Source of the DNA: Brachionus manjavacas
Taxonomy: Eukaryota; Rotifera; Eurotatoria; Ploima; Brachionidae
Direction of reading: 5' to 3'
Length of the DNA stretch: 64,000 nt
Assembly (NCBI GenBank): GCA_019054805.1
Contig: JAHQIY010000001.1
Location: 9,934,501 to 9,998,500, forward strand
Part shown: in pieces, positions 1 through 64,000 of the stretch
Numbering within the stretch: the stretch's first letter is position 1
Layout: every line of letters begins with the position of its first letter
Translations under genes and position numbers: made by a program
Notes under the pieces: model-generated
Database searches by the model: none
Told to the model about the DNA's origin: nothing
Seen by the model: only the letters and a program-made list of their open reading frames with translations

Positions 1-452
1 CTTGAAGTCAATGAAGTTAAGATACACGGGACTATTCCATTCCAGACTATGATAGTCCTAAGTGTAAATATCTGGTCTATGCATCCTCTTCCTCGTCTAA
101 ATCCTGCTTGTTCTTCTCTAAGTATGACATCCAAGGAGTTCCTGATTCTTTTCAGTATTATGCTACAGAACGCCTTGCTTGCAATGATACAGAATTATAT
201 GTTAGATAAATATATAAGGTATTTTGCCAAAGAAGTGAATCCAGGAAACGTACCAAAAGCACGACCAATCGAAGATTTTTGGGGAAATTTGAAAGCTAAA
301 GTTTATGAGGGTAATTGAAATCTTAAGTAACTCGAAAAAAAATTCGCACTTGCCTGACCAATATGGACCCAAAGGTTGTACAACACTATGCCAAGACTGT
401 TCGCTCTAGGCTCGATATCATACGTAGTCATGGAGTTCAATACTTTAACTGA
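1..452 (+). pseudogene. Tc1/IS630-type transposase, 3' end, decayed
   Basis: The frame is open from base 1 to the stop at 316-318 and contains the motif RPIEDFW at about 268-288. This motif follows the catalytic region in many invertebrate Tc1-like DDE transposases. The typical C-terminus continues after the first stop, but a second stop (328-330) and a one-base frameshift in the A-run at 335-342 interrupt it. The last part, in another frame (363-452), reads MDPKVVQHYAKTVRSRLDII and ends at a TGA. The first stop falls where the family usually has Trp (TGG to TGA). This is an inactive relic, and its 5' part lies outside the window. No terminal inverted repeat was recognised downstream. The family call is confident; the exact clade is not. 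Confidence 0.75.
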
Positions 453-2362
453 TATTTTTTTTAAATAATTTAAAAATAAGAGGGTTCAGTTATAATTTCA
501 AAATAATTTAAAAGTCTTTGTTAAATAAAACCATTTTTATGATAAAATTAATTTTGTGCCATTTTTTATTCTAAACCCGTTATTAGTTCGAATTTAAGCT
601 TTTAATTAAGTGGCATTTTGAAAATTTAAATAAAATTTTTAAAGACATTTTCATAATTTTTTTAATTTTAGAAAAACTTTTTTTAAATAAAAAATATATA
701 AGAATTTAAATAATCATACTTTAAAAAGTATATCATTCAAAAGCTAGATTCATAAGCTTTAATTTTAATATTCAATATTTTTAAGGTAAACAGGGTTTAG
801 GAGTTCCTTAAGTTCATTTAGGCTCCTCATTTTCTGTGCATCTTTTCGTTAGCTATTGACTGTTATTTTTTATTTTTTTCCAGCAAAATTCGCTTAGCAC
901 CCATCTTATATTCTTAAATTAATTTTACAATGCTACCAAAAATGTTTGATCGCATATTTGCTTCACATGCATTTCAAATGAAATGTTCACAAGAATCCAA
1001 TGATTGAGAGTCTTCCAACAACGTTAAGTGTTACCCTTCCTGAAAAAAACCTCCGAAGAAAAAAATTTTAGCTCATTTTAATCAGGATAAAATTCCATAC
1101 AAAATGATGCATCATACTAGCATTTGAAGTTTCATTACCACTTAGGACAAGGAAGACCTAAGTGTAAGGGTCATTCATGAGTCCAGAACATGCCAAAAAA
1201 AATTTTGTTAAAAAGAGCTTGCTATTTTTGAAAACTTGATAAAATTTCAAACTTCAATTTTCATAATGTTATCTTAATGAGATCAGAAAATTTTTTCTTT
1301 TTAAAATTTAGGACAACCATTTTTTTCATTATTATAACAAATGTACTCAATATTTTTTTGTATTAATTAATTTTGCTATCAAAGATAAATTTTTTAAAAT
1401 TCAAACATTCAAATTTTGTTTTAATTGAAAATTTTTTTTGTTGGCATCAATTAAATTTGATCTTATAATTTTAGAGAAAAAGTTAAAGTTTAATTTTAGG
1501 AAATATCAATTTATTTGCTTTAATAAAACGAGGAAAATTTAGTTTTGTCAACAAATAATTATTAATCATGAAAATGAATTAATTAATCAAATTAAATATC
1601 AAATTTTGTATTATTTTAAAGAAAGACACAAAAATGGACTGTTTTAGTTATAAAATTAATTTTGAATTTCATCTAATAGAGTTTATTTACATTAATAGTT
1701 TATTCAAAATAAATGATAAATATTAACAATTCAAAAGACGCATCGATTTAGTTATAATTAAAATCTAATTGAATTGATTCATACTAAGATTTAAAGAATC
1801 AATTTATGCTTACGCAAAAAACGTATAAAATAAAACAACGAAGTTTATCATTCTGAATTATTTAATTTATTAAATGTAATTAAACTCTAAATCGATTTTA
1901 CATTAATTTAAAATACCAGTACCTGATGCAATTTTTGCAGCAAAAAAATTCTCTTTTTTAAAGCTCTTTTTGAAAAATTTTTACATATGAAATGATACAA
2001 TCTATGTGGATTACCCTATTCATTGGACACTACAATTAAGGAAAGAAAAAAAAATTGAAAAATCTTAAAATGCAAATTCATTTTCAGCATCAGTTGCCAG
2101 ACATTCTCAAAGCCCAATCTAGAACAACGCACTTAACTTGACCATTTGCTAAATTTTGAACTCTTTTTCACCACGAATGATTATTTATTGTTGGAATAGA
2201 GAACATTTTGATAGATTATCTTGAAATAGTTACAAATATTTGATAAAATTTTGCAGAAAAAATTAATTATCCTTAATTTATAAAAAAAAGAACATTTGAG
2301 AAAAAAAAAAAAAAAAAAAGTAAATTATATAATGAATGGCTGTGTTGCTATAGATAAGAATT
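453..2362. other. Intergenic, no gene seen
   Basis: AT-rich sequence with frequent stops in all frames. It includes a small 8-bp stem (CACTTAGG/CCTAAGTG) near 1139-1164 and a long A run at about 2302-2320. The region next to the kinase gene would contain its 3' UTR. Nothing else is supported. Confidence 0.5.
2184..2189 (-). terminator. Probable poly(A) signal of the Src-family gene
   Basis: AATAAA on the minus strand (TTTATT on plus), about 174 nt past the kinase stop codon. It is the nearest canonical hexamer. In AT-rich DNA this motif is common, so the assignment rests on position only. Confidence 0.4.
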
Positions 2363-5300
2363 CTAATCTCCCGGATTTCTGTAACACGGCTGAGTGTTAA
2401 TGAAATAGTCATTGAAAAAATGGTAGAGTGCATCGAATGTGGGTCGCTGTTGCGGGTCCTCGTGCCAGCATTTTAGCGTCATATTGTAGTAGGCGTCTGT
2501 GCAAAGACCTTGCGGCTTTGGCATTCGGTATTGATTTTCCTTGACTTCGTAAATTACTTGGGGATGAGTCATTCCGGGATAGGGGTTGGCGCCCAGAGTT
2601 ATCAATTCATACAAAAGGATTCCAAAAGACCAAACATCCGACTTGATGGTATAAGCTCTAAGGCCTGTGTGCGGGTCAACTGTGAACACTTCCGGAGCGG
2701 TCCATTTAACTGGAAACTTGTTCGACTCGTCTTGGCTAAGCTCTAGTTTATCATTGTTGTTCAACATTTGGGCAAAACCAAAATCGGCAATTTTGACAAT
2801 GTTACGCTCACCAACTAGGATGTTGCGCGCGGCCAAGTCTCTATGTACACAACGAGATCCTTCTAAATATTTCATACCACAAGCAATCTGAGCGGCCATG
2901 TCTATTATTTCCTTAAAGTTCAGGTGCATTCCTTCGCCCTCTCTCATGTACTTTAACAACGAGCCGTTGCACATGTACTCGGTCACAATGTAAACCGGCT
3001 CGCCAATTGTGCACACGCACCATAGTTTGACCAATTTTTCATGGCGAAGTTTTTTCATTATTTCAAGCTCTTTTCGGAATTCTTCTTTGCGCGCCTCTTC
3101 TTTTTTCACGTTGCGCTTTTCGGCGTCACTAAATTTTAGGGTCTTTACGGCCACGACAAACCGTTCGCGCCACAAGCCTTTGTACACTTCGCCAAAATTA
3201 CCTGCCCCTATCATTGGTCCTAGTTTAATATTTGCACGGTCCTCTTCCCACACGTCCTTAAAACCCACGAAGCTTGTCACCTTTTGACAAGGCTTGGTCA
3301 AAACCCTGCACAAACCGTTTGCAGCTTCTGATTAAAGATTGATAATTTAAAAAATAATTTAGAGAAAAAAAAGGAAATTTTTTGTTTGGAAAAATTTACT
3401 AGAATAAAATTCAACTAGTTCATCTAAAGAGTTAAATCGGTTCCGGGTTGAAATGTAACAACCACCAGAATCGATTTTTCTAATGCGGTAGTGTTTGGTA
3501 TGACGCTGTTTCTCTTCGTTGTAGTCGAGTATTGACAAGGACCAACATTTGCCATTGTCTTGTTCTGACTCGCGGATCAAAAAAACGCCTGGTTCATTGT
3601 CAAGATACTCCAAAAGACGCTCAGCTTCACGACGAGATGTATTCGGAAAAAACCATCTTTTTGTAGAAAAAGAAATCATTTAAAAAATGATAAAAAATCA
3701 TAGGCCAGCATAAAGATATTGGTTTTGACGGACGTGAAGGTTAATGACAATACGCCTTTATTTATTTTAAAATTTATTAATGTGTTAGGGCGTCAAGTAA
3801 AAAAGGTCCTAAAAAAATCACTCGCTCTTAAATAAAAATTTTAATTAATTAAATAAATAACAATTTTTTTAGATATTTTTTATTATTCTAGTCATGTTGT
3901 ACTCGTCTCATTGGGAAATAAAGATAGCCTAAATTTCAAATACGCATTTAGAAATTGGTCATATTTTGTAAATTTAGATTCAGATTTTTTAATAAAATTT
4001 TTCATAAAGAATTTAATTCGCATTGAGTATCTTAATATGGATACGAGTAAAATTTATCAACTCATTTAATTAGTTTTAAATTTGTTAAACCAAAAATAGC
4101 TTATTTTTCCAATACGTCTTTAACAAAGGTCACTAAAACAAAATAATTAACTACTTAAATAACATTTGGCAAAATAATTTTGGTATTTGGGAAAAAATTG
4201 ATTTTCTAATTTAAAAACAAAGTCAAATAAAATAGTCCTTTACACCCAAATACAAACTTTTAATATAATTAATGTCAAATGTGAAAATAATTCTCTTTTC
4301 TTTAGATTCAAATCCAGATTGCTAAACACGGTGTCTAAAATACCGACATTTGTTAAATGCGGAATTATTTTTCCAAAACTAAAATACGGACTCAAGAAAA
4401 CAAAAATTAGATTTTGTAAAAAAATTAAGTTCTAAAAATTTATTGCAGCAAATTTTTGTTTGTTTTTATGAAAGAGGACCTTAGTCAGCAAATGTTTACT
4501 TTTTTTTTTGATAAATTTTGCACTTCAGGATAGTGATTAATTCGAAAAATTGAATAAAATAACATAAAATAATTTTCATCTTTTGTATCTATTTCAAATT
4601 GTAATTCATTGCAAATAATCTTTGGGCCATTTTTGAAAATTAAAAAAGAAAAATGGAAAACAAAAAAATTTTTAAGATAAATTGGGGGTAATTGTCTTTG
4701 TCAGCTCAAGAGACCTATGATATAGTATGTGAGTATAAAAAGTTTCATTGAGACCAGATTTTAATACCTAAAATAGAAAGAAATGTTTTTTAAATAAATT
4801 TAAATTTTTTTATTTCTAAAATGAACATTTACAATTTTAACTTAAGTTAGTATTTTAGTTTAATCGTGTCCGTATTCCAGACTCCTAGTCCAGGTCCAGT
4901 GCGGTTTTTAATTAAATCGTTATGAATCAAAAAATTTTGGATTTTATCACTTAGAATTTTATAATTTCGCTTTAAATGATCGTGGTCGAACATGGATCAT
5001 AAAATTCCTGCTATTTAGAAATTTAATATTTTCAATTTTTTATTTTCATTTAAAATTTAAAAAAAATAACCATAAATTGAGTTAAATGATTTAAAGATTT
5101 GTTTTGACCATAAGAAAAACAGAAAATATGACGATTAGCCAAATAGATAGCTCTTATTTTATTATTTTTCATAAAGTCGAATTTCCAATAGACAAAAAAT
5201 TGAAAAATTTTAAATCTATTTTGTAAACTATTCTAATGAGAAAAAGATTGTCTTAATTTAAAAATTTTTTTTAGTAAATATGTAGTAGGGGTAAAGTTTA

Positions 5301-6949
5301 TATTTTTTTAGATTTAAAATAATATAAACTTTACCTAAATCGATTTAATTACACTTCGCCAGGCATATGTTGACACGGACCGTTGACCGGACCAAGTTTG
5401 AAAGGGCGATTGACAAAATTTTTTTTAAATATGTAGTAGGGGTAAAGTTTATATTTTTTTAGATTTAAAAAAAATTTTTAAATTAAGTCAATCTTTTTCT
5501 CATTGGAATAGTTTACAAAATAGATTTAAAATTTTTCAATTTTTTGTCTATTGGAAATTCGACTTTGGAATAATAAAATAAGAGCTATCTATTTGGCTAA
5601 TCGTCATATTTTCTGTTTTTCTTATGGTCAAAACAAATCTTTAAATCATTTAACTCAATTTATGGTTATTTTTTTTAAATTTTAAATGAAAATAAAAAAT
5701 TGAAAATATTAAATTTCCAAATAGCGAAACATTTAAAATTTTTGCTCAATGCATAAAATTTACAATCAAATTTAAATCTAGTTTTTCTAATATCAGATTT
5801 AAATTTTTTATCTAAAAACGATGAAAAAAATCTCTATTTTCTAACTTTGCTTTAAAATAGAATTTTTAATCTTTGCTTTAGTATTCTAAGCTTAAAACAC
5901 TTTACTTTATGACAAAAAATGAACAAAACTTTTTCAACAAAAAAATATACTTTTTTAATTGAAAAACTGTAATAAAATTTTCTATAAAAAATTGGCTCCA
6001 ATCTCAAATTAATTAAAAAAAAAAAATTATTTAGTTTTTAGAGAAAAAAATTATGAAAAAATTCAAACCCTTCCAATGTAAGCCTGGTCATTTTGGAGCC
6101 AACATTTGTCAAAAAAAAAAGTTGAATTTTCCTAGCAATCTCGACTGAAGAGAAAACTAGCTAAAGTCAAATATTCGAAAAATTTTTAATTAATTTCGTG
6201 ACAAAAAACCTTATTAGAAATTGTATATTTTTAAAATTAACAATTAAGCCAAAATCAAACTAACAAGGATTAGCATTTGTAATTGCTGTGTGTGTGTGTG
6301 TGGAGGTTAATCCCTAGGGGGTAACAAAGGCGGCCTAAAGCATCAATCGAACTTACTCTTTTATTTGAAGGTCGTCAATTGTAGTGATGTAATTAAATGG
6401 CACATAACCGGTTTCCTTGGTACGTAGGTTTTTGGCCAGCCACCAGTCTGGATGGCTCTTGTCTATAACAATCAGCTGGTCGTTCTTCTTTATTGTCATG
6501 TCATCCTTGGTCGCGCTTTCATAGTCAAACAAAGCAATGTAATTTGGCTTCTCTAGCAAGGAATTTGAATGAATTCCATTAGACAAAATGTGCTTGTTGT
6601 TTACGATTTGGTTAGACGACGATTGTGTGAGTAGAGAGTTGGACATGCCGTTTAGAATGGCCGTAGTGGAGCAGAAGCTTCCGTTTTGAGTGTGCGGCAT
6701 GCCGTTCTGATGGTGCAGCTGCTGGAGCAACATGTTCTGATTGTTATTCGAGTTGATTAGGTTGGGCGAGTGGTTCATGAGCGGGTACTGGTGGTGGCCG
6801 TTGACCGGACCAAGACCCGACGTCGTGTTTTCCAGATTGCCTTTTTGAATTCCCAATTTGTAGACTTGTTCGCGGTTAGAGCTCGTTTTGTACGAGTGGT
6901 GGCCACCGTGGTTGTCGGTGCCCTTGTTTGCCGGGCATATGTTTCCCAT
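2363..6949 (-). CDS. SRC: Src-family non-receptor tyrosine kinase (Src42A/FRK-like), 604 aa
   Basis: Exons on the minus strand are 6949-6357, 3656-3400 and 3327-2363, with phases closing exactly to 604 codons plus TAG. The start MGNICPANKG gives Gly2 for myristoylation and Cys5 for palmitoylation, so the protein should sit on the inner plasma membrane. An Asn/His/Gln-rich unique region spans about residues 2-134. SH3 is about 136-191 (ALFDY, WW, GYVPFNYI). SH2 is about 199-298, with FLIRES and the phosphotyrosine-binding Arg226. The kinase domain is about 318-585: GAGNFG loop 324-329, Lys345, Glu370, HRDLAARN 445-452, DFG 465-467 and APE 494-496. The tail TQPCYRNPGD keeps an inhibitory-type Tyr599. 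Oddities are a Lys/Glu-rich insert after the Lys345 strand, an insert after APE and no tyrosine in the activation loop. HRDLAARN and PVKWTAPE point to the Src42A/FRK side rather than vertebrate Src. The kinase domain has no intron. Confidence 0.93.
5011..5724. repeat. Large near-perfect inverted repeat (hairpin) in Src intron 1
   Basis: The left arm is about 5011-5272 and the right arm about 5466-5724. Read as reverse complements they agree over ~255 bp with about four substitutions and one short indel (ATGAAA versus GG near 5165-5175 and 5567). The ~190-bp centre holds a direct repeat of about 45 bp (5275-5319 and 5428-5472) and a GC-richer core (about 5350-5410). No coding sequence, terminal motif or target-site duplication is visible at the outer ends, so it does not look like a standard transposon. 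In Src pre-mRNA it would fold into a long double-stranded stem. Confidence 0.93.
5275..5319 (+). repeat. 45-bp direct repeat, left copy, inside the hairpin
   Basis: Begins AAATATGTAGTAGGGGTAAA and is repeated at about 5428-5472. The two copies bracket the GC-richer core. The left copy continues into a small stem of its own (AAAGTTTATA pairing with TATAAACTTT, about 5293-5332). Confidence 0.9.
6285..6302. repeat. Short (GT)n microsatellite
   Basis: A run of alternating G and T in Src intron 1, about 50 bp inside the exon 1 donor. Confidence 0.8.
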
Positions 6950-7025
6950 TCTCTTTGCACAATATCCAGTCCTGTTCGGGCTACAAGATCATTGCGAGGC
7001 GCATGAACCGTTCGGCTAACGGGAT
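6950..7025 (-). promoter_or_regulatory. Possible Src 5' UTR with a short uORF
   Basis: On the minus strand an acceptor-like TTTGGTTTAG ends at 7026, so a 5' UTR exon (or a spliced-leader acceptor) could start at 7025. It contains an upstream ORF at 7004-6981, MRLAMIL then stop, ending 31 nt before the kinase ATG. Position and motif are seen directly; use of the acceptor is inference. Confidence 0.35.
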
Positions 7026-7282
7026 CTAAACCAAAAAGAGTATTCGTTTAATTTTGGACTAGTTCGAATAGAAAAAACAAAATAAATAATTTCTTGCTAG
7101 CCTCGTTTGGAGATTTAAGTCTAAACTAAAAAATATAGATTAATTATCATATTTTATATTAGGATTTTTCTCTACTAGTGGTCGATTGATGTAGCTAGCT
7201 ATTAGTTTAAGAAAAGTATTGTTGAGTTATTCGCATTTGATTGTTGGCAATTATAATTTTTCATTCAAATATGGACCAAACT

Positions 7283-7472
7283 TTTTCCTTTGTTTTCTCT
7301 CTCGTACACCCCCCCCCCTATTCACTCTCGCTCTCGGCTTCTTTATCCTCTTGGCTTCAAGACCAAAAATATTTTTTTGTACACAAATAGTGAGCTGACT
7401 ACTTAGCTATTTACTGTATGTTTTATTAAAATTTGTGGCTTTCTCCCTCTCATCATCTCTCTCTCTCTCAAT
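7283..7472. promoter_or_regulatory. Pyrimidine-rich tracts upstream of Src
   Basis: A CT-rich stretch with a pure C run (about 7309-7318) is followed by (CT)n at about 7443-7470. On the coding strand of the kinase gene these are G and GA repeats 350-520 bp before the start codon, a common place for GAGA-type promoter sequence. No TATA box or initiator can be assigned with confidence. Confidence 0.35.
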
Positions 7473-10400
7473 CGTTTGCTTACAAGAAGATTAATTGAAA
7501 TTTTTAATTATGAATTATAATAAATCCTGACGTGATCTGAATCGGCTAGCAGTTGATCATTTGGAAAAATTAACCAAAACATTTGGCCAATAGACAATTT
7601 TTTTCTTTACAATAATTAAGCATGTTTTAGTTGCTGAATATAAATGACAATGGATTTTTGTTGCAGCCAAAGAGCCTCCAAGACTGTCTGAAAAAGAACC
7701 GAACAAAATTCAATTTTTTTTACTTAATTTAGATTCCCGAAGATATGAGACTAGATCAAAATCAAGTATTAAAAAAACAGAAAAAATAAAATATGGAAAT
7801 TTTTGTTTTCAAAAGTTCTTATTGTCGATCCCATTTTCAAGGGCGGTTGAATCCTTTTATAAAATCAAATAGAGAGAAAAAATAGAAATAACAAAGTTTA
7901 CTAATAATACAAATTAAAGTTGAATTTAAATTTTGACAACATGCTACAGAATTTTAAAAAATTCAAATTAATATTTTTTCAATTTTTCTACAAAAATGGT
8001 TAAAGGTAGATTTAAATCACGAAATAACTTGACTTAAAATATTGAGAATATATTTATATAATCATTTAACTTGCCTTTTGATGAAAAATAAAAAAAAAAC
8101 TTTTTCTTGGTTCATACGAAATTGTTGTTTGAACATTATTTCTTGTTCTTTTGATGTTTTCTTAATTAAAATTCCCAACGATACGAGACAAGATCAAAAC
8201 AAAGATTTAAAAAAAAATTTTGCTCCCCATTTACTAAACGAGAATGATCACTCTCATTTATAGATTAGTTTATCTATGCCAAATAAAAACTCTTTCAGTT
8301 CAACAAAAAATAAAAAAGTAAAAGATTAAATTTAAAAATAGTTGAAATGAAATGTAAAAGAGAGTTAAATAGATAAATTGAAACTGTGAATGACAGGGAA
8401 TAAGAATCCATATAATCCTTAGATATTTAAATAAATAATCACTCTATTTCTTGTTTTTGAGTTAATATTGCCGTTCTTGGCCGCTGAGATCATAACTAAT
8501 TGAATTCATCAGCCATTTTAATTCCAAATTGCTACAAGAAAAGGAAAAAATTATTTAAAAATTAAATGGCTCAACATATTTTTTATATTTTATTCTTCTA
8601 AAAATGAAAATTTATATTAACTCAATATGTAAATTAAAAAAAAATTTAAGATACATTTATTCGAATGGAAACTGAAAAGAAGATTTTTTTCAAGCCGTTC
8701 TGAGCCTCCTCGGGCTATTTTATTTAAAATATATTAATGGTGCAACTAATTATCTTCTTGATTAAAAAAATTAAAAATTTTTTTTTATTAATTTTGGTCT
8801 AATATTTCTATCTACTCACATATATCCAATAAATTAAATTATTCGACATTCTTTTTTCTATGTTTTCATGTTATACGAATTTATTTTGTTTTAAAACAAT
8901 GTATTTTTTTTATTTCTCAGATAAAAGATAAAAAAAATGTTGACTTGTTCTTGTTTGTAAATAGACTTATTGTAAACAAATTTTTTTTAGAGAATTCTAA
9001 TTGCGTTTGAAAATTAAAATTCTCTTTGTAAAATATTTTTGTTTACTTTTAAATTTGATTTATTAGTAAGTCAACTTTTTTATCACAATGTTTACATTTG
9101 ACGAGCAATTAAAAATTTCATAATTTCTAGGTAAAGTTTTAGAAAGACGTAAATATTTTTTTGATATTACCTTTAAACTTTTTTTTTAAAAAGCAATAAA
9201 GTAAAGCATAAATTTTATAGCACCTTTTCTTTTTTGTTAAATGTAATAAAATTTTCGAGCAAAAAAAATTGAAAAGATAAAAAAAAAGAAAAAGAAATTT
9301 GAAGCAGTTTTCTTTTTATCTATTTAAATTTTTGACTGTTCTGTTATCAAAATAACACTTTAAATATCAAATTAACGGTAAGTTGTAAAAATAGGATGCT
9401 TTAACCTAAAATAAAATGAATAATTTAAAATGAAAATAATTGTTAAATTCAATTAACTTAGCTTCAACATGTGTGATATTCTCTTTAGATTAAAACTAGA
9501 AATAATTTAAAAAAGAGAAGATCTGAAACGAATAAATCAAGAGCTATCTTTTGATGAAAATAATTTAGAAGAAAAAAATTATTTGTATAAAATAACAATT
9601 ATAAGACGAATTTTTCCTACTTAAATTTAAATGAATAAAATTTAACTTTTATTTACTTCTAAATTTGAAACTGTTTATTGTTTTTTCTTCAAACCTGATA
9701 ATTTTGTCAAATGATAATTTTAATTTCAACAAGCTTATGTTTAATTTTTTAAATTTTTCAAAAATTCAATTCTTTTCTAGTGTCTTAAACTAATTTCATT
9801 TGAAAAAAAAACGCTTCATTGAGTTCGAATTTATTTAACTTAATTTATGCCTTACATTTTTTTTATTTTAAATATTTAATTGTTGAATTTTATGACCTTA
9901 TTTTGAATAGTAAGCTGATATTTTATCGTAAAATATTCAAATAATTCAATTTTTATCAAAAATCATTTTCGGTCTAATAATAATAGATTTTTTTCCACTC
10001 GAAGCCAAACTAAAATTTAAGACACTTATTGAAATTAAAAAAAAATTAAGTCTTCGATCAAAATAAACCGATTTATCATTCATTCTTTTAACCATATATC
10101 TCCAAAAAAAAACATACAGATCTGTCTGAAATTAAAGACTGGCAAAATTTAATTTTGTAAATAATTATTTTATTTTTAAGTCTTCTATCATAACAATTCT
10201 AAATAAGTAAAAATATTTTTGTTGTCTGTCTATGCCCAAGTAAATGAATAAATTAATTTGAACAACACTTGATTTCAGAATCTCAGCCAAATTTTTCACG
10301 GAGCTTATGAGCAGATAATTTAAAAATTCTACTAAAAAATTCCAAACAAGTCTTAAATAACTTTAGTTTTAATTTATTTGTAGAACCCATAAAAAATTAG

Positions 10401-11320
10401 TAACATTGAGATTGCGATCAATATTTAGTAATGATTTTGCTATCACAAAATTTCGTTCAGAAATTTTTAAAATATGAACTCACCACATGTTTTGGTTACT
10501 AAATTTAAGTGTACAAAATGTTCCATTAAAATAATAAACAATTAACTAGACTTAATTGTTTAAAAACATGATTTTTAACAAGCAAAAAAAATGAAAACAT
10601 ATTTCGAACACATGTAACTCGTGAATCAAAATAAATTAATCCTTTTGCTTTTGTCTAATTTTCACTCGTAAAATCGTGATTAAATTCGATGTGGAGAATC
10701 ATTAATTTTTCAAGGGAAAATACCTACCAAGCAAATAGAGGTGACCTTTTCTAAGTCTAGCCTATTTAAAAAAGTTTATTGGCTTTTCTTTTTAAAGTGT
10801 CCTTATGATTATTATTTTTTTTTTTAAATATCTGCATCGAGCATTAGCTCCGTCTAATTCTTTTAATTAAAAAAATCTTTTCGAACATTCTTATTTTTCT
10901 AAACTAATTATTAAAATGATTTTTTTCTAATTTAATTAAAAAAATTTCATTTAATAGTTCAAATTACCTCAAGATATTACCCGAAACTCGATTGTCTATT
11001 AATCTAAATTAATTTTTTGAAGCTGTATTTTTTTATTTTCATTTCGTGATTAATATTTTACTAGGACTTATGGAACATTTTTTAATTATATTTTTTTTTC
11101 ATCGATCTTATTCTAATAAAATAAATTATGATTTTTTTCTATGTCTTCAACTATCTAGAAAAAAATAATAAGTGATAGTCGAATTTTTTTTAAGTTAATT
11201 CTGAAATTTCACAACTTTTCAAAATTATAAATTAATTTGTTCAAATAAAAGAAGAAAATTTGTATATGGATAATTTCTGAAAAATAAGATAATCTGACAA
11301 TTGGAATTCCATCATTCAAA
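7473..11320. other. Intergenic, no gene seen
   Basis: AT-rich sequence between the divergent Src and ZCCHC10-like genes. Two diverged copies of a ~30-bp segment (ATTCCC.A.GATA.GAGAC.AGATCAAAA) occur near 7733-7762 and 8169-8198, so some old repeat debris is present. No coding exon was recognised. Confidence 0.5.
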
Positions 11321-11998
11321 ATGCCAAAATTACCACGAGTTATGCAAAAAATGAAGTAGGAAAAACTCAAAACAAAAAAAATCCTAATAGATTTTAATTA
11401 AGACAAAGTGAAAATATTGAAAATGTGCGATGCCAGAAATGTCTGGAAAAAGGTCATTGGACATATGAGTAATAATTATTGAAAGTAATTAATTTTATTT
11501 AAATTATTTACCAAAAAAGATGCAATGGAAAACGAAAATACTCTGAAAGACCATCTCGTACTAAAATTTTAAAAAAGAAAGTAAAAGAAATTGAAAATCA
11601 GCAAAAATCGCAATTATTGTAAGAAAACAATCATTTATCTTTTTTTAACATAATTACAGACTTTTATAAAAAACAGAAAGCTTCAAGAGGCAATCAAACA
11701 TGATTATGAATCCAGAGAAAATGCAAATTCTGATGCTGAAAAGTAAAAAATTTATATTTATTTTGACAAGTTAACAAATTTAATTTCCATAAGTGATGAA
11801 GTTAAAAAAATTGATCGAAAATCAGGTCAAAGTAGCACTTCGAGTAGCAGCAGCTCTAGTTCTAGTAATAGTAGCAGTGATAGTGAGTCAGATAATGAAA
11901 ATTCGTCAGGAAGTTCCAGCTCATCAAGTTCGAGCAGTTCGAGCAGTTCAAGCGAATCAAGCGATGAAGAAAATGAAAGAAAAAAAGTCAAACGGTGA
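11321..11998 (+). CDS. ZCCHC10: ZCCHC10-like zinc-knuckle, Ser-rich protein, 156 aa
   Basis: Five small exons: 11321-11355, 11403-11468, 11520-11618, 11677-11742 and 11794-11998. Introns are 47-58 nt and total coding length is 471 nt. The start MPKLPRVMQK leads into [20 protein letters not shown], a CX2CX4HX4C zinc knuckle (Cys22, Cys25, His30, Cys35). This matches the ZCCHC10 core, including the following RKY and RPSRT residues. The C-terminal half is a long Ser run broken by acidic residues and ends in a basic tail (ERKKVKR), as in ZCCHC10. The family is small and probably nuclear and nucleic-acid binding; its role is not well defined. The acceptor at 11676 was preferred over one at 11659, which would bring a stop. 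The Ser region is also open in another frame; that frame is not the gene. Confidence 0.85.
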
Positions 11999-12061
11999 AA
12001 AATATTTTGTAAATAATTTCATTAAATTCACCTGAAATTTTAAATTTACACAATATGTTGT

Positions 12062-12067
12062 AATAAA
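12062..12067 (+). terminator. Poly(A) signal of the ZCCHC10-like gene
   Basis: AATAAA 64 nt after the TGA at 11996-11998, followed by a second AATAAA-like site near 12088. Confidence 0.6.
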
Positions 12068-12117
12068 AGTATTAAATTTTTTTGTCAATAAATTTAATTT
12101 TTTTGAAATATCAATCT

Positions 12118-12858
12118 ATGTCGATTTACACATATTTTAGGAGAAGTTCAAAATTGGAATTCAATACGAAGCCATTGCGCATTCATAGTGATCCGGTTTT
12201 TTTAAAATAATTTTAATTTAAGTCCTAAATCTTCAAATTTAATTTCAAATACTTAAAAAGTTTAAGGCATTATTTTTTTTGGAAAAAATAATATCACTCT
12301 CAGATATTCTTTTTCAGTGATTAACTTTAAAAAAAAATACATATTGGCTATAGCTGCAGAATCTTTTTAGGATTTATGCTCATTAATTTTAATAATATTT
12401 GCTACTGTTGATTTAAAAAAAAATAGATTAGCTAATATGTTTTCAGACGAATCAATTATTTAATTTAAATTTAATGCAAAATGAAAAAGAGAAACATAAA
12501 AATAATTTTTTTTGTTTTTTTTAAAAGAAGTAGAGAAAATAGCCAAAATCTCTAACAACATAGAAAACAAGAAAAAACGTTTCAACGATTCAAAAAAGAA
12601 AAAAAAAAGGTTAACTTTCGAAAGATTTGACAAACAAATAGCATCACAAGTCTACTAAAATTTAAGTGAAAAAAATTAAAAATTCAACAAAATTCAATAA
12701 ACTATTAAAAGAATCTTAATTTATATATCTCTTTATATTTAAGACTACATTTTCCGGAACAAATTGTCCCAGAAGAAGGCATCCCTGTTCAAGGAATTAG
12801 TATAAAAAATTCGATTCAAGAGCCCAACAAGATTTTTTCATTACAAAGCTTGGATTAA
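12118..12858 (+). CDS. Possible small three-exon gene, 88 aa, unrecognised
   Basis: A model with exons 12118-12187, 12528-12609 and 12744-12858 closes in phase to 88 aa. It starts MSIYTYFRRSSKLEFNTK, has a Lys-rich stretch (FNDSKKKKKR) that could be a nuclear signal, and ends LHFPEQIVPEEGIPVQGI... FSLQSLD then TAA. The last exon is the best supported: acceptor ATTTAAG, balanced composition with Pro, Gly and Glu, and agreement in phase with the Lys-rich exon (AG|A). The first exon is weaker, because its donor GTGATC is non-ideal and an alternative donor eight bases on breaks the phase. No clear poly(A) signal follows. I do not recognise the protein. It lies 120 bp after the ZCCHC10-like stop, on the same strand. 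Confidence 0.4.
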
Positions 12859-13667
12859 TTTTTAGCCATAATTCTTTCGATTGCTCTCTAACACCGTTAT
12901 AAAAAGGGATAGTAAAAAAAGATAGGTTAAGATGAAAATTTACATCTTGAATCTATTAATATTTCTAGAAAAATCAAAACTTTACTAACTGATAAAGTAT
13001 AAAATTATGTTAAAAGCTTGGTTTAAAAAAGAATCTCATAAAAATTTTGGAAATCAAACATTCTTTAAGCTCAAATACAAAAGCGCCAATGGTATTTTTA
13101 TATGTGTTTTTTTCATTTTAAATACTGATTATAATCTTTTTCTATTAAAAACTTAACTATGAATTAAAATTCATTTTTTGAATTTAGAAATTATTAAAAT
13201 TTAAAGACTAATATTAAATTTTAAGACTAATATTTTAATATTAAAATTATTAGTATTTTAGAGATTCCTTTTTTTGAATCAAAGTAAAAAATATAAAATT
13301 TTCGTTTATATATTGTTAAATATAATTTAACTTGATGATTAAATAATTTAAAACTAAAAAAACGATTATAAATAAATATTTTATTAAAGATGATAAATAT
13401 ATTGATATAATTTTATATTTAAATAACATGAAAAACGATTGAGACTTTTTAAATCCTTGAAGGTGATAACGGTATTAATACACGAGCGCTGTTGTTTTTA
13501 AATACCAACTTATATTCATATAAATTCAAAAATTTAAATTTTGAAATATTTTCTGAAATGAAATAAAAAAATTGTCAATAAAATGATATTAATATTTTCA
13601 AAAATTAGATTAATATTATATTTTAAAGAAAACTTGCTCAGAGATTATTTATTCTAGTAATTAAGTA
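12859..13667. other. Intergenic, nothing recognised
   Basis: AT-rich sequence between the small unrecognised gene and the pogo-like element. No coding or structured feature is seen. Confidence 0.5.
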
Positions 13668-14879
13668 CAGTCGAACCCCGACATAACCAGAAAGTCGGGC
13701 GGAAATTATCCTGCTCGTTATATTGATACTCGTTGTATCGAAATCCCATAAAAAAACGATGGACAAAAAGATTTTTGGTTTCTAAAATTTTATTAAACAA
13801 AAATAAACAAATGGTTAACAAAATAAAAATTATTTAAAAAAATCAGAAATAGATGTTTGTTTTGTATTGCATTTTTCAATTACAATATTTTCAATATTAA
13901 ATAAAAAATCAACGATACTTGAATAATCTTCCTTTTTATTCAAAAAGAAATATTTTAGATCATTAATTCGATCAATTGCATTTTTTGAACTAGCTGTTAG
14001 CTGTTTGAAATAGCTGTTTTTTCTGATTTAGAAATTTCTTCGGTATCTGAATCACTTTTAACATTGTCCTCTGTAACGGTTTTTGAGTTGAAAATTTCTA
14101 GATCAGATAAAGAGGCATTTACTTCCAAATTTAAATCGATTAAAACATAAGCATGCTTTTCTAAGTCCAATTTTCTTTCAAAATTTGATAATTCAGCGAT
14201 ATCTTTGTTTTCTTCATTTTCGCTTTCTAAATCACTGAATAAAAAAACAGCATTGAAACCAGCTTTTCAAAAATATCTTTGGATTGTTAGTAAGGTCACA
14301 TTATTATATTTTTGAACTTGTTCAAACCAAAACAAAACTGATTTATCGACATCATCGTAACTAGACAATTTAATTCTTTTTTTTAGGACTGCATAAGTTT
14401 TTTTCATAATGCTCTAAAACTTTTGCCTTTGAAAAAAGAATCGTTAATATTGTCGATGTGCTAGTTCCATTTTCTTTTGTGAGTGAAGTGGTAGTTACTT
14501 TTTGATTGCTATGTTTATTTATATATTTCGAATTTAGTCTCAATCAAGATCTAAATCCCCATTTTTCAGCGATATTTTTTGGCATTTTTGAATATAATTA
14601 CTATTAATAATTCTTATCAATTTTTAATGAGTAAAGACAGTAAGTTTTTTTTTTTATTATTGAATTTCTTGCTATTTATCAGAAATTAATTGTTTGAAAT
14701 ATTTTTTCGCGCTCATTAAATGAAGTTTATTTTCTTAAGAAAATGATTAAGCGGTTTTTTACAAACAGCCCGTTCTATCAAGTTTTCGTTATATCGAAAC
14801 AATTTTTATATCTTTTTAAATTGTTTGTTCCGGGAATACAGCTCGTTAAATGGAGTCTCGTTATATCGAGGTTCGACTG
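13668..14879 (-). mobile_element. Pogo/Tigger-like DNA transposon, internally deleted (1.2 kb)
   Basis: The terminal inverted repeats start CAGTCGAACCCCGACATAAC at the left and, reverse-complemented, CAGTCGAACCTCGATATAAC at the right. Each is flanked by TA (13666-13667 and 14880-14881), as expected for a Tc1/mariner-superfamily target duplication. On the minus strand, about 14500-14300, are remnants of the pogo N-terminal DNA-binding region: STILTILFSKAKVLEHYEKN, then DDVDKSVLFWFEQVQKYNN, resembling the CENP-B type HTH. It then passes directly, across an in-frame stop near 14263, into KAGFNAVFLF and an acidic C-terminal tail. The DDE catalytic domain is missing, so this is a non-autonomous deletion derivative. 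Confidence 0.85.
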
Positions 14880-14881
14880 TA

Positions 14882-15321
14882 AAAAGATCCAAAAAAATAA
14901 ACAAAAACTTTTTATCAAATTATTTTGACACATAATAGCAGAACTAAACTAAAGTTATAAAAAAAAATTCTTTAAAAATCACTTTCAAATGTCTATATCA
15001 AGAATGCATGATATTTTTGCATGAAAAGAAAAATTTTAAACTAATTTAATATAAACTGAATGCATGCAAATTTTTCTTTTGAAAAAATTGAGTTAAGTTT
15101 ATATGCTAAATTTGTTTAAAATTAAAATTTATTTTATACAAAATAATCTTTATTTAAAATCCGATCTTTCTGCTATTTATCCAGGCATGAAAACTCATCT
15201 TATTCAACTTTTTGTTAGTGTCATATAAAAATTTTTTTTTAATAATATTTTGAAATTAATATTGCATCATTTTCAACTAATTAGTTATTCTAGATTGACC
15301 ATTTGAATCAAAGGTCTAGAA
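14882..15321. other. DNM1L upstream region
   Basis: AT-rich sequence containing the promoter and 5' UTR of DNM1L by position. An acceptor-like TTATTCTAG ends at about 15293, shortly before the ATG, and could mark a 5' UTR intron or spliced-leader site. No core promoter motif can be assigned. Confidence 0.35.
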
Positions 15322-18300
15322 ATGGAGGCTCTAATTCCGGTTTTGAATAAATTACAAGATGTTTTTAACACTGTAGGACACGAAAGCATCCAATTGCCTC
15401 AAATAGTCGTTGTTGGAACCCAAGTAAATTATTTTTTTTTCAATTTTATTTTGTTTTCAATATTTTGTTAAATTTTTTAGAGCTCCGGAAAAAGTTCAGT
15501 TCTTGAAAATTTAGTAGGACGAGATTTTTTGCCACGAGGAACTGGAATAGTTACAAGACGACCTTTAATTTTACAGCTAATTTATACTCCTAAAGAAAAT
15601 AAAGAAACAATTAGTGATGACTCGGATAATTTGAATGACAATGTACCTAAAGAAGCTGATGAATGGGGTATTTTCCTGCATGCGAAGAATAAGACTTTTA
15701 CAGATTTCAGTGCAATAAGACAAGAAATCGAGGATGAGACTGAACGGGCGACCGGTCGAAACAAAGGTGTATCTCATGAACCAATTGTACTCAAAATTTA
15801 TTCACCAAACGTAGTCACATTAACTCTGGTTGATTTACCAGGTATCACAAAAGTTCCAGTGGGGGATCAGCCTCAAGATATCGAACATCAAATCAAAGAA
15901 ATGATTTTGAATTACATAAGCAATCCCAATTCGATAATTTTGGCCGTGTCATCGGCTAATGCAGATTTTTCAACTTCGGAGGCATTGAAATTGGCCAGGG
16001 ACGCTGATCCAGAAGGCCGGAGAACTTTAGCAGTTGTAAGTAAGCTCGATTTAATGGACCATGGTACCGATGCTTATGATGTTTTATGCGGTAGAGTTAT
16101 TCCAGTTAAACTCGGAATAGTTGGTGTCATTAATAGAAGTCAACTGGACATAAAAAATAAAAAAGTAATTAAATTTAAAATTTTGTTTTCTTTGGTCGAT
16201 AATTTGATTTTTTAAAAGCCGATTGAGGAAGCTCTCAAGGATGAAGCTTCATTTTTACAGAAACATTATCCAAGTATTGCGAGCAGGAATGGCACTCAGT
16301 ATTTAGCAAGAACTTTAAACCGACTTTTGATGCATCACATTAGAGATTGTTTACCGTCGCTTAAAACGCGGATTAATGTAATGGCATCACAATTCAGTTC
16401 ATTGGTCAATTCTTTCGGTGAACCAGTTGAAGATAAAGTAACCATTTCATTTTTTTAATATAAACAAAATATTCAAGCTTGAGCAAAATGAAAAATTCAG
16501 AAACTTTTAAAATTTCGAAAAAAAAATTAAAAAAACAATTTTCCAAAATGCAATATTTATAAAATTAAACTAAACTTAAATTTTATTTAATACTGATTTT
16601 TTTTATTATTTTAATTGTACACTATTGAAATCAATGTTTTGTATCTAGTCTTAGCTTCAAAAATTTAAAGGCTCTTGAAAATATTAAATAATTTTTAATC
16701 TAAATCTTAACTATTAATAAGCATAAATTTAATGAATTGTTGATTCTGGGATTTTAATTTTGTTAATAGCATAAGATAATGTAGAAAACTTTGTTACATT
16801 TGATCAGACTTGTTTTTAAGTCACAATTATTAAGTCAAGTCAAGTCAATGGCCTAAAATTTTTTTTTTAATAAAATAAATTTCTAAAAAACCATAATGTT
16901 AAGTTATATTGGTCAGAGTTATCTGCATTTATATAATTTTTAAACATTTTATGATTTTTTTGATTGTTAACTATAAAAAAAAAATTAGTTCAAGTCATAA
17001 CTTTAACTTAAACTTTTGTGACTTAGACTTAAAACTGTGACTTATAAACAAGTCTGCATTTGATTAATCTTTCAAGAAATATTATAGAAAAAAGGCACTT
17101 ATAGTTTGTTAAAGATTAAAGACTGAGCATCCTTTATTTTATTTTATATCTTAGGTTCTTTTTAAATACCATATTCCCTCATTCGATTATGCTGCGCCAC
17201 AAGCTCAAGTAAATCAGGTCTTGATAACGCGTTAAATTAAGAATTTTAGAGTTTGACGCGGACCTAAACCGGTGTTTAGGCCATTAGACCATGCGTTCAA
17301 AATGATATAGCATGTGGGAGATGTTCTTTTGTTCATGATCCAAAAACGTGTTTTAGCTTGTGGTGCAGAATAATGCAACAAGGTAATACGATAAATCTGT
17401 TCACAAAAAATAGCCGTTGCTCAAAAATGTACTGGAAAAGGTGATTAGCGCCTACCTAGTTTGAGATAGAAAAGGATTGTTACTTTTATAATTATGATTT
17501 TGATTGCTATTAATATATATATTTATTAATTATATTATGTAATTAACTAAATGAAATATTGAAAATAAAATATTTTTCTAAATAATTTTCTTTCATTTAA
17601 ATTTTCTTTCCTTTTCTTATTCTTTTATAATTTAAATTCATCTTGACATTTAAATTTAGGATTGGAATTTGCCTATCAGTTTTAGATTTTTTATTTTTTA
17701 AAAAAGAAAGAATATGTGAGCAAATTTTCTTTCAATATTATGCCTAGCTAAAAGTTAATAATATTCGATTTTATTATTTTCTTTCATTTACTATCAAATA
17801 AATATCATAAAATCATATCATATTTTCCCTTCTAAAATAGTTTATTTAAGACACAATGAGCGAAAAAATGGTCGAAGTCCTTCTTAAAAGACTAACAAAT
17901 GTTAAAAACCCAATTTAGAATTTATTCGATTTATATTTAAGGCGAAAAATTTAATCAGTTTTAGGATTAAATTAAAACTAAGTTAAAAAACTGATAAAAA
18001 ACCAAATTCGTTTTTTTTATTTTTTGATTCATGTGATTTTTCAGAAAAAAATAAAAAAATAACCAACAATAAAACGAATTCTCGTTGAAAAGAAAAAATT
18101 TATTTCAGAAAATTAAAACTTTTAAAATCAATAACAAATTAATTAATAAATCTATGGCATCCAAAATATTTAATAGTCCTTTATAGGGAAAACTTTTGCT
18201 GCAAATAATTACAAAGTTCGCCACGGCATACTGCGCTACAATTGAAGGAACAGCTAAAAATATCGAAACGAACGAGTTGTAAGTTCTTGAATAAAATTTT

Positions 18301-21300
18301 CTAAAGGCAATTTTAACTATACATTTTAAAATTAAGATGTGGTGGAGCCCGAATTTGTTATATATTTCATGAAACGTTTGGCAAAGTGTTAGAATCCGTT
18401 GAACCTTTAGGTGGACTTACACGATTAGACATTTTAACAGCCATAAGAAACGCGACGGTTAGTTATATTTTTTTTAAAATTTTTTTTGATTAAATTGCTT
18501 GACTTTGGTGGATACATCTTGCTGAATTTTTCGAAAATTTTCCAAAAGCTCCAAAGTGGTAGCTCGACTATATTCGTTCATTATTTCTAATTGTTTTTTT
18601 TTCAATGAACTTCGGCTCATGTTTATTCTTATAGGCGGATTTATGGAAGTTTTTACTGAATTTGTGGGCAGTTTTTCACTATACTTTGGGCGATGACCCA
18701 TAAATTCCGATTTTTTAAAGCTTGACACACTTGACTTTGCTGAGCAATAGCTACTCGAGCTCTTCCGCGATTCATTATCTTGATTTTTTGTACTTTTTCT
18801 GGCAAATTTACCCAAGTCTAAATTAATGTTGCTTGTCCAGTCCAAATGAGATCTAGTTGAGTTGTATTCGAATGTATTCTTTGCTCTATTTGGTCTAGAG
18901 TCAATTTGTGAAGTGATCGGTCTAACTTTTTTATCAGTTTCTTTAAAAATCTCATTAAAATCGATTGAGTTCGAGTACAAAGAGGTGGCGCTGCGGTCAG
19001 ACATCTCTTGTTTTGACTCAGAACAGCTTGATTTCGATGTCACATTGCTTCGACTTGAAGATGAATTTCCTGAACTTCCTGGAGAGTTTAAGATTCGCTC
19101 AAACAAAGCTTTTTGTCGATTTTGAACATAAGTCAAATCAATCCTGGACTTGGAAGATTTTTCATTCAATGGCAATTTTTTCACTCTAGTGCCATTTGAA
19201 GCGTGAATTTGAGAGATGGACCGTACTTTTGAACTATCAGTCATGTCTAAACTCGATTTGGACTCAAATTTAGACTTTTTACTTCCGTTTTTTCCCATAA
19301 AAACACTGTTTGATTGAAATGACTTCATTTTAGCAAAGTATCCAGTGGTCTTTTGGCACTCACGTAGAAAAATAATAAGCTCATCTGAGGTTCTTTGGTG
19401 CTTTAAGCGGTACTTCATTTCATCGCTGTTTAGCTGTTGTAATCGTTTAGAGAGTAAATTTTCCTGATGTTTGTTGGCATGAAATTTGACATGCATCAAG
19501 TTTGGTTGGGGTATTGTATTCGGTGAGGTTTCCTTCAGCGGCATCTTGGCAAATGACATAAATTTCACAAGTTTTATGTAATTTTCACTGATCGTTGCAT
19601 TTTAGACCTATTTTTTTCTAAAGTATTCAAATATTTGTAATTAATATAAGAGCAAAAAAAAGGATCTAAAGATGACAAATATTGATTTGCCGACTAATTC
19701 ATTGTTGCCAGGCTGGCTCAATAAAAAACGATGGGGAACCAATTCAAGTCAAGATTTAATTAACTTAAAGTATAATGGACAAGTTACGACTGAAAAGCTA
19801 TTTATTTACGATTAATTTTTAAAATTCTGGAGGCTCATTAGCTCAAAAGTTAATTTATTTAGAATTGTTTGTCCTCTTTTATCGCTATCCGAAAACAAGT
19901 TCGTTTTTTGGAAATAAAAGTTAAAATTTCCAATCCAAGGAATAACAATCAAATTTATTTATTTTTATTGTTGATATTCTTGATTATTTTTTATTCTAAA
20001 TTCTAAGATTTGGAACTTACATTTTACCGCAGCTTACGTAACAGTTGTTTCAGGGCTAGATTTAAAAAAAAATATATAAATCTCCGCATTTTACCGAATT
20101 TTAACTTCGAGCGAATTTTACTTTCATTTTCTTGGAGCTAAATTTTCAACTTGTTTTTCTAATGATTGTCAGAAAAGAATAAAAAAATGCACACATATGC
20201 CCTCTGGAAACGCTGATTTTCACATTTCTAGAATTTAAAATACTAAAAAAATGTAAAAATAAATTCTAAATCATCGATAAAAATCTTATTTATTTTTTTG
20301 CTAAACAAATCAATTGAATTTACATCTGAAACTCATGATTTACAATTAAACTTTTTTAAGGGTCCTAGGCCAAGTCTGTTTGTTCCAGAGGTATCGTTCG
20401 AGCTTTTGGTAAAACGCCAAATTCGTCGTTTAGAAGAACCATCTCTAAGATGCGTCGAATTAGTTCATGAAGAGCTTCAACGCATAATTCAACAATGCGG
20501 CGCAGAAGTAAGCTTTAAACTTGGTTTCAAAAGGATACAAACAAAAAGCTTCAAAGTAATTATTAACTAATTAAGTTATTTTTTATTCATAGCTCTTTAT
20601 CGATCAGAGTAAATTAACTTTTAACTCTAAACACTAATTCATGTTTTTCTCAGTATACTTAACTTTTATTTTGTTAATTCATAAGAAAAATTTCAATTGA
20701 GCTAATGTTACGTAACATTGTGCCGTAAAACCTTACAATTTAGAAACTTTTTTTTATTTTAAATTTTCTTATTGTTATATTACGATTTCTTACGTTATTA
20801 ACTTTTATTGCCATTTAATTACTTTATTTATGGGTCCATGGACAAAATCTTAATAGATTAATTTTATTTCTAAGAAACTCAAGATTTTTCGAAAGCGTTT
20901 ACATTATTTCCTTGAAGCTTTTTTTGTAAAAGTTCCATAGAAATTTTATTATTTACTCTAAAAAGCAAGAGCTCCTTAGATTCCCGAAACTGCATGAAAA
21001 AATAGTCGATGTAGTTACTGCTTTGCTGAGAAAAAGGTTGCCAATTACCAACAAAATGGTCGAGAATCTAGTTCACATAGAACTAGCATACATAAACACA
21101 AAGCACCCGGATTTCTACGAAGTCAATTTGATCCAAAAAGCCCTAACAAACGGAGACTTCGAGAAAAATTACGAAAAACCATCTAATCAAAGTACAGTTA
21201 ACACCACCAATTTGAAAAATGCCATGAATAATTTAAGCATTAATTCGGCTTCCAATACTGCCAGTTCTCCCAAACAAAATCCTAGCTTTGGCTCAACATC

Positions 21301-21742
21301 GAACTTAGATGCACCCCATCCTCAAGAGTCGGTTCAAAACGGACTTAACTTTTATCAAGAACCAGTAATCATTTTTGAAAAAAAACTTAACCAAAAAAAT
21401 ATTTTTTCTATTTAACAGAATGCACCAATTGCACGAAAACTTACGCCTCGTGAACAAAGAGATTGTGAAGTTATTGAACGGCTGATAAAATCATATTTCC
21501 TAATAATTCGCAAAAATATTCAAGATAGTGTACCTAAAGCTATAATGCACTTTTTGGTCAATGATGCAAAAGATAATCTGCAATCAGAGTTGGTGGCAAA
21601 TTTGTACAAAACTTCACAAGACGAAGTTTTGGAAGAATCGCCTTACATTGCTGCCAGAAGACGCGAGGCTTCTGAAATGCTAGAAGCTCTGCAAAAAGCC
21701 AGTTTGATAATCAGTGAAATTAGAGAGACAACTTTGTGGTAA
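15322..21742 (+). CDS. DNM1L: Dynamin-1-like protein (Drp1), 695 aa
   Basis: Eight exons: 15322-15423, 15481-16164, 16219-16437, 18187-18278, 18337-18457, 20361-20507, 20966-21364 and 21419-21742. Together they make 2088 nt in phase. The start [19 protein letters not shown] is almost the human Drp1 N-terminus. Drp1 is a cytosolic GTPase that assembles round mitochondria and peroxisomes and drives fission. Visible motifs are the P-loop GTQSSGKS with Lys38, [11 protein letters not shown] (switch I), DLPG near residue 152, SKLDLMD as the G4 motif and VINRSQLDI. The stalk follows ([36 protein letters not shown]), then a short Asn/Ser-rich variable domain (about 497-588) in place of a pleckstrin domain. 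The GTPase effector region ([16 protein letters not shown] to the end, ETTLW) closes the protein. Intron 3 carries a MITE and intron 5 carries nested genes. Length fits the family (about 700-740). Confidence 0.97.
16438..18186 (+). other. DNM1L intron 3 (1.75 kb)
   Basis: Donor GTAACC, acceptor TTATAG. It contains the MITE at 17169-17391; otherwise it is AT-rich with no coding sequence recognised. Confidence 0.85.
17169..17391. mobile_element. MITE copy A (TA-flanked, TIR consensus about CAGTATTCCCTCGTTCGATTA)
   Basis: About 223 bp inside DNM1L intron 3. The left end CCATATTCCCTCATTCGATT and the right end (reverse complement TCGTATTACCTTGTTGCATT) form imperfect terminal inverted repeats of ~35 bp that include CTGCGCCACAAGCT. 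TA flanks both ends. The interior aligns with the reverse complement of 49802-49986, so the two are the same family in opposite orientation. It is non-coding; the TA duplication suggests mobilisation by a Tc1/mariner-superfamily transposase. Confidence 0.8.
18474..19559 (-). CDS. Intronless gene nested antisense in DNM1L intron 5, 361 aa, unknown
   Basis: A single open frame on the strand opposite DNM1L, wholly inside intron 5. The first ATG is at 19559 ([14 protein letters not shown]); a longer reading would need a GTG start nine bases upstream. The protein is Ser-, Lys- and Asn-rich and basic. An N-terminal segment (about residues 28-80, [20 protein letters not shown]... [15 protein letters not shown]) is likely helical. 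The middle is Ser-rich and low in complexity, and the C-terminal part (about 325-361) is also helical and charged. There is no signal peptide or membrane span. At this length and with this composition (Cys, Trp, His and Pro present) it is unlikely to be chance. I do not recognise a family. Its stop lies only 16 nt from DNM1L exon 5, so its 3' UTR must run antisense through that exon. Confidence 0.72.
19672..19815 (+). CDS. Possible 47-aa protein, divergent from the nested gene
   Basis: ATG to TAA of 48 codons on the DNM1L strand inside intron 5, starting 113 bp from the divergent start of the antisense nested gene. It reads [20 protein letters not shown] and then a Trp-Gly, ending EKLFIYD. 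Two Trp plus Pro and Gly codons are unusual for chance ORFs in this AT-rich sequence, and AATAAA follows 98 nt after the stop (19913-19918). No membrane segment or known domain was recognised. It could instead be the first exon of a longer transcript. Confidence 0.4.
   Translation: MTNIDLPTNSLLPGWLNKKRWGTNSSQDLINLKYNGQVTTEKLFIYD
19913..19918 (+). terminator. Possible poly(A) signal after the 47-aa ORF
   Basis: AATAAA within DNM1L intron 5, 98 nt after the short ORF stop. Alternatively it is a chance hexamer. Confidence 0.35.
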
Positions 21743-21811
21743 ATAGACATCCAAATTATTGAAATGCATTCTTGATATTTCTCAATCGCCAAAATAGCAC
21801 TGTTCTATCTT

Positions 21812-21817
21812 AATAAA
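21812..21817 (+). terminator. Poly(A) signal of DNM1L
   Basis: AATAAA 70 nt after the DNM1L stop codon, the first canonical hexamer downstream. Confidence 0.6.
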
Positions 21818-24800
21818 ATTTAATTTTCATTTTAATATTTAATATTTTAATCTAATAAAAGTTAGTTAAACCAAAAAAAAATTTAGTTCGGAAGAGGCAA
21901 AAGTCGTTTCTAGGAAATAATTTTGACGAACTTTAAAACAACTACAATATCGCTTTAGTTTAAACAATTTAAAATTAAATTTCTAATTTTATCATTTATT
22001 TCTAAATCTAAAAATACTAAAAAACTTACCTTGGGATTCATTTTATAAACAACATTTTAAAAAATATTGAATTTAAATATTATGCGGCAAACTTAAGCAA
22101 TATAATTACTTTTATCAAGTAAATACTTTAAAATATAAAAATCGATCATTTAATTCTTAAAAATGCTAGTTTTAAAAATATATAAAATTTATATGTAGAA
22201 TTTTATTAGTTATTTTTATTAAAAGTGCTAACTCAAATAATAAAATACTATTTACTTTTAATTAATTAAAAAACACGATCAGACTTCGAATAGTTGAATG
22301 AATTTTAGTAGTAAATAATCAAAAAAAATCGATATGAATACAAAAAGTTTAAATAATTTTAGGTGATAAATTTTGCTGGATAGCAACAAAAAACTACTGA
22401 TATTAGCTTTTATTGACTGAAAAATTTCCTGAAAGTAATTGTTAAAATACTTTCAAAAAATGTTTATCCTGTGGATAAATTATTAAATTCCTGACTCGAG
22501 AAAACTGATTTCATCATTCTCTAACATAAATCCAAGCTTACTTTATCAATAATTCAATTTGAACACATATTAATTATTTTAACAACAGTAAAATATCACT
22601 TGGATTGTTTATTCATGTTTAATAATTCATTCCGATACACTTTTTACTTATAAGATTTTTAAAGAAAAATTTTAAACAAACTTTATTTTATATTTACATT
22701 TTATGCTGTTCAAGAAAAAGCTAAAAAAGTTTTTTAACTTCATAGTTCTGATTTTTTCTAAACATTAAATTTTGACTTTAAATAATAAAAAACTTTTTAT
22801 TAAAAAAACATGAAATTTTGATTTCGAATCGATTTTGACTAAGTTTAATAAAAATTATCAATAATTGAAGCAAAATGTTCATTTTTTAGGTGGCTTCGTT
22901 GATTGTTTAACATTTTCCAGCAAGGCTTAATGATAACAACCAAATGTATCTAGGTCTTATTCAAACAAAGTAAAAAAAAACAAAAAATTTCTAAAAATTA
23001 TTGACTTTATTGAATTTCAAAAATTTTTTCTACATTTTAAAATTGAAGATATCATTCTAAATTTTATTTCATGATAGGCTTAAAGCTGATTTATGTTTAG
23101 CTTTAAAAAAAAAAATAAAATCAAAAGCTTTGAGATTACAAATATTTTGATTGTAAGAAAAAATCTTGGTCATTATTGCAGTAATTGCAAAAAATTTATA
23201 AACAAAACCCATTAACTTTTTTAAGAAATTGGGTAGGGTGTTGCAAGGGATGCCATAATTGCTCGTAAATAAAAAGCTTAAGTGGTAGATTTTTCCTAGA
23301 CAAATACGATAGGCTTCTCGAATTAATGGTTCACTTAAGAAAAATAACTGGTCTTAAAAAATTTTTAAGACCAGTTCAAGAGAAAATACTAGCTTGAAAA
23401 ACAATGACCAATATACAAATTTTGATTATGTCGAGACTTGAATTAGATTTTCCATTATTTGAAATACACTGAGCAAATTCAAATCAAACAAATATGGAAC
23501 ACATTTATGAAACAAAGCCCTAATTGAATAAGTCGATATTGTTAGAAAAATAAAATATTAACTTAATTTTATCAGACTAATCGTTGCTTGGTTATTTAAA
23601 AATTTGATAAAAAATTGTGACTATTACTTATTTTTTTGTAATAAAAGACGTTGGACCAACTGATCGAAAAAGTCGTAAAATTTAATTACTTTTCCATTAA
23701 AGTATTTTTAAACTTATTGGTAATTGTTTGTCGTAAAGATAAATTTAGGATTTTTCTTAACTATTTCAAGTTTTTGAATTAGTTATAAATCATACAATAG
23801 TGAATTATTTTATTAGATCAAATATTTGAATTTTATTTTGGATTTAGAGCACCTGAGTCTTTAGCTTGATTTGATGTCAATACAAAATTCAATTATTTAA
23901 AATCATGACTATTAATATTCATGAAAAAAAAATAAAAATTTTCCAAAAAGTGCTTGACTTTACTTATCTAACATCTAAATATAACATCCTTTTTTAAATC
24001 AAAAATTTTTCAGTGGTAAATATTAGTTAAATATGACGTATTTTAATTTTAAAAACACTTTTTATTTTAAAATAGCAAATTCATGATTATTAATTGAAAT
24101 ATATGCTGCTATTAAATGAGTAATGATTATTTTTATCATTTAGGTATTTTCTATTTTTTTATTTTGTAGCTGAAGTATAGCCAGTATTTGATAAATTTTG
24201 TTCTTTTTATATTTTTAGTGTTACCCATCACAAACATGAAATTTAATCAGATAAAATTTCATTTAGGAAAAAAAGGAAAACTAAGAGGATATCTGATAAA
24301 GTGTCAAACATTGACAAAATTAGCCAATGTTTGGTAAAGGTGAATTGGAATCATCCATTGTCATAATTTAAGAAGACATAATTTTAAACTCAAGATAGAG
24401 AAAACAAAAAGATAAAAGGTAAAAGGTACATAATTTCTTCTTATATATAATGTAAAGTAAGTGGAATTATTTTCTAAGAACTGTGATTGAAGCAAAGGAT
24501 TTGAACGCTTTCAAAAGACGGCTTAGATAGCTGGCTTTATGAGCTAATAAAGAATCCTGCACTAAAAATTAATTTATGTTTTCAGCAAAATTACTTCTAC
24601 CAAACCTAAAAATTCGAATTAAAATGAATGAGAGCCTTTGCTAAATAAATATAAAAAAATTTTAAACCCATGAAACAGCTTCATCTTTTACAGCGTCATT
24701 CTGTCTATTCATTTTTTTAAATTTTTAGGCTTTATAAAATTTAAAATTTAAAATTTAAAATCTTTAAATTTTTTTTTTAAATTGTCAAAACTTAATATTT

Positions 24801-26187
24801 TCATTAAATTTAAATTTTGAATTAATTCAAAATCTACATTCAAAATTATATAAGACTTAAAAAAATAAGAGAAAAGCCATAAAAGTTTATTTTTCCCAAC
24901 ATAAACGATTAAAAATTACGCTATTTTTTATACTTGTTTGATCAAAGAAAAAGAATAATCAAGTTTTTTTCTCAATGAGAAAATCTTTCAAAAAATGAGC
25001 AACTAATTCTTAAGACTTCAATCTTTTGAAAGCTTTTAAATAAAAATAAAAAATTTAAAAAACTTTTCACAATTATCCATTAGCTTTAAAAAATTTACAA
25101 TTAATCATTAAAATATTGTTGATTTTTAAAAAAAACTTTAAACAACCAGTTGGTCACTCATTTAGTCACAAGGTTCATTTTACTTATTTGGAAATGATCA
25201 CGGATTAGATTAATCTCAGACAGTTATTGTGGTGGCATTGTTTAAGTCAGAGTCATTAAAATTAAATTCTCCTGTCTTTAAAAAAAATCCTTTTTGTAAG
25301 ATATTTAAAAAATTAAATATTTTAGTAATTAAATTTTAAACCGGCCCGCCAAAATAGGACGGTTTCTAAGTCAACCCGTTTAAATTAACAGAGTTCCTAA
25401 ACAGGCCAAAAAAAAATGGCCAACAACTGCGAGATAGAATCAATTTCAAAAATTTCTTCTAGATTCATTTTTAATAAAATTTGATTTTATTAATTATCAG
25501 TTAATCTTTTGATACATTTGTTCTTAATCGTTCGAAAAAAATTTGAAGTCTTTGACTTTTGAATTCAGTGATTTTTGTTTCCAAAAATTTTTGACCCAGT
25601 GTCCAGGCATGCCCTGCATGAAGCGTGTTGATATCAAATTTTAATATTTTTTGATGCGTTTAAGCCCAAAGTAAAAAATTAAAAAAATTTACTTTGGATT
25701 AATTCTAACATAAAGATTATTTAAATTTCTACCTTTTTTCCTTTAACTATTTTTTTAATATTATTTCAATTAATAGAGTAATATTTTGTTTTCATAACGG
25801 TGAAAAAAAAAGTTAATTGAAATCAAAAATTTTTAAATTTAATTTTTTATTGTATTATTCACCTAATCAAATTAATCCTGTTTTTTTTAAGCTATATTTA
25901 CAGCAATTACCGCTTTTTTCTCTACCCCGAAAAAAATTTAATAAATTACTTATCGTTCTATTATTTTTTACTAGAACGATTAACTATTATTATCTATTAT
26001 TAACGGATTTTTATTTTCTTTTAAAAGTGAATTTTTTGAAAATAAATAGTGATTATTTGTATGGAGATTTTAGAAACTTAATAAAATAATTCTTAACTTA
26101 TCAAAGCGTCTCCAATCGTGGTGTGACTGATTTTGACTCAATGTTTGTTTTTAAATTTTCTTACTTTTGTCTCTAAGAAAATGATTA
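21818..26187. other. Intergenic, no gene; one LINE scrap
   Basis: AT-rich sequence. The only recognisable piece is a LINE-like tail at about 24461-24512. A GC-richer patch at 25341-25435 has no coding reading. The ORF at 25817-26089 is Phe/Leu/Tyr-rich and looks like chance. Confidence 0.5.
24461..24512 (+). pseudogene. LINE reverse-transcriptase C-terminal scrap
   Basis: One frame reads KWNYFLRTVIEAKDLNAFKR followed by RLR and a stop. This resembles the WNxLP..VV.A.S.N.FK.RLD ending of CR1/L2/jockey-type reverse transcriptases. It is only a short remnant and the call rests on that pattern. Confidence 0.45.
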
Positions 26188-26212
26188 ATCAGTGATAGTG
26201 ATCACTTGCTAA
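26188..26212 (+). repeat. 25-bp dispersed motif, copy 1
   Basis: ATCAGTGATAGTGATCACTT followed by GCTAA; 24 of 25 bases match 52711-52735. It contains the palindrome AGTGATCACT. The sequence just downstream (about 30 bp) is loosely similar in both copies, suggesting ends of an old dispersed repeat. Confidence 0.7.
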
Positions 26213-26389
26213 TAAATAAATTCTTTTCGATACATTTTAAAAAAAGAGATTCTTAAAAAAAGATGATATATGATTTTCTTTTAAAATATAGTTTGTATTT
26301 TAATCTTAAAAATTTAATTTAAATTAATATAAAGTTTCTTAACAAGTTAATTATTTTCATTAACTTAACAACTATACAGAATGAAATCA

Positions 26390-27019
26390 AATTGCAATAA
26401 AGATTTAGGCATTTTTATCCAGAGCATCTTAAAATGGGACGCCCAAGTCATGAGCAAATCTTATTCTTGGAATGATAAGAAAATCATTCAAATATTCTAC
26501 GATGGAATTAATTAGATTACTATATTATTCTTTTGTCAAGCATCAATTGGAGTATGTGACTGCATCATGGTGTCCATTTTACGAAAGCGATTTGACTGAA
26601 TTTGAAAAGGTTCAACGAAGCACGACTAAGTTAATCCCGAGTTTACAAGATCTTGAATACTCAAAGCGTTCATTGAAACTCGATTTAACTGATCTTATAA
26701 TAAGACGACTTCGAGGTGATTTGATTCAAATGTTTAAAATTGTAAATAATATGGAAAAAGTTAATTTTATATATGGGATAAATTATAGCCTAAAAAAATA
26801 CTTGATACCAAAAGATCCGATTTGAAAAGGAATAGCAAGAACCTAATCCGAGAATTTGTAAAAATCTCTCTTCCAAAATATAACTTTTTTACTAATAGAG
26901 TTTTGAATGAGTGGAACAAATTGTTAGAACAAATAATAAATGTAAATTGTCTTAATAGTTTCAAGGCAAAAATAGATGGGTGTTTCGCGGAGCGTATTGT
27001 AACGACTGCTATAGCTTAT
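26390..27019 (+). pseudogene. CR1/L2/jockey-like LINE ORF2, 3' end, frameshifted
   Basis: Three pieces in different frames match the end of a non-LTR retrotransposon reverse transcriptase. They are KDLGIFIQSILKWDAQV (about 26399-26449); LGMIRKSF then YYSFVKHQLEYVTASWCPFY, FEKVQRSTTKLIP and RRLRGDLIQMFKI (26466-26822); and ISLPKYNFFTNRVLNEWNKL to IAY and a stop (26822-27022). The order and motifs (HLEY..W.P, L.KVQR..TK, RR.RGDLI..FKI, NFF.NRV.N.WN) are those of CR1/L2-type elements. Frameshifts lie near 26455-26465 and 26820. It is 5'-truncated and inactive. Confidence 0.85.
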
Positions 27020-27022
27020 TAA

Positions 27023-28007
27023 AGCTTCGCTTGAAGAATCTCCAAATTACAGTTAAAAATACTACTACTGAATACCTTTATTTTTCATAAAAATCATTCC
27101 TCAATTCATATCCTTTTCGGAAAAAGCATATATTTTGTTACATTCTTATATTTACGTTACTAAACTTAATAAGAAAATCTAAAAAATTAAATTAAAAAAT
27201 AACTCTATAAAATTTAACAATTAACTATTATTAATAGTAGTTAAAAGCTTCATAGTCAACAGAAGAAGAAAAAAATTTATAATTTAAATTTTGAAAAAAT
27301 TCACATTAAATTTTACATATATAATATAAAAGAAAATAAATAGAAAACGACTTAAGAAATTTAACAATTAATGATAATCAATAATCAATTGAATTGATGT
27401 TGAAAAACTCTTTTTTTTTTCAATAATTCGCTTTTTGATCAAGTTTTCTACATTTAAAGTTTTTTCTGTTTTTTATTTGTCCCGTACATTTCACAATTCC
27501 AAAAAAAATCAATTTAAATTTTAAAAATTATTAAAAAATTCAAATTAAGCCAGTTTTATTATTTTAATTAAACAAGAAAAATTAAATCATAATTAAAGTA
27601 CTAATTATTTTAGATTTAAAGCTGAAATCATAATTATGTCCGAAGGCTTCGAATTTGAAAAAAATTCCAAATGACCCTTATCTCTTTGATTAAATTATGA
27701 ATTAAGATTAAACGATAAAATTATTTGAATTATTTATTAATTAAAATATGCTCTTTTATAAATAGGAAATTTTAGCTTTAGAAACTGATTCTCTAATATT
27801 AATCAAATATAAATTATATTTACAGTTGTCAAATTGTTAAGATTTAAAAATCTATTAAGCTTTTTATCAAATAATTAAACAAAAAAATATCAAATCATTC
27901 ATTTTGTACAATAAAACCTGGATTTAAATTACAATAAAAAACAAATTAAGAACGGCTAGTTATTTTTTACCAGATAATGGCCCAACAAAAAAAATCATAA
28001 AAACAAA
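27023..28007. other. Intergenic and plexin 3' UTR
   Basis: AT-rich. The plexin 3' UTR must lie here; the nearest minus-strand AATAAA is at 27738-27733, about 270 nt after the stop. No gene is seen. Confidence 0.45.
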
Positions 28008-31000
28008 TTAGACTTCGATGGCATCCATTAAGTAAATAACTTGTTGAAGTCGGTAATTTAGATGTTGATTCAGAGAGACATTCGTCGTGTCCTGCGATTC
28101 CTTTAGGCTAATCTCTAGCTTGGCTCTATTTTTCTTCACATAATCATTGTACAACTTGTACAACGAGTTGTTCTTATTAAAAGTAGCACTGTGCTTTTTA
28201 GATTCTTCTGCAAGCAGCTCGTTCATTTCTGACTCGGATATTTTTGGCATTTGTCTGATTTCCGTGTAGTAACTCTCTACCCATTTTCTGTACTTGTGAA
28301 CTTCTTTGTAGAATAAAAGTTTGCCGGACGGTGATTCTTTATTGAGATCAAGTCGGCTCTGAGAGCAAGAATCCATGAACGTAGAGGCTATCACCGACAA
28401 TGAAGCATCTACAATATTCGACTTGTGAATATCGAACACAAAATCCGGATTTTTGATGATATTAACCCAAAATCTTAGTGGTAAACTATTTGACTTCCAA
28501 GTATACACCACGTCTGGATCAGTAATTCCATGCAAATTAGCTTGTTCATCTAGAAAATCATAAAAATATTTGATTGCACGTGGTAAAACATTGGAACCAT
28601 GCGCAGTGCTAAACACAGTTTCGAAAAAGTCATCCACATAAGACTGCATTCCGCCTTTAGTTGCCAAAAGTCTGGTTAAATATACTTCTGACACTAATTT
28701 GGCGGCTATTTCTTGTTTTTTGTCATCCTTAATGTTAGGAGTAGTAGTGCTTATCAGACCATTGTATTTTATCAAATGATATTTTTTATTCTTTTTGTCA
28801 CTATTGTGATTAAGAGTATTCCGAATAATCAATTGATGATTTTGGTTCATTCTGGTCGAATTGGCTGAATGGAAGAGTGTTTCGGTGAGACCAGTAGTTG
28901 ACCCGTGCATAGCTGAGAATGCACCGTATTCATTGGAAGCAAGTTTGGAATATGTTGGAGGCGAAGAGCTGCTTTTAGAAGATTTAGATAGTAGAGTCAT
29001 GTTTTCTGCATTGCGAACCGTGTCAAGAAGAGTGTATGAATTGCAATCATTGGATGGTGATTGAAGCAGTTGGTAAGTTTGTCTGTAAACTAGGACCAGC
29101 AAAGCTCCGTTACTGATTTTGTAGTGAGCTAGGGTGTTCAATTTTTTGTAGTCATCATTATCTATTTTGCATGTTTTGTCCTCATCGAACAAAATAAGTC
29201 GACCACTTTTATTCCATTCGGACGGAATGTAGATGAGATCTAAATCATCTACATTGGGTCGCTTTGAGAATGGGTATCCTTTGAAAAATGAGTCCAAAAT
29301 TTTTTCTTTGACTTGGGTGATCGTGTCACAGCTAAGAACCTTGACGCTTATTTCATGCATTGCATCGTCAAAATCTTGGAGCTGAACTCGAATGGTCTTT
29401 TGGAACAAAATTAGATAACAGTTTTAAAATATGCAAAAAATCTTACAATTGTATCATAGTCGATTGATTGGCGAATAAGCTTATCTTCACTTAGGGAGTA
29501 CCTTGCCTCGGAGGTAATGGCATCTACTGGTCCTTTGTATATTTGTTGTTTAAGAGACAAAAATAGGATATAAAGCGGCGTTCCTGTGCAATCTTTTATA
29601 AAATCGTAGAGCAAAAATGCAAACCAATTTGTGAGCATTTTTTCCGCAATTGACTCATTGCGACGAAATAGTATCTTAGGATTGTTCTTTGATTCGATCA
29701 CTTTCTGGATCAATTCAGCCACAAGTGTCAACAAAATACTTAAAAAATAAAATTGTTAATTTCAAAATATACTTTTCATATAGAAAATTAGTTTTTATTC
29801 TTATAAAAATATTGAGCAATAATTAAAAATTTTAAATACAGATATTTTTTTTTCTTCCTGTTTTATTTTAATATAAAAAGACAATTATTATTTTGCTAAA
29901 TATAAAGATACTCCTAATTTGGTAAAACAAATCATATTCAATGCTGATTTGATACTTCGAATTTTAATATCATTTAAATCATTAAAATGTAAAAAATTAA
30001 AAAATAGCAATTTTTTAATTAAATTATATTTACTATAACTTTCGAATATTTAAAGCTTAATTTAAAATTTATTCTAATTTTTAACGTCTATGAAAGAAAA
30101 AACAAAAAAGTAAAAGAGATTTTATACAATACCGTCAAAAATTTTTTACATATTTTTCTAAAAATTATTGTTCAAAAAATTTAAGTATATAATTAAAAAA
30201 ATATGATAATTTTTTTAATTCGTAAAATCTATCTCTCTTAAAGAATTGATAAGAACCATTCAATTAATGCTTGAAATAAATATTTAGAGTAACAAAAATG
30301 TCCTTAATAATTTAAAGGTAACATCAACAATTGAAAATTTTTGATCTAATTTGTTTAAGAGCTAAATATCATAAAATTTTTTTATTTTAAAATAGAACTA
30401 AAATTTATGAATGGAAAATAAATTAAAAAAGAAAGTTTGAATTTAAAAAAATAAACTAAAAATTTACTCGGTAAAATAGTCTAGATGATCCTGCAAGCAA
30501 ATGCTCAGATAGGATGCCAAATTTATTCTGTCTTGGAGCAAAAAGTTATGACTATCAGCCTCTAGAGTGTGTATAAATGTGAGAAGGAAATTTTTGTTCA
30601 TTATCAATTGAGAGAAAATTGAAACTCCGCTTCGGACATTTTCTTTATTGGTTGCGTTCAACTTAAAAAAATTGAGTAACCAAAAATTTTAAAATTACAA
30701 AATGACTTCTTACTCTGAGATCTATCATAGTTGTCATATAGTATTTATCTGTCTCGGAAGCATTTGGGAAAAAAATCTTCATACAATAGGTTTGAAAGTC
30801 GTGGAATGGTGCACCTGTTTGATTCAAAGTGCTGGCAAGTTCTCCAATGTCCATTTGAAGTTCTGTAAAGGCTTCCTTACATTCTCGAGCCACTCTCATC
30901 TCAAGATTTTCAAACTCGGTCTGCATGCGCTTCAATTGCCGAATCTGCTTGCTCTGCTTTCTTTTCAGGATGACAAAAAATGCGATCATGGTCAAAAAAA

Positions 31001-34000
31001 GCAACAAACTTATCAAACAAGCTGAAAATATGATGTATCTCATTCCGATCAAATCAAATCGACTATTCGAGTTCACTACATATCTTATCAATCCGATTTG
31101 TTTGACAAAATTTTTTCCAATCTTTACTTTGACTTCAAATGATTTTACTTTTGATCTAGGATCAGCAAATAATGATCGCTTTTTTCTGATAAAAAAAAAA
31201 TCATTTTCTGAGTTCACATTTTTGTCCAAAGAGTCCAATTCAGGCAGAATACAGGCTATTATATTCATAGTTACCGAAGTAATGTTGCACTCAATATCTA
31301 GACCTATGACCACTTGATAATCAGCTTCCTGGACACCTCTGAGCAAATTTTCGCCTTTGATTAAAATAATTTGAGACTTGTCGCTAAAAATCTGCTCATT
31401 TTCAAGCACCGGATTCGGATATACTTTAATTTGCTGCCTGTTTTGGTTGGAAAATTTGCTAGCCAACTCATTAAATTGAATGTAAAACGAATAATCAACC
31501 GGGCTTTGGTTTGGACCTAGGAGACGATCATCCTTCAACTCTGGTATGGGACACTCGATCATCGTTGAATTAAAAATCAAACAATTATTTCTAAATATGC
31601 TGAGCATTTCTTGTTCATATTTGCCTGAATTAAAAATTGGAACAGTTGAAAGCACCAGACTCACGGTCTGGACCGAGTCAAAACCCCTGCCCTTTATCTT
31701 CATGGTCAAGCCTCCGCTCAGAATTGTTTGTTCGGGCTCAATTGCGACTATACTCGGATCATCAACGTACTCGAATTTAAATTTTGAGCTGTCCAACACT
31801 TGGCTAAAGTCATCCATTTTGAATTCAATTTGACTTGTTGTTCCACTAGTATCGGTGTGGTCAATAAATGGTGTCCGGCAGTAAACAACATCCAAATCAT
31901 TTGTCTCGTTATCTGAATAGTTGTTCACAATGGTGCAATTTTTGCCAAAAGATAAAAATCTAATGCCAATTCTAGAGCCACAATTGAGATTTTTTCCCTT
32001 TATCTTAAGTAAAGTGCCGCCTGATTTAATGCCCCTGCTCGGCTCAATGGATTCTATGTGAGGCGTCACGTAATTAAATATAAACTGACTTGACTTGTTA
32101 AATGAAGAGTATTTATTATATTGTGAGTTGGTATTTGTCATGACATACATACTAAATTCGGAACTTGAAGTGTATAAGGAAGTGGTTTTGCAAACAACTT
32201 GAGATGCTGGCTGGTAGAGATCTGGCAATGTTTGGCATTCTAAGTCTTCGTTTTGAGCCGAATAGTCGGTTTGTATTGGCTTCATTTTGACTGCTACTTC
32301 ACTTGAATCATGGCCCAAATTTTCGCCTGATATTTTGATTATTGTTCCGGCACCGGTTTTAGGACCACACGAGGGGCTCATGTGGAAAATTTTGGGATTC
32401 TGACAGTAATCTTCTGAATTAGTAGTGTTTAGCCAATTTTTGTTCACTACAGTCTTTTCGCAGTCACTCTTCATGGTACATTTGGAAAGACTTTTGCACC
32501 AGCCACATCCAATATCGATTAGTTGTTTGTCCATACATTTTCCACAACTGGACGCTTTTATTTCACAGTTGATCACGCTTATAAGAACAAAGTTCGAATT
32601 TTGGTCGAGTAGAGAAGAATTTTTGTAGTATTTAACCTGATGCCATTTGGAAAGCAGATCACTGGAGCTGTTCAGGTCATTGGGCGTAGAGCTCCACCAA
32701 ATAGACATGAAGACTGTCTGCATAGGTAGATTCGAGTCAATTAAATTTTGGTCTTTGTTCGGCGAATAATGACAATTGAAATAGGATTTTTTGAGATCCG
32801 AATCACTCGATATCCACTTTAAATTGGTGGATGAAAATTTGAAATTTTGTGAATTCGAAAAATGTTTGTCTTTGGTAAAAATGCACTTGAAGCTTGTTTG
32901 ATATTCGGGATAGGGGTTGTTGATGTAAAAATTGTTGTAGTCGTTTAGATTGGAGTGAGCCGAGTAGGGAATTTCTATTTTGGATTTTAGTTCGCCTTGA
33001 GTTGAGAATGTAGTGCAAATATCGCTTGGCAATCGATTGTCATTGACCAAGTGGTAGAAATTAACTTCGTTGGGACACGCACTTTTAGCGTGATCGCTGA
33101 ATACACATTTGGAATTTTTGGCGCACCATGAACAACCGCCGGACAATTTTTTGTCCAAACATTGGCTGCAATCAGAAAAATACGAGCAATTGAAAGCAAT
33201 TAAGTTGGTTTTGGCCAACAAGGCCTTATCTGTCCTAATTTCTAGACTTAAATTGACAAACTTAGAATTGACATAGTCCAGGCGGAGCTTTTTTTTAATA
33301 TGCCTTAGGTTGCACTTGAGCTCGTTTGGGTCCGAGCCGAGAATAGCGAGCACCCTCTCGCCCAAAAGAGAACACACGTATTCCACATCGCTTTTGAGCT
33401 CGTAATTGAGCAAAAACTTGTACTCATCTGTTTTAACGTGGTCTATAACAGGACTAAAAAATGAGCTCGGACTAACCGAGTCTATGCTCGGACAGCGCTG
33501 ATAGTGCTCGGAGCTTTTTTGAATCCAATACGAATTGGTCTCAATTTGGCAATTTTTTTTCAGCGAACACCTTTGGGTGTACACACACCATCCGCAAAAC
33601 GGATTAACTGATCTGCATGCATCACAATTTTGGTATCGTTGGCAATTTTGAAGGTCTATCTTGAACAAATACTTGTCATAAGTGGCATACAAAAGACGCT
33701 TTGAGACATCTTGGGCATCAATTGAGACCAATTCTAAGTTAATCTCGAGCACAGCTGATTTGGACAAAGTTGGTCTGTGGTAAATGTCTGTCGATTTTAA
33801 CAAATCTATTTGGTCGTAGATTGAAGCCGTGTTTTTTTCCAAGTAATGGATAAGCATGGAAATTTTGGCATCTAATGAAGACACAATTAGAATTATTCTG
33901 TCTGTGTGGTCAGTGTTAAGGCTTGCTACGGCCGTAACAGGCTCCATGCTCACATCTAACTTAATCGATTGAGTGCTCAAAGTTTTCCTGCTATTCATGT

Positions 34001-35393
34001 AATTAAAAAAATCATTTTGGCAAAAGAGTGATGGGTGGTATTCTCGTGAAGTCTGATATGGAAATTCGTTGATCACCGAACATCGACAAGGCGTTTTCCA
34101 AGTGTTCTTATTCGAGTAGGGACTGACAAGCTCTGCATATGTATTGTCGCCTTTGAGGCAATTTTTGAGCATTTTTTCATAGTGTTCATCAATTTGTTTT
34201 ATTTTTATTTTGCAAATTCTGGACTCATTTGAATTGTTAAAAGTCAAAAAAAGCATCGAATTGTCCACTGTTTGATTTTTCAGCTCGTGAAAGCGAGCCG
34301 ATTGAAGCAGGTGAAATTTTGAGCCCTGGTCATCACAATCAATGGTGGTCTCGGTCAGAGTGGCCGAACTGGACAGTATGCTACTCAGCGAATTTACACT
34401 ATCTGGTTGATAAGTTTTAAACATTTTATAATCACAAATTCTCAGCATTCGAGTGACAATTTTTGGAATGCTTTTGTTCGGTAATTTGTCCGCATCTATC
34501 CGATTACAAGATTCGGACAGAATTTTATTTGTTATTGTGAACAGAAAGTAAATAAAGCCATTGTGTTTAAAGCTATAGACGATTTTCATATGAAAATCAG
34601 CATCGAATATACTTTCGTCATAGTTCATTGATTCGATCGGGTATTTTGATTGGAATAGGGGCTGCCGCGACTTAATGACAGGCCGGCTTGACTCTGAGTG
34701 TGTGCTGGTGTGTGTAGTGGCCAAATAGCGAGTGCTGAAAATTGGAAAATCGGTTCTGGCCACGCGCTCTGTCGGATCATATTCATTCGAGACCATTAAG
34801 TACAGGGAGCTGTGGTCAATTCGATCAGCAGAGCTTTGCATCGAGGAGCTGATCACAACGCCCGCTGCCGAATTAAAAGGTATCACTGGCGCTGAATAAT
34901 TGCAGCCTATGATCTCCAAAGTGCTCAGGTGTCTTAGGCGACAACCGCCATAGTCAACTGTTCCGCATTCGACCAAATGCTGATTTTTGTGGTCAATAAG
35001 CAATAGACGGTTTTCGTTGTCGATCAAATTTTGATGTTTTTTCTTCTTGGAACTCGGATACGAGTCGTCGTCACAAATGTATTTGATACACTGTGTCGTG
35101 ATGGACGATGAGTACTCGGTAATGTAGGCGCATTGTTGTTTCTGTGTCTTGGGACCTGTGGTCAAGTCAATGTCTACTTGGAGCGAATTTCGATCACCGT
35201 TTGTGTCTGTTATTTTGTACAAATGATTGGTGCTGGCTATGTACAGGTCAATTTTTTTGCTCGACGGGTTTATGCTCAGTTTATTGATGCGCGTTTTTAG
35301 GTCTATTATGTCTTTGATGGAACTGGTCTTGCCGCATTTTTGTCCAAATTGACTCAGAAAAGTAAATAAATGAAAAAATACAACCAATTTCAT
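28008..35393 (-). CDS. PLXNA: Class A-like plexin (semaphorin receptor), 2184 aa
   Basis: Exons on the minus strand: 35393-30714, 30661-30468, 29738-29447 and 29396-28008, in phase (6555 nt). The protein starts with a signal peptide ([17 protein letters not shown]). A Sema domain spans about residues 24-575. Three Cys-rich PSI modules lie near 585, 735 and 942 (e.g. CGWC, CSWC). At least three IPT/TIG repeats follow from about 1000 ([42 protein letters not shown]). The membrane span is about 1451-1475. The cytoplasmic part is a split plexin GAP domain around a Rho-binding domain. Both catalytic Arg regions are present ([16 protein letters not shown] and [15 protein letters not shown]), as is [22 protein letters not shown] and [10 protein letters not shown] favour class A. 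Plexins bind semaphorins and switch off Rap/R-Ras to steer axons and cells. It is intron-poor: the whole ectodomain and TM are in exon 1. Confidence 0.95.
29739..30467 (-). other. Plexin intron 2 (729 bp)
   Basis: Joins GA|T to give [15 protein letters not shown] in the GAP domain. AT-rich, nothing else seen. The other plexin introns are only 52 and 50 nt. Confidence 0.85.
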
Positions 35394-37325
35394 GTTTATT
35401 TTTATTTTAAAATTGAGTATTCTACAAAAACTTTGCCAGTTCTAATCTCATTCTATTTGGTAAAAATTATCTCTCTAGAACAGAGTTTTTCATCTAAATT
35501 TTTTTTTGTTGATAAAAATTTTAATTTATTTTTTAAATTTTGAAAAAGAAATATATTAAATAATAAACTTAACGTTAATCTTTTTTTTGTGTCATGGTTT
35601 TTGAAGCTTAAAATTTGCCAAGGTAGTTTGTTTGAGCTTATTTAAATTGGATTAGGGCTTCGTTTAAATAACACTAATTCAGAGTTATGCTCAATTTTTG
35701 CTTTGAAATCTTAATTTACAAATTTAAAACACTTGTAAACCAATGGCAACTAAAGAAATGCATTACTTTTCTTACAATCTAAGTTTGTTGATAAAATTTG
35801 TTGGTTTCTTCCATTATTTTTATCTAAAAAACCTTTTTATAATTAACACATAAACTCTAGGCTAACTTTAAAGTAATATATCGCTTAAGTAAGAGTCTGA
35901 CTGCTTTAAGTACAAGTCATTTATGTATAATTTAATTTTATTATTCAATTTTTGTTGACATAATCCGGTTTTGGCTTTAAGTGCGGGTTACTTGAGAAAC
36001 TAAGATGGTTGGTATCCGCTTATTGTGACACAAAGTTAAAATTTGTTAACTTATGCAAATTTTTTTTTTAAGTCCGAAAAAATTTCAGCTAAATTTCAAA
36101 ATTAAACAAATCTTAATAAAATTCATTAGATTAAGCTGACCTAGCTGCTTTCTAAATAAAATTTAAAAATTTATTTTCAAATTAGTTGAAATTTTTTTTT
36201 ATTAAATTAATTTTATTAAAATAATATTCAAAAATCCTGAAGATTATTGTATTTAATATTTAGTTTAGATTTAAATATCACTAATGATTGATGATAAAGA
36301 TAAACAAAAATTTGAATGATTTGAGTACCCGAAATTGTTTTTTTTGATCAGACAGCCCATTTATCTGCTGAGTATCAACCAAAATTTAGCAAGATCAAGG
36401 TTTTGTTTGTTTGGCTTAATAAAATACTTTTCTTTTTCTCTCTCTCTTTTTTTTTTAAATTCGCTAGCTAATCATTTCGAAAACTTTCCTCCAAAGTTCA
36501 ATCTATTCTATAGATTAATGAGTTTAAAAAAAAAGCGTCAGATTTATATCTTTAAGTTGGTCGAAACCCTAAAACCATTAATTAAAATATTACAAGAAAT
36601 TTATCTGATTAGATTTTCGTCAAGATTTTATGGATGCCAGTATTTAGATAAAAATATCGAAAAAAACTCTAGTATTATACTTTTGAACAAAATATTTGTG
36701 AGACTTTATCACTTGACAGCTTTATTCGTATGTGACGAAAAATTAGATAAAATCTATTCGAAAAATTTCTCGCCACAAAAACTAATCTCGAGTTGTTAAA
36801 GCAAATAGAAAATATCAAATGATAATTAATGGGCTCAATTATAGCTGCTGACTGACCACGGCTTAGGAACATAATATTTATGTTTTATTTACTAGTACAG
36901 CTATTATTACTCTTTTTTCTTTTGATAAATAAAAAACAAATCAAAAATAAAAAAAAGTAAGAAAATAAATTCTGTTTTATGAACGAATTTAAGTAAATGG
37001 AAAAACTCTAAAACAAAAATAAAAATTATATTTGCTTGAAAAGATGTCTTAAAAATACAAATAGAGCCTAAACATTTGCTAGACTAGGAATTATTTAAGA
37101 TTAGGAATTTTGAAATTTTTAGGCCTCCTAAACGCGACCCGTTTTGTTCTTTGCTTTGGAAAAGAAAAAGAAAAAACTCTCACCTCACAAGTGCTAAATT
37201 AAAATTCAACAAATTACTTTTAAGGCCCAAGCAAATTCTTATAAAAATATTTAAAATGAACTCTCAGGTTTTCAACAAGTTTGAGAACTTTGCGTAAGAC
37301 CTAATTTGTTCTAGAGCTTATTCGA

Positions 37326-37342
37326 GAGAGAGAGAGAGAAAG
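37326..37342. repeat. (GA)n microsatellite
   Basis: GAGAGAGAGAGAGA run about 1.9 kb upstream of the plexin start codon. Confidence 0.75.
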
Positions 37343-40300
37343 AGCTCGGACTAAGTTTTCCGGACACAATATTCTGCTTTCAATTCTTATCAAGTTCAAT
37401 TTTCTCAGACAAAAGTCCTATCTTGTTAAAATTAATATTCTCCAAATCTAAATTGATTTATATTTCAATTTAAAAAAAAAACAATAAGGTCCCGGGCTAC
37501 ATCTGCTCATCATATTAATTCAAATTGATCTTATTTATATTTTCGCACGCAAACTCTTATCTCTTAGTCGAATAAATAGCCCATGGTAGAGTATTGATGA
37601 GTATGTTAATATGGTAAAATGTTATTATAATTTTTTAAATGGAGTTGAAATAATGAGCAAAATAGCTGTTGGATACGGTGTTGTTTACACTAAGCCAGAC
37701 TAGAATCGATGAGATATATGGAGCTTTCATGCAGATAAAAATGAGCAACATTTATCATTATTAAAGAGGCAAAAATCAAATTAATAAATGATTAAATTTG
37801 GTTATTATCATGTTAATGCTGGATAGATCTGATAATAGGGCTAAATTATCGGTAACAAAGTTCAATAAATAAAATATGTTTTTTTAGAGAATTTTTGCGG
37901 AAACCTGGCTGTTAAATTCGATTTAGAACTTGCTAGTCAACCAGACTGTTTATGAGGCTTGTAAAAAGTCATAAAATTTTATGAATAGATAAATGTTATC
38001 CGAGAGTGCGTGACTAGAATTTAAAGTTTAGAATAGAAAATTTTAAATTATTTGGCTTCTTATTTGAACAAATTGGACATGTGGTAAAAATTTGGACAAA
38101 AATCATTTCCTTACAAAAATTATCGTAAAAAAAGTATTAATCAAAAAAAAAGTTTAGCTTCTAAATGACAATTTAAATGTCTTATGACCAGTTGACATTG
38201 ATTGACGAGAGGCTTGTTTGGATCCTAGTTTGCCTTTAGAAGTTGGTTAATTGAGACAATTTAGCTCGATTGACAAAATTGAATCGGATAGACAAAAATA
38301 AAGGACAATTTGGATTTTGTTTTGAGCTAATGTTTGCCAGTAATTAAGATGCAAAAAGACAAATCTTTAAGAATGATAAATTGACTGACCTTTTTAAAAA
38401 GCAATTTTAAATTCGACAAGGAAGCACATAAAAGTGAAGAGGAAAATAAAGATAACAAGCAAAACATTTAAAAGCATTCGAAAGTAAATTTGTATTGATC
38501 CATTTGATCGTGTACAAACAAAAAATTAGTCTTAATATTTATAAATATTTATTATTAATAAATGAGTCATGATGTGGTTTTGTTGCTACTTAGGGTGTGG
38601 TAGTGGTCAATTTCGTGCTCAATTAGCATCCAAATGGGTAAATATTGGTCAAATACACCTTACTGGGCGATTTTGATGGACCGACATTGTTGTAGGGCCA
38701 AATCTCGACGCTCTCAAAATGACAGAATTAAATAAATGTCATTTAAATGATTCAAGATTAATTAGAAATTTTTAATGAAAGACTAGAAAACTTTTAGAAA
38801 CAAAAAGACTCGTGTTTTTTAATAAGCAAGCAAATAAAAGATGAATAGGGGCATAAAGTTTGGGTAATTAGAAACTTGAGCTTAACTACTACTAAAAATA
38901 TCATTTTATTTGAGTCTAATCTCAAATACATAGACATTAAATTGATTAAAAAAATTAAATTGAAAAATTAGTTTCAGTTGAATTCGTTCGAGAATTTAAA
39001 GAGATTCTGGACTCTTTTTTCTTTCTATTTTTTTGTTTAATACTTTTTTCTTAAACAGTTTCCATTCTATGCAAATTTCTTAAGTCAATAAGGAATCATA
39101 TTTTTTTCATATCGTATTACAAGGCTAAGTAAATATTCACATAGTTTTACTGAATATTCGCTTAATTATAGCTTAATCTGAAAATAACATAAAATCAAAA
39201 TCTGATGCAAGCGTGGTCCAAGAAAACAAAAAAAACAACACAAACTCTTCACTCAAATATTTAAAATCGAATTTTAGACTGAATATTTAAAAAAAATTTT
39301 ATTCATTAATTTCTAAAATTTTTTTTTTTTTAAAGCCAATAATTTGATATAAAATGTTTGAATAAATTCAGTCCGATATAATTTTGGAAAAGATAAAAAT
39401 CCTATTAAATTGTAAAAAAAGTTTAATTTGATTAAAAATTGATGTAGCTTTCTGCATTCAAGCTATCAACTTACAGATTTTATCAAAATATTAAATTCAA
39501 TTTTTTCAATTGTTAATTTTTACAATAGAAATAATCAAAAAAAATTTATTTAATTTACTCTTTAAATATACAAATATCTTAATAAAAACAGAAAACTAAG
39601 TTGGCAGTTAAAATTAAAATTAAAATTCTAAATTGCTTGAGAAATCAAAATTTTTTTATTCCTGAAAATTAGTTTGAGAACGTCTCGGGACTAACCCTAA
39701 CGGCATAGCGTCTTCTCTTCAGTCGCCTTGTTCTATTTAAATCCAAGCTAAATTAAAATTTATAATAAAAAATAAGTTGTCAATATTTTACAAATTAAAT
39801 AAAAAATAAACGCATGATAAACTCTCTGGGTCAAAAGACTCACGGACACGAAAAATTAGATCCAAGCGATTATGTTTTTGTTTAAATCTAATTCAAATAA
39901 TCCTAAAGCTTGTTCATGGTTTAAACTGCTCACAATTAATCTTGTCTTTAAGGACAAAATTTACTTCGACAAAATTCTTTGATAATCATGCGTGACTTAG
40001 TTATCTGATGAAAGAAATTGTTGACGCCTTTCACTAGATTTGCTAAAATTTGAGCTCAAATGAAATCAAAACCATGTTTTATAGACTAAATTTAAGACTA
40101 GTTGTGGCCGAAAAATAATTTTTATTTATTTTAAAATATTCATCTTGATGTCCCCAAAAAAAACGTTTTAAATCTAAATTAAAGTCAGATTAGACCGACA
40201 AGGAAATTAAATCGACTTTTTTGTTTAATTAAAAAAATTTATAAAAAAAAGTTAATCTAAATGAATCGACCACTTGATAATTTATTGTGGCGTTCCAGTT

Positions 40301-43300
40301 TGTTGTCTAAGTATCATTGACTTGCTCAAAATTAACCGCAAATTAATAAGCTTGTTATTAAAAAGGAAATAATGGTGTTACTCTGGGCAATGATAAATGC
40401 GAACTACGATATAAAATGCTTAGCACTACAACACATAAAAAAACAAAAAAAAAAGTTTATGTAAATAATTTGTTATATAAAATTTTGATATTTGATGAAT
40501 CTTTGTATGAGAGTTAGAGAGTTTTTCTCTATAATTAAGAGCCGTGGATTAACTTGTTTACAAATTTGCTTAGCCAGTCTTCGTGATTACAATTCTATTC
40601 TTATTTTGATTAACTCGACGTCCCACCTGTGCACATAAATATAATTTTTATGCCCAAAAGATTCAGAAAAACTGTATTAAATTAGTTTTACGGTCGAGTA
40701 GACTTTTTCTAAAGTTCCATTGTCATCAATTTGTTCCATCAAATAATGCCCAATTCTCCAAGTTGATTTCATTTAAATTGAATATTCCCTTTCTTTCATC
40801 TTCGAAACTTTTTGTGTTATTTTTTATTTAAACATTTCATTAATTTTTCTATATTGATTTTATTCTTTTTGGAATAACAAAAATTTGTAGCCTTTTTATT
40901 TTAATTTCATTTAATAATCCAAAAAATTATTAACACATTTTGATGAATGCTTCAAATCGATCGGATAGCCCTGGATTTTACATATAAATAATTTTTTTTT
41001 TTTAAATCGCAGGCTTTTAATAAACTGTCTTCAGAATTATTTAATTAATTAAACGAAAATAAAACTCAATTTTTTTGACTTAATCCTCAGAAATATTTTC
41101 CTAATCGACTACCAATTCTGTTTGTCACATAATCAATAAACATTTTAAAATTCCTTCATTTCTACAATATTTGAAGCTGCATACTTTTTCTCAAAATGTT
41201 TGCTCTATGAGCTATAACCAATGTTTTTTAGCTTGACTCACATTTTTTAGGATGATAAAATTTTAATGTATGGACAATAGTTTTTAGCTTTAGAACTGTA
41301 ATTACATACCATGATATTATGACCTAGTTCGGCGAGCTTTGGCCAGAATGCCCTGAGGAGACGATTTAATTAAAATTGCTTAATAATGAATCGAGTGATT
41401 AAAAAATTATTTATTACTTCGATTGTACTTAAAGGCTTTCTAGTCATAAGCAAACATTCACTTGAGGAAATAGCATTATTTATTCGAGCAAATTGTTGGC
41501 GCTAATACCAAGATTATTTTTCTTCCCTTTTTTTTTACACCGACCAACTTGTTATTCAATAGATCGATTTGCTTTGATACAAAAAATACCTCTCAGCCAA
41601 TTTGATTACTTCTTTTCATTTGATCATGTACTCTTGTAATCCATTATTAATTTTGTATTCTTTATAAATATTTATGTTTGTTCACAGTTGTTCAGTTGTC
41701 CGTAAATTTTAAGCTCTCATCGTCTTTTATACCTTACATAACTGTCCGATAAGATCACAAATCCGATTAAATAAATAAAAAAAATATGTTATTTTAATCG
41801 AAAATCGTGAGTATGAACAACAATGTGAAGAATTCGGAACAAATTTATCGGCAACAAAGAAAAACCTTCTTTAAAACCCATTTCATTCTTTTTTTATTAA
41901 TTAATTTTTTTTTTTAATTTTGTCCAAATACTCCTGAAACTAATAATTTTCTATTTAATTGTCTTGGAATTGGGTAATACAATAAGAAAATAAGTTTTTA
42001 TTTTTCAAGCAAAGGTAAAATTCCATTAACAAATAACTTTAGCTGAACCCTAGCTAAATATGCTGATATTTTTATGTTGTCTATTTTAAGAAGCATTTAA
42101 TTAAATTTTTCAGATGAAAAAAAAAAACAATTTTATTAAATAAATGGCGGTGTTAGCAGCAAATAACTTTTTATTGAGGAAATTCGGTCAATTGATTTAA
42201 AAAAAATAATTTCCTTTTAAATCGTCAATTAGCTACTTGATTATTTAGTTTAAAAAAATTATGTAATAGTGAATTAATATTTCGGAATTTAATAAAACAT
42301 GACAAGAACTAATTAGAATCACTTGAACGGAATGAAAAAAAGAAAAAACTAAAATGCTCAAGTCCTGAAATAAATACAAATTACGGCGCTTGGAGTTTTT
42401 AAAAGCTGATTAGAATTCACTTTGTAATTTATTTCGGCAGAAAGGGTCAACGAACTCTATCAAGCGTTGTTCTATGACTCCTGCGGTTCACTTTTGACTC
42501 GGAAAATTTTATTTATAAATTTGGCTAAATTACTTTTTGATCTAATCTAAAACATTAGTTGTTGAAATATTTCTCTTATCGAAATCGTTTTCATTAAATT
42601 TAGTTTACAAAATTTAAAGCCTTTTAATAACCAAAACAATGAAAAGCTGGACTCGATCGATTAGTTCAATGATCGAACTTTGTGTGGAAATGCGAACAAA
42701 GCCATTTTGTTAAGAACCGAATAAACTATTTAACCAAAAGTTTGTTTATCAATGAGTCTTGTTTTGAGGGTGCTACTAAGCAGACTAAAAGATTTTAAAT
42801 TTCAAAATAAAATATCTGGCTTAATATTTTTCTTCAAATTTGTTTCTCAAAATAAATTAATCGCTAAAATATTCCAACCATGTTAAGTACATAATTTACC
42901 TCGGTTAATTTTAGGCTGGCAGAAGTTGTACTAAATTATTTCGAATTGGCCGATTGATATATATTGGCTTTTAATTGCACAACCCTCTATGGAGACCACT
43001 CGAGCAAATCTAATACTAAACGCTATTTATTCATATCTAACCAAATCAATTTTATTATAACTTAAAATTTATAGAAGCGAGTAATTGAATAACAATGAAT
43101 CAGTTTGTTTTTCAAATTTTCAAATTTAGATTAAACACTTAAAATTTCAATCTTGGATTGATCGAGTAAAATGGTTTTTTGTTTAATTGAGTTGAGCATG
43201 CTGAAAATCAAAATCACTTTTTTGTGTATGATAAACTGAATTTTAAACTAAAATGTAAATTAGGAAATAAATTTTAAATAACTTAAATTTTCCTAATTTC

Positions 43301-46300
43301 TCTATTTTTTTAAGCAATTTATCCGTGAGACTTGAAATTAATTAAAGAATAATTAGTTAATCAATAGTTTAACTAAATTGAAAATTGCGATCAAAATTCA
43401 ATTCATCATTAAAAACATTACATTCCTAATAATTTCTTAATTAAATTTTAGATATTTTCTGATTTGATTTCCAAAATAAAATTTTTTTTGATTCATCAAA
43501 TTCTTCTAAAAAACATAACAAAAATGTATTTCTGGAAAAAAAAAGCTTTTACTTTGTAATATTAACTTTTAAATTATTAACTCGGTCTTTAAAGCTTAAA
43601 TCGAAAAAATTACATACAAAATTTGAACCCTATTTAGAATAAAAATTTGTTTAATATATTATTTATTTGTATCTAAGTGTGTTTTTTATCATTTATTAGT
43701 AAAGGAATAAACTAACAATTCACTCGATGAAAAGAGTAAAATAAGAAAAAAATTCTTATTTTATTTTTTAAATTAACATTTTATTCAGATCAATAAATAA
43801 AAAATTACTATATAATTATGTCAATTATTTTGATGAACAAAGCTGTTTTTAATGTTTTAGTTCTTAAAAGTAATCCTTTAATAAATATTTTTTAAATATC
43901 TTATTATAAAGAATAAACTTAAATATATCTGTCTCTATTTTTAAAATATTTAAAAATTTAGTTAAAAGATAAATAAACAAAAAACTTTACTAAGCGAATG
44001 CTATTTTATTACTCTGATTAGATATTTTTAAAATTTTCTGATTTTAATGTTGATTTTTTTTCTAATTCAGCATGAATAACTCTGAATATATTTTTCAAAA
44101 ATTAACATACACCTTGGCTTGTTCTAAATAGTTTTATACAAAAGCTTAGAAAGATTTTAATTGAAAGATATCTTGAAGGAAAAAAAAGGACTCTAATATT
44201 TTTTTACATTTTTTCTAATAAATACAAATTAGTTAATTAGTAGTTAAAAAAGCTAGCGTATTTATATAATAAATTATGAGAACATATAAATACTTATCAT
44301 TTTGAAAAATTTTAAAGATATTGAAGAAAAAATTTCTCAAAATTAAGTTATAAAATTTTCAAAGTCAGATTTTATCTACAGAATTTTGTTTTACTTCAAT
44401 ACTTTTTAGAAATTTTTAAGACTAGATAAATCAATTTGGAAAAATAAAAAAGGAAGATTATACCTTCATTCCCATTCCTAATGTTTTAAAAGACCTCTCA
44501 ATAGCTAATTTGATTTCTAAAACCTTTCAGATTGATTTGTAATTCTTTAATTAAGACTTGAAGCCGAACTTAGATCATCAAAAAAATTGCATCAGATTAA
44601 AGCATTCCAAAATTTTCAGCAACTCTTCTAAAAATTTTTGGTTTCGGTTTATTTGAAAATTTTTTTAACACGTTATCCTAAAGATTTACATATTTTTTAA
44701 ATTTACAACAAAACAAATTTATACCAGCCAAATTTTTTAGTTAAAATTAATTAATAAAGGAAACTTAAAAAATGCGAATTTTTTACTATTTTGTTTGAAA
44801 TCTTAAAAACTAAAAGAGTTTTAATCAAATAGTTTCTTTTAGTTTACGAGTTTTTAATTTAATTTTCAATATTAACATTTTAAAATTTACTTTATCCTTT
44901 TTATCACAAATTAAAAAATTATTGAATTATCTAAATTGTGAAGAAATCAATCAAAATGAACAAGAAGCTGTAAATTGATTGTTTTCTGAGCTAAATTCTT
45001 AATCAGTTACTTCGATTAAAAATTCCTATTCGTATTTAACATTAATAGCTTTTATGATAAGGCATTTAATCGGACAGACGTTATCGGTCAAAAAATATTT
45101 GGTAAATAGTTTATCGCTACTAAAATTTACTAAAAAACAAATTAAAAAAAATTTGATAAAAAATTTCCTTACTGCTTAAAATAAAATTTAATTACAAAAT
45201 TTGAGAAAAATTCAATATTTTTTGATTCTTAAAAAATTGACCCAAAACATTCCAAAATATTGCTCTAGTCTAACTATTTAAATAGCTAGAATAATTTTAG
45301 ATAACTTAAAAAAAACTTGGGTCAAATTTGGAAATTCATTATAAAAGTTGCTTATATATGTTTGATTTTAAGACCCAAAAATAACCAAAAATAACCAAAA
45401 CTAAATAAAAGGATTCTTACTATTTTTTTTATAAACAACTTTTAAAAGTAAAACTTTTTGATCAATACGCAAAATAATTTACCTTAAATATCGAATATCA
45501 GATTATTCTATTAAATTCAAGTCAAAATTAAAGCTAGACTTAAATAAATAATTTTTAAAGCTGTTTTTTTTAAACTAAAGTGCTTTTAATTTAAATCGTA
45601 AAGTGAACAGTTAACCTTTTTTTCAATACGAATCTCTAATTTAGATCGACCCGTTAAAAATTCAAAACAAAATTTATGAATTATTGAAATTTCTCTACAC
45701 TTTTGACAATCAAATTAAAATTTAAATATGACCAACTAGGCATTAGAACTAATTTGTTTTTAATTTTATTTAAAAATATCAAATAAATAACGTTTAATTT
45801 ATACGTAGACCGATTGAGTATGCTAATGAGACCCATCGAGTGCTGTTAGAACGTGTAATAGAGTTTTGAAAAGCGCGACGCTTTATGTTTTTTTTCTAAA
45901 AATCATTGTTTATTTGATAAACGAGGTCGATAATTTTCGATATTTTTTTGAAAAAAGTTAAAACTTTTGCCTCAGACAAATTTTTAATTTCACATTGTAC
46001 TCTTATTTATCACTAAGGAAAATAATTTGAAACAGATAGGCGATTTCAGATTAATTTATGATTTCTAATTTCAGTTTTATTGATAAAAAGGAATCGAAAA
46101 AATTTATCTCAAAATAATGATTCAGTGTCGCTTTTATCATTTTAAAATAGAACTGAACCATCTGAGAATAAAATACGTATAGTTTTTTCATTTTTATCTT
46201 ATGTTTTAGCTAATTAATTATTTACTGTAATTTTCTAAAATTTTTTTAATTTTATTTTAGGCCATAAATTGGAAAAAGAATTCATCAAAGAACGATCAGT

Positions 46301-47734
46301 TTAAAATGTTTGCATTGAATTGAGCTTTAAAAGTATTTCGTTTTTCTTCAATATTAATTTTATTTATTTTAATGTGTTAAATCATTATGAGGGCTAAACG
46401 TAAATGCTAAATTAATGCAATATTTAGTGAAGAAATATTTAAACAAAATATCTTTTATAAATTATACAAAATTGCTTATGAGAAAATTAAACTTTTTATT
46501 TTTTGCTTTTTTTAAAAAGCTAGAATTAGATAAGGTTTATTATTTCAGAATCAAATTTTGAGGCAAAATTTATTAAAAATGATTCAGTAAAATATTAAGA
46601 TTTAGTTCCGAGCAATTTATTCTTATTAAAAGGTATTTTTAAGCATATAAAAAAAGGAACAAATAAAAAATTACAGGATTATGAATAATTCGCAATTTTT
46701 TATTTACTTTTATTTAAATTATTTATTTTATTTCAATAAATGCCAAAAAAATAAATTAAAGAAAATTTCTCAGTATTTTTTTTAAAAATCCGTTCCGGAA
46801 ATGATTTTTTTTACTTAAATATTTTAATTTAAACTAAATTTTTTATATTGAATATTTTAAGATAATAATTATGCATATGTAATGTAAGTTCTATTTTAAA
46901 TCATTCATTTAGTTATTTTTATAGGACAATATCATTAATATCAAAATTTATTTTCTTAAATTCTTGATACAATATTATATTTATTAAAGTAAACTATTTT
47001 ATTATCTGAATTACACTTTCAAAAGACAGATTTGACCCATGTATAAGACTTGGTTATTATTACCGTAGTAACTAATATTACTGCTACTACGTGATTCTAT
47101 TTTATTTTTTTATTTTTATTTTATTTGAATTGAACAAACAAAAAGAGCTCTTTCTTTAGATTTTAAGTCTTTATCTAATTTTTTTTTAGAAAATCATTTT
47201 CTGGTTCTTTAAAAATTAACAACAAACTTTTCTTTTTTATTTTAAATATTTGGCTTAATTTTTCTAATTTAATTCAAATTCTTTTATATTTGTCATTTTT
47301 TACTTTTCTTAAAAAAAAATTATTCATTCAAAAATTATAAAAAAATTGATTTATCAATTAAGTCATGTCATAAAATATAATTTATTAGTTTATTTTGACT
47401 CAAATATATAAAAAATTTCAATTCTTAGGGCGCACATTAGGAATAATTATTACTTATGTTATCTTCATTCATAAATTTTCAGTTAAGTAAACTAGTGCAC
47501 CATGAATGATAAACTGTGCTAGCCAAATTTATAGAATAAGAATATGTGATGATTGAGTGAAAATTAATATTTTTTTCTATAAGTAGGGGTTGAATAAAAT
47601 AATTTTAAATTTTCACTTAAAGTTTCTAAATATAATTACTTAATGAAATATTTTAAATGCATTATTTAGACAACAAATTAAGTATTAAAAGAGGTTTGAG
47701 GAATCCAATATAGATTAATCTAAACCAATACTTA

Positions 47735-48010
47735 CTGACTTAAAGCCTTTGGAGAGATATGACAGCCTTGATGGTTTTTAGGTTGACCTCCCTTTAGCGG
47801 TAATTCCTAACTTCCAAATTATATTCTCTATTCCGCACTCTTTCGATATTGGTAACATTAGACATTAGACATTAGAAGGATTTAGTCCACCAACTGCTTA
47901 TGCAAAATGAGGTCTTACCAATTCAATGTACAATAGCCTAAGTGTATGACTTTTCAGACTGACTAGTACAGCTGAGCAGTGTTTGTACCATTTGTCACAA
48001 ATGTGTGTAA
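47735..48010. other. Unassigned less AT-rich island
   Basis: About 275 bp of higher complexity and higher GC than the surroundings, with a tandem ACATTAG repeat at about 47856-47873. No open frame. It may be the non-coding end of an old repeat or a regulatory element. Confidence 0.35.
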
Positions 48011-49726
48011 TTCTAATGCTATGTAAAATTTTATTAATTATTGATTATTGATTTAGTTTAAATTAAATGTAATTTTATTCTTCAATTTATTTCTTGAATA
48101 AGGTTCGTTTTATAAACACGATTGATTGATTAAACATTGATTTCATTTGATTATTTTTAACTGTTTTTGTTGTTTCTTAAGTGTGAAATTTTTGGCATAG
48201 AAAATGATATAGGCTACACAAATAAATAAAATGTTTTAAAATGGTTTTAAATTAGTACATAATTTTTAAATAAAATACAGACATGATTTTCTAATGTATC
48301 ATAAGAGATTCATATATTTTCAATATTTATTTGGTAAAATAAAGCTTTGCTTTTTCATTTTGAGAGATACTAAAATCAAATAAAGAATTATATTTAATGA
48401 AAGAGTTTAATACATAAAAAAATAGAATCCTGTTTAATACTAACTAAATTTATTTGTTTAACTACATTGAACTTTTGTACCATGCTAATGTTTTGATAAA
48501 TAAATGAACAAATTGGTAAAAATAAATTAGAGAATCACTGCAAGAATTTTCCTAAAGTAAGAAGAATTGGAAAAATTTTTTAAATTCATTAGGAAAAAAA
48601 TAAACATTTTAAAACAGATTTGAAATTTCAATCACATAATATTCGGTTTCAATCACATAATATTTGATTTTTTTTCCTATACAAATAAAAGTAAAATTTA
48701 ATTTAATCTTCGAAATTTTTTTAATCAGTTATTTTGCTGTAAGAAAAAAACACAATTAAATAAAAAGTATAAACCCAAGTTAAGAATCCCAGTTTTTCCA
48801 AATCGAAAATGGTTTAATAGTAAGATTTATTTTGTAAGTAATTTTTCGAGTCAAATCTCTTTAAATTGAGACTTGTTATGAACCGTTTAAAAATTCAAGT
48901 AAAAGGGCTAGTTTTTAAATTATTTAAGCTTTTTTTCAGTTATATCCAAATGGAAGAAATAAATTAATATTTATTTATTTAATGATTTAATATTGAAAAA
49001 GTTTCATGTTAAACAAAAGATTATAAATATTTTTTAAAACGTTTGATGTGTTTTTGTTATGAACTGAATATGGATTTTTGAAAGGTCGTCGATCTCCGAT
49101 TTTTTTGAAGTTAAGCTCAATTAATCGAGAATTTTATCGATTATAAATGTGATTATATAATTCTGTTTAATGGATCCGTGATTGAAATATAATTCAAAGT
49201 TTCTATTAAAAAAAATGTGTGTTAAAAATTATCATTTAGATGAATTTTTGACTCCTCTGTTTTGAGATTTTAATCTAAAATATTAGAAGACAATAAAGAG
49301 TGAATTCATTCGCAAAAATTTCAAAATTTTTTAAGATTTAATTGTCAAGTATTTATTTCCAAATTTTTGAATCAATCTTAATTAACTTCGATATTGATTG
49401 ATCGATTTCGATTTTTAAAATTGCGTGAAAACTTACAATGATCTTATTACACTAAACAAAAAGCTTAATTACAGAATACTAAATAACAACTACAATAATT
49501 TTAAAATTTTAAATTTTTTCATTATTTTCAAAAAACTTACCTTGATTATGTGCCAAAATTAAAAATGTTTACTTGCAAGATTCCATAAGAAATTCATATT
49601 AAAGAATTTTGACCAAAGTTTTTAAAAATTTAAAAAATTTTTAGTATACTATGCTATTAGATAATATATTCACAATTTCAAAATAATTTTTTTAAATTAA
49701 ACATCGTTTAACAGCTTAACAGCATT

Positions 49727-49759
49727 ATTTCTATTCACAGTTTATTTGTGAATAGAAAT
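49727..49759. repeat. 13-bp perfect inverted repeat
   Basis: ATTTCTATTCACA and TGTGAATAGAAAT are separated by 7 bases, 42 bp left of MITE copy B. It forms a compact hairpin. No function is evident. Confidence 0.8.
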
Positions 49760-49801
49760 ATTTGTGCTTCTTAAGTTCAAAAGATAAAATCAAAGCACCT
49801 A

Positions 49802-50121
49802 TAGTATTTCCTCGTTCGATTATGCTGCGCCACAAGGTAAGACACGCTTTTGGGCCATGTACCAAAGTAAATCTCGCCCATGCTATAACATTTTAATTTA
49901 AACGCATAGTCTACTAACGTAATCTGGGATTTTGGTGACATCAAACTCTGAAATTCTTAATTTAATGGATTATCAAGACTTGATTTTAAAAACAAAAAAA
50001 AAGAACACTTTTCTTCAATAATGCATCCGGTACAGAACAAAACATTCAGGAAAAAAATTGAAAAGTTTAAAATTAAAATATTTCAGAGTTTGATGCAGCA
50101 TAATCAAACGAGGGAATACTG
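49802..50121. mobile_element. MITE copy B (same family as 17169-17391)
   Basis: TA-flanked (49800-49801, 50122-50123), about 320 bp. The left end is TAGTATTTCCTCGTTCGATT and the right end, reverse-complemented, CAGTATTCCCTCGTTTGATT. The left 185 bp align as reverse complement with nearly all of copy A. The right part (about 49990-50085) is absent from copy A, so either B carries an insertion or A a deletion. It has no coding capacity. Confidence 0.82.
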
Positions 50122-50123
50122 TA

Positions 50124-52969
50124 ATTTTAAGTCATTAAATAAATTTTTCGTATAATTTACTGATTTGATTTTTTGATCGATATGAAAAGTTTACAAAAAA
50201 ATTTTATCTATTTAAATTTTTTTTGTAAAATAATGATATAATTATTCTATTAAAAAAAAATAATTGAATTGAACTTTGGCTGCCTTAGAATTCTTATTAA
50301 AAATTTCAAAAATCTGAAGATGTTTCAATTAAGAAAAAGAAAATTATATTTAAATAACAATTTTAAGAATTTTTCGCAACAAATTTTTAATGATTAGTAT
50401 TTAATATTTACAATTTTAAATCAAAAATATATTATCGTTATTAATTTCTCATATTCAAAACATTTAATTAGAAAAATTGAAAATGTAAATGATCTTTAAT
50501 CTTTTTGATTTTATTTGGTAGGTTAAATCGATAGAAACAATTCTTCCCATATCATGTAACTTCAGAAGAACTTTTATCTTTAATCATTGTTTTATATCAA
50601 TTTGAACTGAGAGAAAAGAATGTTTATATTCAATGTAAACAAAGCTGATTTTTGCAGACCAAACATTTTCGAAACTAGACCACTTAATTTCTGTATTTAT
50701 ATATATACCAAAATTAAACATATTTCAAATTTCATCTAACATATAATTTAATTAAATAAATTTAAAAAAAAATTTTTTAGTCATTAGGCCAGGAGCTGTT
50801 TGATTCAAATATTTTGTTAATAATATCAAAAATTTTAAACACACCTGAGGACAAAATCAAATTTAATTGATGATATGGATAATTTTTAAATTATTTTGAA
50901 TCATTATCATAAATTTTACATCTAAAGGAATCGTAAAGAACAAAATATTAAAATCGATAAAAAATTTATTTAAATCTCTGTCATGTTAAAAATTTTCAAA
51001 GGTTAAAATTATTTTCCAAACGTATCTAATCGATCGAAAAATGTTCTCTGAATAAATGGAATATTTATCATGGGAAATGAATTCATCTCACCTGCTAAAT
51101 GTCTTTTCTCGATTAATTCCACATTTCTAATTTATTTTTTTAATTTACACAGCAATTAGCTTATTTATTGAAAATTTCAAAACCTTAACCGCAGCGTTCA
51201 TTAATTCTTAGAAAGGAAATTTTAAATTAAAAATATGTCCAGAATGAAAAGTATTTAAATGGAAGAAAAAAATTTGAATATCATGCGATTAATTTTGTGT
51301 TCTGAGCAGAAAATCATGATTTTGTAGGGATGATTTGATCCGAAGAATATGGACTAAATTGTCCAAGTAAAAGACATGGGTTAGTTAAGGGTTGCATGCT
51401 ACTGGAAGCCAAGTTTTATACTATAATTAATCTAAAGCAAATTTTGCATTGTTCTTCTTATCTGAATTGTATTTTTTAATTAATTTCGATTAGTTACAAA
51501 AAAATAAGCTTATAATTAGGGGTTTGGCAACCAAAGGGGACTTTATTTTTGGTTTTTATATTTTATTAAAAATATCAATCAAAAGATTGGCTTTTGAATA
51601 AATGATCGCCAGACTTGAGAGTATTAGTTTAAAAAATTCCTAAATCATAGGTATTTATTCAAATTTAGCTCATCGGCTTTTTCTAATTAAGGATTGTTTT
51701 AAGTAGACTTGTTTTGTTAAGTATTTTTCAAGAACCGACTGGAAACTTCCTGTCAATTTGAATTTTTTTTTCAATTAATCTAAATTATATGTTCATAGCG
51801 ACCGGTTTGAGATACCGAATTTCGAGTTGGATTTTGCGAATTATGAGCTTTTTTGAGAGCAATAATAATTGACTCTTGAATAGTCTACTACTTTTGTTAT
51901 AAAGTCCACTTGAAAAATTCGAGCAAATATTTCAAGATAAAGAAGTATCCGTTTATGGGACTTAATCATGACCCAATGCTAATAGAGTATTATATTTTTA
52001 AATAAGATTAAATTAGAAAACAAATATTTCATATCAATAAATGTGAAATATGCCAGAAGTATATCTTGAAATTCTAATTTTGGAAATTTTTATTATAATT
52101 TAGTCTCTTCCTCAGCCTCTTTTAAATTTGATATTCGTTTTTTTTCAAATAATTGCGCATCGCGATATTTAGTATATCAAATATCGGCTGACAAAATGCA
52201 TCATATGATGAATTAGTTTTTATTTAAATGTCTCAAGTTATTTTATTAATGAATGGCGCTTTATTTAGCTTTTAAAAATTAATAAAATTTTCAAACATTA
52301 TGAACAAATTTTCAACAAATCGTTATTTCAATTTTAATTAGATAAAAAATGTAATTATTATATAAGCTTTTTTAGAAGATTACTTACACACTTAGAATCA
52401 AATCTCTCAATCTGATTTTTAATCATGCAGATGCTAGAAATGCCTTCGAATTTTCCCATCATTTCTTATGTAGCTTTTATTTACGAAAATTTTTAAGTTA
52501 ATATCGGAATCACAAGTTTTTTAGATCTTAGCCAGATATTTTTTTATGTTTTATTTTGCATCAATTGTGACAATGTAAAATTTAAAAATTGATTTATAGA
52601 ATAAAATGATTTTTATTCATATTTGGCCTTTTTTTATTTCTTTTTAAATAAATGCCAGAATCAGATGAGCAGAAGTCTTCTAGTTCTTGGTAAAACAATT
52701 CAAATATATTATCAGTGATAGTGATCACTCGCTAACAATTCCATTGTATCATTTTGCACCAATTTTGGCACTGTAAAATTTTAAAATTACAAAAAAAAAA
52801 CAATTTTTTGTCTTTAGAATCAAATAAAAAACCCTTTCAAATAAATAATTTCAAAATTTCATTTCAGATTATTTTCAAAATATTTGACTAAAAAAAGTGT
52901 TTAAAACCAAAACAATACATTTATAAATAAATAAGCTATGAAGTGCTAGGCCCATGAAATTAGGGTTTA
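50124..52969. other. Intergenic, no gene seen
   Basis: AT-rich and without recognisable genes. It contains the dispersed 25-bp motif copy at 52711-52735. Confidence 0.5.
52711..52735 (+). repeat. 25-bp dispersed motif, copy 2
   Basis: ATCAGTGATAGTGATCACTC followed by GCTAA; one mismatch against 26188-26212. Confidence 0.7.
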
Positions 52970-53302
52970 AAATCAGCATAATAGCTTTATAGGATCAATT
53001 TTATCATTTTTATTTTTAAAAACGTTAATAGAATTTGAGTTAACAATATATTTATCAAGTTTGTTTCATACATTTACTACTCTGTTACTAAAAAATTTTA
53101 TTTTTGTTCACAATTCTTCACCATTTTTTGTTTTAACTTCTAAATTTTCCGGACAGGTCATTAAAATGATTAATCGGTAGTTGTTGTTTCTAATTAGCGA
53201 ATACTCTATTGACATCTTAATAAACAAATTATTTATTTTTGTCGAGTTTTTGTTATAGAAAAAAATTAATGATGCTAAGGAAATTTCAGTCCAAAATTCC
53301 AA
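52970..53302 (-). pseudogene. LINE reverse-transcriptase 3' end, degraded
   Basis: The minus strand reads ...CPENLEVKTKNGEEL, a stop at 53108, then in the same region FFSNRVVNV, a stop where Trp is expected, NKLDKYIVNSNSINVFKNK. This is the standard end of CR1/L2-type reverse transcriptases (NFFSNRVVN.WN.LP..VV.S.S.N.FK). It is interrupted by stops and 5'-truncated. A further minus-strand ORF upstream (53685-53416) may be part of the same relic but shows no firm motif. Confidence 0.65.
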
Positions 53303-55955
53303 AATTGATTTATAGTTAAGTCATCGCGGAATAAAAAAAAGAATATTCAATTGAGCAATCTGAGCAGATTTTTTTCTTTTAAAGGGTCTAACAAAAATTA
53401 GGGTTTAGAAATGAACTAGGCGATCAAATGAGAATTTTGATGAAATGATAAATAATATTGAACTAGTTTTGTTGTGTAAGAAATTATTATTGATTTATTC
53501 TTATAAATGTTTTTAAATATATTAAAAAAATTCCTAGCAAAAATAAACTTTAAATGTTTACACAGTGTAGTCAAAATTATTAGAATTCTGAATAGCAAAT
53601 TTAAGTTAATTATTATATAAAGAATTTGCTTTATAATCATTTTTTCGATAACCTTTTGAGTTCGGTACAGACTTTTAAATGCCAAAGGAGAGTAATAAAA
53701 TTTATCGAAAATTTATTTTTGGAAATCATTTTCCAAAATCTAGTTCTAATAAAATTTAAATTTATTTTTTTTTAATTAAAAAAAATTCAACTTGACTCAA
53801 ATAAATAGCTGTCAATTAAAAAAATTGATGCTACCTCGTGCAAGTTAAAATCAATTAACGTCAAGAAAATTTTAATCAAATGGTTATTTAAGACTTTTTA
53901 AAATAGGTTACGAATTTTATTAAAAAAAATTAGAACTCATTTTATCGCGGGCCTTCTGAGATGAAAGTTTAGTAGAAATAAATTGATAATGGAAAATTAT
54001 CATAATTTGTTCTATAATACAAAGGCATTTTAAATTTAGAATGTAAAAACTTTTAGCCATAAATCATCGAAATTAACACAACGCTTATCAAAATTAAATA
54101 ATTTTATTTAATTAAATTAATTCAAGCAACTAGAAATTCAACCCAGTTTTGTGCTCGAATACAGCTAAGTTGTACACCTAGATAAAATACATTTTTTTTT
54201 TAAATGTTTAGCTAGATATTTTGCTTACACAAGCTTAAGACCACAGTCTTCACAATTTAATTACCCGCATTTTGCGTAGATCACCACCCAGCTCGAAGCT
54301 AGTTGATCAAAAAAGCAACACATGTTTGACTGAACTTGTACAAAGATACTTTAGAGCGCATAAATTATTATTTTATTAAAATAAAAAAAATTTAAATTTT
54401 TATAATTTTAAGCAGTTTAATGGACACAAATTTAACCTGGTCAGTCTTTTTCTTGTTTTTTATCAAGCTTCTAAAATAAAATGTTGGTCAAAACGATGAA
54501 TATTTTATTTGCACGCAATTTCAAAAATAAGATCAAATTTTGTTAAGCTGAGCGAAAATTGCAGCTTTTTTTTGTATTTTTGTTTTATTATCATAAGAGT
54601 TATGTAATCATATTAATGTATCATTTGAATTTATTTTATTTTAGAAATTCAATTCTTCCATGAGAGAAAAAAATAAATTATTTTAATTGAAAATGATTTC
54701 CATACACAGGATTATAATAAATCGATTTTTAGATCGAAATGGATCTGACCGCTTTGTCTAGGTGATCAAATTGCCATGGCACGTTTTATCAATTGAAATT
54801 AAGCGATGCGTTCCTGGACTTAATGAAATTTTTAATCAAATAAAAATGCAAATCATGCTCAAAATATTTGATTATATAATTTTAAAGTGGCTCTATAAAT
54901 GTGAGATTTGTTGAAATTATTTTTTTTCTCAATTGCTGTTCGTTTGAGTTCATTAAAGCTATAATTTATTAAAATTGATTAGATTCAGGCCGAGCTAAAT
55001 TGCTTCAAATATTAATGTTTCGTTTTTTCAAATGTGTTTAAAGGACGATTTTTTTATGAAAAAAAAAGTACAGAGCATTTCTAGGCGTTAATTATCTTAA
55101 GTCCCTAGGGATTTTTGATATTTAATGGCCAAAATGAGTATTTATTTACAATATCATTAAGCGATGACTTTGATGAGTTGGAGAAGAAATAAGAGACAGT
55201 TGAGCTAATAAAGACCTCAATTTCAATTTCGGTCAAAATATATTTTTATCATTGAGAGTGAAGCTTTTTGCCAAGATAAAATCCAATGCAGCATTGTTGA
55301 GTAACTACTTAAGGCGAGAGACATTTTTCCTTTGGTCACGTGTTCATTATTTCATTAACTTTTTGTCTATTAGTGTAAAATAGGGACCCTTTGCCATTCT
55401 AGTTTCAAAAATTTAGCCTTTTGTTTATAGGCTTTATTGATTTCTCTAAAAATAAAAATTTAAATAGTGGACTAAATTTCAAACTCTAACTAAGGTGGAA
55501 AATATTTGAACACTCGAGCATAGTTAATTAAGATTAAAATAGATAATTTCGGAAATTGTATCGAGCTACACTCGATCGGTAGGTCAAGTGTAAAAAAGCA
55601 TATTAAATGAGCTAAATAATTCTTTTGAAATGAATTAGTCATAACTAAGTGGATTTGAGAGAAAATTTTTCTTTGTTAAATAAATCAAAAATCGCCTTGT
55701 TGATGGCCAAGGGATTTTTTTTATTATTTTGCCTTAAGTGCTCCTATTTGGTTAGAAAAAAAATTTGATTTTTTCAATCTATTTCTAGATGGAATTCACT
55801 TGTTGCTTATTTGAGTTTGTTGGAGAAAATTTTTGATTTTTTTTCCTAAAATATTTAAAAAAAAGCCTCAGTAACACGCCAATATCATGTTCATCGGAAA
55901 TTGAAGCCGCATCCTTCAAGACAAAAATAATTTTAAAAAATCGAAATTTATTGTA
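53303..55955. other. Intergenic, PGAP6 upstream
   Basis: No gene recognised. The last part must contain the PGAP6 promoter and 5' UTR; an acceptor-like CTTCAAG ends near 55920. Confidence 0.45.
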
Positions 55956-58900
55956 ATGTGGCCTTACCGTACTTTTGTCTTAATTACAATTTTGGCTCTA
56001 AATTCAGTCGAATCATTGTTCGGTAAGAATCTTAATTTAATATTTTTTCCAAATAAATTAGCAAACAAACTTTTAATTTTTTCATTCAAATTTTAGTCTA
56101 TTATCAAAATTATGAATTTTTTTCAACAATCAAACTAAACGATTACAATGGCTATTACGGAAATGTAAAAGTACTCAAGTACTCAATGCCGAATGATGTT
56201 TTGTCAGCGATTTGGCGTCTTCAATTGGTCTCGAGTGAAAAATGTCCTCCCACTGACGTTTATTTGTAAGTGCTTTGAATATTTTATAAAAAACACTCAA
56301 ACAACTGATTGTTTTGATACGAACCATTTTAAAGTGTCATTTTAAAACTCTTGAATCCAAATAGAACATATTAAGGATTAAGATTTATAACTATTAAGAG
56401 CCGAAAAGAGCTTAAAAAAAAATGTGATCTTAAATGATTTTATTAAAATGTAAAAATCTAAACTAAATTAATATCTTAAGTCAGAAAAACAAAGAGAAGT
56501 AACTTACGATGCTAACTTTTTATAGTTGAGTTTTATTTTTTTTTTTAATTAAATTTTTGATAAAAATAAAAATTGTCATTTTTTTGATTGTTAAAAATTA
56601 TTGGGATCTCTCAGGAAACTTGTGGATTTCTTTTTGATGGAGCTATTTGGATAAACTAAATTTGTCCTCATATTAAAAAAATCTTATAAGAAATAATTCG
56701 CGATATTTACTTAATTAAAAAAAATTTAATTTTTTCTTTTTTAAATAATTTTTTAATCATTTTAATTAAATAAAAAAAGAAATTAGAAACTAGTTACCGT
56801 GAACTCTTGTTCATAATTACATATAATACTTACGGTTTTTCGAGTATAATAAAAAGTAACATTAACCGAAAAACAGGATATTTCTTACTTAGTATAATTA
56901 CATGTAACTAAGTGCCGATGCTTTGTTATAATTGCTCAATTTTAAACAAAAAATCTTTAAAATTGACTTATTTATTATTTAATTTTTTAATAATTAAAAA
57001 CGTCAAATAATTGATTTTTCTAAAAAAAAATTTTGTTCAAATTTTTATTTAATTTGCTTTAAAATTCTTAAACAAAAATTTATTGATAAATCCTTGATAT
57101 TATCTATTAATTAAAATTCTATCATTCTTGGAATCTTTTAAAATACACATAAAAATTTAATGATCTTGCTTTTAAAAGTTCATTCTGATTAATTTAAATT
57201 AATCAGAATGAATTTTTTTTCCAAATTTATTCTTAATTTTTTTGATTAAAGGGTCTTTAATTTCGATGCAAATTGCTCATTTGGCTTTACTTGCTTCTCA
57301 GCATGTCATGTCCATCTCGGTGATCTCTTCCATGATTGTTGACCTCCTAGTTATTCTTAGTCGTCCTACTCTCCGTCGCCCTTCAGGTTTCCGTTGAAGA
57401 GTTCTGTTTGGTATACGCGTTCCATTCATTCTAAGTATAGTCCAAGCCACCACAAAAATTAATCTGACCTGAAGTCTAGTCCAGTGACTAAAGCAGCGGC
57501 CTAAGCACACCTTGATGTTTCTGACATTTTAGATTCCAATTCTGCATTTGTATTGCGCAGTAAATAAACCACTTTTCTGCTTGCTACCTCACAGTAGGTT
57601 TTCATTTTCAAGCGTCATCAATGGCATTTCTTTGGCCATTGGGTACTCATTTGAGTTTCTTTCTGCTTCTTTGATTTCTTAGAAACTAGTTATTATACTT
57701 GGGCGGTCAAGTAGCTAGCCCTACGCACTATCAATGTTTAAAAAATAATATTTTTATATATTTATTTAGTCAAATTTCATTCAATTTTCTAATTGTTTCA
57801 GTTACAATTACATGCAATTAGATTAAGTGAAAATATCTCTTTTCTCCATTATTATTATATGGTGATATTTAGTTATGATTACGCAATTATGAACAATAGA
57901 TTACAATATCTTAATACAGTGTAACCTAGGTTTTATGAACCCCGGTTGAACTATGACAACCACTTCATAAAACTGAAACTTCATCAGTTCGACTTTTTGA
58001 AGTCACTTCATAAAAAAAAATTAGGATTTAGTAAAATTTTTTATTAACAAAATTAAACAAAACGATTATCTATTTTAATTTAAACTGGATACTAATTGGA
58101 AAAATTTTATATCGGTAGGGACATAATTATGTTTTTGTTCAACTAATGAGATGATTTGTCTACAGAGTCTTACTCTAAAGAACCCTTTAAGACACTTAAT
58201 CACATCCGCGTCCATAGGTTGAGTTACACTAGAATCAAGTTGAAAAAAATAAAAATATTGTTTTTTTGCAATTAAAAAAATCGTTAACAATGTATTTTTT
58301 CCAAATAACAGCTTTTTTAAAGTAAGACTACCTAAAAATCTGACAAAATAGAGAAAAAATCGGTAAAAATAAAATAACTGATCAACAGAGATGGTAAATT
58401 GCATTTTTTTGAAAAATCAGACAAAGACTGAAAGAGAAATAGCCGAGTTAACGAAATAATGAACAAAAAAAGCAATCAAATAGAAAAAAAAGTTTGATTC
58501 TAACTTTTTGTGACAAAAATATTCATTAAATCATTTAATCAACACTATGAAAGAAAATTTTTAAAATCAATTTTTAATAAAAATTTTTCAATATAATAAA
58601 AAAAATGAATCAATCAATTAAATAATCAATACTAATTTCTTTTACTTTTATTTTTGTTATTCTGGCAGCGAAGCAACAGATAAAACCTTGTTTATATACA
58701 AAACTTTATAATTTTCCTAAATACCAAAAATAATTAATTGATTGTCAATAAAAATTATCAAAAATATTTTTCTGAAAATAGTAAATATTCAATATTTATT
58801 CCATCAAATTTTTTAACTTTTAATTTGTATTTTTTAGAGAAAATTGCAATTTTTTTTCAAAGCTTATAAACTCTGTAAAAAAATTAAGTTTCAATTCTTT

Positions 58901-61900
58901 AAAAAAATTATTGAAAATATAACAAAGTAGATTTCTTATTAATTTTATGAATTTATTCGATAAATCTAAAAAAAATTCAGGTATTTTATTCAAATTTTGT
59001 TGAATAAATTTTAGTTGACCTTAAAGAAATCAATTTTGATTTAGTTTTAAAATTTAAGTTACTTGGAATATTCAGCCTTTCCAGTAATATCACCTCATAA
59101 TCGTACATTTCCATACTATTTTAACGAAGGCCGTTTGACCAAAACAATGGTCAAAAGATCTCTGGGAGGATCGAATCCAACTAAACAAGATGTTTATCTA
59201 AACATTTCAAGCCCTTACGCTGGAAACTGGTTCAGCGCTTCGTTTACTGATTTACAAGAGCGAAAAATCAAACCGGAAATTTTAAAATCAAATTGTACAT
59301 ACTTTCTTACATCTTCGCTTAATATTTGGCAAATTAACGACACAATTGTCCTTTACCCAAATGCTAGCACGCATTCAGTAGAGCATTCGATTTTTAAAAT
59401 ATACAAGTAGGGTTACAATTTAATGTTTTAGTGGAGGGATATTCTTTTTTATTTTTTTAAGGTACATGTCTACTTCAACCGGTCCCAGTTTACATTTTGA
59501 TATAAAATTCAAGCAATCAAGCTCAAGTGATTGCAAAATAACCTCTTTGTTAAGACAGTCAGCTTTTCCCGACATGAACAGTTTTAAAAATAATGACGAC
59601 CACAAAGTTTGCCATTCGAATTCTACAAAAAATTGTAGCCTGTCTCTAGATTACCCATTGGAAAATGCTTGGTACTATTTGGGCGTCACATCAGAATGTA
59701 ATTATTCCATAGACGTGGTCATATCAAACAACTGTGTCGAGTCGCCTTATTCAATTCTAAACGAAACGTTGATTACTTTTATGGAAAGCTTGTTTCCAGG
59801 ACGTTTAAAGCAAAAAACAGATGAATATTGTAGCAAACTTTTTCAGCCCATTGAAACATTTCGATTCATAGGACCCACTTACTTTTCAGTAAAATACTAC
59901 TTCAATTCGAACCATAACCGTAGCAATGCTTTGCTAATACGAAATGAAAAAAAGCCCTATTTCATTGAATTTTTTGTCGATCAAGCAAATAATGGTGGCA
60001 CGCTGAATTTCTACTTGGTAAATAATTTAATAAATGATCCGAATATGTACCAAAGCGATTTTACAGTCAGTAAAGCTCCAATCCTTTCCAATGAGAAAAA
60101 TTCGACAACCAAAAATAAAGCTACTAATTTGGCTGATATCAAAGTGATGCTCTATGCTTGTCTATTGTTCAACTCAATGAACAATTATAAGAACTGTCCT
60201 GAAGGATTTTTGCTTAGTACACAAAGTTACACCAATATATTTTCTAATTTTCAACTCAATGTGGCTTATCCTTTTATGGGAAAATGGTATCTTGCTATTT
60301 GGAAAGAATGCTTCAATATTAATACCAAGTTGGTTATTTTTTTAAAATTAAAATCAAAGATAATTAGTCATTTGTGTTCCTGTATAGTTATATATCATGT
60401 GATCAAATGGTTTCAAAATTAATTGAATTAATACATTTTCCTGAGATAGATGGTCAATGCTTGTCACTTATTAGATTTAAGGGTTCCGGTAATGCAATTA
60501 CATAAAACACTGTTTATTTATATAAGTCCAGAATCTGCGCTCACTTTTCAGAACACTGTGAAATAATAAATACTGCAAACTAGAATAGTGAATTTAATTA
60601 TCAGTTGAATACCCAAAATTAATTTTAAGTAGATTTCAAGCAGTCTGATTCTTTCTATAAAGTTCAATTTTATATTCTAAATGTGAATTCGTTAGAAAAT
60701 TTTGTTAAAATATAAAATAGTTTCAAGTTTGAAATTTTAATTTTTAATTGATAAATGCACGAATCTCAAAAAATTTGTTAGATTAATTTTTCTATTAATA
60801 GTTAAAAAGTCATTTGGAAATTCAAGACTATAAAGGTAAGCAACACAATTCAAATAAATGTATTTAGAACCTAAAAAATTTCAAATAAACTTTCAAATAT
60901 TACCAAAATTTAAATTTTAAAAATACAAGATAACTTTATTATCACTATGTATGTAAATCAGACAGCTACCATAGCGAGGTTACGTCTAGCCTTGCTCCGC
61001 AGGTCTTCTACTGTAGCTTAAATTATTATTATTATGATTATTATTATCATATTTAACTTGTATTTGACTTGTATTAGAGTTTTTCAGACTTTATTTCCTG
61101 ACTACAATTTTTATTTGCTCCGAACCTTAATCATTGAAATTGCAAATCTCTAACACATTTAATTCAGTTTGATTCGGATCAGTTCCTGTTTTTATTTAAA
61201 TAAATTCATTTTCATTATCATCTTTCGATTCTATCTCTTTTGGGTATAAATTTGAAACATTTATTTTGCTGGATTGACAGGACAGAGCTCTCAAATTAAC
61301 CTTACTTACTCTAAATGTCTATTATTTTCGACTAATAAAATTCACATTTGAGATCATTTGGAGAAGTGTTAACTTAGTTTTTGAGATCTAGTCTAAAGTC
61401 TGTTTTAGTTTATCTTATTTTTAAATATTTAAATTTTTAATATTTTAGAATCTCAAGTACTAATTTAGTGAAAATAATTTTGTTCAAAAAGGTTATTGCG
61501 AATTTTCATAAAACTTTCCAAAAATTTTTTGCTATTTAAAAATTTATTTAATTTAAATGTTAAAATTCTTTCATCCCTCCTAAAATATTTTTTAATTAGG
61601 TGATTAAATTTGTAAAATTTTATTTTTTCATTACTTAATAAATTTTTAATAGCGAAGGGTTTCTAGATAAAATAAAGAGAGCATATTTCTTACAAATCAA
61701 TCAAGAAGGATCAAATAAAAATAATTAAAAAATTTCTATTTATTTTTTGTTTTTATTTAGTTTCAATTCTGAATGTCTGATTTAATTTTTTTATAAAGTG
61801 AAAGTGTTACTTGTCCAACAAACTATGTTCCACATGCTTTGATTCAGATATCAAGTGATCAATGTTCAAATGATTATTGTGGTGACTTTGGCACATGCTA

Positions 61901-63322
61901 TATAATAAACAGTCAATTAAATTTGGTCAGTGCATGTAAATGTAGCGGGGGATATGAAGGCTATGGATGTACAGACGGCCGAAATGCCATACCAGCTCGT
62001 GTTTATTTAGCTAGTGTTTTATTCCTTACAACAAGCAATCTGGTATTTTTACTCCCCATTGGTCTAGCAATTTACAGAAAATGGTACATTGAGTCTCTGA
62101 TATACTTCTACAATATGTTTTTCTCAACAGTAATATCAAATCACGACTTATCTCATTTTTATTTTTAACTTTTTTTTTCAAGTTTTATCATGCTTGCGAC
62201 CAGGAATTTTACTCATTCTGTATTTTTAATTACGACGGTCTACAACTAGCTGATTTCATAAGCTCGTATTCATCGTTTATAATCACTGTGTTGGCCATGT
62301 CTTCATTCGAACGACAATGGAAAGTATTTACTTTTTTTGTTGGCTTATTGGCCTGCATTAGTATAGGACTCTATGACAGATTTAGTTATTCTACTTTCGT
62401 GGTATTTTTATGTATAGCCATTTCATTCACTGTTTTTACATGGGTAGACTTTTTTTTAAGTTTTAAAAAATTATAAAAATTTAATTTAAGATTAAAATTT
62501 GTATATCAAGAAGAAAACTTTATCCAGAGCGAAAAAAGTTGATTAGATTTTATTTGCCAGGTTTCATTCTGGCTCTAACAGGACTTTTGATTTACAGCTT
62601 CCTTCAAACAAAGTCAAATTATTGGATATTGCACAGCATATGGCATATGTGTATGGCCTCGTCTATTGTATTCTTTTTGCCAAAGGAGGAAGTTCAAGAT
62701 TTTGGCGCAGATATGTCCGGTGAAAATTTAAAAGGTATTTTAAATTTTATTTTAATAAAAAATAGTAGTTCTAATGGCAAATCATTTTAAAATAAAGTTG
62801 CTTTAATCCTTGATCGTAAGAAATTTTATTTTCACATGGATAACTTAATTATGCTTGAATGTAGTTTTAAATTTTCACAAAATCTTTTTGTTTTTTGATA
62901 AAAATGTTTCTGGTATTTAAAACTTGCAAAAAAAAACAAGATATAAATTCAATACAAGGTTGGATTTGAGTTGAAAATTCAAGATAATTCAATTCAAGAT
63001 TTAAAAGAAAAGTTATTCAAAATAAATCTAAAATGATTTTAATTTTCTTTAGAAAATTTATACAATTAATTACATGAATTTGAAATTAATTGATATCTTG
63101 TTAATTTGTGCAAACTTTATATAAATAAATGCTGTTTGCTTACGATTTTAAATTTCTCTTCCAAAAATATTTTAAAATTTAATTTTAATTTTTTTAGATG
63201 TAACTACTACAACAGCAACATCTTCTTCTTTAAGTGACTCATCAGAAACAAGTAATTCACCATCCACATCAAAGAGTCTTATACATGGAAATGTTACTGA
63301 AATATCTCTTTTAGAAATATAA
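55956..63322 (+). CDS. PGAP6: PGAP6/TMEM8-like protein, 803 aa
   Basis: Eight exons: 55956-56022, 56097-56265, 59059-59406, 59462-60328, 61799-62129, 62183-62443, 62491-62734 and 63198-63322. They total 2412 nt in phase. The signal peptide is MWPYRTFVLITILALNSVES. A large extracellular region follows, with jelly-roll-like repeats (FSTIKLNDYNGYYGNVKVL, YAGNWFSASF, AYPFMGKWYLAI). Next is an EGF module (about 499-536, CSNDYCGDFGTC... CKCSGGYEGYGC) and then a multi-span membrane domain (about 547-745). The membrane domain shows the CREST-family hydrolase residues: Ser593 in MFFST, His597 and Asp600 in YHACD, and His729/His733 in HSIWHM. Vertebrate PGAP6 (TMEM8A) is a GPI-specific phospholipase A2 that releases GPI-anchored proteins such as the Nodal co-receptor. 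The C-tail is Ser/Thr-rich. The exon 7 start was fixed by phase and by RRKLYPERKK matching the family. TMEM8B-like is the main alternative. Confidence 0.92.
57230..57530 (-). pseudogene. RTE/jockey-like endonuclease-RT tail
   Basis: The minus strand reads ILRMNGTRIPNRTLQRKPEG, then RRRVGR, EEITEMDMTC, a stop, EASKAK and a stop. This closely follows the LGHVLRM...RIP..L.W.PEG.RK.GRP..TW......E.....TW.EA ending common to many invertebrate endonuclease-reverse transcriptases. It is interrupted by two stops and a frame change, and lies in PGAP6 intron 2. Confidence 0.8.
57917..58404 (-). mobile_element. Truncated pogo/Tigger-like element
   Basis: The left end CAGTGTAACCTAGGTTTTAT is preceded by TA (57915-57916) and continues GAACCCCGGTT, a Tigger-like terminal repeat. 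The minus-strand ORF includes FQLDSSVTQPMDADVIKCLK then GFFR, matching the FLPPNTTSLLQPMDQGVIK block near the end of the DDE domain of pogo transposases. No matching right terminal repeat was found before 59058, so the 5' half of the element appears lost. It is a different subfamily from 13668-14879, judging by the terminal repeats. Confidence 0.75.
60329..61798 (+). other. PGAP6 intron 4 (1.5 kb)
   Basis: Donor GTTGGT (weak consensus), acceptor ATAAAG. Phase supports the join AA|T to give Asn. It contains the possible retroelement tail at 60955-61055. Confidence 0.75.
60955..61055 (+). repeat. Possible retroelement 3' tail ending in (ATT)n
   Basis: A GC-richer ~65 bp segment (about 60958-61020) runs straight into an ATT/ATG repeat (about 61022-61051). 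A unique end followed by a short simple repeat is typical of RTE-type LINE and SINE tails. No protein remnant is visible. Confidence 0.45.
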
Positions 63323-63326
63323 AAGC

Positions 63327-63332
63327 AATAAA
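63327..63332 (+). terminator. Possible poly(A) signal of PGAP6
   Basis: AATAAA only 5 nt after the stop, giving a 3' UTR of perhaps 20-30 nt. A further AATAAA lies near 63446, so the actual site is uncertain. Confidence 0.4.
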
Positions 63333-64000
63333 AATACAGTGTCAATTATTAAATTCTATCGACTATCCCGAACAATTTATTTTTATAGTTTTAAATTTTT
63401 TGCCTTTTTAACTAAACATAGAGAAATGTTTTTGGTGTAAATTAAAATAAATAAAAAAGAATTTCAAAAATTGTAAAAATAATTAATGGTATATTTTAAT
63501 TTCTTTTTCCGTGAATTTTGTTTTCATTTTAAATAAAAATTTTCCAGTCTTTGATTTTCAAATAATTTCACTAGTTTATTGAATAAAATATATAATGAAT
63601 AAACTTTTTTTGTTGCTATTCACAAGTTGATTTATTTACTTTGTTTTGTTGAACCATTTAAAAAAAAATTTCTCATGTTCTTTCCTATCTTATTATTTTA
63701 TCGTTGATAAATAAAATTTCAATTAAAAAAGGTTGTTTGGTTTTTTCTATTAAAAAACATGGAAAGCATTTTATATCCACAAGACTATTAATGTTTTTTT
63801 TTAGAAATTTCAGTAAATTTCTATTAATTAATTAAAATATTATTAAGAAATTAATAAAATCAAAAACATAAAAAAAATAAAGAAATATTAATAAACTAAA
63901 TTTTCCCAATAAAATCAAATAAAGATCTTTAATAAGAATTAATCAGTATGAATTGTCTAGGCCTAGTAGACCAGTTTGAATTTTAGAACTAGTATAGTAA
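63333..64000. other. Downstream of PGAP6, nothing recognised
   Basis: AT-rich sequence to the window end with no coding or structural feature supported. Confidence 0.5.

What the first reader, a model, noticed from the sequence alone, without database searches (positions are those of the whole stretch)
5011..5724. ~260-bp-arm near-perfect inverted repeat in Src intron 1
The arms differ at only a handful of positions, so the duplication is recent or kept similar by gene conversion. There are no transposon hallmarks at the ends. Every Src pre-mRNA would carry a stem of ~255 bp, a possible substrate for Dicer or ADAR, or a driver of circular RNA or exon 1 retention.
Basis: partly seen in the sequence, partly recalled or inferred. 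Interest (0 to 1): 0.7.

Follow-up and report, generated by a model that had tools for sequence, protein, structure and literature searches.

The report
Single-locus inverted repeat in Src intron
An intron of a Src-type kinase gene in an unnamed animal genome carries a stretch of about 260 bases that appears to have been copied once, backwards, beside itself, so its RNA should fold into a long hairpin; it looks like a fairly recent local copying accident rather than a transposon, and no function has been shown.

Summary
The repeat is real. Arms 5010-5273 (264 nt) and 5466-5725 (260 nt) agree at 256 of 264 alignment columns (4 substitutions, 2 gaps) around a 192-nt spacer. The best of 100 shuffles of the intron reached 59.9 bits against 435. 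It lies in one 2,700-nt intron, between the SH3 and SH2 exons of a minus-strand Src-type kinase gene. Searches of the 114-Mb assembly with the arms and the spacer found this locus only, plus one 38-nt match. Of four other long inverted repeats in 264 kb, three have 22, 36 and 45 further matches, many partial; the fourth has three partial ones. No target-site duplication abuts the ends. The spacer holds a direct copy of its own start and a palindrome, which fits serial local template switching. Best reading: a young local inverted duplication, passively transcribed as a hairpin. The genome encodes an ADAR-type deaminase and a Dicer, so editing or dicing is possible but untested. The circular-RNA idea is weak, because both arms lie in the same intron. 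Ordinary in kind.

The parts
5010..5273 (+). left arm of the inverted repeat, 264 nt
5466..5725 (-). right arm of the inverted repeat, 260 nt; 256 of 264 columns identical to the left arm
5274..5465 (.). spacer, 192 nt, 29% G+C; no other copy found in the assembly
5261..5319 (+). first copy of a direct repeat (59 columns) that straddles the inner end of the left arm
   Evidence: 95% identical to 5415-5470; spacing 151
5415..5470 (+). second copy of the direct repeat, running into the inner end of the right arm
5290..5335 (.). 46-nt imperfect palindrome inside the spacer
   Evidence: 91%
5415..5430 (+). one half of a 16-nt perfect short inverted repeat (partner 5463-5478, 32 nt between). It may have primed a fold-back, or may be a by-product of the copying
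5463..5478 (-). other half of the 16-nt short inverted repeat, at the inner junction of the right arm
3657..6356 (-). intron that holds the repeat (GTAAGT donor at 6356, AG acceptor ending at 3657), 2,700 nt
   Evidence: splice sites placed by eye from frame and consensus, no transcript data
6357..6988 (-). upstream coding region: open frame with an SH3 domain and an internal MGN that could be the start
3365..3656 (-). downstream exon region with SH2 domain
   Evidence: 3365-3655 scanned
2366..3331 (-). open frame with the tyrosine kinase domain

Best explanation
It is a fairly young, local inverted duplication of intron sequence, made by DNA synthesis that switched template one or more times at this place (fold-back or microhomology-mediated type). 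One possible order: a tandem slip of about 151 nt duplicated the segment now at 5261-5319 and 5415-5470; the nascent end then folded back at a short A/T-rich inverted repeat at the arm boundary, copied about 260 nt in reverse, and rejoined the chromosome. The product is transcribed as part of the Src intron and should form a stem of about 260 bp that leaves with the spliced intron. Shown: anatomy, no other copy found, intron position, predicted fold. Inferred: transcription, template switching, its order, which arm is the original, and that the hairpin has no selected role.
For: No other copy of arms or spacer found, save 38 nt, while the same search gives 22, 36 and 45 further matches, many partial, for three of four other long inverted repeats of the sample and three partial ones for the fourth. 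No target-site duplication at the ends. Spacer with a direct copy and a palindrome, both of local sequence. A 16-nt perfect short inverted repeat at the inner junction of the right arm; inverted repeats of 13 nt or more with up to 60 nt between occur at 9 distinct places in 64 kb, two of them in this spacer. Eight differing columns speak against a fold-back read artefact. Published mechanism: template switching can make reverse-complement repeats capable of a perfect hairpin (PMC8794818, abstract and start of introduction); yeast fold-back inversions start from single-strand hairpins with stems as short as 4 bp, and their median loop is 36 nt where MRE11 and SAE2 are intact (3-4 nt without them) (PMC7467729, passages).
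Against: No related genome could be searched, so the state before the event is unseen. If the left arm is the original, the 16-nt short repeat is largely a by-product and not independent evidence. The genome search skips very common words, and the arms are 83% and 81% A+T, so relatives may be missed. A 38-nt match at 92% on contig C12 had no counterpart in the single reversed-sequence control, and the same locus holds a weaker match to the arm end (77% of 62 columns, E 3e-4, among many short A/T-rich matches), so a faint, older relative is not excluded. L019 shows that the contrast with other repeats is one of degree.
Confidence: 0.7

Rival explanations
1. A lone copy of a fold-back or MITE-like transposon with long terminal inverted repeats.
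For: Long arms with a short spacer are the shape of fold-back elements (recalled). Other long-arm inverted repeats with dispersed copies exist in this genome. A 38-nt match to the arm end on C12, with a weaker second one nearby.
Against: No second full or half copy found in 114 Mb; no target-site duplication at the ends; the C12 locus shows no inverted repeat of its own at E 1e-3.
Confidence: 0.15
2. A functional hairpin RNA: the intron hairpin is diced into small RNAs or edited by ADAR, with an effect on Src expression.
For: Strong predicted stem; ADAR-type deaminase and Dicer encoded in the genome.
Against: No long complementary target found elsewhere in the genome; no Rfam match over the arms at E up to 1; no expression data either way.
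Confidence: 0.1
3. Assembly or sequencing artefact (fold-back chimaera of reads).
For: Palindromic read chimaeras are a known long-read error (recalled); no reads were available.
Against: Arms differ at 8 columns, a 192-nt spacer lies between them, and the repeat sits inside a gene whose exons continue on both sides.
Confidence: 0.05

Closest known systems
Template-switch mutations that create hairpins (PMC8794818, abstract and start of introduction seen)
   Same: A reverse-complement copy made beside its template, without a transposon.
   Different: Here the stem is about 260 bp, with a spacer that carries further local copies; the state before the event is not seen.
Fold-back inversions primed by single-strand hairpins (yeast, PMC7467729, passages seen)
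   Same: Inverted duplication at a short inverted repeat; the 16-nt stem and 32-nt loop here are of the size reported there.
   Different: Those are gross chromosomal rearrangements with secondary events; this one is small and lies inside a contig.
Long intronic inverted repeats edited by ADAR, such as paired Alu elements (recalled; only titles and abstract starts seen)
   Same: Long intramolecular duplex in an intron.
   Different: Those are made of two transposon copies; here the arms have no other copy found, and editing is not shown.
MITE and fold-back transposons (recalled)
   Same: Inverted arms around a spacer.
   Different: No dispersed copies found and no target-site duplication at the ends.

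Membership tests
Fold-back / MITE transposon | dispersed copies in the genome | tested here: not met
   only the locus itself plus a 38-nt match; the same search found further matches for other repeats
Fold-back / MITE transposon | target-site duplication at the ends | tested here: not met
   flanks differ; longest shared word lies at unequal distances from the ends
Fold-back / MITE transposon | long terminal inverted repeats | tested here: met
Local template-switch inverted duplication | inverted copy beside its template, single locus | tested here: met
   at the sensitivity of the search
Local template-switch inverted duplication | microhomology or short inverted repeat at the switch point | tested here: inconclusive
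   16-nt short inverted repeat at the junction, but it may be a by-product
Local template-switch inverted duplication | ancestor without the inverted copy | not testable with these tools
   no relatives of this genome are held (note)
Hairpin RNA locus (endo-siRNA) | long stem in a transcribed unit | tested here: inconclusive
   stem predicted in an intron; transcription is inferred from the gene, not shown
Hairpin RNA locus (endo-siRNA) | small RNAs of about 21-23 nt from the stem | not testable with these tools
   no RNA data
circRNA-driving intron pairs | complementary sequences in introns on both sides of an exon | tested here: not met
   both arms lie in the one intron 3657-6356

The most novel reading that the evidence does not exclude
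A newly born intronic hairpin RNA gene: one template-switching episode gave a Src intron a 260-bp duplex that is now diced or edited and tunes Src output, which would catch the birth of a long hairpin RNA without a transposon.
Probability: 0.07. Interest if true: 0.6.

Novelty: new member of a known kind. Interest (0 to 1): 0.25.

Why it matters
If long reads confirm it, the locus is a clean example of a long hairpin arising in a gene without a transposon, and a natural test of what an animal cell does with a 260-bp intronic duplex. Otherwise it is one more local duplication in an A/T-rich intron.

Tried and rejected
Rfam scan of 2000-7500 at E up to 1: one sub-threshold snoRNA-like hit (24.7 bits against a gathering score of 44, E 0.2) at 4922-5009 on the minus strand, ending one base before the left arm; treated as chance. 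Circular-RNA role: put aside on geometry. Transposon: rejected as first choice for lack of copies and of a target-site duplication. Host identity: size and base composition recall Brachionus-type rotifers (recalled), but an exact search for a rotifer spliced-leader sequence, typed from recall, gave 0 hits, so I name no organism; the passages of PMC6555955 that I saw did not settle it. Literature: seven searches; the last found nothing; none was aimed at this exact locus, so I make no claim about what is in print. The survey of 20 stretches of 10 kb plus the window (264 kb of 114 Mb) is too small for a genome-wide rate.

Full report
Observation. The inverted repeat is present and slightly larger than stated. 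The left arm is 5010-5273 (264 nt) and the right arm 5466-5725 (260 nt). In a gapped local alignment 256 of 264 columns are identical, with 4 substitutions and two gaps of 3 and 1 nt. A blastn self-comparison of the window gives the same pair at 96.97% and 435 bits. Among 100 dinucleotide-preserving shuffles of the intron the best minus-strand self-match was 59.9 bits, so chance is excluded although the arms are 83% and 81% A+T. The minus strand of 4980-5760 folds as RNA at -388.8 kcal/mol; 20 shuffles gave -112 +/- 6.3.

Place. The gene is on the minus strand. Open frames carry an SH3 domain (6353-6988), an SH2 domain (3365-3655) and a tyrosine kinase domain (2366-3331), in Src order. A GTAAGT donor at 6356 and an AG acceptor ending at 3657 bound a 2,700-nt intron. 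I placed the splice sites by eye from frame and consensus, without transcripts. The right arm's outer end is 631 nt from the donor, and the left arm's outer end 1,353 nt from the acceptor. Whether untranslated exons lie upstream is not known, so 'intron 1' means the intron after the first coding exon found.

Copy number. The window is in a 114-Mb, 61-contig assembly. The repeat, the spacer, window 4960-5110 and window 5100-5273 each match only this locus, save one 38-nt stretch at 92% on contig C12 (E 9e-7, 2e-7). Window 4960-5110 written backwards matched nothing at E up to 1 (one control only), so that short match may be better than chance. In the 3 kb around it (L002) a looser comparison shows a second match to the arm end, 77% of 62 columns at E 3e-4, among many short A/T-rich matches, and no inverted repeat of L002 with itself at E 1e-3. 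I read this as weak; it leaves room for a faint, older relative. The tool warns that very common words are skipped and that counts are lower bounds.

Control repeats. In 20 sampled stretches of 10 kb plus the window (264 kb), counting pairs with arms of 100 nt or more, identity of 80% or more and a spacer up to 3 kb, there were four besides the Src repeat (which that call lists as one through-aligned palindrome): L019 6497-8371, L020 7936-9366, L020 6315-7477 and L027 1196-2223. One arm of each of the four was searched. Besides their own two arms they had 3, 22, 36 and 45 matches, many partial. So the search does find families, and three of the four controls belong to one. L019 is close to the Src case: its three further matches are 67 to 99 nt long and none is a second inverted pair. 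The Src repeat has the shortest spacer of the five (192 nt against 688 to 1,365). The window was chosen because of this repeat, so this gives no rate.

Ends and spacer. The flanks directly outside the arms differ, so there is no target-site duplication at these ends. The longest shared word near them, TAAAATT, lies 3 nt outside the left end and 8 nt outside the right and occurs 120 times on the + strand of the window. The spacer is not simple: 5261-5319 and 5415-5470 are direct copies (95%; spacing 151), 5290-5335 is an imperfect palindrome, and 5336-5414 is 46% G+C in an intron of 23%. A perfect 16-nt inverted repeat, 5415-5430 with 5463-5478, sits at the inner boundary of the right arm. In the whole window inverted repeats of at least 13 nt with up to 60 nt between occur at nine distinct places, two of them in this spacer.

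Mechanism. These features fit repeated template switching at one place. If the right arm is the original, the 16-nt repeat could have primed a fold-back after a tandem slip of about 151 nt. If the left arm is the original, the 16-nt repeat is mostly a consequence. The data do not choose. Published work supports such events in general: template switching can create reverse-complement repeats that form perfect stems (PMC8794818, abstract and start of introduction), and yeast fold-back inversions use hairpins with stems as short as 4 bp, a hotspot with a 15-bp stem, and loops of median 36 nt where MRE11 and SAE2 are intact, 3-4 nt where they are not (PMC7467729, passages). Substitutions at 4 of 260 aligned positions (1.5%) suggest a young event or later homogenisation; no rate is known to me for this animal, so I give no date.

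Consequences. The genome encodes an ADAR-type deaminase (A_deamin; best solved relatives are chains named double-stranded RNA-specific editase 1; no double-stranded-RNA-binding domain was seen in the two frames scanned) and a Dicer (platform, dimerisation and PAZ domains; best solved relatives named Endoribonuclease Dicer; only 1,092 of the 1,872 residues of the open frame were held, so the nuclease domains were not examined). So editing or dicing of the intron stem is possible. Nothing here shows that either happens. Back-splicing is described as mainly helped by pairing between introns that flank an exon (PMC8938519, passages); both arms lie in the same intron with no exon between them, so a circular-RNA role has no support. 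Pairing would only shorten the effective intron.

Verdict. A real, single-locus, probably young local inverted duplication that should yield a long intronic hairpin; ordinary in kind, mildly interesting as a probable transposon-free case.

Noticed in passing
window 17211-17393 and 49800-49986: Two inverted, dispersed copies (76% identical over 188 columns) within the window, a candidate old repeat family.
   Followed up: no
window 57174-57217: A 44-nt near-perfect palindrome (95%).
   Followed up: no
L020 6315-7477 and 7936-9366; L027 1196-2223: Long-arm inverted repeats with many further matches in the genome, perhaps DNA-transposon families.
   Followed up: partly
L019 6497-8371: Inverted repeat with 255-nt arms at 98% and only three partial matches elsewhere; a frame overlapping its right arm looks by eye like part of a retroelement (not tested by a family search).
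   Followed up: partly
window 5336-5414: A G+C-rich stretch of the spacer (36 of 79 bases, in an intron of 23%), without another copy found in the genome.
   Followed up: partly
G000 C5:3129053-3129781 and C5:3637955-3640066: Further A_deamin matches; in the second cluster two of the four matches hold TAA stops, perhaps introns or a decayed copy.
   Followed up: no
window 4922-5009: Sub-threshold C/D snoRNA-like match (24.7 bits, gathering 44) on the minus strand that ends one base before the left arm.
   Followed up: no
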